From assembly GCA_017881465.1 (NCBI GenBank), contig JADGQV010000006.1:1-46879 (forward strand): a stretch of 46,879 bases of DNA. Reading direction: 5' to 3'. The translations under genes were made by a program, and so were the position numbers. Shown in pieces: positions 1 through 46,879 of the stretch. The notes under the pieces are model-generated. The model did not search any database and was not told where the DNA came from. It was given only the letters and a program-made list of their open reading frames with translations. This stretch comes from Gemmatimonadaceae bacterium. GTDB taxonomy: Bacteria; Gemmatimonadota; Gemmatimonadetes; Gemmatimonadales; Gemmatimonadaceae. Positions within the stretch are counted from its first letter, which is position 1. Every line of letters begins with the position of its first letter.

Positions 1-1
1 G

Positions 2-184
2 GGCACAATAATTCGCTCGATGCAGGCCACCGTCACGCTGAGTGGCGGATCCCCGTCGACGTCTTCGCGCCGCGAGGTCATCACTTACAACGGATCAACC
101 ACAGCCACAGTCGTGATAACGCAGGACGGCGTCACGAAGAATTGCACGAAGCCGCTGCCGCACGGCCAGCTGACCTGTCAGTAG
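2..184 (+). CDS. C-terminal end of an exported protein of unknown function (5' partial)
   Basis: Reading from base 2 gives 60 codons open to a TAG at 182-184, with no start inside the window, so this is the tail of a gene that begins upstream. The tail is rich in Thr, Ser and Val and carries two cysteines near the end (NCTKPLPHGQLTC), which could form a disulfide in a beta-rich exported domain. Codon use is like that of the neighbours. I do not recognise the family. Pilin-like or Ig-like surface proteins are possible, but nothing here proves it. The opposite strand also has an open frame, at 95-307, which I consider less likely. Confidence 0.45.
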   Translation, partial: GTIIRSMQATVTLSGGSPSTSSRREVITYNGSTTATVVITQDGVTKNCTKPLPHGQLTCQ

Positions 185-377
185 CAGCAAATACGGGTTC
201 GTTGGCGCACCCAGCGCGAATCCGTAGCGCACCTTCAGTCCGGTCATCACTCGCACGGGGCCGGGCTGCGGGTGTCTTTTCGCCAAGCTTGGTTGATGTA
301 CTCGCAAAGCTTGCTTGACGCACCGATCAGGATCATGTCGTGTACTGCAAGCTCACCTCTCGTTCAGTTCCGGTTCC

Positions 378-728
378 CTAGGCCGATCTCGCCCCGTCAG
401 ACTTCGCGATGCGCTTGGCCCGTTCGCACAGTGCCCGGAGCTCGGGCTGCGAGAGATCTTCCCACTCGGATGGAATCGGAATGAGCCGTCGCTTTTCGTG
501 GAGCGACTCGAAGGTCAGCCAGCCGCCTCCATAGCCCTCGGATAGGGTGATGCGGCGTTGGCTGGTGGTGCGTCAATCCGTCCCGGTCCGACGTTCCGAC
601 CCGCCCCAGGCGAAATACTTCGGACGGCGCCGATCCGCCTCGCTCATCCGCCGCTCCATCTTGGTCGGCTGCGAGTCCCAGACCTGCCAATACGATCCGT
701 CTCTGTCTACGAAAGTCCGATATGACAT
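378..728 (-). pseudogene. Small FVDRDG-type protein broken by an in-frame TGA
   Basis: The minus strand from ATG at 728 reads MSYRTFVDRDGSYWQVWD, preceded by a good ribosome site (GAGG, nine bases before ATG). The same frame continues to a TAG at 380-378 and would give 116 codons. A single TGA at 575-573 interrupts it after residue 51. The part after the stop contains GGWLTFES, EKRRLIPIP and WEDL, which from memory is the usual second half of a short protein common in Gemmatimonadota-like genomes (FVDR.G..W.VWD first, GWL.FE...E.RRL.PIP..W second). Both halves stay in one frame, so this is a point nonsense change in the variable linker, not a frameshift. Function of the family is unknown to me. 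Alternatives are TGA readthrough or a sequence error. Confidence 0.65.
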
Positions 729-852
729 ATCTATTTACCTCGCGCGGCGGCCTCACGCGTCCACTTCTCAGTCGTGCAGGAAAGATGCCACTTTCCGGCA
801 TTTGGGAAATTAACTAACTATATGTTTCTCAAGGGGTTACCCCCTCATGATT

Positions 853-2397
853 CTATCTTCCGAAGCTCGCCAGAGTTTCACTCATGACGTCGATCATGGA
901 CTTGGCCGTCCAGCGGTCCCGGCCATTGTAGAGGAAGGAGAAAGCCAGGACCTCCCCATTTACCGCCGTGACGTACCCGGCCAGCGCAATGACGTCGTTG
1001 GTGGTGCCAGTCTTGGCGTGGAGGTTCCCCTCGGCTGGGGTGTTCCGCATGCGCCGCTTCAGGAGCTCGGAGTCGCCGGCCACCGGGAGCGATGAGTGGA
1101 GCCAGGGACCCCATGGGGCGCGGTGGGCATAGCCCAGGAGTTGGACCTGCGCTCGCGGTGTCACGCGATCGATCGTCGAGAGGCCACTACCGTCGGCAAA
1201 GATGAGGCTGCTGGTGTCCACGCCTATCTTGCTGGAGAAAAACGAATCGAGGACGGCGCTGGCATTCGCCACTGATCCGACCGCGTCCCGCTGCGGACCG
1301 CGCGCCGCGTTCCTGAACAACAATTCGGCGTAGTGGTTGATGCTCTCCCGGTTCATCGCCGCGATCATGCTGGCGAGTGGCGGAGAGAGCAGGCTCGCGA
1401 CCTTGACTCCCGTGGGAGGAGTCTTGCCAAGGCGGATTCCGCCGTCGACTTTGACCCCGCGCGCGATCAGCGCGTTCAAGAACGCGCCCGTAGCGAAGCT
1501 CGCCGGATCTTCGACGATGTAGACGTATCTGCGCGTGCTGGTTCGCGATCCAATCGATCCGTTGGCGACGATCGTACCGTTGCCCTGCTTTCGGAATGAG
1601 AGCCGCGCTCCGCCGCCCGCCACGGTGCGAACGTTGGCAACGAGCGGGATCGCGCTGGTGGAAGGCTCGAGGACGACGGTCGCCGGGTTGCCTGGCGAGG
1701 TTGGCGTCACCGCGACCACGACGACATTCTCATTCAGCGAGAGCGCCGACACCCGCGCGGCGTAGGACGCCTGCAGATAGCGCGCGAGCCATCCCTCCGG
1801 AACCTTCTGGTCGTCGAACCCCGACGCGTCGCCGATGACGCTGCCGGTCACGTGCTTGATGCCCTTTGACGCGACGAGATCGGCGAGACGATTCATCGGA
1901 GCCGATGGACCGCCCGGCAGAAATTTTCCGGAAAGGGCGGGATCGCCATCGCCTCGGATGTAAAGATTCCCGGTGAGCGTTCCATCGGGACCGACCGGCG
2001 CGTCACGCAGCGCGTCAGTGCTGAACTGGTAGGTCGGCCCAAACCGCTCGAACGCGATCGCGCTCGTCATCAACTTCATCGTCGATGCGGGAAGCATCTG
2101 CTCGCCAGCGTTGTAGGCGTACAGCGTGTCGCTGCGAGTGAGCGACACCACCATGACGCCCCACATTCCGCTGCGAGTGCGTCCAGTGAGTCCGCCGAGC
2201 GTCGCGGCCAGGTCGGCAGCGCTGTGCGGCGTGCCGTAGCGGACGACGGGAACGGCGGGCGGTTTGTTACGGCTGGGCCGCCGTACCCGGCGTCGGGTGG
2301 TAGTTGTCTTTTTGGTCTGTGACTCGAGGATGGTTGGAGCGGCGCCGAAGACGGTGAGCGCCACCAGAATCGCTATTCGAATTTTACGAGAGAACAT
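853..2397 (-). CDS. dacB: D-alanyl-D-alanine carboxypeptidase/endopeptidase (PBP4, peptidase S13)
   Basis: Periplasmic serine peptidase that trims peptidoglycan stem peptides and cleaves cross-links. The three active-site motifs of penicillin-binding proteins are present: SxxK as STMK at about residues 105-108, SxN as SIN at about 352, and KTG at about 462 (HAKTGTTND). About 514 residues is normal for the S13 family. The N-terminus MFSRKIRIAILVALTVFGAA looks like a signal peptide, followed by a Thr/Arg-rich linker. I chose ATG at 2397 because it starts that signal peptide. An in-frame TTG at 2427 would add ten residues, and neither start has a clear Shine-Dalgarno site. The gene is monocistronic and divergent from the membrane protein at 2589. 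Confidence 0.93.
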   Translation of the reverse strand: MFSRKIRIAILVALTVFGAAPTILESQTKKTTTTRRRVRRPSRNKPPAVPVVRYGTPHSAADLAATLGGLTGRTRSGMWGVMVVSLTRSDTLYAYNAGEQMLPASTMKLMTSAIAFERFGPTYQFSTDALRDAPVGPDGTLTGNLYIRGDGDPALSGKFLPGGPSAPMNRLADLVASKGIKHVTGSVIGDASGFDDQKVPEGWLARYLQASYAARVSALSLNENVVVVAVTPTSPGNPATVVLEPSTSAIPLVANVRTVAGGGARLSFRKQGNGTIVANGSIGSRTSTRRYVYIVEDPASFATGAFLNALIARGVKVDGGIRLGKTPPTGVKVASLLSPPLASMIAAMNRESINHYAELLFRNAARGPQRDAVGSVANASAVLDSFFSSKIGVDTSSLIFADGSGLSTIDRVTPRAQVQLLGYAHRAPWGPWLHSSLPVAGDSELLKRRMRNTPAEGNLHAKTGTTNDVIALAGYVTAVNGEVLAFSFLYNGRDRWTAKSMIDVMSETLASFGR

Positions 2398-2588
2398 CGT
2401 CAGCCGTTGAGCGTTTGGAAAATTCAATTGCGGAACAATGGGAACGGACGGACATCAAGTGGCGAGAACGGTGCCAGAGTCGCGACGCGCGCTCTCTTCT
2501 GACGAGCAGTAGCGTCGCTTGGAATATACCCGGCGGTCGCGTATTTTCCCCGAGCGACACTTGCCCCCAACCGCAGCAGAGGACACCG

Positions 2589-3092
2589 ATGGCTGAGCGG
2601 CCGCACAATTTTCTGCGCGAAGGTGTGATCACCGGTTTCATCGGCGCGACGGCGATCGCAATCTGGTTCCTCGTCGTCGACACCATTGGGGGACGTCCCT
2701 TCTATACTCCGATATTCCTCGGCAAGGGCGTCGTCAGCGTGCTGGGAAAGAACATGATAGGCGACACCGCGTTCACGCAGGTGCTGGGCTACACGATCTT
2801 CCACTACGTGGCGTTTTTCATCGTGGGAATCGTTCTGACCGTGATCGTGCATCAGGCCGAGCGCACGCCGGGAATACTGGCCGGCCTGCTGGTGGCGATC
2901 GTGATGATGTCGCTGGGCTTCTACATGATCGCGGCGGCTTTTGCGCAATCCGCGCTCGGCCAGATCGCGTGGGTTCAGATCTTCGTCGCCAATCTTCTGG
3001 CCGCGGGGCTGATGCTCGGTTATTTGTGGCGCAAGCACCCGAAGCTGGAACGGCAGCTGAAGCAGGCGCTCGAAGGAACCGACGACGATTAG
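2589..3092 (+). CDS. Small multi-pass membrane protein, unknown function
   Basis: 167 residues with about four hydrophobic helices and a basic, soluble C-terminus (RKHPKLERQLKQ). The start is ATG 2589, with AGAGGA six bases upstream. The frame stays open upstream to a TTG at 2415, but that extension has no ribosome site and looks non-coding. It ends convergently with ctaG: the two stop codons share bases 3090-3091 and the genes overlap by four bases. I recognise no domain. Its position against the oxidase operon suggests, but does not show, a link with respiratory membrane biogenesis. Confidence 0.8.
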   Translation: MAERPHNFLREGVITGFIGATAIAIWFLVVDTIGGRPFYTPIFLGKGVVSVLGKNMIGDTAFTQVLGYTIFHYVAFFIVGIVLTVIVHQAERTPGILAGLLVAIVMMSLGFYMIAAAFAQSALGQIAWVQIFVANLLAAGLMLGYLWRKHPKLERQLKQALEGTDDD

Positions 3093-3922
3093 GCGGTCGA
3101 CGGCTTCCAGTCTACCTGTGCGCCCACGGTCGAGTCTTCGCCGCGGGCGTTCCATTTGAAGAACACCACTGTCATGATGATGATGAAGATGATCCCGCCC
3201 GGGATCCACATGATGAGCGCGCCAAGAAGCTGATCCTCGAGCGGAGAAAGTGGCAGCACGCGCGGGGCCGCGCTGTATGCGGGATAGAGCACGTGGTCGG
3301 CCATCGCGATGTAGACAGCGACGATCGACATCGGGATGCTCATCAGGAAGGTGTAAAGCATCTGCCCCGGATACGCGAGCCGCGGAAGCTCCGGAAGCTG
3401 GCTCATGAGCGGCCACCACATCAGCACCGCGGCCGCCATGAACATCAAGTGCTCGAGGATGTGCAGATTGTGATTCGCCATCGCGGCGTTGTAGAACTGC
3501 GGCAGATGCCAGACCGCGATCACTAGGTTGAAGACGACGAAGCAGATGGGCGCTTTCGTGAAAAATCGCGCGATCGGTGCAATGAAGCCAGTCGCGAGTG
3601 GTCGCCGAATCATCCAACCCGGTACTCCCGCGAGCAGAAGCGGCGGCACGACCAGCGTGATCAGAAGATGCTGCACCATGTGCGCGCTGAAGAGATAATC
3701 ATCGCTCAGATCGTGTATCGGACCATTGAGCGAGGCGAACAACAGCAGCAGGCCGGAAAAGAAAAACATCTTCTGAGAGCGGGTGGGTTCTTGCCGGAGT
3801 CGTCTGGAAGCCCAGATGTAGAGTGCGCCGAGCGCTGCGATGCCGACGGCGGTACTCGGGTGAACCGACCATCGCCACCAGCTGAGATTGGCGATGGGAT
3901 GCAGCAGCGCCAGAAACAACAT
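3089..3922 (-). CDS. ctaG: Cytochrome c oxidase assembly factor CtaG (caa3 type)
   Basis: 277-residue multi-pass membrane protein of the caa3_CtaG family, needed for copper insertion and maturation of caa3 oxidases. Typical features are the motif SAHMVQHLLITLVVPPLLLAG in helix 3, the GxPxW that follows, and a second histidine-rich stretch (HNLHILEHLMFMAAA). These histidines and methionines are the likely copper-binding face. It is the last gene of the oxidase operon and starts one base after the stop of the subunit IV gene, so translational coupling is likely. This family is unrelated to the periplasmic Cox11-type protein that is also called CtaG. Confidence 0.9.
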   Translation of the reverse strand: MLFLALLHPIANLSWWRWSVHPSTAVGIAALGALYIWASRRLRQEPTRSQKMFFFSGLLLLFASLNGPIHDLSDDYLFSAHMVQHLLITLVVPPLLLAGVPGWMIRRPLATGFIAPIARFFTKAPICFVVFNLVIAVWHLPQFYNAAMANHNLHILEHLMFMAAAVLMWWPLMSQLPELPRLAYPGQMLYTFLMSIPMSIVAVYIAMADHVLYPAYSAAPRVLPLSPLEDQLLGALIMWIPGGIIFIIIMTVVFFKWNARGEDSTVGAQVDWKPSTA

Positions 3923-3923
3923 G

Positions 3924-4298
3924 CTACATGATCTTGATGAAGAGATGTCCGAAGAGGAACATCAACCCGATCAGTGTGATGGCCGCCACCAGGAGCGGGC
4001 CGGTAAAGAGCACCCGGAAAATCCTATGGTCGTATTTGAGGTGCATGTAGAACATCACGACGATCGCGAACTTGAGTCCCGACAGAAAAAGAAGCGTGGG
4101 AACGAACCCCCGTGAGCCGACGAAGGAAGGAAGGTAGTAGGCCCAGACCTCACCGACCGTGATCAGCGAGAGGATGAGGGCGACCTTCCAGTAAGTGGAC
4201 CAGGTCGGATGGGCGTGCTCTTCTTCCCTGCGCGGCGCGTGTGCGAGCGCTTCGGCCGAATCCGGGAGATTGGTCATGCTGGCGTGAGAGTCCATCAT
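3924..4298 (-). CDS. Cytochrome c oxidase subunit IV family protein
   Basis: 124 residues with a hydrophilic, His/Glu-rich N-terminus (about 35 residues) followed by three transmembrane helices. The second helix carries KFAIVVMFYMHLKYD, the signature of prokaryotic subunit IV (COX4_pro). This small subunit stabilises the heme-copper oxidase core and has no redox centre. It lies nine bases after coxC and one base before ctaG. The start ATG at 4298 is immediately followed by a second ATG (4295), and either may be used. Confidence 0.9.
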   Translation of the reverse strand: MMDSHASMTNLPDSAEALAHAPRREEEHAHPTWSTYWKVALILSLITVGEVWAYYLPSFVGSRGFVPTLLFLSGLKFAIVVMFYMHLKYDHRIFRVLFTGPLLVAAITLIGLMFLFGHLFIKIM

Positions 4299-4307
4299 TC
4301 CTGCCGG

Positions 4308-4982
4308 TTACCTGATGAGATAAACGAGAGTGAAAATCACGATCCAGATTACGTCGACGAAGTGCCAGTACAGCGCGGCAATGTCCACGAGCAGTGAATC
4401 ACGCGGGCCCAGGCCTCGCCGGTAATCGATTGCGAGCAGCGTGACCAGCCAAATCACGCCCGCGGTCACGTGCGCGCCGTGGAAGCCGGTGAGCGTGAAG
4501 AAGGAAGAGCCGAACAGGTTCGTCCGAATCGACAGCCCTTCATGGACGAACGATGTGAACTCGAACGCCTGGAATCCGAGAAAAGTCGCGCCGGCGATCG
4601 CCGTCATCCAGAGCCACAGCCTGGACGAGCCGAGTATTCGCTCCCCCCGGGTGTGCTTTGGCTTCTCCTTGTTCTGAACGGCGGCCAGAGCCAGCACCAT
4701 GAACAGCGATGACATGAGTAGCACGAATGTCGAAGCCGAGGTCACCGGAATGTTGAGGATCGGCTTGAAGACGTGTCCGGTGGCGGGATCCGTCCACGTT
4801 TCGTGCGGGAACGGTCCGACGATGCTCCGTCCCTTGTAAATCAGATATGTCGATATCAACGAGACGAAGAGCATGCACTCTGAGCCGATGAAGGCCCAGA
4901 TAGCAACCTTGCGGCTGTCGAGACCCAGCGTCGTGTAGTGGTGTGGTGCGGGCGCGCTCACGTGCGTGGCGGGTGCGGTCAT
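4308..4982 (-). CDS. coxC: Cytochrome c oxidase subunit III
   Basis: 224 residues, with five predicted helices. It has the five-helix bacterial form, lacking the first two helices of the mitochondrial subunit. Recognisable subunit III motifs are GSECMLFVSLISTYL in the first helix, FLGFQAFEF, and FTLTGFHGAHVTAGVIWL, with the conserved His in HGAHV. It sits in the inner membrane beside subunit I, where it stabilises the proton uptake path. It begins three bases after the ctaD stop codon, consistent with one polycistronic message in the order coxB-ctaD-coxC-cox4-ctaG. Confidence 0.94.
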   Translation of the reverse strand: MTAPATHVSAPAPHHYTTLGLDSRKVAIWAFIGSECMLFVSLISTYLIYKGRSIVGPFPHETWTDPATGHVFKPILNIPVTSASTFVLLMSSLFMVLALAAVQNKEKPKHTRGERILGSSRLWLWMTAIAGATFLGFQAFEFTSFVHEGLSIRTNLFGSSFFTLTGFHGAHVTAGVIWLVTLLAIDYRRGLGPRDSLLVDIAALYWHFVDVIWIVIFTLVYLIR

Positions 4983-4985
4983 TGT

Positions 4986-6839
4986 CTAGTCGTGCTCCGG
5001 CTCGAGCGGGCTCAGGAGCCAGCTGTAGAGAGAAAAGATCATTAATGCCGCGCCGACGCCGATGAGAGCGCGCGCGAAGATGAGTCCGCAGAACATGGTC
5101 ACCAGGCCCAGCGCCACGAGGAGCGGCTTGATGGTGCTGTACGGCATCACAATCCCGAGATCAGCCGAAGTCTTGCCTTCCTGCGAGTTGATGCGCGCGC
5201 ACTCGTAGTCGACTTCCTTCCCTTCCCAGAGCGGATACCTGCTCGTCACGGTTGGGATCTTCGCGAAGTTGTACTCGGGCGGAGGGCTCGGAATCGTCCA
5301 CTCGAGCGTTCCAGCGCCCCAGGGATTCGAGCCGGCGATCTCGCCGCGCTTTCTGCTCACGAAGAAATTGTAGATGAAAACGAGCATCGCGATGGGGAAG
5401 ATCATCGCCCCCGCGGTGGACATCGCGTTGAAGAGATCCCAGCCCTGACCGGCGTCGTAAGTGTAGATGCGGCGCGGCATGCCGAGCATTCCCGAGAAGT
5501 GCATCGGGAAGAAGGTGAGGTTCATGGCGACGACGGTGAGCCAGAAATGAATCTTGCCCAGCTTCTCGTCCATCAGCCGGCCGGTGATCTTGGGAAAGTA
5601 GTGGTAGATGCCGCCGAAGATCCCCATGATCGAGCCGCCGAACAGCACGTAGTGAAAGTGTGCGACGATGAAATACGTATCCGTCTGCTGGAGATCGGCC
5701 GGCGGGGACGCGTGCATGATCCCCGAGATTCCGCCAATCGTGAACAGGGCGACGAGACCGATTCCGAACAGCATCGCGGTCGTGTAGCGGATGGAGCCCT
5801 GCGCCATCGTCGCGATCCAGTTGAAGATCTTCACTCCGGTCGGGATCGCGATGAGCATCGTGGTCAAGCCGAAGAACGTGTCGGCGATCGGACCCAGTCC
5901 GACGGCAAACATGTGGTGCGCCCAGACGCCGAACCCAAGGACCGCGATCAGAATTCCGGAGTAGACCATGACCGGATACCCGAAGAGCGGCTTCTTTGAG
6001 TACGTCGGCAGCACTTCGGAGACCAGTCCGAATGCCGGAAGGACCAGGATGTAGACCTCCGGGTGCCCGAAAATCCAGAATAGATGCTGCCAGAGCAGTG
6101 GATCGGCGCCCGCGCTCACCGTGTTGTAGAAGTTCGTTCCGAAGAAGCGGTCGAACAGCAGGAACACCAGCGCGATCGTGACGACGGGGAACGCCAGCAC
6201 CAGCAGCACCTGAACGATGAACGCCATCCAGGTGAACATCGGCATCCGCATGAGCGTCATGCCGGGCGCGCGGAGATTGATTATCGTCGTCAGGAAGTTG
6301 AACGCCGCAGCGAGCGACGATACACCGAGGATCAGGAGGCCGATCACCCAGAAGTCGATGTTAATTCCCGGCGAGTACGCTCTGGTCGTCAGCGGTGCGT
6401 AGCCGAACCAGCCATCGTTTGGCGCGACTGCAAACAAAATCGGAATGGTGATGAAGATTCCGCCGAACAGATAGACCCAGTAGCTGAAGGCATTGAGGCG
6501 CGGGAAGGCCACGTCGCGCGCGCCGATCTGGAGCGGAATGAGGAAATTGAAGAACGCTGCCGAGAGCGGCATGATCGCGAGGAAGATCATGGTCGTCCCG
6601 TGCATCGTGAAGAGCTGGTTGTAGAACTCGGCCGACACGAGGTGCTGATTCGGAGCACCGAGCTGCGCGCGGATGATGATCGCCTCCACCCCGCCGAACA
6701 TGAAGAAGAAGAGCGCGGTGTAGAGGTACAGAACGCCGATGCGCTTGTGGTCTACGGTGCTGAGCCAGCTCCAAAGCCCTGAGTGCTCTCCGTAGGCATC
6801 AGGGGAATGTTTCGGGGCCGGGCGTGCAGTGGTTGCCAA
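4986..6839 (-). CDS. ctaD: Cytochrome c oxidase subunit I
   Basis: 617-residue catalytic subunit of a heme-copper oxidase, which reduces O2 to water and pumps protons. Visible ligands are His80 (TMHGTTM) for the low-spin heme; His259 and Tyr263 in GHPEVYILVLP, the His-Tyr pair at CuB; the His-His pair at 308-309 (WAHHMF); and HFHYVLFGG near 394-400 for the low- and high-spin hemes. The GHPEVY pattern with the conserved Tyr fits A-type oxidases. The start is TTG at 6839: GGAG lies seven bases upstream, and the N-terminus (STVDHKRIGVLYLY after about 27 residues) matches normal CtaD. It starts 13 bases after coxB stops. Confidence 0.96.
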   Translation of the reverse strand: MATTARPAPKHSPDAYGEHSGLWSWLSTVDHKRIGVLYLYTALFFFMFGGVEAIIIRAQLGAPNQHLVSAEFYNQLFTMHGTTMIFLAIMPLSAAFFNFLIPLQIGARDVAFPRLNAFSYWVYLFGGIFITIPILFAVAPNDGWFGYAPLTTRAYSPGINIDFWVIGLLILGVSSLAAAFNFLTTIINLRAPGMTLMRMPMFTWMAFIVQVLLVLAFPVVTIALVFLLFDRFFGTNFYNTVSAGADPLLWQHLFWIFGHPEVYILVLPAFGLVSEVLPTYSKKPLFGYPVMVYSGILIAVLGFGVWAHHMFAVGLGPIADTFFGLTTMLIAIPTGVKIFNWIATMAQGSIRYTTAMLFGIGLVALFTIGGISGIMHASPPADLQQTDTYFIVAHFHYVLFGGSIMGIFGGIYHYFPKITGRLMDEKLGKIHFWLTVVAMNLTFFPMHFSGMLGMPRRIYTYDAGQGWDLFNAMSTAGAMIFPIAMLVFIYNFFVSRKRGEIAGSNPWGAGTLEWTIPSPPPEYNFAKIPTVTSRYPLWEGKEVDYECARINSQEGKTSADLGIVMPYSTIKPLLVALGLVTMFCGLIFARALIGVGAALMIFSLYSWLLSPLEPEHD

Positions 6840-6852
6840 GTCTTGTCTCCGG

Positions 6853-8286
6853 TTACTTCAGTGCGGTTAGGTAAGCGACAATGTCGGCGATCTGCTGATC
6901 GGTGAGGCCGCCGGTTGCTGACGTGACTTTCGTTTTGAGAACAGGATCGTATTCATCGAGGCCGAGCGTCGGCATGATGACTTCAGGCTTCATTGCGCGG
7001 GCGTTCTTGATCCAGAGCGCCAGATACGCGGCGGTATTCGGGAAACGACCCGCCGCGATCGTGAGTCGTGATCCGACGTGGGTCAGGTTTGGGCCTGTCG
7101 TGCCCATCGCCATCGGATTGCCGGCGATCGAATGACAACCGATGCACGGGGAGCTTGTGAAGGTCTTCAACCCACGGTGCGCATTCCCGGTGAGCCCCGG
7201 CGTGAACTTGAGCCCTGGCGGTATCGGCGAGTGCGGAATTGCGTAGTCAGGAACTTGCTCGTGCGGAAAGATGTAACCGGGCTGCGCCGACCCGGCAGGC
7301 GCAGCGGCTACCGATGACTGGGCGGCTCCGAGGCGCGCTCCCGGATTCGCTTCAGGATTCTGAGAGCGCGGAATCGCCGGCTGAGTGCCCCCGACTGCAC
7401 CTGTGCCCGAGCTTTGCTGCGCGATGGCGTGCGCGGCAGCCTGCGCGGCTTGCGTCGCTGAATTCGACCCGTCCGGTGTCGTCACACCCGGCCCCTCGAG
7501 TGGGGGCGGAATGGGACCTGTCGTCGGCGCCGTGGGACCAACTGCTCCAAACTTTGCTGGCATTTTCTGTCCCGCCACCCACGACTCGAACTGTTGCGGC
7601 GTCACCGTGAAAACCCTGAAGCGCATGTTGGCGTGCGATGCGCCACAGTACTCTGCACAGAATCCGTTCCACACGTTGCTGGCGATAGAAGTGTCGGGTG
7701 TGTACCAGATGTAATTCGTGCGATTTGTCACGACGTCGCGCTTTCCGCCGAGCTCCGGCGCCCAGAACGAGTGAATCACGTCTGCCGAGCGCAGCCTGAA
7801 ATTCACCGTGCGTCCGACCGGGAGGTAGATCTCGTTCGCGGTCGTCACGCCGTAGTCGGGGTACCTGAACTCCCACCACCACTGGTGTCCCGTCACATCG
7901 ATGTTCAGCGAGCCGGGCGCGGCCTGCGCCTGGCTGATGAAGATCGTCCTGACCGTCGGAACGGCGATGAACACCAGGATCACCGCCGGGATCAGCGTCC
8001 ACGCGATCTCGAGCTTGGTGCTGCCGTGGGTCTGCGGCGGCGGGCCCTGGTTCTCTCTCTTCCGGTATTTGATGACGACGAAGACGAGCACGACCTCGAC
8101 CAACACGAAGACAATCGTGCCGAAGAGAAGCAGGCGATCCCAGAGGAAATCGATCTCGCGTCCGAGATCCGTGTGCGGGTCGAGCGTGGAGTTGGGATGC
8201 GCTTCGTTGCAGGAAACGGCCGCCACGGCGAGCGCGGCGACAAATGCATAGGATGCAAGCCGCCGGAAGCGGTCAGAACCTTTCAT
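6853..8286 (-). CDS. coxB: Cytochrome c oxidase subunit II fused to cytochrome c (caa3 type)
   Basis: 477 residues in three parts. First comes a lipoprotein signal (lipobox AVSC, Cys26) with two transmembrane helices, about 45-75 and 92-118. Next is a periplasmic cupredoxin domain with the full CuA site: His172, Cys210, Glu212, Cys214, His218, Met221 (GFCAEYCGASHANM). After an Ala/Pro/Gln-rich linker (about 240-350) comes a class I cytochrome c domain with the heme site CIGCH (381-385) and likely axial Met438 (IMPTLG). The aromatic run GHQWWWEF is the electron entry patch. It is the first gene of the oxidase operon. The fused cytochrome replaces a separate electron donor, defining the caa3 type. 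Confidence 0.96.
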   Translation of the reverse strand: MKGSDRFRRLASYAFVAALAVAAVSCNEAHPNSTLDPHTDLGREIDFLWDRLLLFGTIVFVLVEVVLVFVVIKYRKRENQGPPPQTHGSTKLEIAWTLIPAVILVFIAVPTVRTIFISQAQAAPGSLNIDVTGHQWWWEFRYPDYGVTTANEIYLPVGRTVNFRLRSADVIHSFWAPELGGKRDVVTNRTNYIWYTPDTSIASNVWNGFCAEYCGASHANMRFRVFTVTPQQFESWVAGQKMPAKFGAVGPTAPTTGPIPPPLEGPGVTTPDGSNSATQAAQAAAHAIAQQSSGTGAVGGTQPAIPRSQNPEANPGARLGAAQSSVAAAPAGSAQPGYIFPHEQVPDYAIPHSPIPPGLKFTPGLTGNAHRGLKTFTSSPCIGCHSIAGNPMAMGTTGPNLTHVGSRLTIAAGRFPNTAAYLALWIKNARAMKPEVIMPTLGLDEYDPVLKTKVTSATGGLTDQQIADIVAYLTALK

Positions 8287-8606
8287 GCGAAGGAAATCCT
8301 GTTCTCGTCGAGTTAGGAGCGTTTCACCTTCGCTGGGTGAAACACTTACGGAATTTTTCAGGCTGCAGGAGGTAGAAACTAACCTTCAAGGGTCCGTTGC
8401 GGGAGTTGCCTTGGCGCCGTCATCGCCTCAGGGTTGAGCAAACGGTCAAGCTGGTCGCGCGGCCGCCTCCTTCACTGTCGCGAGCGCGACGACTAGTGTA
8501 GGAAACTCATGCAGCTCGATGCCGCTGATCGCGAAATTTTCGATCGCGCGGAGCGTCGGCCGCTTCGAGGCGGAGCCTTCTCAGCTTCGACGGAGGGGGA
8601 GATTTC
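8287..8606. other. 320-base divergent intergenic region between coxB and the asparaginase gene
   Basis: This region must hold the promoters for the cox operon (minus) and the hydrolase pair (plus). I see a hairpin or operator at 8321-8343 (listed separately) and an ATG-started 45-codon frame at 8509-8646 with AGGA six bases upstream. That frame overlaps the start of the next gene and has no recognisable product, so I do not call it a gene. A short inverted repeat GATCG/CGATC surrounds an AT-rich centre near 8528-8546. No convincing -35/-10 pair stands out on either strand. Confidence 0.5.
8321..8343 (-). promoter_or_regulatory. Inverted repeat in the coxB leader
   Basis: GTTTCACC and GGTGAAAC form perfect 8-base arms around a 7-base centre. 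The element ends 35 bases before the coxB ATG (8286), so it lies in the probable 5' untranslated region of the oxidase operon. It could act as an RNA hairpin or as the operator of a dimeric regulator. There is no U-tract, so it is not an intrinsic terminator. Confidence 0.4.
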
Positions 8607-9728
8607 ATGCGTAGCGGGAAGCTATATTGGCCGAATACCTTATTGAAGTCACTCGCCCGCCCCGCGAGGCAGGCGCCGCAACGATCCCCGTTCACCCAGA
8701 ATATGTCGCGCTCTCTGCTTCGACTGGCCGCATGTGCCGGCCTCTTCGTCTCGCTTTGCCTCCCCTCCGTCGTGCATTCACAGGCGGCGTCCGCGCCCAA
8801 CTTCGTGATGGTGATTCACGGTGGCGCCGGCGCGATCCTCAGGTCCAGCATGACGCCGGAGATGGAGAAGGCGTATATGGACACGCTCACGATCGCCCTG
8901 CGCACCGGTTATCAGATTCTCTCGCGCGGAGGCACCAGCCTCGACGCCGTCGAAGCGACTATCAGAGTGATGGAGGATTGTCCTCTGTTCAATGCCGGGA
9001 AGGGCGCGGTGTTCACGGCTGAAGGCACCAACGAGCTCGATGCATCGATCATGGATGGACGGACGCTCAACGCTGGCGCGGTCGCTGCCCTCCAGCACGT
9101 GAAGAATCCGATTTCACTCGCACGCCTGGTCATGGAGAAGTCACCGCACGTGATGATGGTGGGAGCAGGGGCGGAGGAGTTCGCAAAATCACAGGGCGTG
9201 AAGCTCGTTCCCCCGCACTACTTCTGGACGGAGCGGCGGTGGAAAGGGTACGAGGCGGAAAAGACGCGGGCCGACAGCGGAAAGACGGGCGCGGTCCCGG
9301 GTGAGGAGCGCAAGTTCGGAACTGTGGGCGCGGTCGCGCTCGACAAGGCGGGGAATCTCGCTGCCGGAACGTCGACGGGCGGAACGAACATGAAGCGGTT
9401 CGGACGCGTTGGCGACTCGCCGATCATCGGAGCCGGGACGTACGCCAACAATCTGAGCTGCGCCGTCTCCGGCACCGGCGACGGAGAGTTTTTCATTCGC
9501 AACAACGTCGCGGCCGACATCTGCGCGCGCGTTCGCTACAGCGGAGTCTCGCTCCAGCAGGCCGCGGACGATGTCGTAATGAAGGAGCTCGTGGCGCAGA
9601 ACGGCGGAGGTGGAGTGATCGCGATGGACCGGAAGGGAAACATCGCCACGCCCTTCAACACCCCGGGGATGTATCGGGCATGGGTGACGAGCGACGGAAA
9701 GATCACGGTGAAGATCTACAAGGACTAA
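8607..9728 (+). CDS. Isoaspartyl peptidase/L-asparaginase family (Ntn hydrolase), exported
   Basis: 373 residues. This is a family 2 asparaginase: an N-terminal nucleophile enzyme made as a precursor that cuts itself just before the catalytic Thr. Motifs are IHGGAGAI near residue 70, GGTSLDAVEATIR, the fresh N-terminus at Thr239 (FGTVGAVALD), and GTSTGGTNMKRFGRVGDSP, whose Arg and Asp bind the substrate carboxylate and amino groups. ATG 8607 has a strong GGAGG site. An internal ATG at 8703 begins a clean Sec signal peptide (MSRSLLRLAACAGLFVSLCL), so the true start may be 8703. Either way the enzyme is probably periplasmic. It precedes a second family member by 17 bases. Confidence 0.9.
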   Translation: MRSGKLYWPNTLLKSLARPARQAPQRSPFTQNMSRSLLRLAACAGLFVSLCLPSVVHSQAASAPNFVMVIHGGAGAILRSSMTPEMEKAYMDTLTIALRTGYQILSRGGTSLDAVEATIRVMEDCPLFNAGKGAVFTAEGTNELDASIMDGRTLNAGAVAALQHVKNPISLARLVMEKSPHVMMVGAGAEEFAKSQGVKLVPPHYFWTERRWKGYEAEKTRADSGKTGAVPGEERKFGTVGAVALDKAGNLAAGTSTGGTNMKRFGRVGDSPIIGAGTYANNLSCAVSGTGDGEFFIRNNVAADICARVRYSGVSLQQAADDVVMKELVAQNGGGGVIAMDRKGNIATPFNTPGMYRAWVTSDGKITVKIYKD

Positions 9729-9745
9729 CTCACAGGGAGCGGCGA

Positions 9746-10888
9746 ATGGAAATCTCGAGAAGGAAATTCTTAGGAACCAGCGCCGCGGCCGCGGCCGCAC
9801 TCACGCTCGACCGCAGCGCGAATGCCGCGACTCCGCGGATTGCGGTCATCGACAGGATGAGGGCTACGGAGCCGGCATTCCGGCCCGTCGTGGTTGCGTC
9901 CGCGAACGGCATTCGCGGCGTCGCGCGCGCTTTCGACATGATCACCCGTCAGAACGCCGACACGCTGGACGCGATCATCGCTGGCGTCAACATCCAGGAG
10001 CTCGATCCCGAGGACCAGTCGGTTGGGTTGGGCGGTCTGCCGAATGAGGAAGGAGTGGTGCAGCTCGATGCCTCGTGCATGCACGGCCCGACGAAGCGGG
10101 CCGGATCCGTCGGCGCGCTCGAGGACATCGCGACGCCATCGCTCGTCGCGAAAGCGGTTATGGACTACACCGATCACATCATGCTGGTGGGCGCGGGCGC
10201 GAAGAAGTTTGCGCTCGAGATGGGATTCAAGGAGCAGAATCTTCTTACGGAAAAGAGCAGGCGCGACTGGCTCCGCTGGAAGGCGTGCCTCAACCCGACC
10301 GACGCCTGGCTCGACACGCGAAGCGACAGCGCCGCTCCACCTCCGCCAACTGCAAGTCTATCGTTTGATGATCCGCTACACGTGAAGTTCACCACCGGAA
10401 CCATCAACATGAACGCTGTGAATGCCGCGGGAGACATGTCCTCGGTCACGACGACCAGCGGACTGTCGTGGAAGCTGCCGGGCAGAGTTGGCGATTCGCC
10501 GATCATCGGCGCGGGCCAGTACTGCGACAACAGCGTGGGCGCGGCAGGATCCACCGGGCGTGGCGAAGCGAACATCAAGGTCTGCGGCGCATTCCTGACG
10601 GTCGAGTTCATGCGGCAGGGGATGTCGCCCGACCAGGCGTGCATGAAGACGATAGACCGGGTGATCGCCATGACCGAGCGGCGGCTGCTCGATCCGAACG
10701 GCCGGCCGCTATTCGATCTGCAGTTCTATGCTTTGTCCAGGGACGGCCGTTTCGGCTCGGCCAGCGCCTACGAGGGCGCTCACTTTTCGGTCGCCGACTC
10801 CAGTGGAGCCCGGCTCGTTCCGATGCAGTTCAAGTTCGCGCGATCAGAGAGGCCGCAGATGCCTGCCGTCAGGTGTCGCCGAGCTTGA
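9746..10888 (+). CDS. Glycosylasparaginase-like N(4)-(beta-N-acetylglucosaminyl)-L-asparaginase, Tat-exported
   Basis: 380 residues. The N-terminus [20 protein letters not shown] is a twin-arginine signal, so the enzyme is exported folded. The body is a second Ntn hydrolase of the asparaginase 2 family. The predicted nucleophile is Thr219 in [10 protein letters not shown], followed by [23 protein letters not shown], the glycosylasparaginase substrate pocket. An early [15 protein letters not shown] block also matches this branch. The branch removes N-linked sugar-bearing Asn residues, but the bacterial substrate is not clear. The ATG has GGGAG six bases upstream. It probably forms an operon with the previous gene. 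It ends 20 bases inside the convergent chemoreceptor gene. Confidence 0.9.
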
Positions 10889-12242
10889 AGGTGCCGACGA
10901 GGTCCGAAATGCGCGCGGATGCGTCAGTCAGCGCGCTCGCGACGGCTGCGAGGTCCGCGATGTTTCTGCTCTGCTCCTCGTCCGAGACGGCCACGTCGTG
11001 CATCGCGCGCGAGAACGCGCTCGTGCCGTAGGATAGACCCGCCAGACGCTGGGTCATGAGCGAGATCAGCTCGTTCGATTCACGAACGGCGTTCTCGATG
11101 CGACCGCTCAGGTCTTCTCCTTCGACCGTGCCCTCTTCGACCCTCGACAGCGACTGGCGTCCGGCCCGCGTCGCCTCGAGAGCCTGTTCGACCGTGGCCA
11201 CCGTGCGCGAGGTGGACTCGCGCGACTGCGCGACGCTGTCCAGCATCTCCCGGACGAGCGAGGTCGTGCGCTGGGCCGCTTCAGCGGAGCTGCTAGCGAG
11301 ACGGCGGACCTCGCTCGCCACGACGGCAAAGCCATGACCGTGCTCACCGGCGCGCGCTGCTTCCATCGCGGCGTTGAGCGCGAGGAGCTTCGACTGCCTG
11401 GCGATTTTCTGAACTAGCACGAGGAACGCTCCAATCTCGTCCACTGCCGCCGACATCGCATTGATTCCTTCTGCGCTCTCGAGCGCATCGGAAGCCAGAG
11501 ACTGGAGCGAGCTCGCGGTATGCTCGAGACGCACCCGATTCTCTCTCGCGAGCTGCCGCAGCGCCTTGTCGCGTCGCAATCCTTCCTGTGCCGCTTCGCG
11601 AAGGTTTCCCGAGATCTCGACCAGCTTTGTCGCTTCGGCCATCAATTCCTTGATCGCCCGCTCACGTGCGACGGCGTCCTGGCTCAGCGCGTTAGTCGTC
11701 GCCGCGCCGTCGCGGGCTGATGCTGCTGCGGACACCGATGCTGTGGCAATCCGTGATGCCAGCTCGCTGTTGTTGTCGGCGGAGCTCCGCATCTTGCCAG
11801 CCACGCCCCTCAGCTCGGTGAGCATCGATATGGTCGAACGTGTGAGGCGGTCGACGGCCCGGTTGGAAGCCGACGGGTTATAGTTGCTCGAAAGATCACC
11901 CTTCGCGATCGCCTCGTGCGTGCGCGCGAGCTCGGCGGCCGGCCCACTCACATGCTGGCGAACGAAGATCAGCGCGGCCCAGGCGGTGGCGGCGAGCGCG
12001 ACCGCGATCCAGAGGACGGCAATCGCAAGCGCTATCTCGACACCGCCGACCGACAGCAGGTCCTGGCGCGTTCCCGAGGGAATTTGGCGATAGACCTGCC
12101 AGCAGATTGCGCCGAGCCCGATGAGGAACACCGATCCGAAGGTGATGCTCGTGCCGAGCGCGCGGCGCTGCAACGCGCTGAAGAACGGCTTGAGTAGGCC
12201 GGTGGAAGAGCGCGGAGCGAGAGGGAGCGGCGTTGCTGTCAT
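10869..12242 (-). CDS. Methyl-accepting chemotaxis protein
   Basis: 457 residues. Two transmembrane segments lie near residues 33-53 and 68-92, with only a short loop of about 15 residues between them. There is therefore no periplasmic sensor domain, and the input may be the membrane state or a partner protein. A HAMP-like stretch ([19 protein letters not shown]) leads into a long coiled coil. The hairpin tip reads [20 protein letters not shown] then [13 protein letters not shown], the highly conserved CheA/CheW contact site. No CheA, CheW or flagellar gene is nearby, so it is an orphan receptor here. It starts at ATG 12242 without a clear Shine-Dalgarno site, divergent from leuS. Confidence 0.9.
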
Positions 12243-12320
12243 CTTGAGGAGCGATTGTGGAACGACTCGGTCAGCCGCGCCGGAGATGAAACTCCGTCGC
12301 TCAGCCGCTAGTTTGTACAG

Positions 12321-14786
12321 ATGGAAAATTCGGCAACACGGAACGACCCTCTCCCTTCATCCGCCATCACTTACGATCCGTCGGCGATCGAGCGGAAGTG
12401 GCAGCGCATCTGGCAGGAGCGTGGAACGAACCACACGGATCTGCAGCGCGCCCAAAGGCCGTTCTATGCCCTGATGATGTTCCCCTATCCGTCGGCCGAA
12501 GGACTCCACGTCGGGAATCTTTTTGCGTTCACAGGGAATGACATTTATGGACGATTCCAGCGTCTCATGGGACACAACGTCTTCGAGCCGCTCGGCTATG
12601 ACGCCTTCGGGATTCATTCGGAGAATTATGCCCTCAAGGTCGGGCAGCATCCGATGGAGCTCATCCCGCGGAACATCGCCAACTTCCAGCGCCAGCTCGA
12701 AAGAGCGGGATTGATGGTTGATTGGCGCTATAGGCTCGCCACAACCGACCCCAGCTACTACAAGTGGACGCAGTGGCTCTTCCTCCAGCTCCTCGAGCAG
12801 GGGCTCGCGTACAGGAAACAGGCAGCGGTCAACTGGTGCCCGAGCTGCAAGACCGTTCTGGCCAACGAGCAGGTCGTTGCCGGCGGCGTGTGCGAGCGCT
12901 GCAAGACGCCCGTCGAGCAGCGCCTGCTCGAGCAATGGTTCTTCCGCATCAGCGACTACTCGCCGAGGCTGCTCGAGAATCTCGATCACATCGACTGGTC
13001 GGACACGACGAAGACGGCGCAGCGGAACTGGATCGGCCGCTCGGAAGGCGCGGAGATAGCGTTCGAGACGCAGGACGTGAAGGGCAACGAGTGCGAGATA
13101 CGCGTCTTCACCACTCGGCCCGACACGATCTATGGCGCGACCTACCTCGTGCTCGCGCCCGAGCATCCGCTCGTCGAATCGCTGACCAAGCCGAAAGAGA
13201 AAAAGCGAGTCGACGAGTACCGCGAAAGGACGAAGAAGCAGGACCTCGTGACGCGGAAGACGAGCACGGAGAAGACAGGAGTGCGCACTGGCTCCTACGC
13301 CATTAACCCTGCGACCGAAAAAGAGATCCCAATCTGGGTCTCCGACTACGTGCTAATGGAGTACGGTACGGGCGCCATCATGGGAGTGCCCGGCCACGAT
13401 CAGCGCGATTTCGAATTCGCGACGAAGTTCGAGCTTCCGATAGTGCGCGTAGTTTGTGGCGAGCGCGAGGATGCGAGCACGCCGCTGCACGAGGCGTTCA
13501 CGGAGTGCGAGTCAGGCACTCTCGTCAACTCCGGCGTGTTCGATGGATTCCGAGTAGAGGCCGCGAAAAAGGCGATCTTGGATTTGCTGACCAAGGGTGG
13601 GTCGGCCAAGCCCATCGTTCACTACCGTCTCCACGACTGGTGCATCTCACGGCAGCGGTACTGGGGTCCGCCGATTCCGATCATCTACTGCGAGTCGTGT
13701 GGAGTGGTGCCGGTGCCGGAGAAGGATCTTCCCGTCATTCTGCCGTTCATTGAGGATTTCAAGCCCGACGACTCGGGCGTCTCGCCGCTGGCGCGACACG
13801 AGGAGTGGTATCGCGTCGAGTGCCCTAGGTGCGGCAAGATGGGACGGCGCGAGACGGACGTGTCCGACACCTTCCTCGACAGCGCCTGGTATTTCCTGCG
13901 CTATCCGAGTGTCGGGCGCGACGACGTGCCGTTCGAGAAGAGCGTCACCAAAAAGTGGCTGCCCGTGAACTCGTACATCGGCGGCAATGAGCACGCGGTG
14001 CTGCACCTGTTGTATTCACGGTTCATCACGATGGTTCTGCACGACGCGGGGCATCTCGAGTTCGAGGAGCCGTTCACGCGGTTTCGCGCGCACGGTCACA
14101 TCATTCGTGAAGGCGCGAAGATGTCGAAGACGCAGGGCAACATCGTGAACCCCGACGAGTACATCGAGCAGTGGGGCGCCGACGCGTTCCGCACGTACCT
14201 CATGTTCCTCGGGCCGTACGAGCAGGGTGGCGATTTCCGCGATCAGAGCATCTCGGGACCCCGCCGTTTTCTCGACCGGCTGTTCGCATCGGTTCAAAGC
14301 ATGTCGAGCGGGGGCGCGCCGGATCATTCCGTGATGCGCAAGCTGCATCAGACGATCAGGAAGGTCGGCGAGGACATTCAGCGTCTGAGCTACAACACCG
14401 CGGTCGCCGCGATGATGGAGTATATGAACGTTCTCCGCAAAGGAGAGCGGACGCCCCATCGCGACGAGGTACTGCCGCTGATTCCGCTCGTGTCGCCGTT
14501 CGCGCCGCACATCGCCGAGGAGCTGTGGGAGCAGACGGGCGGAACGGGGAGCGTATTCGACTCGGCGTGGCCAAGCTTCGACGCTGCGCTCGCCGTGGAC
14601 GATTCCATCGAGCTCGTCGTTCAGGTGAACGGCAGGGTGCGGGGGAAGATCACGATCGCGCGCGGCATCGATGAGAAGGCCGCACTCGTTGCCGCGCTCG
14701 CAGAGCCGGCGGTGGCGAAATTCGCTGTCGGCACGCCGAAGAAGGTCGTCTTCGTTCCCGGACGACTGATCAACATTGTGGTCTGA
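12321..14786 (+). CDS. leuS: Leucyl-tRNA synthetase
   Basis: 821 residues, a class I synthetase charging tRNA-Leu with leucine in the cytoplasm. The HIGH motif appears as HVGN after FPYPSAEGL, and the KMSKS motif as KMSKT from Lys600. Between them lie a Zn-ribbon-like CPSC...CERC pair near residue 175 and the CP1 editing domain, containing [20 protein letters not shown] and the [16 protein letters not shown] editing pocket. The anticodon-binding domain follows, then a C-terminal VNGRVRGKI segment. The length is normal. Start ATG 12321 is 78 bases from the divergent chemoreceptor start. No T-box leader fits in that gap. Confidence 0.97.
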
Positions 14787-14833
14787 AGGCCCCGACATCC
14801 TCTCCCGCGTTCGAGGCTCGGGACATCAGGTGC

Positions 14834-15598
14834 TCACTCGTACATGTTGTTCCTGTCCGCTTTGGCGAGCTCGAAGAGAAATCCGCCGATCCTTTCCGTC
14901 ACCGCGCTGAGAAACTTCTCACCTTTGGCCGGGGTGGATGCTGCAGGATTTCCAGTGCCCGTGTCACTCGTGACACTTGACCATTGGCGCGGCGACCACA
15001 CCCACCCGTCGCGCAGTCCGGCAATGCGAAATTTCCTCGCCCTACCCGGCCCGGCTTCCGTTAACGGCAGTACCAGATCGGGCTCGAGCGACATCATCAC
15101 GCTCGTCTCCATCTCGCCGGCGTGGTCGCCGGGCTCGTCGAAGTAGTCAGCGCCCTTCACGCACGTCCACCAGTTGATGGTGCAGATGAAGAGATCGACC
15201 TTCGGCTGCAGCTCCCGAATCATCTGCCTGAAGTCGTTGCCGCCGTGTCCGTTGAGAATCAGCAGCTTTCTCACGCCCTGCCCCGCGATCGCCGAGGCGA
15301 GATCGGTGAGCAACGCGAGGTGCGTGCTCGGATTCATGTTGAGCGCGAGCCTGAGATCGAGTTGGCCGGTGTTGACCCCGAACGGAACCGTAGGCAGCAC
15401 CACGACCTTTGCCCCTTTCTTCCACGCGATCTCGGCCGCGCGCTCGGCGATCGCGCCTGTCTCGTAGTTGTCGGTGCCGTATGGCAGATGATAGTTGTGC
15501 GGCTCGGTCGCGCCCCAGGGAAGAATCGCGACTTCGAATGGTGTGTCCTTGACTGCTTTCCAGCTGGTTTCGGCGAGAACGTATGGGCGTGGTGGCAT
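14834..15598 (-). CDS. Creatininase (creatinine amidohydrolase) family protein
   Basis: 254 residues from ATG 15598. Metal-binding motifs of the family are all present: WGATEPHNYHLPYGTD (Glu, His, Asp ligands), LNGHGGND, and GDHAGEMETS. These enzymes are Zn/Mn hexameric amidohydrolases that act on creatinine, formamidopyrimidines or modified peptides such as the mycofactocin precursor. The sequence does not decide the substrate, and no creatine or mycofactocin genes are nearby. The frame is open upstream to 15724, but the family normally begins just before the VLAETSW segment, so I chose the internal ATG. Confidence 0.88.
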   Translation of the reverse strand: MPPRPYVLAETSWKAVKDTPFEVAILPWGATEPHNYHLPYGTDNYETGAIAERAAEIAWKKGAKVVVLPTVPFGVNTGQLDLRLALNMNPSTHLALLTDLASAIAGQGVRKLLILNGHGGNDFRQMIRELQPKVDLFICTINWWTCVKGADYFDEPGDHAGEMETSVMMSLEPDLVLPLTEAGPGRARKFRIAGLRDGWVWSPRQWSSVTSDTGTGNPAASTPAKGEKFLSAVTERIGGFLFELAKADRNNMYE

Positions 15599-15728
15599 CA
15601 ATGATGGTAGCAAGAAGTAATAGTCCGGCACCAGTGCGGATGATCTCCCGCTTGCGAGATCAACAGGGGGAACCAACATTGGCCAATCATCGAATCCCGC
15701 TTCGTATCGTCTTGCCGGAGACATCCAA

Positions 15729-16832
15729 ATGGTGTTCCAGACTCACGGTCGTCGTTTTCTCGCCCTGCTGGGTGCCGTGCTCATGGCGTCAACGCTCTCC
15801 TGCGGTCGTAGTGAGCAGCTGCAAAACGAAATCACGCGGCGTGGCGAAGATGTGCTCGCGACAGGATCGATGGCGACGGTCATGGACAGCGTGCCTGGCG
15901 ACGCAATCCTCGCCGGCGGCGACCTGAGTTTCGCCGGGGCAACCGGCGGGGATTATCTCGGAGCAGGAGGGAAGCAGGCAGTCACCGGGCGCATCCATGG
16001 ATCGCTCCGAGCCGCCGGTGGTGAGGTTCACGTAGCGGCTGCCGTCGATCGGAACACCACTATCGCGGGCGGCACCGTCGAACTGGATTCCGCGGCGGTC
16101 ATCGCGCGGAACGCCTATCTCATAGGTGGGACGGTTCAGGTCAACGGGACCGTGCGCGGTGGGCTCCTGGCGTCAGGCGGCGCGATCATCCTGAACGGCG
16201 TAGTCGGCCGTGATGTCGAGGTCGCCGGCGGAGCGCTTCATATCGGGCCGCACGCTCAGATCGCTGGGAACCTCCGCTATCGCGTGCCGGCAGGGAAGGT
16301 CCGCATTGATCCAGCCGCGCGCATCACGGGGACCGTTACTGCACTCCCGGTCTCAACGGGGTGGCGACTCTGGCACGTGCTCTGGATACTCGGTTTCCTC
16401 GTGGTGGGTGCGGTCGCGGTGGCTCTTTTCCCCCGCTTTATGGCGGAGGCGGCCGAGATACTCCCTCAGCGTCCGGGCCGGTCGGCACTGGTCGGTCTGG
16501 GATGGGCGATCCTGGTCCCAATTGCCATTTGCGTCGCGGCAATCACTATCATCGGCCTACCACTCGCGCTCCTTACGGCCGCCGTCTACGTAATCCTGGT
16601 GTGCCTCGCAAGCATCCCGTTCGCCGTGTGGCTGGGCCAGCTACTGCTTGGCGCGCGCGCACGTAAGGGCCGCGAAGGAGCGCTCGTGAACTTTCTCGTT
16701 GGCGGGCTCCTCCTGCTCGTCGTGGGGATCATACCGGTCGTCGGTGGCTGGGTGTCGCTGGTAGCCGGGGTGCTCGGGCTCGGTACGATTCTGCTCCAAT
16801 CGCAGGCGTTGCGCGAAGGGCAGCCGGTGTAG
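15729..16832 (+). CDS. Bactofilin-like repeat protein with C-terminal membrane domain
   Basis: 367 residues. After a signal-like N-terminus ending in STLSC (Cys25, an imperfect lipobox), residues about 45-200 are short glycine-rich repeats such as AGGDLSF, AAGGEVHV, IAGGTVEL, IGGTVQVNG and VAGGALHIGP. They predict a right-handed beta-helix like polymer-forming bactofilins. The C-terminal 160 residues contain about four hydrophobic helices (ILGFLVVGAVAVALF, AITIIGLPLALLTAAVYV, GGLLLLVVGIIPVVGG). Proteins with this combination are usually annotated as polymer-forming cytoskeletal proteins. Start ATG has GGAG nine bases upstream. The role may be envelope scaffolding, which is an inference from the fold. 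Confidence 0.75.
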   Translation: MVFQTHGRRFLALLGAVLMASTLSCGRSEQLQNEITRRGEDVLATGSMATVMDSVPGDAILAGGDLSFAGATGGDYLGAGGKQAVTGRIHGSLRAAGGEVHVAAAVDRNTTIAGGTVELDSAAVIARNAYLIGGTVQVNGTVRGGLLASGGAIILNGVVGRDVEVAGGALHIGPHAQIAGNLRYRVPAGKVRIDPAARITGTVTALPVSTGWRLWHVLWILGFLVVGAVAVALFPRFMAEAAEILPQRPGRSALVGLGWAILVPIAICVAAITIIGLPLALLTAAVYVILVCLASIPFAVWLGQLLLGARARKGREGALVNFLVGGLLLLVVGIIPVVGGWVSLVAGVLGLGTILLQSQALREGQPV

Positions 16833-16900
16833 CCTTGATGATGCCCGGGAACCCTCGTTCAGTTGCAGTTGCAGATTTTCCCGCGCGTTGAGAGTCGGCG

Positions 16901-18055
16901 TTAGATCCGCCGCCCCACCCACCCGCCGACGAAATAGCCGACCAGCGCGACCCCGACGCCGACCACGAACATGTCGAAGCCGGACCGGAAAGCTCCGCGG
17001 CCCGTGAACACCGACCTCGCGGCTCCGACCAGGAAGTGCGAGAGCATCGCAACGGTGAACGCGATCGCGATCGCGGTCGCACCGTGCCAAATGAGAAATG
17101 GAAATACCGGAATCGCGGCGCCGAACGCGGTTGCGAGCCCGGTGATCCAACCTTCCCTGAACGGCGACATGGTGAACTCGCCGATCTTGAGCTCCTCCTG
17201 CACCTGCTCCTTCAGCATCTGCTGAGGGTCGCCCATTATCTGCGTTGCGAGCGTGTATGCGGAGGTGCGGTCCATCCCCTTGGCTTCATATATGACAGCC
17301 AGCTCGTCGCGCTCGATCTCCGGCATGAGCTCGACTTCCGTTTTCTCCATGGAAATCTCATACTCATAGACCTCGCGCTCGCTCTTGCTGGCGAGATATC
17401 CGCTCGAACCCATCGACAGGGCGTCGGCAATGAGACCGGCCATGCCCGCAACAACTACCGCTTGGTGCTGGTTCACGGTCGCCGCGCCGATCACGCCGGC
17501 CACCAGACCGAAGTTCGCGGTGAGTCCGTCGTTGAATCCGTACACGACGTTGCGAAGGAATCCGCCGGACGCCGTCTTGTGCCACGGCTCCCCACCCTTG
17601 CCCGCGATCTCGCCGAGCGTTGTCGCGTGGGCAGCAGATTCGCGGGCGAGTACGAGCGCCTCGGCACCGCCCGGCGCTCCGAGCGCCGTCTCGCGATGCA
17701 TGTCGAGGTACGCTCTGACCTCGCGTCCCTCTTCCTCGAGGAGCATCGGCAGTAGAAAGCCCGGGCCGAACCAGCGCCCGAATGCGGCGAGGAGTCGTGC
17801 ACGTCCGCTCGGACGGAATTCCGCCGGCAGATGTCCATGCTGTGCCAGAAGATCGGACCAGACTACGACGTGCCGGTCCTCTACGTCCGCCAATCTCGAG
17901 TAGATGTCTTTCTTTTTCGGGTCCGGCTCCGCCGCGGCGAGGATCCGATAGAGATAGGCCGCGTCCGCTTCGTCCTGCCAATGGTGCTCGAACGCGTGAA
18001 CGTCGATCTCGCGAACGTGCGTGGGGGCTTCGCGGGGCTCCAACGTCGTAGACAT
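16901..18055 (-). CDS. Ferritin-like/VIT1 fusion (membrane-bound ferritin, MbfA-like iron transporter)
   Basis: 384 residues in two domains. Residues about 15-130 form a ferritin-like (rubrerythrin) bundle with carboxylate and His ligands (HHWQDEADAAYLY, then ADVEDRHVVVW). Residues about 150-384 form a VIT1/CCC1 transporter with VVYGFNDGLTANFGLVAGVIGA and about five helices. The loop between helices 2 and 3 is rich in Glu (SEREVYEYEISMEKTEVELMPEIERDELAV in part) and in VIT1 carries transported metal. Such fusions export Fe(II)/Mn(II) and protect against oxidative stress in some alphaproteobacteria (MbfA). GAGGTGAT lies 10 bases before the ATG. It is divergent from the PDZ gene, with a 96-base gap. 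Confidence 0.88.
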   Translation of the reverse strand: MSTTLEPREAPTHVREIDVHAFEHHWQDEADAAYLYRILAAAEPDPKKKDIYSRLADVEDRHVVVWSDLLAQHGHLPAEFRPSGRARLLAAFGRWFGPGFLLPMLLEEEGREVRAYLDMHRETALGAPGGAEALVLARESAAHATTLGEIAGKGGEPWHKTASGGFLRNVVYGFNDGLTANFGLVAGVIGAATVNQHQAVVVAGMAGLIADALSMGSSGYLASKSEREVYEYEISMEKTEVELMPEIERDELAVIYEAKGMDRTSAYTLATQIMGDPQQMLKEQVQEELKIGEFTMSPFREGWITGLATAFGAAIPVFPFLIWHGATAIAIAFTVAMLSHFLVGAARSVFTGRGAFRSGFDMFVVGVGVALVGYFVGGWVGRRI

Positions 18056-18151
18056 GCTTTCAATATCACCTCGGCCGGCCCCTTTTGCAGCGGCGGCAAC
18101 CCTTGGATGCGGCCCGATGTCCTATGTCACAGAACCATCAAGGGAGACAGG

Positions 18152-19066
18152 ATGAAAGCACTAATGCTTCTTTCCGCTTTAGCCGCTGCCTCCGCCGCGG
18201 CAACGCTGAACGCACAGGTGACACCAGTCAAGCCGGACTCGAGCTGCACCACTTATCCCGATGGACGCGTCGAATGCCGCATCTTCCGCGGCGGCGGGCG
18301 CGAGGATTCCGCGCTCCGAAACCGGATCTTCTACAGGATGGATTCGGCGATGGCAAAGCGCGCGGCGCTGGGCCTTGAGCTCCGTACCACCGGGACAAAG
18401 CGCGACACGCTCGGCGTTTTCGTCGAAGCGGTGACGCCCAAAGGCCCGGCTGAAACCGCCGGCATCATCGAAGGAGATCGCATTGCTTCGATCAACGGGG
18501 TGGATCTCCGCACCTCCTCGGGCGACACCGACGACTCCTACACAAATGGACTCGCAGCGCACCGTCTGAGCCGTGAAGTGCAGAGGCTCGCTCCCGGGAG
18601 CCGGGTGAATCTTCGGGTCTATTCGCTCGGACGGTTCCGGGATGTGCAAGTCACGGCCGGAAAAGCGAGCGACCTCATGCGCCCCGGCAATCGGTTCAAC
18701 TTCATGATGCCGGGAATGGATGGGATGATGGAGTTCAACGGTCCGGAGGGGATGATGTTCGGACCGGACATGCAGAGGATGCGTGAGCAGCTGGAGCCCT
18801 TAATGAAAAAGCGTATGGAGCCGCTGACGAAAGAGCGCATGGAGCCGCTGTTGCGGGAGCGCCTGGACGACCTGCCGAACAAGATCCAGCTTCGCGTGCC
18901 CGTGCGGATCAGAACTTTCGCCCCGGTGCGCGCTCAGCGGACGTACAGAGTCGATGCGGGCGAAATCGAACCGGTGTCAGCCGATGAGATCAGGGAGCTT
19001 GCTGCGGCAACAATTCGGGACGCTCGATCTGCGCTAAAGCAGCTCGCTGCGGACGGAATCGCCTAG
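18152..19066 (+). CDS. Secreted PDZ-domain protein
   Basis: 304 residues from ATG 18152, which has GGGAG six bases upstream. A signal peptide (MKALMLLSALAAASAAATLNAQ) is followed by a Cys pair region (SSCTTYPDGRVECRIF) and a PDZ domain at about residues 75-170, with LGVFVEAVTPKGPAETAGI, EGDRIASINGVDL and a basic LGRFRDVQVT end. The C-terminal part has a Met-rich stretch (NFMMPGMDGMMEF) and repeated MEPLTKERMEPL-type heptads likely to be helical. No protease domain is present, so it is an adaptor or substrate-binding protein, not an HtrA enzyme. The last 77 bases overlap the convergent gene at 18990. Confidence 0.85.
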   Translation: MKALMLLSALAAASAAATLNAQVTPVKPDSSCTTYPDGRVECRIFRGGGREDSALRNRIFYRMDSAMAKRAALGLELRTTGTKRDTLGVFVEAVTPKGPAETAGIIEGDRIASINGVDLRTSSGDTDDSYTNGLAAHRLSREVQRLAPGSRVNLRVYSLGRFRDVQVTAGKASDLMRPGNRFNFMMPGMDGMMEFNGPEGMMFGPDMQRMREQLEPLMKKRMEPLTKERMEPLLRERLDDLPNKIQLRVPVRIRTFAPVRAQRTYRVDAGEIEPVSADEIRELAAATIRDARSALKQLAADGIA

Positions 19067-19613
19067 ACAGCTCGTCGGCGCGCGACTGCCAGCGCGCCTC
19101 GATCGAACGAGTCGCAAATTGGACGCGTTGCTTCACGGCGGAAGTACGGGGCAACGCGTTCTGCGTTTCCGGACACGAGAACTGCGGAGGATGCTTCGGG
19201 TCAACGGCCGCATATCCGATCCGCGGAAGAACCTCAACCGCTATCAGTATCAGACTTGTCAGGACGATCAGCAGCGACAGCGTGTGCATCTTGGGAAGCC
19301 GGTAGCGCCAGGTCGTGAGCGCCACCCACAAGCCGCCAACGATGATGACGACTTCGACGCCGAGATACTCTAACAGACCCAAACCGCACGCGCGCTCGTA
19401 TGGCCAGACCGCAAGCGCGGCGAAGAGCGCGAACACGAGGATCAATCGCGCCCCGCCGCCGAACATGGCCACGCGCTGCTGAGTGCGCTCCTGCGCGCGC
19501 CGCTCCTCCTCGCTCTGAAGCTTCTTCAGGGCAGGCGAAGGCTCGGGCGGAAGTCCCTCGAACTCCCGCTCGATCTTTTTCAGTTGGCTTGACCAGTCGT
19601 CTTGTTGAGCCAC
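18990..19613 (-). CDS. Hypothetical membrane protein
   Basis: 207 residues starting at GTG 19613, with GGGAG six bases upstream. The N-terminal 45 residues are charged and probably coiled coil (QLKKIEREFEG, LQSEEERRAQERTQQR). Three hydrophobic helices follow at about 55-70, 80-98 and 112-130. The C-terminal 65 residues are soluble and basic, with the last quarter overlapping the 3' end of the PDZ gene on the other strand. No family is recognised. An overlap of 77 bases between convergent genes is large, so the C-terminal end may be less constrained than the rest. Confidence 0.72.
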   Translation of the reverse strand: MAQQDDWSSQLKKIEREFEGLPPEPSPALKKLQSEEERRAQERTQQRVAMFGGGARLILVFALFAALAVWPYERACGLGLLEYLGVEVVIIVGGLWVALTTWRYRLPKMHTLSLLIVLTSLILIAVEVLPRIGYAAVDPKHPPQFSCPETQNALPRTSAVKQRVQFATRSIEARWQSRADELSRRFRPQRAALAQIERPELLPQQAP

Positions 19614-19682
19614 AATTGCTCCCGGCAGGGGAAGGATCTGCCTTATCTTTCTGACTCCGCAACCTCGTCACGGCAACGAAAA

Positions 19683-20084
19683 ATGAATTTAGGCGAGATA
19701 GTCCGGGTCCGGCTCGACAAATGGCTGTGGGCCGCGCGTTTCTTCAAGACGCGGGCGCTCGCGGCGACGGCAATCGAAACCGGAAAGGTCGAGGTCAACG
19801 GCGAGCGGGCCAAGCGCGCCAAACAGCTCCAGGTTGGCGATTCTCTGCGCATCCGGCTCGGTCCGTACCATCACATCGTGACGGTCCGCGCGCTCTCGGA
19901 GCACCGCGGACCCGCTCCAATTGCGGCCAAGCTTTACGAAGAAACCGAAGAAGGGCGAAAAGCGCGTGAGGCGATGCAGCTGCAGGTGAAAGTAGCGCGG
20001 TCGGTTCCCGGCTACGATCGCGGCCGTCCCACCAAGAAGGACCGTCGCGATTTCGAGAGGGTGCGCCGACCCGATCGCGATTAA
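19683..20084 (+). CDS. hslR: S4-domain RNA-binding protein, Hsp15-like
   Basis: 133 residues. The S4 domain starts at once (VRLDKWLWAARFFKTRALAATAIETGKVEVNGERAKRAKQ in part), the typical alpha-L RNA-binding motif of Hsp15, followed by a basic tail (GRPTKKDRRDFERVRR). In E. coli, Hsp15 binds 50S subunits carrying a stalled nascent chain after heat shock and recycles them. No ribosome site is obvious before ATG 19683, and upstream frame to 19602 looks non-coding. It is convergent with kup, with 31 bases between stop codons. Confidence 0.87.
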   Translation: MNLGEIVRVRLDKWLWAARFFKTRALAATAIETGKVEVNGERAKRAKQLQVGDSLRIRLGPYHHIVTVRALSEHRGPAPIAAKLYEETEEGRKAREAMQLQVKVARSVPGYDRGRPTKKDRRDFERVRRPDRD

Positions 20085-20115
20085 CTGCGGCAAAGCGACC
20101 CTGAGGGGAAAAGCC

Positions 20116-22029
20116 CTAGAACTCCATCTGCGAGCCCAGCTCCACCACGCGATTGGGTGGTATTCCGAAAAACTCCGTCGCGGGGCGGGCGTTGCGCTGC
20201 ATGAAAATGAAAAGCCGCTTGCGCCAGTGCGCGAGCGGCTTGTTTCCGGTGGGGATGAGGTTCTCGCGGCCGAGGTAAAACGTGGTCTCCGTTGGCTTGG
20301 CGATGATGCCGCGCTCGGCCGCCAGCGCGAGAATCTCGGGCACGTTGGGCGTCTGCATGAAGCCGTACTTTGCCTTGATGCGCCCGAAATTGTGCGGAAA
20401 GCAGGTCACCTCGATGCGCTCGGTGATCGGAACTTCCGGCACCTGGGCGGAGACGATCGAAAGCAGAACCACGTTCTCGTGCAGCACCTTGTTGTGCTTG
20501 AGGTGATGCAGCAGCACCAGCGGGGCGTTCTTCGACTCGGATGTCAGGAACACCGCGGTCCCCGGAACACGCGGGGGCTTGAAGCGCTTGTCCGGATTTT
20601 CGTCGCCCAGATCCCTGAGCAGCGCGTCGAGAGGGATCGAAGCATCCACCAGCAGGCTGCGTACGATCAGGCGTCCACGCTGCCAGGTCGTCATCAAGGT
20701 GAAAATTCCGAGCGCGATGACGAGAGGCACCCAGCCTCCCTGCACGATCTTGAGCATGTTCGCGGAGAAGAACGCAAGATCGATGATCAGGAAAAAGGCG
20801 GTAAGGACGCCAGCTCGCCAGACACTCCACTGCCAGTGCGTCCGTGCCAGCACGTAGAAGAGAATCGTCGTGATGGTCATCGTCCCTGTGACGGCGATTC
20901 CGTACGCCGCGGCGAGCGCGCTCGAAGATCTGAACATGAGCACCACGAGAATGCAGCCGAGTCCGAGCGCGCGGTTTACTTCGGGAACGAATATCTGCCC
21001 TGTTTCCTGTTGTGAGGTATGGACGATCTGCACGCGCGGACTGTAGCCGAGCTGCACGGACTGGTGCGTGAGTGAGAATGCGCCGGAGATGAGAGCCTGC
21101 GACGCGATGATCGCGGCGATCGTTGCGAGCGCGATCAGCGGATACTGGAGCGCGCTGGGCGCCAGCAGGAAGAACGGATTGACCGCGCTCGCCGGGTCCC
21201 GCAGGATCAGCGCGCCCTGGCCGAAATAGTTCGCCAGCAGCGCCGGCAACACCAGGAGGAACCAGGCGAGGCGGATCGGCCGCTTGCCGAAGTGTCCCAT
21301 GTCGGCGTAGAGCGCCTCCGCTCCGGTGACGGCCAGGACTACGGCTCCGAGGAGAACGAATCCGGCGTGCCCATGCCGAACGAAAAACTCCAGGCCGTAC
21401 AGCGGATTCGCCGCGGCGAGGACCTGCGGGGCCTGCAGAATTTCGGCCAGTCCGAGTCCCCCAATCGTCCCGAACCAGACGACCATCACGGGCCCGAATA
21501 TCCGCCCGACCTTGGCGGTGCCGTGCTGCTGGAAGAAGAAAAGCGCAGCGAGTATCGCGACGGTGAGGGGGAGTACCAGGTGCTGCCATTGCGGAGCCAC
21601 CACTTCCAGACCTTCCACGGCGCTCAGCACGGAGATCGCCGGAGTGATCACGCCATCGCCGTAGAGGAGCGCCGCTCCGATCAATCCGAGCGCGATTATC
21701 GTCTTGCGACGAAAGGAGTCCGCATCGCGCCGCTGCTTCTGAAGAATGAGCGCCAGCAACGCGAGAATTCCGCCCTCACCGTTGTTGTCCGCCCGCATGA
21801 TGAAGATGATGTACTTGATGCTGACGATGACTATCAGCGACCAGACGATCAGCGACAGAACGCCGTAGACGTTTTCCGGCGCCGGAGCGAGGCCATGCTC
21901 CGGCTTGAAGCACTCGCGCAGGGCATAGAGGGGACTGGTGCCGATGTCCCCATAAACGACGCCTAACGCGAGAAGAGTGAGTTTTGCGAGATGGTGGCCG
22001 CTCGGACGAGCTTCGAGGTTAGTGCTGAT
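20116..22029 (-). CDS. kup: Potassium uptake protein Kup (apparent non-canonical AUC start)
   Basis: Low-affinity K+/H+ symporter with about 12 helices and a soluble C-terminal domain (KRLFIFMQRNARPATEFFGIP). The first ATG in frame is 21798 (MRADNNGEGG), but that lies inside the conserved part. The frame upstream of it still encodes the family's essential N-terminus: LALGVVYGDIGTSPLYALRE near residues 20-39 and then the SLIVWSLIVIVSIKYIIFIM helix. Between the in-frame TAG at 22041-22039 and ATG 21798 there is no ATG, GTG or TTG. ATC at 22029 would give STNLEARPSGHHLAKLT as the N-terminus and a 637-residue protein, close to the usual 620-630. An AGGT lies seven bases before it. The start is therefore AUC, another rare codon, or the result of a base change. 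Confidence 0.85.
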   Translation of the reverse strand: MSTNLEARPSGHHLAKLTLLALGVVYGDIGTSPLYALRECFKPEHGLAPAPENVYGVLSLIVWSLIVIVSIKYIIFIMRADNNGEGGILALLALILQKQRRDADSFRRKTIIALGLIGAALLYGDGVITPAISVLSAVEGLEVVAPQWQHLVLPLTVAILAALFFFQQHGTAKVGRIFGPVMVVWFGTIGGLGLAEILQAPQVLAAANPLYGLEFFVRHGHAGFVLLGAVVLAVTGAEALYADMGHFGKRPIRLAWFLLVLPALLANYFGQGALILRDPASAVNPFFLLAPSALQYPLIALATIAAIIASQALISGAFSLTHQSVQLGYSPRVQIVHTSQQETGQIFVPEVNRALGLGCILVVLMFRSSSALAAAYGIAVTGTMTITTILFYVLARTHWQWSVWRAGVLTAFFLIIDLAFFSANMLKIVQGGWVPLVIALGIFTLMTTWQRGRLIVRSLLVDASIPLDALLRDLGDENPDKRFKPPRVPGTAVFLTSESKNAPLVLLHHLKHNKVLHENVVLLSIVSAQVPEVPITERIEVTCFPHNFGRIKAKYGFMQTPNVPEILALAAERGIIAKPTETTFYLGRENLIPTGNKPLAHWRKRLFIFMQRNARPATEFFGIPPNRVVELGSQMEF

Positions 22030-22143
22030 TTGCGCGACCTATAGAGGTTCAGGCCACCCAACTGCCGGCGGCTTTGACCCCGGAATTTCCGCAAGCGCGC
22101 GACCCTTTGCAAGGCCGATACCTCGTACGTAAAAAACAGACGC

Positions 22144-22168
22144 TAACGCGGGCATATCGCTTGCGTTA
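22144..22168. promoter_or_regulatory. Inverted repeat upstream of csbD
   Basis: TAACGC and GCGTTA are exact 6-base arms separated by 13 bases, centred about 58 bases before the csbD ATG (22214) in the gap between divergent kup and csbD. The spacing and position would suit a dimeric regulator or an alternative-sigma promoter. No good -35/-10 pair is obvious, so this is a weak call. Confidence 0.3.
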
Positions 22169-22213
22169 TGAGAGGCACAACAGAAAGCACCTGATTCTAC
22201 CGAGGAGGGTTAA

Positions 22214-22414
22214 ATGAAGGATCTAAAGGAAAGGGGTCTCGAGAACCAAGTCAAAGGAACCGCGAAGGAAATGAAAGGGAAGATCCGCGGCAATCTGGGC
22301 GATGCCACCGACAATTCCAGCGAGCACATCAAGGGGCGCGCTGAAGAGCTCAAGGGCAAGATCCAGAAGAACTTCGGAAAGGGCGAGAGAAAAGCCGCCC
22401 CGGATAACGTCTGA
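22214..22414 (+). CDS. CsbD family stress protein
   Basis: 66 residues, hydrophilic and lysine-rich, with the CsbD signature (NQVKGTAKEMKGKI). Two related halves are visible: KGTAKEMKGKIRGNLGD and KGRAEELKGKIQKNFGK. This matches the antiparallel helical pair of the CsbD fold. In Bacillus, csbD belongs to the sigma-B general stress regulon; the molecular role is unknown. A strong AGGAGGG site lies five to six bases before ATG. It is a single gene closed by a strong intrinsic terminator at 22436. Confidence 0.92.
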   Translation: MKDLKERGLENQVKGTAKEMKGKIRGNLGDATDNSSEHIKGRAEELKGKIQKNFGKGERKAAPDNV

Positions 22415-22435
22415 CCTTTCGAAGGGATAACGACA

Positions 22436-22480
22436 AAGAGCGCCGGTGCAGTCTCTGCACCGGCGCTCTTCTTGTTTTCG
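22436..22480 (+). terminator. Rho-independent terminator after csbD
   Basis: A perfect 16-base stem (22436-22451 with 22455-22470) closes on a 3-base TCT loop. It is GC-rich in the middle and followed by a T-rich tract (CTTGTTTT). It sits 21 bases after the csbD stop and 22 bases before the end of the convergent Spy-like gene. The A-rich 5' side (GACAAAGAG) may give partial bidirectional termination. Confidence 0.9.
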
Positions 22481-22491
22481 GGCGTTCATTC

Positions 22492-22935
22492 CTAGTAAGG
22501 TGAAGCTCCAGGTGGCGGCACTGGAGGATTTCCAGCCGAGTCTCCGCCTCGACGCTCAGCGAGGTCACGGCGCGCGGCCGCGCGCATCCTCTCGAGCTTC
22601 GCCTGCTGGTCCGGATTCAGCAGTCGCTTGATCTGCGCGTGAGTACTGTCGCTAACTACCCGCGCCAGGACCGCGATCGAATCGAGCTGCGGCTTCACCG
22701 GCTTGTAGAGCGTGACGATCTGCCTATGCTTCTGCTCGATCAGCGAATCAACGGATGCCTGCTGGTCGGGAGTGAGCTTGAGCTCTTCGGCCATTCTCTG
22801 CCGATATGCGCGCGGTCCATGCATGTCGCGGCCATGCTTTGCGTCCATCACCCGGTCGGCGGTGAAACCCAGCGCGACGCCCGCGACGAAAGCGCCGAGC
22901 AGGAACATCATTGCGTAACCCTTTGAGCGTTCCAT
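22492..22935 (-). CDS. Spy/CpxP/CnrX-like periplasmic protein with N-terminal membrane anchor
   Basis: 147 residues from ATG 22935 (GAGG six bases upstream; the longer open frame to 23256 overlaps the anti-sigma gene and is not coding). One N-terminal helix (AMMFLLGAFVAGVALGF) anchors it. The His/Met-bearing segment DAKHGRDMHGPR and the helical motifs LKLTPDQQASVDSL and LLNPDQQAKLERM follow, the LTxxQ pattern of periplasmic chaperones and metal sensors. The C-terminus is Pro-rich (PPVPPPGASPY). It is the last gene of the sigma / anti-sigma operon, eight bases after the anti-sigma stop. A role as sensor or as chaperone for envelope stress is inferred. Confidence 0.8.
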   Translation of the reverse strand: MERSKGYAMMFLLGAFVAGVALGFTADRVMDAKHGRDMHGPRAYRQRMAEELKLTPDQQASVDSLIEQKHRQIVTLYKPVKPQLDSIAVLARVVSDSTHAQIKRLLNPDQQAKLERMRAAARRDLAERRGGDSAGNPPVPPPGASPY

Positions 22936-22943
22936 CGCGATCC

Positions 22944-23354
22944 TCAGTGTGACAAAACGTAGCGGAACGTCGCTTCGCGCTGCGACGAGCCATCGCGCGG
23001 AGCCGTTACAACCTGGACAGCGCCAGGCAGAACGTCCGAAGCGAGTGGCTCCGTGACGGCCTCGTAAGTCGTGCGCAGATCTTCGTCTTTCTGCCGCGAC
23101 CACATCAAGCCGGCCGCGACGAACAAGAGAGCCGCAGCCGCGAGACCAGGCCCCGCCCAACTGGCGAGATCCGACCACCAGTTGACGGGGATGCCGACGA
23201 CCGCGTCCTCGTGCGCCTTGATGTACGACATGATGCGGGTCTCGAGGGCGTCCCAATATGCGCCTCCGGCGGGCGGTGCGTACACATCACGGAGCATCTC
23301 CGTGATCTTCGCATCGCCTCCGTCGTCGAGTCGCAAATCGGTACGATCTTCCAT
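22944..23354 (-). CDS. Probable anti-sigma factor, single-pass membrane protein
   Basis: 136 residues: a cytoplasmic N-terminal 60 residues, one transmembrane helix (AGPGLAAAALLFVAAGLMW, about 68-86), and a periplasmic tail of about 50 residues. No zinc-finger HxxxCxxC motif is present, so it is not a ZAS-type anti-sigma. The call rests on topology and on the operon: it begins two bases after the ECF sigma stop, with GAGG inside the end of the sigma gene serving as ribosome site. A short DUF-type regulator is the alternative. Confidence 0.65.
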   Translation of the reverse strand: MEDRTDLRLDDGGDAKITEMLRDVYAPPAGGAYWDALETRIMSYIKAHEDAVVGIPVNWWSDLASWAGPGLAAAALLFVAAGLMWSRQKDEDLRTTYEAVTEPLASDVLPGAVQVVTAPRDGSSQREATFRYVLSH

Positions 23355-23356
23355 CT

Positions 23357-24001
23357 CTAATCCCTCAGGTTTCCGAGCAACACGCGCAGTTTCTGCCGCG
23401 CATGGTGCAAATCCGAGCGAGCCGTTCCACCCGGTATACTCAACATCTCGCCAATCTCCGCGTGCGTAAAGCCCTCGATATCATGCATGACTATCACCGC
23501 CCGTGCGCGATCCGGAAGCTGCGCCAGCGCCGCCTCGAGCCGCTCCCGCAGCTCGCCGCTTTCCGCCGGATCGCGGAAAGTGGCCGGAATCGATTCGGAA
23601 ATCTCCTCAGCATTTCTCACCTTCCGGCGGCGAGCCAGATCGAGCGCCGCGTTGGCGACGATTCGATTGAGCCACGCGCCGAAAGCCTGCGCCGGATCAA
23701 ACCGGTCGAGCGCCTGATACGCGCGCAGGAAACCTTCCTGCACCGCATCTTCCGCATCCTCGTGCGTCATGACGATCGAGCGTGCCACTATATACGCGCG
23801 TCGCTGATGAAGACGCACGAGCCCGGCAAAGCCCCGTTCGTCCCCATTCCTGGCCAGACTTACGAGCTCTCGTTCCTGATCAGAAATACGTATGGCTGGG
23901 TTCGACTGTTGAAGGGCTGACAATACCGGTGGGTAGGGGTTCTGGCCGTAAGATACGGCCGGAACCACCTTACCGGCGTCGCCATCATTCCCCGTCGACA
24001 A
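23357..24001 (-). CDS. RNA polymerase sigma factor, ECF (sigma-70) family
   Basis: 214 residues. Region 2 (LVRLHQRRAYIVARSIVMTHEDAEDAVQEGFLRAYQ in part, with the DAEDAVQE core-binding motif) and region 4 (LPDRARAVIVMHDIEGFTHAEIGEML, then GTARSDLHHARQKLR) are clear. There is no extra sensory extension. The frame opens at TTG 24001; an internal TTG or GTG near 23965-23925 is possible because the N-terminal 35 residues have no conserved match. It heads an operon with the membrane anti-sigma and the Spy-like protein, so the regulon probably responds to an envelope signal. Confidence 0.93.
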   Translation of the reverse strand: MSTGNDGDAGKVVPAVSYGQNPYPPVLSALQQSNPAIRISDQERELVSLARNGDERGFAGLVRLHQRRAYIVARSIVMTHEDAEDAVQEGFLRAYQALDRFDPAQAFGAWLNRIVANAALDLARRRKVRNAEEISESIPATFRDPAESGELRERLEAALAQLPDRARAVIVMHDIEGFTHAEIGEMLSIPGGTARSDLHHARQKLRVLLGNLRD

Positions 24002-24016
24002 TAGTGCTATCTCACG

Positions 24017-25603
24017 CTAGTGAACTGGTCCCATGGAACCGCGCGCGCGGCCGGTCCTGAACAGGAGCAGTAGCGGCAGCCCGAATATCAGCACCAGTCC
24101 GCTATACAGGTAAATTCGCGAGAACGCAAGCATACTCGATTGCACCGTGACCTGACGGTCGAGGATCGCGAGCGCCTGCTGCTGCGCGATCATCGGATTG
24201 GTTCCGCGCGCTACGAGACCGCGCGCCAGCATCGAGAGACGGCTCAATGTCTCGGGATCGTTGGCGCCGACGTGCTCGACCAGCACCGCCTTCTCGGACG
24301 CCATGAAGCGCGCGAGAAGGGTCGCCATCACCGCGATTCCGAGCGAGCCGCCGAGCTGGCGCATGAGATTGAACATGCCGGTCCCCTGCGCCAGATCCTT
24401 CATCTTGAGGTCCGCCATCGTCGCGTTCGTCAGCGGAACGAAGATGAGCCCGAGCCCCATGCCGCGAAGTATCAGCGGCCAGAAGAGATCATGCGAGCCG
24501 CTCGCGGATGTGAGCTGCGAGAGTTTCAGCATCGACAGGAAGAACAGTATGGCACCGGCTACGACGGTGTAGCGGGCATCCAGCCGCATCGCGTTTCGTC
24601 CCACCACCGCCATCGTTACGGCCGATGCGATCGCTCCGGGCAGGATGATCTTTCCGGTCTGCCATGCCGTCATCTGCAGCAGCTGCTGGAGAAAGACCGG
24701 GAGAATGAAGACGGAGCCGTACAACGCGAACCCGAGCAGCAATCCCAGGCTCACGCCGGCGGTCAACTGCCGGCTCTTCAGAATGCGGAAGTTGATTACG
24801 GGCTCGTCGGTAGTCAGCTCGTGCCAGATGAGGGCGATTCCCGCAAAGAGCGCGGTAAAGCCCAGCATCGTGACGAAGCGTGACTCCCACCAGTCGTAGC
24901 GCTCACCGCGCTCGAGCATCCACTGCAGCGAGCCGACGCAGAGCGTCAGCAGGATTATTCCGAGGTAGTCGATCGTCTCGGCCCGCTCCTGGTGCTCGGC
25001 GTCGCTCACGTAGCTGACGGTGAGAATCGCCGCGATGATGCCAAGCGGAACGTTGATGTAGAAGATCCACGGCCAGTTGTAGTTGTCCGTGATCCAGCCG
25101 CCGAGCGTGGGGCCGAGTGTCGGGCCGACCATGACGCCGACGCCGAAGATCGCCATGCCGGTTCCTGCTTCTTCGGGCGGGAACGATTCATAGAGCGTGG
25201 CCTGCGCCGTCGAAAGCAGCGCCCCGCCACCAATTCCCTGAATCACGCGCCAGAAAATGAGTCCCAGCAGCGAATGCGATGCGCCGCAGAAGAAGGACGC
25301 GAGGGTGAAGAGAAGGATCGAGCCCGTGAAGTAGCGTTTTCTGCCGAAGTACGCCGACAGCCACCCGGACATCGGGATGACGATGACGTTGGCGATGATG
25401 TACGAGGTCGATACCCACGCGATCTCGTCGAGCGTCGCGCCCAGATTCCCCATCATGTGGGGAATCGCGACGTTGACGATCGAGGTGTCGATGAGCTCGA
25501 GCATCGCCGCCATCGTGACGGTGGCGGCGATGATGTACCTGTGCGAGTAGCGGTCCTCGGAGGATGTAGTCATCCCCGACGACCGAAGCACAGCCGTGCT
25601 CAC
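24017..25603 (-). CDS. DHA2-family drug:H+ antiporter (EmrB/QacA type MFS)
   Basis: 528 residues with 14 predicted helices. Typical motifs are LELIDTSIVNVAIPHM in helix 1, GWLSAYFGRKRYF (motif A) after helix 2, FWRVIQGIGGGAL (motif B), and motif C as GPTLGPTLGGWITD. It is the inner-membrane pump of a three-part exporter for hydrophobic toxic compounds. The start GTG 25603 overlaps the TGA of the upstream membrane-fusion gene (GTGA), which supports translational coupling; an internal ATG at 25573 is the alternative. Gene order is tetR-tolC-hlyD-emrB. Confidence 0.94.
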   Translation of the reverse strand: MSTAVLRSSGMTTSSEDRYSHRYIIAATVTMAAMLELIDTSIVNVAIPHMMGNLGATLDEIAWVSTSYIIANVIVIPMSGWLSAYFGRKRYFTGSILLFTLASFFCGASHSLLGLIFWRVIQGIGGGALLSTAQATLYESFPPEEAGTGMAIFGVGVMVGPTLGPTLGGWITDNYNWPWIFYINVPLGIIAAILTVSYVSDAEHQERAETIDYLGIILLTLCVGSLQWMLERGERYDWWESRFVTMLGFTALFAGIALIWHELTTDEPVINFRILKSRQLTAGVSLGLLLGFALYGSVFILPVFLQQLLQMTAWQTGKIILPGAIASAVTMAVVGRNAMRLDARYTVVAGAILFFLSMLKLSQLTSASGSHDLFWPLILRGMGLGLIFVPLTNATMADLKMKDLAQGTGMFNLMRQLGGSLGIAVMATLLARFMASEKAVLVEHVGANDPETLSRLSMLARGLVARGTNPMIAQQQALAILDRQVTVQSSMLAFSRIYLYSGLVLIFGLPLLLLFRTGRARGSMGPVH

Positions 25604-26730
25604 CGGTTCGAGGTGTCTATGTGGACGTTCGCCGAGAGACCTGGCCGCAGGGGATAGTTACCCGCACAGGGCTTGGTGACGGAGATCCGCACCGGAACAC
25701 GCTGCACGACCTTGGTGAAGTTTCCCGTTGCGTTGTCCGGCGGAAGGAGCGCGAACTTCGCTCCGGTCGCGCCGCTGACGCTCGCGACCTTTCCTTGGCC
25801 GACGCAGCCGCCATAGGCGTCGATCTCGAACTCCACCGGCTGGCCGGGACGAATCTTGGCGAGCTGGGTCTCCTTAAAGTTCGCGGTGACCCAGACACCG
25901 GTGTCAGCGACGATGCTGAGCAGAGGCTGTCCCGGCGCGACGAGCTGTCCTTCTTCCACCTGCTTTCTCGAAACCTCGCCGGAGGCCGGCGCGGTGATGT
26001 GCGTGTAATCGAGCTGCAGCTGAGCGTTCTCCGCCGCCGCACGAGAGGCGAGGGAGCGCGCGTTGGCGACACGCACGCCGGCTTCCATGGTGTTCACCGT
26101 TCCGCCGGCCGCTGAGGCCTGACGCTGGGCAGCGAGGAGATTCGCGTGCGCGACGTCCGCGGTCGCCTGTGCGGCGTCAAGCTGCTGCTTGGAGATGATC
26201 TGCTTGGCGACGAGCTCCCTGGCGCGGGCAAGATCGGCGTCAGCCTTGTTCGCGTTGGCCTGAGCGGCACCGATCTGCGCATCCAGTGCGGCACGCTGGC
26301 CGGTGGCGCTCTGAACCTGCGCCTCCGCCTGCCCGGAGAATCCGCCACCGCCCGCCGTCGCTTCGGCAGCCGCGAGATCAGCCTGCGCCTGCTGGAGACG
26401 GACGCGATAGTCGGCGTCGTCTAGCTGCACGAGCAGCTGTCCGGCGTTCACATGATCGTTCTCGTTCACGTTGACCGTCTTCACGTAGCCGCCAACTTTG
26501 GCCAGCACCGGCACGATGTGACCGTCGACCTGCGCGTTGTCAGTCGACTGGTGCGTGCGGCCATAACTCCATTTCTGGAACCCCCAGACGAGGAGGATCA
26601 GCGCGACGACACCGACGATTGAAAGAACGAACTTCTTCTTCGTCGACGGTGTGTTGGGCTTGGATGCGGCGGTTCTGCCGTTGCGTGTAGCTGGGGTCCC
26701 GGGGGCTTCGGTGTTGATTGCGGTTGCCAT
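25600..26730 (-). CDS. HlyD/EmrA-family membrane fusion protein
   Basis: 376 residues. One N-terminal transmembrane helix (FVLSIVGVVALILLVWGF, about 34-51) anchors a periplasmic adaptor. STDNAQVDGHIVPV and VNENDHVNAGQLLVQLDD form the lipoyl half-domain, a long Ala/Gln-rich alpha-hairpin follows (about 110-230), then ITAPASGEVSRKQVEEGQLV closes the lipoyl domain, and a beta-barrel domain ends the protein. It bridges the DHA2 pump and the TolC-like channel. ATG 26730 has AGGAAAGG just upstream. It overlaps the pump gene by four bases. Confidence 0.94.
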   Translation of the reverse strand: MATAINTEAPGTPATRNGRTAASKPNTPSTKKKFVLSIVGVVALILLVWGFQKWSYGRTHQSTDNAQVDGHIVPVLAKVGGYVKTVNVNENDHVNAGQLLVQLDDADYRVRLQQAQADLAAAEATAGGGGFSGQAEAQVQSATGQRAALDAQIGAAQANANKADADLARARELVAKQIISKQQLDAAQATADVAHANLLAAQRQASAAGGTVNTMEAGVRVANARSLASRAAAENAQLQLDYTHITAPASGEVSRKQVEEGQLVAPGQPLLSIVADTGVWVTANFKETQLAKIRPGQPVEFEIDAYGGCVGQGKVASVSGATGAKFALLPPDNATGNFTKVVQRVPVRISVTKPCAGNYPLRPGLSANVHIDTSNR

Positions 26731-26786
26731 AACCTTTCCTGTATTCCTGATAGTCTAATTGGAGTTTTGCAAGTAAATCTTCGCGA

Positions 26787-28190
26787 TCATCTGAGTGTCG
26801 TAACGCTTCCCGTCGCGCGCGCGAGCAACACGCGCGCGAGCTGATACAACGTCTCGGCGTCGTTCACGAGCGTCCGCGAGCTCGTGAGGGCGAGCGACGC
26901 GTTCACTACGTCTGCGTTTCCGGCGACCCCGGCGTTGAAGCGGTCGCGGGCCTGCACGACTTCCTGCTCGGCCAGGCTAAGCCTCTCGGTCGCCGCACCG
27001 AGCTGCTCGCGGGCGCCGGACAGGTCGATAAGTGCGCCGCGCACGTCGGCCTGCGCCTGCTGCTCGAGATCGCGCCGGCGAATTTCCGCCTCCTTCACAA
27101 CCGACTGCTGTTCCTGAACCCGCGCTTCCCGCTTGAAGCCGTCGAAAATCGGGAGCGTGACCTGCAAGCCCCAGGTGTAGGTGTTGAGCAGCTTCGCGCC
27201 GTTCTTTCCGATCACGCCATCGTCGGCGACGAGACCGAGCGAGGGAAGGCGCTCGGCCTTGATGGCCGAGAGACCCTGTTTGGCAGCGCGGATGCGCTCG
27301 TCTTCGGCGAGGAGGTCGGGCCGATTGCGAATCGCCTGTGCGACCAGTGCTGCCTCGTCCGGAAGCGGCTCGCCATCGGTCGCGGGGGAGAGAGAATCCG
27401 TCAACACGATTTCGGTTCCAACGGGAAGCGCGAGGGCGCGCAGGAGATCGAGATGCGCGTGGTCACGCGCGTTGCGTGACGCGATGAGGGCAGCGCGTGT
27501 GTTCGCGAGCTGTGACTTGGCGCGCGTGACGTCGAGCCCGACACCAGTTCCGGCCTGCAGCTGCGACTGTGCGATACTGAGCAGCTCGGTGGCGAGGACG
27601 GTGTCGGCCTGACGCGCTCGCAGATCCGCGTCTGCGCGCATCGCTCTCACGTAGGCGTTGGTCGCGATGTTCGCGGCCTGCTCGGCGGTAGCGTCGGCGT
27701 CCGCGCTCGAGGAGCGCGCCTGGGCCTGAGCCGAGCGAATGCGTCCGAGGGCGCCGAAATCGAGAAGGTTCTGCTGCACGCGCCCGCGAACGTCGAGCGT
27801 GTTGATCGGGCCCTCGACCTGTCCCTGCGGATCGAACAGCGGCGGTTGGCCGGGCGTCGCCGGGAAATCGATGCCGAGCGTGGAGGTGTTGAAGGTGCGG
27901 CCGGCTTCCTGGACGTAGCTGCTCACCATCGGGAGAAGATCCGCCCTGCGCTGGCGCACGCGAGCGCCTGCTTCGTCGGCGCGGAGTCGAGCGCCCCGGG
28001 AAAGCGCGCTCTGGTGCGCGGCGAGTCGCGCCGCGTCGCCTAGGGTGAGGGGAATCGCCGACGCCGGCTGCGTAGCTGTTGGAGCTGGCGAGGGGCCGGG
28101 CGTCTGCGCGAGCGCGCCAGACGATACGGTTGCAATTGTTGCGACGGCCGCGAACAGGCGGCGGCTCACGCTGGGAAAGGTCTTAGTCAT
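26787..28190 (-). CDS. TolC-family outer-membrane efflux channel
   Basis: 467 residues with a signal peptide (LFAAVATIATVSSGALAQ) and a Pro/Thr-rich lead. Two tandem outer-membrane-efflux repeats follow, with the usual long helices (QSALSRGARLRADEAGARVRQRRADLLP in part; AGTGVGLDVTRAKSQLANTRAAL; LEQQAQADVRGALIDLSGAR). It forms the trimeric exit duct of the pump encoded downstream. The ATG lies inside the end of the tetR gene (8-base overlap), so the two are probably translated from one message. Fifty-six bases separate it from hlyD. Confidence 0.93.
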   Translation of the reverse strand: MTKTFPSVSRRLFAAVATIATVSSGALAQTPGPSPAPTATQPASAIPLTLGDAARLAAHQSALSRGARLRADEAGARVRQRRADLLPMVSSYVQEAGRTFNTSTLGIDFPATPGQPPLFDPQGQVEGPINTLDVRGRVQQNLLDFGALGRIRSAQAQARSSSADADATAEQAANIATNAYVRAMRADADLRARQADTVLATELLSIAQSQLQAGTGVGLDVTRAKSQLANTRAALIASRNARDHAHLDLLRALALPVGTEIVLTDSLSPATDGEPLPDEAALVAQAIRNRPDLLAEDERIRAAKQGLSAIKAERLPSLGLVADDGVIGKNGAKLLNTYTWGLQVTLPIFDGFKREARVQEQQSVVKEAEIRRRDLEQQAQADVRGALIDLSGAREQLGAATERLSLAEQEVVQARDRFNAGVAGNADVVNASLALTSSRTLVNDAETLYQLARVLLARATGSVTTLR

Positions 28191-28899
28191 TTATGAGGGG
28201 AATGAACGAAACTGCGTCCGGTGGAGCGCCATCGGCCTGCGCGAATGAGCCTGCGAATGGCGTAATCGAATGGAGGTAGAACTGGGCCAGCTCGTTGAAG
28301 ACTTCCTCGTCACTCTTGTGGGCGAGGAGCGGGACGCCGGTGTGCTCGTCACGCCAGATGCCATTCATTACGGTAAGAGCGACGAGCATGCGCGCGGCGA
28401 TCATCGGATCGATCTCGCGGAATTCGCCGGCCTCGATTCCGCGGCGGATGATTCCGCCGAGGAGTCTTTGCCTGCGAGCGACCACCTCGTGCGCGTAGAA
28501 CTTCGCGAGGTCGGGGAATTGGTGCAGCTCTCCGAGGACGAGGCGGTAAATGGTGATGAAGGCTGGCGAGCGAACGAACGCCCAGTAGCCCCGCATGAAG
28601 GCCAGCAGCTGAGTGGTGGGATTCCCTTGAGCGAGTCCCTGTTCAGCTCGTTCGATCGCTGCGACGGCGGTCTGGCGGATCATCTCGCGGAAGAGCTCTT
28701 CCTTGTTGGGGAAGTAGAGGTAGATGGTGCCTTTGGAGACTCCGGCGCGTTCGGCGATGTCCTGGAGCCGGGCGTTGGCGAGCCCGCATTCGCCGAAAAC
28801 CTCGAGGGCGGCCTCGATGATCTGCTGGGGCCGGTGCTCGGGTCGTCTACGCCATTTTGGTTGGGCCGACTTGGGCTTGGCTGACTTGGTTCTAGGCAT
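28183..28899 (-). CDS. TetR/AcrR-family transcriptional repressor of the efflux operon
   Basis: 238 residues. A basic N-terminal tail (TKSAKPKSAQPKWRRRPEHRP) precedes the TetR helix-turn-helix: IIEAALEVFGECGLANARLQDIAERAGVSKGTIYLYFPNKEELF in part, about residues 25-70. The C-terminal ligand domain is typical in size. It is the first gene of the efflux operon, and a perfect palindrome lies 15 bases upstream of its ATG, directly after the -10 box. Autoregulation and control of the whole operon are therefore likely. The inducer is unknown. No clear ribosome site precedes the ATG. Confidence 0.93.
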   Translation of the reverse strand: MPRTKSAKPKSAQPKWRRRPEHRPQQIIEAALEVFGECGLANARLQDIAERAGVSKGTIYLYFPNKEELFREMIRQTAVAAIERAEQGLAQGNPTTQLLAFMRGYWAFVRSPAFITIYRLVLGELHQFPDLAKFYAHEVVARRQRLLGGIIRRGIEAGEFREIDPMIAARMLVALTVMNGIWRDEHTGVPLLAHKSDEEVFNELAQFYLHSITPFAGSFAQADGAPPDAVSFIPLIND

Positions 28900-28913
28900 T
28901 GCTAAAGAAATAG

Positions 28914-28931
28914 TTACTGACCAGTCAGTAA
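28914..28931. promoter_or_regulatory. Palindromic operator for the TetR regulator
   Basis: TTACTGAC, CA, GTCAGTAA: perfect 8-base arms with a 2-base centre, 18 bases in all. It ends 15 bases before the tetR ATG and overlaps the last two bases of the -10 box, a classic place for repression by blocking open-complex formation. The size fits TetR-family operators. Confidence 0.8.
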
Positions 28932-28957
28932 TATACTATTGACCTGCTTTACGTCAA
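28930..28957 (-). promoter_or_regulatory. Sigma-70-type promoter of the tetR-tolC-hlyD-emrB operon
   Basis: On the minus strand TTGACG (28957-28952) and TATATT (28935-28930) are separated by 16 bases, each one mismatch from consensus. A start site would fall inside the palindrome at 28914-28931, leaving a leader of roughly 20-25 bases before the tetR ATG. Confidence 0.75.
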
Positions 28958-28974
28958 TTACTTGTGCCAAGATC

Positions 28975-29124
28975 TTACTGGTGGGCCGCCTCTGCCGCCT
29001 GCTTGTCCCGGAAGTGCGCGTTCGTCAGCAGCACTATCGATGTCAGCAGCAGAAACAGGGTCACCGCCCCGAGGATGAGCCCGGTGAGCGCGGCACTCAG
29101 GTCGGTCTTCTTTTTCGTCGCCAT
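28975..29124 (-). CDS. Small single-pass membrane protein (49 residues)
   Basis: ATG 29124 to TAA 28975. A basic start ([15 protein letters not shown]) leads into one strongly hydrophobic helix (LILGAVTLFLLLTSIVLL) and a short charged tail (HFRDKQAAEAAHQ). The A of its ATG is the last base of the cyclophilin stop (TGATG), so it is probably translated by re-initiation after that gene. Function unknown. A clean hydrophobic helix flanked by charges, with coupling to the upstream gene, argues for a real protein. Confidence 0.65.
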   Translation of the reverse strand: MATKKKTDLSAALTGLILGAVTLFLLLTSIVLLTNAHFRDKQAAEAAHQ

Positions 29125-29603
29125 CACTTCGCCTCCGGCCCGCTCGATACTCTGGCCTTCGACACGGTGTCGTTCTGGCCGATCTTGGGGACCACGTCGA
29201 CCCCTTCGATCACCTTCCCAAAAACGGTGTGCACTCCGTTCAGGTGCTTGGTGTTCTGCTCACTGAGCACGATGAAGAACTGGCTGCCGCCCGTGTTCTT
29301 TCCGGCGTGCGCCATCGACAGCGCGCCAACCTCGTGCCTGTGCGGATTTCCCTGCGTCTCGCAGTCGATCTTGTAGCCCGGGCCGCCCGTTCCAACGGGA
29401 CCCTTGGCGTGCTCCCCGCCCTTCGAGTAGGGATCGCCGCCCTGCACCATGAAATCCTTGATGACGCGGTGGAACTTCGTCCCATCGTAGAAGCCTGAAT
29501 TGGCGAGCTTCTCGAAATTGGAGACCGTTTTCGGCGCCTCCTTCTCGTACAGCTCGGCTTTCATGGTGCCTTTGTTCGTTTCAATCGTGGCAAACTTTGT
29601 CAT
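29124..29603 (-). CDS. Peptidyl-prolyl cis-trans isomerase, cyclophilin type
   Basis: 159 residues without signal peptide, so cytoplasmic. Active-site motifs are [15 protein letters not shown] (Arg, Phe, Met, Gln of the cyclophilin pocket), [18 protein letters not shown], and [15 protein letters not shown]. The Trp of the cyclosporin site is replaced by His (NGVHTVFG region), common in bacterial PpiB-type enzymes. It speeds proline isomerisation in folding. It is followed by a coupled 49-residue membrane protein. Confidence 0.93.
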
Positions 29604-29641
29604 TTCTGGAGAGAGGTGTTAAGGCGGTAAAGTGGTACTGC

Positions 29642-29705
29642 AACTGAACGGGATGCGAGTTGTCAGTGGCAGAGTGGTGAGTTGACAGTCACTTCCCGCT
29701 CAGTT
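29642..29705. repeat. Imperfect inverted repeat enclosing degenerate short repeats
   Basis: AACTGAACGGGA (29642-29653) and TCCCGCTCAGTT (29694-29705) pair at 11 of 12 positions. The 40-base centre contains two near-copies of a short unit, GAGTTGTCAGT and GAGTTGACAGT, separated by GGCAGAGTGGT. It fills most of the 124-base gap between nth and the cyclophilin gene. It may be a degenerate dispersed intergenic repeat or a structured leader of the cyclophilin message. Confidence 0.5.
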
Positions 29706-29727
29706 GTGTTTCCGCTAAATGATAACA

Positions 29728-30402
29728 CTAGACACTGCTGGACGGGCAGATGTCACTGAGCACGCAGATTTCGCACTTGGGCGCTCTGGCGTTGCAGACT
29801 CGCCGCCCGTGAAAGATGAGCAGGTGCGCGAGCAGTGCCCAATCTTCGCGGGGAAACAGCGGCATCAGATCCTGCTCCACTTTGACCGGATCCTTCTCCT
29901 TCGTGAGGCCGAGGCGGAGACTCAGCCGTCCCACGTGGGTGTCGACGACTACGCCTTCGTTCTTCCTGAACGCGTTGCCAAGGACGACGTTTGCGGTCTT
30001 GCGTCCGACGCCGGGAAGCTTGACGAGAGCGTCCATCGAATCTGGCACCTCGCCGTTGTGGTTCTTGACCAGAGCCTTACCGAGTCCGATCAGGCTCTTC
30101 GTCTTGTTGCGGAAGAACCCCGTGCTCTTGATGATCTCCTCCAGTTTTTCCGGCGACGCATCGGCGAGCGAGACGGCCGTTGAAAAAGTCTGAAAGAGCA
30201 GCGGCGTCACCATGTTCACGCGCTTGTCGGTGCATTGTGCGCTCAGGATCGTCGCCATCAATAACTGGAGCGGCGTCTCGCAGTCGAGCTGGGTGCGTGC
30301 GTCCGGATATTCGCGCTTGAGACGGGAAAGAACCTCGAGCGCGTAAGAGCCAATGGCCGTTTTCGCGATTCGCCGTTTCCGCTTTACGGGCGTGCGTTTC
30401 AC
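29728..30402 (-). CDS. nth: Endonuclease III (DNA glycosylase/AP lyase)
   Basis: 224 residues. It removes oxidised pyrimidines and nicks the abasic site. The helix-hairpin-helix and catalytic pair are seen in LPGVGRKTANVVLGNAF (Lys) and VVDTHVGRLSLRLGL (Asp). The [4Fe-4S] loop is intact as C-x6-C-x2-C-x5-C (CNARAPKCEICVLSDIC). The basic N-terminus (MKRTPVKRKRR) is typical. It starts at GTG 30402, overlapping the polX stop by four bases (GTGA), with AGAGG eight bases upstream. This suggests one repair operon with polX. Confidence 0.95.
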   Translation of the reverse strand: MKRTPVKRKRRIAKTAIGSYALEVLSRLKREYPDARTQLDCETPLQLLMATILSAQCTDKRVNMVTPLLFQTFSTAVSLADASPEKLEEIIKSTGFFRNKTKSLIGLGKALVKNHNGEVPDSMDALVKLPGVGRKTANVVLGNAFRKNEGVVVDTHVGRLSLRLGLTKEKDPVKVEQDLMPLFPREDWALLAHLLIFHGRRVCNARAPKCEICVLSDICPSSSV

Positions 30403-32132
30403 TTGGCCCGCCTCTTACGCGCGAACGCGAGCACGTCTTCCGCGCTGCGCGTGTTGAGAATCTCCCCCGCCTCGAGCCACGCCTTTCTCGCCATTCCAAT
30501 CCCAAAATGCACGTTGTCGAGCCCGGCAGTCGAGTGCGCGTCGGGCCCGATCTCGATCGTGACACCCAGCTCCTTCGCCTGGCGGCAGTAACGCCAGTCC
30601 AGGTCCAAACGGTGAGGATCGGCGTTGAGCTCCACCGCGACTCCGACCTGCACGGCCTTCTCGAGCACCGCCTCGATGTTGATCGCGTATGGCTCGCGTG
30701 TGAGGAGCAATCTGCCGGTCGGATGCGCCAGGATCGTGAGGTGCGGATCGTCCAGCGCCCCCAGCACGCGCTTGGTCATCGCATCTCCGTCCATGCTGAA
30801 GCGCGAATGGATCGATCCTATTACGTAGTCGAAGCTGTCCAGAATCTCCGCGTCGTAATCAAGCCGGCCGTCGGCCAGGATGTCCGCTTCGATTCCCTTG
30901 AGGATGCGAAAGCCATTCATCTGCGCATTCAGGCGGTCGATCTCCTCCTGCTGCCGAAGGAGCCGGTCGCGCTTGAGTCCGCCCGCATAGAACGCGGACT
31001 CCGAGTGATCCGAGATTCCGATGTAGTACCAGCCGCGCTCCTTTGCGGCGTTCGCCATCTGTTCGATCGTCGCCGCACCGTCGGAATAGTCGGAGTGGCA
31101 GTGGAGCACCCCGCTGATGTCGTCGAAGGTCACGAGATTTGGCAGCTCGCGCCGCGCCGCGGCCTCGATCTCGCCCATCCCTTCCCGCATTTCAGGCGGA
31201 ATCGGCTCCAGATCCAGCGCGCTGAAAAACGCGTCTTCGTCCTTCAGGTCACCGCGCTTTCCTCCATTCCTGATGAGCGAATTGCCCGCGATCTCGAAGC
31301 CTCTGTTCCGCGCCAGAACGTTCATCTCTTCGACGTGCGCCGTGTTTCCCGTAGCGCGCCACAACGCCACCGGGTAATCCGCCTTGGTGACGCAGTGCAT
31401 GTCGAGATGCGTCCCGTCGACGAATCGAATGTGCACCGAGCCCGGATCCTCACGGGTCTTGCTCTCTCTGACGCCGGGCGATCGTGCAAACGATGCCGCC
31501 ACGCTCGCCGGATCGCCCGAACACTCGGCGACAATATCGATGTCGGCCACGACCTCGTTGTGACGCCGGATCGAGCCCGCGACCTCGGCGTGAGTGACGT
31601 CGGGATGCTTGACGACGTTGGCGAGAAGGAGGTGCGCCTCGACCGCCGCCGCCGGAAAGCGCTTGAGGTGCGCGTTGCGCCGGAGAATCTCGATCCCTCT
31701 GAGAATCTTCTCCGCCGTCTTCTTGCCGAACTTCGGCAGCGCGGCCAGCTGGCCATTCTGCGCCACGCGCTCCAGATCCTCCAATGTGTCGACGCCGAGA
31801 GCGTCGTGAATGAGCTGGACCTTGGCGGCGTTGAGTCCGGGAACCCGAAAAAGCTCCAGCAGTCCTTCCGGGATTCCCTCGCGCAGCTCGTTGAGATACG
31901 ACGACTCACCAGTCTCGATCAGCTCGCGAACGACGGACAACGTCGCCGGTCCGATCCCTGGAATGTCCGCCAGCTCGCCCGAGCGCAATAGCGGAGCGAG
32001 ATCATCGGTGTCGAGCGCGATGAGCGAGCGCGCCGCGCCGGCGTATGCGCGCGCCTTGAATTTCTGTTCGCCTTTTACTTCGAGGAGGGCGCCGATCTGG
32101 GAAAGAACGTGCGCGGCCGAGCGGGAATCCAT
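30399..32132 (-). CDS. polX: DNA polymerase X / 3'-5' exonuclease (PolX, Pol X + PHP)
   Basis: 577 residues. Order: helix-hairpin-helix motifs (IPGIGPATLSVVREL, VPGLNAAKVQLI, LPKFGKKTAEKIL), the nucleotidyltransferase palm with GSIRRHNEVVADIDIV (two catalytic Asp) and a third Asp in THLDMH, then a C-terminal PHP phosphoesterase. PHP metal ligands are all visible: HCHSDYSDG, GISDHSES, KGIEADI, IGSIHSRF, ILAHPTGR, ELNADPHR and GPDAHS. It fills short gaps during base excision repair, with the PHP part giving exonuclease and end-cleaning activity. It overlaps nth by four bases. Confidence 0.95.
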   Translation of the reverse strand: MDSRSAAHVLSQIGALLEVKGEQKFKARAYAGAARSLIALDTDDLAPLLRSGELADIPGIGPATLSVVRELIETGESSYLNELREGIPEGLLELFRVPGLNAAKVQLIHDALGVDTLEDLERVAQNGQLAALPKFGKKTAEKILRGIEILRRNAHLKRFPAAAVEAHLLLANVVKHPDVTHAEVAGSIRRHNEVVADIDIVAECSGDPASVAASFARSPGVRESKTREDPGSVHIRFVDGTHLDMHCVTKADYPVALWRATGNTAHVEEMNVLARNRGFEIAGNSLIRNGGKRGDLKDEDAFFSALDLEPIPPEMREGMGEIEAAARRELPNLVTFDDISGVLHCHSDYSDGAATIEQMANAAKERGWYYIGISDHSESAFYAGGLKRDRLLRQQEEIDRLNAQMNGFRILKGIEADILADGRLDYDAEILDSFDYVIGSIHSRFSMDGDAMTKRVLGALDDPHLTILAHPTGRLLLTREPYAINIEAVLEKAVQVGVAVELNADPHRLDLDWRYCRQAKELGVTIEIGPDAHSTAGLDNVHFGIGMARKAWLEAGEILNTRSAEDVLAFARKRRAK

Positions 32133-32157
32133 TCCCCCAATATATGAGGGAGGAGAA

Positions 32158-32619
32158 CTAGGCCGTTTCTTCGATTCCGGCGTGGAAGGGCAGGGTCTTC
32201 ACGATATCTTCGATCTGCTTCTGAATCAGCTCGAGCTCCTGGCTGGCGCCTTCGCTGTCGAGCATTCCGTGTCGCATCGTCACTGCGACGCGATTCATGT
32301 ACTTGATCTTGGTGATGATCTCTTCGGTCGCGCGACGAAGGCGGATGTAGCGTCTCTTGTCGGCGAGAGCGCGGTGGCAGCGTCGCTCGAGATCCTGCGG
32401 AGTGAGCTTCCTGGCTACTTCGACCGCTTCAGCGATTGTCCGGCCGGGAACGGCGCCGTGATCCGGAATTCCCATCTGATCGCTCGAGGGATCGCTGAAC
32501 CACAACCTGCCAATGTATTCCACGCCATCGTAGGCGAGTCGGAGCGCGACCTTGTATTCCTTGCCGTCGACCGTGATCGAGCTGATCGCGTGCTGTGTGA
32601 CGCCGGAGTCTGATGTCAT
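32158..32619 (-). CDS. Conserved-looking hypothetical protein, soluble
   Basis: 153 residues, no signal peptide or membrane segment. The N-terminal half looks like a small beta domain (ITVDGKEYKVALRLAYDGVEYIGRLWF). The second half is helical and charged (TIAEAVEVARKLTPQDLERRCHRALADKRRYIRLRRATEEIITKI in part), ending in a possible coiled coil (SQELELIQKQIEDIVKTL). I do not recognise the family. It starts 14 bases after the S33 peptidase stop and ends 25 bases before polX, so it is probably co-transcribed with them. Confidence 0.8.
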   Translation of the reverse strand: MTSDSGVTQHAISSITVDGKEYKVALRLAYDGVEYIGRLWFSDPSSDQMGIPDHGAVPGRTIAEAVEVARKLTPQDLERRCHRALADKRRYIRLRRATEEIITKIKYMNRVAVTMRHGMLDSEGASQELELIQKQIEDIVKTLPFHAGIEETA

Positions 32620-32633
32620 GGCTGAGTTTCAGC

Positions 32634-33521
32634 TTAATACGGACGGAGTGGGTTCATTAGGAATTGGTCGAGTACCGTGAACAGCTTTTCCGGCTGTTCA
32701 ACGTACGGCACGTGGCCGCACTCGTCCAGAACCACGAGGTTCGTTCCGAGCGCACTGGCGCCTGCACTGGAAGACGCAAATGGAATGGGATCGTCACGGC
32801 CGCAGATGATGATCGAGGGGATTCTGATCCCTTTCAGGTCACTGATGAGGTTGAAATCCCCCAGACTTTCCCAGACGGATTGCTGCACGCTGCCGACGAC
32901 GCGGAAGGGTGTGAGGTCCTTCGCGTTGCGCGGATTTGAGAAATAACCGGCGACCCCCAACTCGAAGGCACGCTGCCGGTACGCTTCCGGATCCCTCTCT
33001 CGGAGACCCGACGCCCCCAGCTCTTCGCGCATCCTTTGTATCTCGGGACTCTGCTGCCGGCGGGCGAACTCCGCCTCGAACTGGCGCCGGTACTCCTTCG
33101 TCAGAGGCGCCGGACTGATGAGAGCCATACGATCGGGCGCGCGGAGATGAGGGTTTCCCCTCTGTTCGATTGCGTACAGCAGCCCGAGCATCGCGCCCCA
33201 TGAATACCCGACGATCGACAACGGGTCGAGCCCGAGCTCCTCGACCACCGCGCCAAGATCCTCGACGTGGGTCTCCCACGTGATCGGAATGCGGGCGTCG
33301 GCCTTGGAGCGACCACCGCCACGCTGGTCGTAAAAGAGCAGATCGTGCTTCTCGCCCAGGTGCAGCATCTGCGGCAGCAGATACCTGTGGTCCGCCCCCG
33401 GTCCGCCGTGAAGAATCAGCAGCTTCGGAGCATTCGGACGACCGTACTTCGCCCAGTAGATTGGCGATCCGGTGGTCGTCGTGAATCCTTCCTCCCGTGG
33501 CGCGGGGATCGGCTTCGGCAT
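32634..33521 (-). CDS. Alpha/beta hydrolase, proline iminopeptidase family (S33)
   Basis: 295 residues, no signal peptide, cytoplasmic. Oxyanion motif HGGPGADHRYLLPQM, the DQRGGGRS strand-turn, and the nucleophile elbow GYSWGAMLGLLYA are characteristic of S33 prolyl aminopeptidases. The Asp of the triad is in CGRDDPIPF and the His in DECGHVPYVEQPEK. The cap domain is normal in size. It releases N-terminal proline from peptides, though related enzymes hydrolyse esters or amides. Seventy-eight bases separate it from the upstream M42 peptidase gene. Confidence 0.9.
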   Translation of the reverse strand: MPKPIPAPREEGFTTTTGSPIYWAKYGRPNAPKLLILHGGPGADHRYLLPQMLHLGEKHDLLFYDQRGGGRSKADARIPITWETHVEDLGAVVEELGLDPLSIVGYSWGAMLGLLYAIEQRGNPHLRAPDRMALISPAPLTKEYRRQFEAEFARRQQSPEIQRMREELGASGLRERDPEAYRQRAFELGVAGYFSNPRNAKDLTPFRVVGSVQQSVWESLGDFNLISDLKGIRIPSIIICGRDDPIPFASSSAGASALGTNLVVLDECGHVPYVEQPEKLFTVLDQFLMNPLRPY

Positions 33522-33599
33522 GGACGGCTAGCTCGGCGAGCTCACGAGGATGCGGACCGCAATCTTGCCCTCGGGTGTCCGGGCGACAACACCCCTCGA

Positions 33600-34667
33600 C
33601 TACCGCGCCGTGAAGTCGGTCTTGCTCGTTACAACCCGACAGGTCTCGGCGATAAGCTCCGCGGCGTGGTCGAGGTCCTGGATGCTCACGAGCTCGTTCG
33701 GCGAATGCATGTAGCGATTGGGGACGGAGACGAGCCCCGTCGCGACCCCCTCGCGAGCGATGTGAATCGCGTCGGCATCCGTGCTCGTCTCCCGGCCAGC
33801 CGCGTGCAACGAGAACGGAATCTTCCGGGTTTCCGCCGTCTTCTGCAGCATCCCGAACACCACCGGCGAGATGATGGAGCCGCGCGTCAGCACCGGGCCT
33901 CCTTCGATCGCGGCATCACCGAACTCCTTCTTCTCGACGCCGGGATGATCGATCGCGAACGTCACATCGACGACGATCGCCATCTGTGGCGCGATGCAGT
34001 TCGTGCACACTCCCGCACCGCCTCCGCGGTAGCCGATCTCCTCCTGCGTCGTGGCGACGGCGACGACTTTGGCCGAACCGGGCTTGTCCGCGTACCGACG
34101 CAGCGCCTCGAGGACGACGAACGCGCCGATTCGGTCGTCGATCGAGCGCGAGACGAGCCGCCCATTTGGAAATTCCATCGTGCGCGAGTCGATCACTCCG
34201 GCGTCGCCCACCAGAACCATCCCGTCCGCCTCTTTCTTCGTCTTGGCGCCGAGATCAACCCAGATGTCTGTGAACTTCACCGCCTTCTCGCGCTCTTCCT
34301 GTTTTATTAGATGGATCGGCTTCTTGCCCACGACGCCGAACACCTCGCCATGGCGGCCGATGAAGCGAAGACGCTGTCCGACGAGGACCTGTGGGTCCCA
34401 GCCACCAATCGGCTGGATGTAGGCGAAGCCCTGGTCGTCGATGTAGCTGATGATGACGCCGATCTCATCGATGTGGCCGGCCAGCATGATCGTCGGCTTG
34501 CCGCCGCCATTTACTTCGGCGAGGCTGTTGCCGGCGACGTCGCCACTCACCTTCGCGAATTTCTTTGCGTAGTCGCGCCACACCTTTGCGGGCGCGGACT
34601 CGAAGCCGGAAGGGCCAGGCGTATCGAGCAGCTTTTTCAAAAAGCTGAGAGAATCGGAAGCTATCAT
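33600..34667 (-). CDS. M42-family metallo-aminopeptidase
   Basis: 355 residues. Cytoplasmic dodecameric aminopeptidase of the glutamyl/deblocking type. Metal-site motifs: MLAGHIDEIGVII (His and Asp), ATTQEEIGYRGGG (paired Glu acting as base and ligand), VVDVTFAIDHPG (Asp), and HAAGRETSTDADAIH (His/Asp). An inserted dimer domain (YIQPIGGWDPQVLVGQRL) is present. The start ATG 34667 begins MIASDSLSFLKKLLDTPGPSGFE, standard for the family. It is divergent from the M61 gene. Confidence 0.93.
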   Translation of the reverse strand: MIASDSLSFLKKLLDTPGPSGFESAPAKVWRDYAKKFAKVSGDVAGNSLAEVNGGGKPTIMLAGHIDEIGVIISYIDDQGFAYIQPIGGWDPQVLVGQRLRFIGRHGEVFGVVGKKPIHLIKQEEREKAVKFTDIWVDLGAKTKKEADGMVLVGDAGVIDSRTMEFPNGRLVSRSIDDRIGAFVVLEALRRYADKPGSAKVVAVATTQEEIGYRGGGAGVCTNCIAPQMAIVVDVTFAIDHPGVEKKEFGDAAIEGGPVLTRGSIISPVVFGMLQKTAETRKIPFSLHAAGRETSTDADAIHIAREGVATGLVSVPNRYMHSPNELVSIQDLDHAAELIAETCRVVTSKTDFTAR

Positions 34668-34800
34668 CAGGATATATGGGAATTCGTGAAGTTCTGTCGC
34701 TTCGCAGACTGGAGTTTGCGGGCGGCGGTGGGGTCATAGAAACGAGGGCACGACCGAAAAGGCTGCGGGTGTGTCGGAGAGGGTCGAATATAGCATCACG

Positions 34801-34836
34801 CGTGAGTCGCGCCTAACGCGTGAGTCGCGCCTAACG
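34801..34836. repeat. Two exact tandem copies of an 18-base unit
   Basis: CGTGAGTCGCGCCTAACG occurs twice head to tail (34801-34818, 34819-34836) in the leader of the M61 gene, about 100 bases before the chosen ATG. If the longer open frame from 34771 were translated, the repeat would encode RESRLT twice. Confidence 0.8.
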
Positions 34837-34935
34837 CGCCGGCGCGAACGACTCTTGCAAGTCGAGGATCTAAGCGGAGCTACGGGAGGGGTTGTCCTCC
34901 TTATGCCAAACCGGTTACCTGATGTCCGTATCTCA

Positions 34936-36759
34936 ATGGAAATGAGAACAAAAGTCATTGTCGTGCTCGGAGTCCTGCTCGCCGCGCTACCTGCATCGCC
35001 GCGCGCCTCGGCACAGGGCGTAGCGACTTCCGCGCCACTCACCGACATCCGCTACGAGGTGACGTTCACGCGCGCGAACGGCGAGCGTCGGCAGGTGACG
35101 TCCGCGATGACGTTCACCGTGGGAGGGACGGATCCTGTTCTTCTCTCGATTCCCAAATGGACGCCCGGAGCCTACGAGATCGACAACTTTGCGCGCGACG
35201 TCTCCAACTTCTCGGCGGAGCAGGCAGGGGCCTCGCTGGCCTGGGACAAGGCGGATCCGGATACCTGGCGCGTTCGCCCTCGCGGGTTGGGCGAAGTCAC
35301 GGTGCGATTCGACTATCTGGCCGACAGCCTCGACAACGCGAACACATGGTCGCGTCCCGACTTTCTTCTCTTCAACGGGACGAATCTCTTTCCATATCCA
35401 GAGGGCAGAGGATTCGATTTTCCAGCTTCAGTAACGGTGAATACCGAAGCCGGATGGAAGATCGTGACCGGGATGACGCCGGCGGGCGCGCACCGCTACG
35501 CCGCACCGAACTATCACGACCTTGTAGACATGCCGTTCTTCGTGGGACAGTTCGATCTGGACAGCGCGCAGATCTCCGGGACGTGGGTCCGCTTTGCCAC
35601 ATATCCCTCGGGAAGTGTGACCGGCGGCGCCCGGGTCGCCGTCTGGGAGGCGCTCAAGCGCGTGATTCCGGCGGAGGTGAAAGTGTTCGGTGAAGTGCCG
35701 TGGAGCACGTACAGCGTGTTGCAAATCACCGATCCATCTTACGGGGGCGGTTCGGGGCTCGAGCACCAGAATTCCCACGTCGATGTCCTGAGTCCCGGAA
35801 TGCTCGGCACGCCGGTGCTGCCATCCCTCTACGCGCACGAAATCTTTCACGCCTGGAACGTCAAGCGCCTGCGACCAGCCGATCTCTTTCCGTACAGATA
35901 CGACGAGGAGCAGCCAACGCCGCTGCTGTGGATCAGCGAGGGGATCACCGACTACTACGCCGATCTGGCGGAGGTCCGCGGCGGGATCGTGGATGCGAAC
36001 GGCTTCTACCTTCTGACTGGTGACAAGATGTCGGAAGTCGAGGCGCTGTCACCGACGGCGCTCGAGGATGCATCGCTCTCGACGTGGATCCATCCGCGCG
36101 ACGGAACCGAGTACATCTATTATCCAAAGGGATCCCTTGCCGGATTGCTGCTCGACATCATGATCCGCGACGCGAGCGACAACCACAGCTCGCTCGACGA
36201 TGTGATGCGGACGCTGTACAACACCGCTTACAAGAATGGTCGCGGCTTTACTTCGGACGAATGGTGGGCCACGGTGAGCAAAGCCGCGAAGGGAAGATCC
36301 TTCAGTGATTTCTATGCGCGCTACATCGATGGCCGCGAGCCGTTCCCCTACGACAAGGTTCTGCCGCTGGCGGGACTTCGCCTCGCGCGCGACACCGCTC
36401 ACGTTCCGCAGCTCGGAATCGCGAGTCTTCAGGATTCGACCGGCTTGCACGTGACCCAAGTGATTCCGGAAAGCGCCGCGGCGGTGGCGGGCGTCCAGCC
36501 TGGCGATCAACTCATTTCCGTTGGCGGATTCAACGCCGACGATCCGAACTGGACGGGGAAATTCCGCTCACGCTACGCCAGGCTGCCCGAAGGCACGGAG
36601 CTTCCCGTTGTCGTTCGACGCGACGGGGCCGAGCAGACTCTGACGGCTCGGCTTCACTTCGTCACGTCGGTCGGCTCGCGCTTGATCGAGGACGCGCGCG
36701 CTTCGGCAAAGGCGCGCAGGGTGAGGGAGGGACTACTGCGCGGTACAACCCAGCCTTAG
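34936..36759 (+). CDS. M61-family metallopeptidase with C-terminal PDZ domain
   Basis: 607 residues from ATG 34936. Signal peptide VIVVLGVLLAALPASPRASAQ, then the N-terminal beta domain of M61 (glycyl aminopeptidase-like) enzymes. The zinc site HEIFHAWN begins at His301 with the downstream Glu in WISEGITDYYADL. After the helical domain, a PDZ domain occupies about 475-565 (LGIASLQDSTGLHVTQVIPE, AGVQPGDQLISVGG). It is exported and probably degrades peptides in the periplasm. The frame stays open to an upstream ATG at 34771, but that extension runs through a tandem repeat and lacks sense. It ends two bases from the convergent acyl-CoA dehydrogenase gene. Confidence 0.91.
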   Translation: MEMRTKVIVVLGVLLAALPASPRASAQGVATSAPLTDIRYEVTFTRANGERRQVTSAMTFTVGGTDPVLLSIPKWTPGAYEIDNFARDVSNFSAEQAGASLAWDKADPDTWRVRPRGLGEVTVRFDYLADSLDNANTWSRPDFLLFNGTNLFPYPEGRGFDFPASVTVNTEAGWKIVTGMTPAGAHRYAAPNYHDLVDMPFFVGQFDLDSAQISGTWVRFATYPSGSVTGGARVAVWEALKRVIPAEVKVFGEVPWSTYSVLQITDPSYGGGSGLEHQNSHVDVLSPGMLGTPVLPSLYAHEIFHAWNVKRLRPADLFPYRYDEEQPTPLLWISEGITDYYADLAEVRGGIVDANGFYLLTGDKMSEVEALSPTALEDASLSTWIHPRDGTEYIYYPKGSLAGLLLDIMIRDASDNHSSLDDVMRTLYNTAYKNGRGFTSDEWWATVSKAAKGRSFSDFYARYIDGREPFPYDKVLPLAGLRLARDTAHVPQLGIASLQDSTGLHVTQVIPESAAAVAGVQPGDQLISVGGFNADDPNWTGKFRSRYARLPEGTELPVVVRRDGAEQTLTARLHFVTSVGSRLIEDARASAKARRVREGLLRGTTQP

Positions 36760-36761
36760 GA

Positions 36762-37931
36762 CTACTGTTTCAGCACCGCCTTGGCGATCGTCTGCAGCTG
36801 CATGTTGGACGTGCCCTCGTAGATCGTTCCGATCTTGGCGTCGCGATAGAACTTCTCCACCGGATAGTCCTTCGTGTAGCCGTAGCCTCCGAACAGCTCG
36901 ACGCAGAGTGACGTGACGCGCTCGCACACCTGTGAGGAGAAGAGCTTCGCCATCGCCCCCTCCCGCGCGATGTCTTTGCCGGCGTCCTTGAGACGCGCCG
37001 CATTGTACACCATGAGCCGCGCGGCCTCGACATCTGTCGCCGCCTGCGCGATCTGGAACTGGATCCCCTGAAATTCGGCGAGTGGCTTCCCGAATTGCTT
37101 GCGCTCGCTGAGATACGTGATGGTGGCGTTGAGCGCGCCCTGCGCGACGCCGATCATCTGCGCGCCGATGCCGACGCGCCCTTCGTTCAGCGTGTTGATC
37201 GCGATCTTGTAGCCCTGCCCCACGGGGCCGAGCACGTTGTCCTCGGGAACCTCGCAGTTGTCGAGCAGGAGCTCGACGGTGCTCGAGGCGCGAATGCCGA
37301 GCTTGTCCTCCTTCTTGCCGACCTTGAGTCCCTTGAAGTCCCGCTCGATGATGAAGGCGGTGATCCCTCGGTAACCAGCCGATGGATCGGCGTTCGCGAA
37401 GACGACGAAGATTCCGGCCTCCGCGCCGTTGGTGATCCAGAGCTTCTGACCATTCAGCACCCAGCGATCGCCGCGCTTTTCGGCACGCGTGGCAAGGCCG
37501 AAAGCGTCTGAGCCCGAGCCAGACTCCGAGAGCGCGTACGCGCCGACGACTTTCGATGTGAGCAACGGCAGATACTTCGATTTCTGCGCATCGCTGCCGT
37601 ATCGGACGATCGGATAGTTGACGAGCGTGTTCTGAACGTCACAGACGATCGCCGACGCAGCATCCACTTTGCTGATCTCCTCGACCGCGAGCGTCACCAT
37701 GAAGAGGGTGCCGCCGGCGCCGCCGTACTGATCCGGCACCTCGATGCCCATGAGCCCGAGCTCGAAATATTTCGGCAGCAGCGCGGGATCGATTCTCCCG
37801 GCCTTCTCCATTTCCGCCGATCGCGGGCGCACCTCTTCGTCCGCGAATGCAGCTACGGCGTCGCGGAACATCATCTCCTCCTCAGAGAGGAGAGTCAGCG
37901 CGGATGGTGAGGCGGTCGCGTCAGCTGGCAT
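36762..37931 (-). CDS. Acyl-CoA dehydrogenase (short/branched-chain type)
   Basis: 389 residues, cytoplasmic flavoenzyme of fatty- or branched-chain acyl-CoA oxidation, passing electrons to ETF. FAD-binding signatures YALSESGSGSDAF and WITNGAEAGIF, and the helical RKQFGKPLAEFQGIQFQIA segment, are clear. The catalytic base is Glu372 in GTIYEGTSNMQ, the position used by short-chain and 2-methylbutyryl types. The FGGYGYTKDYPVEKFYRDAK block is intact. Its substrate cannot be fixed from sequence. It lies 21 bases after the M13 gene stop region (upstream on the minus strand), so co-transcription from the M13 gene is possible. Confidence 0.94.
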   Translation of the reverse strand: MPADATASPSALTLLSEEEMMFRDAVAAFADEEVRPRSAEMEKAGRIDPALLPKYFELGLMGIEVPDQYGGAGGTLFMVTLAVEEISKVDAASAIVCDVQNTLVNYPIVRYGSDAQKSKYLPLLTSKVVGAYALSESGSGSDAFGLATRAEKRGDRWVLNGQKLWITNGAEAGIFVVFANADPSAGYRGITAFIIERDFKGLKVGKKEDKLGIRASSTVELLLDNCEVPEDNVLGPVGQGYKIAINTLNEGRVGIGAQMIGVAQGALNATITYLSERKQFGKPLAEFQGIQFQIAQAATDVEAARLMVYNAARLKDAGKDIAREGAMAKLFSSQVCERVTSLCVELFGGYGYTKDYPVEKFYRDAKIGTIYEGTSNMQLQTIAKAVLKQ

Positions 37932-37952
37932 GTCGATGGATTCCCTTGCGCT

Positions 37953-40001
37953 CTACCAGATCCGCGGGCGGTTGGCGGCCGACCGCACCATCGGATCACC
38001 GTCCTTGCATCCCCATGCAGCCTTGAACTCCGGCATGTTGCTGAGCGGCCCGTTCACTCTCCAGTTGGACGGCGGATGTGGATCCGAGCTTACGAGGAAG
38101 CGCAGGAACTCGGGACGGTCCAGCTCACGCCACACCTGCGCCCAGCCGAGGAAGAAGCGCTGCTCGGGTGTAAAGCCGTCGATCACCGGCTGTGGATGCG
38201 CGGCCAGCGCGCGCTTCATCGCAGCATAAGCGACCGTGAGACCGCCGAAGTCACCAATGTTCTCGCCCAACGTGAGCTTGCCCTGCACGTGCGTCGCTGT
38301 ATCGATCACAGTGTACGCGTCGAATTGTCTTACGATTTTCTGAGCCTCAGTGTCATAGCGCGCCGCGTCGTCCTTGGTCCACCAGTCACGCATGTTGCCG
38401 GCCTTGTCGTACTGTCGCCCCTGGTCGTCGAATGCGTGCGACATCTCGTGACCGATGACAGCCCCCATGGCTCCATAATTCAGGGCGTCATCCGCCTTCG
38501 GATCGTAGAACGGAGGCTGCAGTATCCCGGCGGGAAAGACGATCTCGTTGAGCAACGGGTTTTCGTACGCGTTGACGGTGGGAGGCGTCATTCCCCATTC
38601 GGTGCGATCGGTGGCCTTTCCTACCTTCGCCCAGTCTCGCGCCGACGCCCATTGCCGGGCGGCGACCACATTCGCGTAGTAGCCGCTGCCGCTGATCTGA
38701 AGCTTGGAATAGTCGCGCCACTTGTCCGGGTAGCCGATCTTGCGGTTGAATGCATCGAGCTTGACGAGGGCCTGTGTCTTCGTCTCCGGGCCCATCCATT
38801 CCAGCTGCTCGATTCGCGACCGCAGCTCTCGCACGAGATTGTCGACGATGGCTACCGCGCGCGCTTTAGCCTCCGGCGTAAATTTGCGCGCGACGTACTC
38901 CTGGCCAAGAAGCTCACCAAGCGAGGCGTCAGTCGCGGAGACGCACCGCTTCCAGCGCGGAAGAATCTCGGTCGCGCCCGTGAACAGCTTACCGAACTCA
39001 AAGTTCTGGTTTACGAAGGGCGTGCTGAGCGACGGAGCGGCGGTGCTGGCCAGACGCCAGCGCAGCAATGTCTTCCAGTCGGCCAACGGGACGGTGGTCA
39101 GCATCTTGTCGAAGTTCGCGAAGAACTCGGGCTGTCCCACGTCGATTCGCTCCACTGCTGGCGCGCCCACCCCTGAGTAGAAGCTGGCCCACGAGAAATG
39201 GGGTGTGAGCGAGTCGGCCTGGGCGAGCGTCATGCGGTGATAGTTCGCGACCACATCGCGCAGCTGAATCGGCGTGCGCGAAGACTTCGCGAACTGGGTC
39301 TCGATTGCGAGCACGGTGTTCGCTTCGTCCGCCGCGCGCGATGGCGAATCGCCGAGCAGCACGAACATGTGCGCGACGATGCCGGTGAACTTCCCGCGGA
39401 AATCGGCCGAAGCGGTGTCGGTCTTGGTGTAGTACTCGCTGTTCGGGAGCGACAATCCGCCTTGATAGAGTCCGGTGATCGTATTGGCGGCGTCGCGTGC
39501 GTCCTGCGCCGAGCCGTCAACCCACGGAGCCAATCCCTCGCGCTTGTCGAGCTCGCCGAATGCCCGCTTCAAGTCATCCACGCTGTTGATCGCGGCGATG
39601 CGATCGAGCTCGGGCTGGAGCGGTGTCACGCCAAGCTTCTCGACCGCGGTGGTGTCCATGCAGGTTGCGTAGAACGCACCGACTTTCCATTCTCCAGTGC
39701 CGGGCTTGTACTGCCCCGAGTTCACGCGGCCCACGCTGGTGGTGAGTATGTCGTGGAGCACCGCTTCGTTCTGATCGAACAGCTCCTGAAAGGAGCCGAA
39801 CTCGGGATATGCAGCGGGGATCTTTGCCCGCTTGAGCCAGCCGCCGTTCGCGAACTGATAGAAATCGTCGCAAGCCGAGCAGGCCGTGTCGAGATTGGCG
39901 CGCTCGAGCGGTTTCGTTTGCGCGGGACCCTGCCCGCGCAGCGAGGCCGCGAGTGTCACCATGAGCATGAAAGAGCTGGCGAAAAAACGACGCGAGTGCA
40001 T
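37953..40001 (-). CDS. M13-family (neprilysin/PepO-like) metalloendopeptidase, exported
   Basis: 682 residues. Signal peptide MHSRRFFASSFMLMVTLAA, then a CSACDDFYQFANGGWLKRAKIP start typical of mature M13 enzymes. Zinc site HEMSH near residue 517 (VIGHEMSHAFDDQGRQYD) with the third ligand in LGENIGDFGGL; substrate-binding NAYENPLLNEIVFPAGILQPP precedes it. The C-terminal RVNGPLSNMPEFKAAWGC fits the family. ATG 40001 has GGGAGG nine bases upstream; the frame stays open to 40094 without support. It is a zinc endopeptidase of small peptides in the periplasm or outer membrane. Confidence 0.93.
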   Translation of the reverse strand: MHSRRFFASSFMLMVTLAASLRGQGPAQTKPLERANLDTACSACDDFYQFANGGWLKRAKIPAAYPEFGSFQELFDQNEAVLHDILTTSVGRVNSGQYKPGTGEWKVGAFYATCMDTTAVEKLGVTPLQPELDRIAAINSVDDLKRAFGELDKREGLAPWVDGSAQDARDAANTITGLYQGGLSLPNSEYYTKTDTASADFRGKFTGIVAHMFVLLGDSPSRAADEANTVLAIETQFAKSSRTPIQLRDVVANYHRMTLAQADSLTPHFSWASFYSGVGAPAVERIDVGQPEFFANFDKMLTTVPLADWKTLLRWRLASTAAPSLSTPFVNQNFEFGKLFTGATEILPRWKRCVSATDASLGELLGQEYVARKFTPEAKARAVAIVDNLVRELRSRIEQLEWMGPETKTQALVKLDAFNRKIGYPDKWRDYSKLQISGSGYYANVVAARQWASARDWAKVGKATDRTEWGMTPPTVNAYENPLLNEIVFPAGILQPPFYDPKADDALNYGAMGAVIGHEMSHAFDDQGRQYDKAGNMRDWWTKDDAARYDTEAQKIVRQFDAYTVIDTATHVQGKLTLGENIGDFGGLTVAYAAMKRALAAHPQPVIDGFTPEQRFFLGWAQVWRELDRPEFLRFLVSSDPHPPSNWRVNGPLSNMPEFKAAWGCKDGDPMVRSAANRPRIW

Positions 40002-40229
40002 CACGACGAGCCTCCCGGTAGAGCAGTTTGGCGCGCCGTCTTGGCTCGGCACGCGTCGCCACAAAGTTTCTCTGAACAATCCGGATCCCAGCACCGGTCC
40101 GCCTCGGCGCCGTCAACGGACGTCACGGCCTCAATTCCGGCGCGATCGAGAATGATCTCCGCGAGTGTTTCGTGGACACCAACAGTGGGCGTGGCGCTTG
40201 TGCAAAATGGCGCCGTGCCCGCTTGCCGA

Positions 40230-40772
40230 CTAGTGCGCGGCTTCGTCGAGGGCGGTTCCCTGGTGCCAGGTCGGGCGCGCCAGGCCGCCGGCATCGTCGT
40301 AGAAGTGGATCTTGTCGGGCGCGTAGATCTTGGTGAGGAAGACGATCTGGCCCGTATGCATCGAGAAATGCTCCACCACGTGGTACACGGCTGCAAGCAC
40401 AGTCGTGTCGCGCTCCTGGATCACGACCGATCGGTCCAGATCCGCTTCGGTCAATCCGGCGAGTACGCCGTCCGCCTCGCGGAGAACCGCCTCGAGATTG
40501 TCGAGCAGCTTCGACCCGTCGGCGCCATCGGTTTGCGCGAATTCGCCGGCGCGGTAGCGGGTGATCGATCGTCCGCCAACGCCGCCCAGAATCCATTCGG
40601 TGACGTTTCCGGTGAGATGAACGAGAAGATTGCCGATGCTGTTGGAGACCTGGTTCGGCCTCGCCCATACCGCACTGCGAGGCAGCGCGTTGACGCAGTG
40701 CCGGAGCTTGATCGGATACTCCTTGGTCAGCCAGTAGCGCGAGCGCGAAAGAAAGATCTCCGGAACCGACAC
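40230..40772 (-). CDS. DinB-superfamily protein (DUF1572-like)
   Basis: 180 residues forming a four-helix bundle, no signal peptide. The putative metal histidines are in NLLVHLTGNVTEWIL and AAVYHVVEHFSMHTGQIVFL, the DinB/YfiT pattern. Members include thiol-dependent transferases and many proteins of unknown role. Its stop region follows directly on the bifunctional methyltransferase gene: the two overlap by one base at 40772 (ATG after the TAG), so it is likely co-transcribed with metH and may act in thiol or one-carbon chemistry, which is inference only. Confidence 0.86.
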   Translation of the reverse strand: MSVPEIFLSRSRYWLTKEYPIKLRHCVNALPRSAVWARPNQVSNSIGNLLVHLTGNVTEWILGGVGGRSITRYRAGEFAQTDGADGSKLLDNLEAVLREADGVLAGLTEADLDRSVVIQERDTTVLAAVYHVVEHFSMHTGQIVFLTKIYAPDKIHFYDDAGGLARPTWHQGTALDEAAH

Positions 40773-42667
40773 TAGGCCGTCCTGGCTTCGGCCGCGGCGA
40801 GGGTGTCGCGGAACACTTCCAGCGCCAGCTCGACCTTCCCGAATGGAGCCGACACCTGCACGCCCTGAACGTGGGGCTTCACGCGCTCGAGCATCTCTCT
40901 CGCGATCGCGATTCCCTCCGCCACTCCGTGCTCCTTTGATTTGGCGCTCGCCGCGCGCATCCGCTCGATGACTTTCGCCGGCACGACAACGCCGGGCACT
41001 TCGTTCGCGAGAAATTCAGCGTTGCGCAACGACACGAGCGGCCAGATCCCGGCCACAATCGGAATGCGCGTGTGCTCGATCGTCGACAGGAATTTCTCGA
41101 GCTGTTTCACATCGAACACCGGCTGCGTGATCGCGTACTCCGCGCCGGCTTCGACTTTCCACTCGAAGCGCTTGAGCTCGTGCGCGGGATCGAGCGCGGC
41201 GGGATTTACGCCGACACCGATCGCGAACCTGGTGGGCGCGCCAATGGCATTGCCGCCCGGGTCCAGTCCGTGATTGAGCTGGCTCACCAGGTTCGTCAAT
41301 CCGATCGCATCGATGTCGAACACCGCCGTCGCGTTCGGATACGGCCCCATCTTGGGCGGATCGCCCGTAATGACCAGGATGTTGCGGAGTCCAACTGCCG
41401 CCGCGCCCAACAGGTCGCTCAGCATGCCAAGGAGATTGCGATCGCGGCAGCAATAGTGGGTTACAGTTTCGATCCCTACTTGTTGCTCGATCAAAACGCT
41501 GGTGAGCAGCGCCCCCATGCGGCTCTGCGCCCGCGGTCCGTCCGGAACGTTGACGGCGTCCACTCCGGCGGCCCGCAGTGCGCCGGCGTCGCGCAGCATC
41601 TTCGACGCGTCGACCCCGCGCGGAGGCACGATTTCGACCGACGTCACGAATTCGCCGCGCGCGATCTTCCGCGCCCACTTCGATCGTTCGGCAAAGGGTA
41701 CGGGCTGCACGCCCGGATCTTCGGGCGGAACATCGGGTTGCACCTGCCGTCGCTCCCTCGACGGAACGCGCGGCTGCCTCGGCGAGAGGGGGCGCACACC
41801 TTCGACCATCGCGGCGATGTGCTCGGGCGTGGTCCCGCAACAGCCGCCGACGATTTTGGCTCCCGCCTGGACGAGGTGATGCGCGTAGGTCGCCATGTAC
41901 TCTGGGCTCGCCATGTACATGCTGCGCCCGCTCACATCACGCGGCATCCCGGCGTTGGGCTGCGCGCTCAGCTTGCGCCTGGTGACCGGCGTCATCTTCT
42001 CGATCGCGTCGAGAATGATCTGCGGGCCAACGGAGCAATTGAGACCGATCACATCGGCGCCAAAGGCGTCCAGCGACTGCGCGATATCCTCGACCGATAC
42101 TCCGTAAGAGGTGTGACAATCGGAGCCAATGGTCATCTGCGCGATGACGGGCACGGTCGGATCCACTTCGTGAGCGGCGAGAATCGCCTGCTCGATCTCG
42201 TGCACATCGGCGAACGTCTCGAGGATGAAGAGATCACAGCCGCCCTCCTTGAGCGCCTGGAGCTGCTCGCGGAATGCCGCCCGCGCTTCGTCGAGACTGG
42301 TGGGCCCGAATGGCTCGAGACGAACGCCGAGCGGACCAACGGCGCCGGCGACGAGGAGATCGTCGTCCGCGACTTCACGTGCAATCTTCGCCGCGGCGCG
42401 ATTGATGTCGGCAACCTGCGCCTCGAGCCCGTACTGAGCCAGCTTGATCCGGTTCGCGCCAAACGTGTTCGTCTCCAGCACCTCGGCTCCCGCCTTTTTG
42501 TACGCCTTGTGAACGTCGCGTACGAGATCCGGGGCGCGCAGGTTCAGCTCGTCGTAGCACTGGTTGATGAACACGCCCTTGTTGTAGAGCATCGTGCCCA
42601 TCGCACCGTCGAAGACGACGACCTGATGCGGGTCGAGAAGTCGAGCGATCAGCGGGTTCTCAGGCAA
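40772..42667 (-). CDS. Bifunctional homocysteine S-methyltransferase / methylenetetrahydrofolate reductase
   Basis: 631 residues from TTG 42667, which has GGAGG six bases upstream. The TTG lies inside the end of metH, an 8-base overlap. Residues 1-290 are a homocysteine S-methyltransferase (VVFDGAMGTMLY; zinc cysteines in GLNCSVGPQ near 208 and GGCCGTTPEH at 276-277). Residues about 350-631 are the MTHFR barrel (SVEIVPPRGVDASKML, TTHYCCRDRN-like VTHYCCRDRNLLGML, ITGDPPKMGPYP). It reduces 5,10-methylene-THF and may also methylate homocysteine, as in Bacillus YitJ. No B12 domain is present, so the first domain would use another methyl donor or hold homocysteine. Confidence 0.94.
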   Translation of the reverse strand: MPENPLIARLLDPHQVVVFDGAMGTMLYNKGVFINQCYDELNLRAPDLVRDVHKAYKKAGAEVLETNTFGANRIKLAQYGLEAQVADINRAAAKIAREVADDDLLVAGAVGPLGVRLEPFGPTSLDEARAAFREQLQALKEGGCDLFILETFADVHEIEQAILAAHEVDPTVPVIAQMTIGSDCHTSYGVSVEDIAQSLDAFGADVIGLNCSVGPQIILDAIEKMTPVTRRKLSAQPNAGMPRDVSGRSMYMASPEYMATYAHHLVQAGAKIVGGCCGTTPEHIAAMVEGVRPLSPRQPRVPSRERRQVQPDVPPEDPGVQPVPFAERSKWARKIARGEFVTSVEIVPPRGVDASKMLRDAGALRAAGVDAVNVPDGPRAQSRMGALLTSVLIEQQVGIETVTHYCCRDRNLLGMLSDLLGAAAVGLRNILVITGDPPKMGPYPNATAVFDIDAIGLTNLVSQLNHGLDPGGNAIGAPTRFAIGVGVNPAALDPAHELKRFEWKVEAGAEYAITQPVFDVKQLEKFLSTIEHTRIPIVAGIWPLVSLRNAEFLANEVPGVVVPAKVIERMRAASAKSKEHGVAEGIAIAREMLERVKPHVQGVQVSAPFGKVELALEVFRDTLAAAEARTA

Positions 42668-45600
42668 CGGCGACCTCCGCTTCAGTCGAAGCGCCGGTGT
42701 CAGCGCCACGAACTGCGTAGTACTTCGCTTCAGGATGATGGATAACGACCGCCGCCGTCGACTGCTCGGGAAGAATCTGGAACGCTTCGGTGAGATCCAT
42801 GCCAAGCGCTTCCCTCGCGGGGAGGAGCTTGAACACGGTAGCGTGATCGTCGAGATCGGGACACGCGCCGTAGCCCCACGAGTATCTCTTTCCGCTCGGC
42901 ACTCTCAGCTCCTTCTTGATGCGCCGATGCGTCCACTCCGCCACCGCCTCGGCTGCTTCCACCGACAGGCCGTGAGAGTAGAACGCTTCGGTGTACTCGT
43001 TCTTCGCCTGCAGCTCCTCGAATCTCTTCGTCGCTTCCTTGCCCACGGTTACGATCTGGAGCGGAATGACATCGACGTCGCCCGAATCAACATTGCGCAC
43101 ATAATCAGCTAGACAAAGGCGCTCACGCCCGACCATGCGCGGAAAGTGGAAGCGCGCGATCTCGCGAAGCGAGCCGCCGTCGCTCGAGTAGGCGGCTGGA
43201 TCGTAAATGATCACGTCGTTCCCCTGCGACTGGGCGGGGAAGTAGCCGTAGACTACCTGGGGCTTGATCCAGCCATTCTTCTTCGCGTCCTTCTTCAGCC
43301 GCTCCAGCGCGGGCTCGAACTCGTTCTTCACGGTCGATTTGTACTGATCGCCCGAGCCGCGCGCACCCCACTGCAGGCGATAGAGCTCGTCGAGATCGAG
43401 CAGATCAAAGACTTCGTCGATCGGAACGTCGCGAATCACGCGCGTGCCCCAGAAGGGCGGAGATGGCAGCGGGTTGTTGGCCGCGACATCACTACGAAGT
43501 CCGCCGGCATCGCCAACGGCGATGTCCTTGCCGACGGCGGTGCGCAGGAACACGTCGTTCCGCGCGTCGTCGAGGTTCTTTACGACGAACAACCCGCGCC
43601 TCTTCGGATCCTGGAGCACATCCATCGTCTCCAGCCCTTCGAACGCGTCCTTGCAGTAGAACACGCCGGAGTCATACGCACGCTTGCCCTCGACAAAAAG
43701 CGCGCGGCGGCCGAAGCGGCGGTTGATCGCCGCGCCCCCGATCAGGACCGGGATCTGCATTCCGCGCTTGTCCAGCTCCTGCACGCATAGCGGCATCTGC
43801 TTCGACGTCGAGACGAGCAGAGCGCTCAGCCCAATCGCATCGGCGCCGACCTCGACCGCCTTGTCGAGAATTGTGTTGACAGGAACTTGCTTGCCGAGGT
43901 CGAAGACGGTGTAGCCGTTGTTGGAGAGAATGGTGTTGACGAGCGACTTGCCGATGTCGTGCACGTCGCCGTACACGGTCGCCAGCACGACTTTCCCTTT
44001 GGTGTATCCCTCTGCTTTCTCGAGGAACAGCTCGAGATGCTTCACTGCTTTCTTCATTACTTCGGCGGACTGAAGCACGAACGGAAGTATCAGCTCGCCG
44101 GCGCCGAACTTGTCGCCGACTTCCTTCATCGCCGGCAGCAGCACCTCGTTCAGCACCCGCACCGGATTCTCCCGCACGCCGGCGGCGTCGAGCTGCTCTT
44201 CGATCCCTTCTTTCTTTCGGTGCAGAATCATCCAGTGGATCTTCTGCTCGGGCGTCATGCCGGCCGTGGGATCTTCCTTCTCCACCTGTGCGTCCGCTCC
44301 ACCTCCACCTCCACCAACGTTCGCGAAATATTCGATGAAGCGCTGGAGCGCATCTGGTCTCTTGTTGAACACGAGATCGTCCGCCATCTCGCGCTCCGCG
44401 GCCGAGATCTCGGCGTAGGGCCGGATGTGCGCCGGATTGACGATGGCGGCGTCGAGCCCCGCCTGCACGCAGTGGTGGAGAAACACCGAGTTGAGGACGC
44501 CGCGCGCTTCGGGCGTGAGGCCGAAGCTGACGTTGGAGACGCCGAGTATGGTGGAGACGCCGGGAAGCTCGCGCTTGATGAGGCGGATTCCTTCGACGGT
44601 CTCCTTGCCGGAGTCGATCCACTCGGCATCGCCGGTCGCGAGCGTGAACGTCAGCGCGTCGTAAATGAGATCTTCCGGTGCCAGCCCATATTCACCCACC
44701 ACGATATCGTAAATCTTCTTGGCCACCTCGAGCTTCCGCTCGCGCGTCTTCGCCATCCCGATTTCGTCGATCGTTAGCGCGATCACCGCCGCGCCGTGCT
44801 TTTTGACGAGAGGCACAACGGAGTCGATGCGCTTCCGGCCGTTCTCCATGTTGATGGAGTTGACAATCCCGCGACCGGGGATGTGCTCGAGCGCGGCCTC
44901 GATCACGTTCGCCTCGGTGGAATCGATCACAAGCGGCGTCTCCACGCTCATCGAGAGTAGCTTCACCACCTTCGACATCTGCTCCGCTTCATCCCCGCGC
45001 TCGGTCAGAGCGACGCAGACGTCGAGCACGTGCGCGCCAGAGTCCACCTGCTCGCGCGCGACCTCGAGGATTCCCTCGTAGTCGTCTGCGAGCAGGAGCC
45101 GCTTCACCTTGCGCGAACCCTGAGAGTTCACGCGCTCGCCGACCAGGAGCGGCGGCGGGTCCTGGTGCAGCGTGATGGCGCGCATAGCAGAGCTGACGCG
45201 GGGGACGTGCTGCGCGTGATTGACGGGCTTCGATGCGCGCTCCGCCTCGCGAACCGCTTTGACGATCGCAGAGAGATGCTCCGGAGTCGTACCGCAACAG
45301 CCGCCGACGATCCGCACACCAAAATCCCTCACGAACTCCGAAAGCGCCGTCGCCATCGGCTGTGGCTCGAGCGGATACACGGCCTCGCCGACTCCGGTGT
45401 TGAGCGGCAATCCCGCATTCGGAATCACCGACAACGGGAGCGTCGCGTGCTCGGACAGATAACGAACCGGCTCGCGCATGTGCTCCGGACCGGTCGAGCA
45501 GTTCAACCCGATCACATCGACCTTGAGCGCCTCGAGCGTCGTCATCGCGCTCGCGATGTCGGTCCCCAGGAGCATGCGGCCGCTCACGTCGAGCGTGACC

Positions 45601-46202
45601 TGCGTCTGCAGCGGGAGCCGCCGTCCGATCTCGGTGAACAATCGCTCGATGCCCGCGACCGCTGCCTTCACTTCGAGGATGTCCTGCGATGTCTCGATCA
45701 GAAGAAGATCGACCCCGCCCTCGACCAGATACTTCGCCTGCTCGTAGAAGTTGTCGGCCAACTCGGCATACGAAATTTGCGAGAGCACTGGATCGGAGCT
45801 CGACGGCAGCATCCCCGTCGGCCCCATCGAAGCCGCGACAAACCGCGGCTGATCCGGTGTCGAGTACTTGTCCGCCGCCGCGCGCGCTAGCCGAGCCGCG
45901 CCAACGTTTATCTCGCGAACCTTGTCGCCCAGCCCCCACTCCCTGAGACGGCGCGGCGTCGACTGGAACGTGCACGTCTCCACGACATCACACCCCACCG
46001 CCAGGAACGACTCGTGGATCGCCTGGATCACATCGGGACGCGTGAGAACGAGATTGTCGTTGCATCCTTCCAGCGCCTTGCCGCCGAAATCCTCGGCCGA
46101 AAGGTTGTACCTCTGGATGTTCGTTCCCATCGCGCCGTCGTATATCAACACTCGGCGCTTCAATGCTTGTAGATAAGGTGATTCGATGCTTCGTTCGGTC
46201 AT
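42660..46202 (-). CDS. metH: Cobalamin-dependent methionine synthase
   Basis: 1180 residues, all four modules. A homocysteine domain (LIYDGAMGTNIQRYNL; zinc cysteines in GLNCSTGPEH near 231 and GGCCGTTPEH near 298). A pterin-binding domain (VGERVNSQGSRKVKRLL, NSINMENGRKR). A cobalamin domain with the cap and the B12-binding DVHDIGKSLV (His near 747) plus GLSALLVSTSKQM. Last is the SAM-dependent reactivation domain (YSWGYGACPDLDDHATVFKLL). It makes methionine from homocysteine and 5-methyl-THF. The weak ribosome site fits control by the SAM-II leader upstream. The gene overlaps the MTHFR fusion gene by 8 bases. Confidence 0.97.
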   Translation of the reverse strand: MTERSIESPYLQALKRRVLIYDGAMGTNIQRYNLSAEDFGGKALEGCNDNLVLTRPDVIQAIHESFLAVGCDVVETCTFQSTPRRLREWGLGDKVREINVGAARLARAAADKYSTPDQPRFVAASMGPTGMLPSSSDPVLSQISYAELADNFYEQAKYLVEGGVDLLLIETSQDILEVKAAVAGIERLFTEIGRRLPLQTQVTLDVSGRMLLGTDIASAMTTLEALKVDVIGLNCSTGPEHMREPVRYLSEHATLPLSVIPNAGLPLNTGVGEAVYPLEPQPMATALSEFVRDFGVRIVGGCCGTTPEHLSAIVKAVREAERASKPVNHAQHVPRVSSAMRAITLHQDPPPLLVGERVNSQGSRKVKRLLLADDYEGILEVAREQVDSGAHVLDVCVALTERGDEAEQMSKVVKLLSMSVETPLVIDSTEANVIEAALEHIPGRGIVNSINMENGRKRIDSVVPLVKKHGAAVIALTIDEIGMAKTRERKLEVAKKIYDIVVGEYGLAPEDLIYDALTFTLATGDAEWIDSGKETVEGIRLIKRELPGVSTILGVSNVSFGLTPEARGVLNSVFLHHCVQAGLDAAIVNPAHIRPYAEISAAEREMADDLVFNKRPDALQRFIEYFANVGGGGGGADAQVEKEDPTAGMTPEQKIHWMILHRKKEGIEEQLDAAGVRENPVRVLNEVLLPAMKEVGDKFGAGELILPFVLQSAEVMKKAVKHLELFLEKAEGYTKGKVVLATVYGDVHDIGKSLVNTILSNNGYTVFDLGKQVPVNTILDKAVEVGADAIGLSALLVSTSKQMPLCVQELDKRGMQIPVLIGGAAINRRFGRRALFVEGKRAYDSGVFYCKDAFEGLETMDVLQDPKRRGLFVVKNLDDARNDVFLRTAVGKDIAVGDAGGLRSDVAANNPLPSPPFWGTRVIRDVPIDEVFDLLDLDELYRLQWGARGSGDQYKSTVKNEFEPALERLKKDAKKNGWIKPQVVYGYFPAQSQGNDVIIYDPAAYSSDGGSLREIARFHFPRMVGRERLCLADYVRNVDSGDVDVIPLQIVTVGKEATKRFEELQAKNEYTEAFYSHGLSVEAAEAVAEWTHRRIKKELRVPSGKRYSWGYGACPDLDDHATVFKLLPAREALGMDLTEAFQILPEQSTAAVVIHHPEAKYYAVRGADTGASTEAEVAVA

Positions 46203-46293
46203 CTTTGCTTTGCGGAATCAGATCGTCAGAGACGAGACAAAGGCTTCGTCTCGCAGTTAGTCAGCCCTCGTTCAAATGAGGGAGAGGGATAAC

Positions 46294-46320
46294 AAAAAAG
46301 CCCGCGCATAGGCGCCGGGC
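46294..46320 (-). terminator. Intrinsic terminator between the SAM-II aptamer and metH
   Basis: On the minus strand GCCCGGCGC pairs with GCGCGGGC (one bulged G) around a short CTAT loop, followed at once by TTTTTT. The hairpin begins three bases after the last conserved base of the riboswitch and about 90 bases before the metH ATG. It gives a route for transcriptional attenuation when SAM is plentiful. Confidence 0.85.
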
Positions 46321-46323
46321 GAG

Positions 46324-46374
46324 CGCTTTAGCGGTTTGTTTAACGTGGCCGCAAGTTGCATTAAATCGCCACGG
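46324..46374 (-). ncRNA. SAM-II (metA-type) riboswitch
   Basis: Minus strand. P1 is CGUGGC with GCCACG. The loop starts GAUUUAA and ends CUUGCG, the 3' strand is followed by UUAAACAAA, and the element ends CCGCUAAAG. This is the SAM-II order: stem, GAUUU loop, UUGC, stem, UUAAAC, GCUAAA. The pseudoknot can form between GCGG of the loop end and CCGC of the 3' tail. SAM-II aptamers bind S-adenosylmethionine and repress methionine genes. The gene immediately downstream is metH. I matched the consensus by eye and from memory. Confidence 0.88.
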
Positions 46375-46394
46375 GTTCAGTTGTGCCCTTCACT

Positions 46395-46423
46395 ATAGTA
46401 GTGGAGGAACCGCGGCGGGGCAA
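46395..46423 (-). promoter_or_regulatory. Probable promoter of the metH operon
   Basis: TTGCCC (46423-46418) and TACTAT (46400-46395) are separated by 17 bases. The start site would be near 46388, 14 or so bases before the SAM-II aptamer, the expected layout for a riboswitch leader. Confidence 0.65.
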
Positions 46424-46458
46424 GGCGAAAACGCCGTTGCGTCAGCGCCGGCGTGGAC

Positions 46459-46879
46459 TCACGAAGTGACCGCCGCGAGGTACTTCAGGCTCACATCACC
46501 GTGCGGGGCCAGCGGACGCCACAACTTGTACAAGAACTTGTTCCAGCCGTGCAATCCGCGATCGGCACGCCGCGCCACGGGAATCAATCGCCGAGCGGGG
46601 ACAGCGAGCAGCCGCCGGCGCCGGCGAAACCGGGCAGCCTTGCCATCGCACGGACGGTACTGCGCCCAGCCAATGGATCCGCTGAAGCCCGCGGAGCCAA
46701 AGTCGTCGGAGTCGAGAACCTCTTCGACAAAAACGCGCAGCGCACCCTCGAAGGTGCCGAGTACGTCGTGCATGGCGACGATGGCCCCGTCGACGAGGTA
46801 GGGCTTGAACATGTCGAGGTCCGCCTTCGCACCCTCGTAGGTGTGATCACCGTCGATCCAGAGAAAGCGAATCGAGTCC
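46459..46879 (-). CDS. Class I SAM-dependent methyltransferase, C-terminal part (5' end outside window)
   Basis: The open frame enters from the right edge and ends at 46459; 140 codons are visible. IRFLWIDGDHTYEGAKADL followed by VDGAIVAMHDV is the acidic-loop and post-strand-5 pattern of Methyltransf_24/cephalosporin-hydroxylase-like methyltransferases, often found in polysaccharide or glycan loci. The C-terminal 60 residues are very basic (AARFRRRRRLLAVPARR), followed by GWNKFLYKLWRP. An internal ATG at 46812 is not the true start because the motif begins before it. It is transcribed in the same direction as metH, from upstream of its promoter. Confidence 0.8.
   Translation of the reverse strand, partial: DSIRFLWIDGDHTYEGAKADLDMFKPYLVDGAIVAMHDVLGTFEGALRVFVEEVLDSDDFGSAGFSGSIGWAQYRPCDGKAARFRRRRRLLAVPARRLIPVARRADRGLHGWNKFLYKLWRPLAPHGDVSLKYLAAVTS

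Follow-up and report, generated by a model that had tools for sequence, protein, structure and literature searches.

The kup gene on the minus strand of the window, i.e. of the whole 46,879-nucleotide stretch of Gemmatimonadaceae DNA analysed here, very likely initiates translation at an AUC codon at position 22029. In this frame, the stop codon TAG (22041-22039) is followed by GTC GCG CAA ATC AGC ACT, with the ATC at 22029-22027, and the frame then stays open from 22038 to its stop codon at 20116-20118. This amounts to 640 codons, or 637 when counted from the ATC (coding sequence 20116..22029, encoding a 637-amino-acid potassium uptake protein). A reading-frame scan detected no ATG, GTG or TTG between the TAG and the ATG at 21798-21796, an internal codon 78. 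Besides, the ATC is the sole codon between the stop and the conserved GVVYGDIG motif that is one base away from ATG, and a Shine-Dalgarno-like AGGT (22040-22037), overlapping the TAG, lies seven nucleotides before it. The first-pass annotation had proposed the AUC start from this arrangement, and its coordinates were correct on the minus strand; the proposal itself gains support from the conservation of the codon across species and gene copies, from the onset of coding constraint at the ATC and from the weak AGGT upstream. The host genome (G000) is a metagenome-assembled genome of 2.58 Mb in 198 contigs, is 93% complete and contains a single kup match.

The N-terminus of Kup lies upstream of the first canonical codon

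Being the first ATG, GTG or TTG of the frame, the ATG at 21798 would probably be picked by a standard gene caller. If Kup indeed started at this downstream canonical codon (or, in the sister genome G003, at a GTG 52 codons after the stop), the product would be a truncated transporter, in the window one of 560 amino acids. Several observations argue against this. With the TIGR00794 model (cut-off 539.6 bits), the 637-amino-acid form scored 584.9 bits and passed, whereas the 560-amino-acid form fell below the cut-off with 497.6 bits. The long form also matched PF02705 (632 bits vs a cut-off of 24.8) and PF22776, while its score of 754.3 bits with NF008015 (PRK10745, the equivalog model for low affinity Kup) stayed below the cut-off of 883, so that the assignment stops short of this narrower model. 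The first helix carries GVVYGDIGTSP at residues 23-33, with Asp28 (codon 21946..21948) as the aspartate of the YGD motif; in the NF008015 alignment, residue 13 falls on profile position 8, which makes Asp28 the equivalent of D23 in Escherichia coli Kup and of D36 in KimA. According to the account in PMC6994465, D23 is essential in E. coli Kup and mutation of D36 abolished potassium uptake by KimA. The kup of the window has both the family and this essential aspartate in common with these two transporters, and a protein started at 21798 would lack the residue. Moreover, the 77 codons that would be skipped are constrained at the protein level (see below), and the first canonical codon sits in different places in the window and in G003. 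We therefore regard a downstream start as extremely unlikely. As to the earlier claim that annotation from the ATG would cost 77 residues, and with them the selectivity helix, the figure was exact, and the lost part contains the D23 equivalent. Automatic annotation could thus drop from Kup a helix that harbours an essential residue.

Coding constraint sets in at the ATC

To locate the onset of coding, we aligned eight sequences, namely the window copy (L001) and seven relatives. After the ATC, variable columns were distributed over codon positions 1, 2 and 3 as 18, 12 and 51 (75 columns each), compared with 29, 30 and 26 before it (45 columns each). The most conserved bins of the alignment were the 15 bases before the ATC (0.87 invariant) and the first nine bases from it (0.89), as opposed to 0.40 just upstream. 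They support a conserved initiation block, ATAGGTCGCGCAAATCAGCACT, at 22021..22042. Over codons 2-77, comparison with L001 gave dN and dS values of 0.074 and 0.471 for L004, 0.065 and 0.656 for L005, 0.066 and 0.541 for L006, and 0.163 and 1.285 for L009. The pair L001/L002 (dN 0.030, dS 0.035) is too close to be informative, and L007 and L008 carry a two-codon deletion. Genes in stretches of the sister genome G003 were also ranked by how strongly the sequence ahead of the first canonical start resembles coding DNA; here kup came first among 545 genes (664 kb) and third among 927 (1.06 Mb).

These data also bear on the idea that translation enters the kup frame from further upstream, either from a canonical start in another frame followed by a frameshift, or by readthrough of the TAG. 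TTG and GTG codons do exist in other frames upstream of some of the genes, such as a TTG at -32 in L001. Yet there was no codon-like substitution pattern upstream of the ATC, and the in-frame stop varies in both kind and place (TAG at -12, TGA at -15, TAA at -21 and -27), which speaks against readthrough. In L010 and L015, none of the frames contains a canonical start between its last stop and the ATC; for these two genes, the frameshift that the first-pass annotation had listed as a counter-explanation is excluded. Altogether, we consider entry by frameshift or readthrough highly unlikely, and initiation at the ATC itself remains our preferred reading.

An isoleucine codon at the probable start is conserved in 17 kup genes of the genus

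A Kup match was present in 17 of the 19 genomes of the genus, and 17 distinct kup genes of the same lineage, from 15 genomes, had a readable 5' end. From the 23 match rows we had left out L003 and L021 (no 5' end), L023 (a second piece of the L012 gene), L022 (a contig-end fragment whose 5' region is the same as that of L009, likewise with ATC), as well as L016 and L020, which fall outside the kup lineage in the tree and carry canonical codons. At the place of the ATC, all 17 genes have an isoleucine codon (16 ATC and one ATT), located in each case 24 codons before the second valine of GVVYGDIG. The near-cognate search accepted ATC, ATT or ATA within codons 20-26 before the motif, and the neighbouring conserved codons agree with position 24. 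While codon 1 is isoleucine throughout, codons 2-8 vary among these genes. Given that the isoleucine codons of these kup genes are mostly ATC anyway (562 of 830), the prevalence of ATC over ATT and ATA is not in itself significant. Twelve genes (that of the window and 11 others) have no ATG, GTG or TTG at least nine codons before the motif. In the other five (L011, L012, L017, L018b and L019a), the frame includes a canonical codon ahead of the isoleucine codon as well, which means that AUC need not be their start.

The host genome being a metagenome assembly in 198 contigs, one might suspect a sequencing or assembly error that turned ATG into ATC. This suspicion, also voiced in the first-pass annotation, is refuted by the relatives: all 17 genes, which come from 15 genomes, carry ATC or ATT at this codon, and none carries ATG. 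We assign it next to no probability. A different non-canonical codon nearby, for instance the GUC at 22038, would be another candidate. GTC follows a TAG at the same place as in the window in nine of the 17 genes, and Streptomyces sigR provides a precedent for a GUC start (described in PMC5472188). However, GTC is missing at that place in the remaining eight genes, as opposed to ATC or ATT in all 17, and the GTC of the window directly adjoins the TAG with no purine Shine-Dalgarno sequence before it. We hold a start at this or another nearby non-canonical codon to be just as improbable as the downstream start, and the AUC at 22029 to be the start codon by far best in line with the relatives.

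Outside the genus, the picture differs from that of the genus kup. We examined 109 kup records, 51 from the same family (in which 166 of 179 genomes have a kup match) and 58 named ones, the latter from 54 of 80 named loci; the 130 records at the outset included three repeats (127 distinct). Each of the 109 genes has an in-frame canonical start lying 14 or more codons ahead of the reference valine. When only starts at that distance or beyond are counted, the one closest to the valine is most often found 20-24 codons ahead of it in the 58 named records. At 24 codons ahead, the ATC falls within this range; the first-pass annotation had placed it where a Kup N-terminus should begin.

In a quick tree, 15 copies of the genus formed one group (SH-aLRT 80) nested within the family, L017 being too short for inclusion. 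Duplicate copies in the same genome, i.e. L010 and L018b in G011, and L011 and L019a in G015, have kept the ATC or ATT codon. Most likely, judging from these sequences, the AUC start arose once (or reached L013 by recombination) and was retained in duplicates. Its retention in the copies of the genus, duplicates included, probably dates back to their common ancestor, and the weak start is therefore probably under selection. This persistence through speciation and duplication offers a natural case in which to ask why an inefficient start stays on a central transporter. As a separate observation, L013 (G016:C174) has a 5' end of the ATC type, yet its core clusters with a pair of genes from another genus that start at ATG; recombination within the gene or chimerism of the contig could account for this.

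Ribosome binding and the upstream region

AGG starts at -11 in ten of the kup genes, and one of the trimers AGG, GGA or GAG starts between -14 and -10 in 15 of the 17, L011 and L019a having no Shine-Dalgarno trimer. Pairing with the anti-Shine-Dalgarno sequence is predicted to be weak, at -2.5 to -5.8 kcal/mol, and fell individually below the 5% level relative to shuffled sequences in L009 and L015 alone; the -3.6 kcal/mol of L001 is not significant on its own. In the sister genome G003, Shine-Dalgarno 4-mers preceded 15 of 43 unambiguous ATG starts, compared with three of 43 in a control window. Two further control sets from G003, in which starts were poorly chosen, gave no signal (99 starts) and a small bump (237 starts). 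A published survey that includes the class Gemmatimonadetes gives the Shine-Dalgarno consensus as AGGAGGUGA (PMC10783764), to which AGGU belongs.

The alignment of the eight sequences revealed a second block of conserved columns further upstream, CTTGCAAAG...GCTTGCGGAAATTCCG (22081..22113, minus strand), which may be a promoter or operator. There is also a small inverted repeat, ACCT-CTAT-AGGT (22037-22048), recognisable in L001, L002, L004 and L006-L008, albeit weak; it could cover the Shine-Dalgarno sequence. An Rfam search of 21500-22700 returned seven hits, all under their gathering scores and all within 22399-22594, and no curated riboswitch family just upstream of kup. A gene for a CsbD-like protein (PF05532) is located at 22214-22414 on the plus strand, divergent from kup.

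Possible consequences of a weak start for Kup synthesis

We envisage that the weak AGGU Shine-Dalgarno sequence would position the 30S subunit over the AUC, which the initiator fMet-tRNA would presumably read with a mismatch at the third position. Kup would then start with (formyl)methionine and include its full first helix. As AUC is inherently inefficient, Kup synthesis would probably be held low and be sensitive to the stringency of initiation exerted by IF3. By analogy with published weak-start genes, we infer for kup such a low, initiation-sensitive rate of synthesis, and its tuning by IF3, or by initiation fidelity in general, appears plausible. Except for pieces at contig ends, the IF3 proteins of the genus look complete, and so there is no obvious loss of discrimination. 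The sampled stretches yielded a single methionine tRNA (CAT anticodon), which by eye is not initiator-like.

With regard to physiology, we searched the genus for TrkH and KdpA and found TrkH in none of the 19 genomes, several of which are incomplete, and KdpA in three of 19. Kup may hence be the main potassium importer of the genus.

Relation to known weak-start systems

IF3 discriminates against starts of the AUU, AUC and AUA type (PMC5472188, PMC2268962), a property underlying the autoregulation of infC, and limits the GUC start of Streptomyces sigR, which is misannotated in databases (PMC5472188). By the account in the same source, very few natural non-canonical starts in bacteria have been characterised experimentally. 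A close parallel to kup is infC, a chromosomal gene with a conserved AUH start that shows ATC or ATT at its apparent start in the present genus as well. However, infC encodes the discriminating factor itself and closes an autoregulatory loop, whereas the product of kup is a membrane transporter, for which no such loop is apparent. Like kup, sigR is a gene for something other than IF3 with a rare start, which in its case limits the product (PMC5472188). The two differ in that the GUC of sigR was demonstrated experimentally and sets the ratio to the anti-sigma factor, as reported there, while the AUC of kup is predicted here from sequence. Finally, the Staphylococcus aureus genes ccpN (AUA) and cvfC1 (AUU) share with kup a conserved non-canonical start, and their reporters reached about 10% of AUG expression in poor medium, that of ccpN rising to as much as 30% when the medium was rich (PMC13009471). 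Both have an extended Shine-Dalgarno sequence, in contrast to the weak AGGU of kup.

The kup gene would accordingly join a known kind, that of the conserved non-canonical starts exemplified by infC, sigR and ccpN, new aspects being the gene and the persistence through duplication. To our knowledge, the phylum is also new among such cases. Among the titles and abstract openings listed from the openly licensed PMC literature, none dealt with a non-AUG start of a bacterial kup, which is weak evidence of absence.

Other possible unusual starts in the genus

The gene at rank 6 of the 927-gene scan of G003 looks like prfB, which is known for its programmed frameshift, and the scan thus does catch unusual 5' ends. 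(The names prfB-like, rluD-like, coaBC-like, rpoZ-like and comEC-like derive from sequence recognition rather than from a family search.) Ranking above kup were a comEC-like frame apparently split by a frameshift and an rluD-like gene.

This rluD-like gene, for a pseudouridine synthase, probably starts at CUG, to judge from its sequence: seven of eight loci read, out of 18 fetched, show a CTG where the conserved N-terminus begins, preceded by GGAG (L251-L253, L258, L259, L264 and L265; the G000 copy is L253). Of these, L258 has an additional GTG further upstream in frame, and the exception, L260, has ATG. At rank 7, a coaBC-like gene has GCG and no canonical start in eight genomes (L213-L219 and L221; the G000 copy is L215), where seven other genomes of the genus (L222-L228) have GTG, ATG or TTG at this position. 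The GCG lies 5 nt after the stop of an upstream rpoZ-like gene and is preceded by GGAG, with ATC and ATA codons nearby, so in these eight genomes the gene possibly has a non-canonical start, at the GCG or at the nearby ATC or ATA. For infC, 19 of 20 loci were read (L159-L177; L178 is a fragment), and the apparent start was ATC in seven and ATT in 12 of them; in eight of the 19, the frame offers no canonical codon ahead of this start.

It is conceivable, if rather doubtful, that the range of start codons in use in the genus is wider than usual (AUC or AUU for infC, AUC for kup, CUG for the rluD-like gene and possibly the coaBC-like start, with GCG at what would be its ancestral start position), and that kup and the other weak starts make up an IF3-dependent translational regulon tying bulk potassium uptake to initiation fidelity. 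As to the comEC-like gene, the apparent split over two frames lies in G003:C12 at about 147887-149926.
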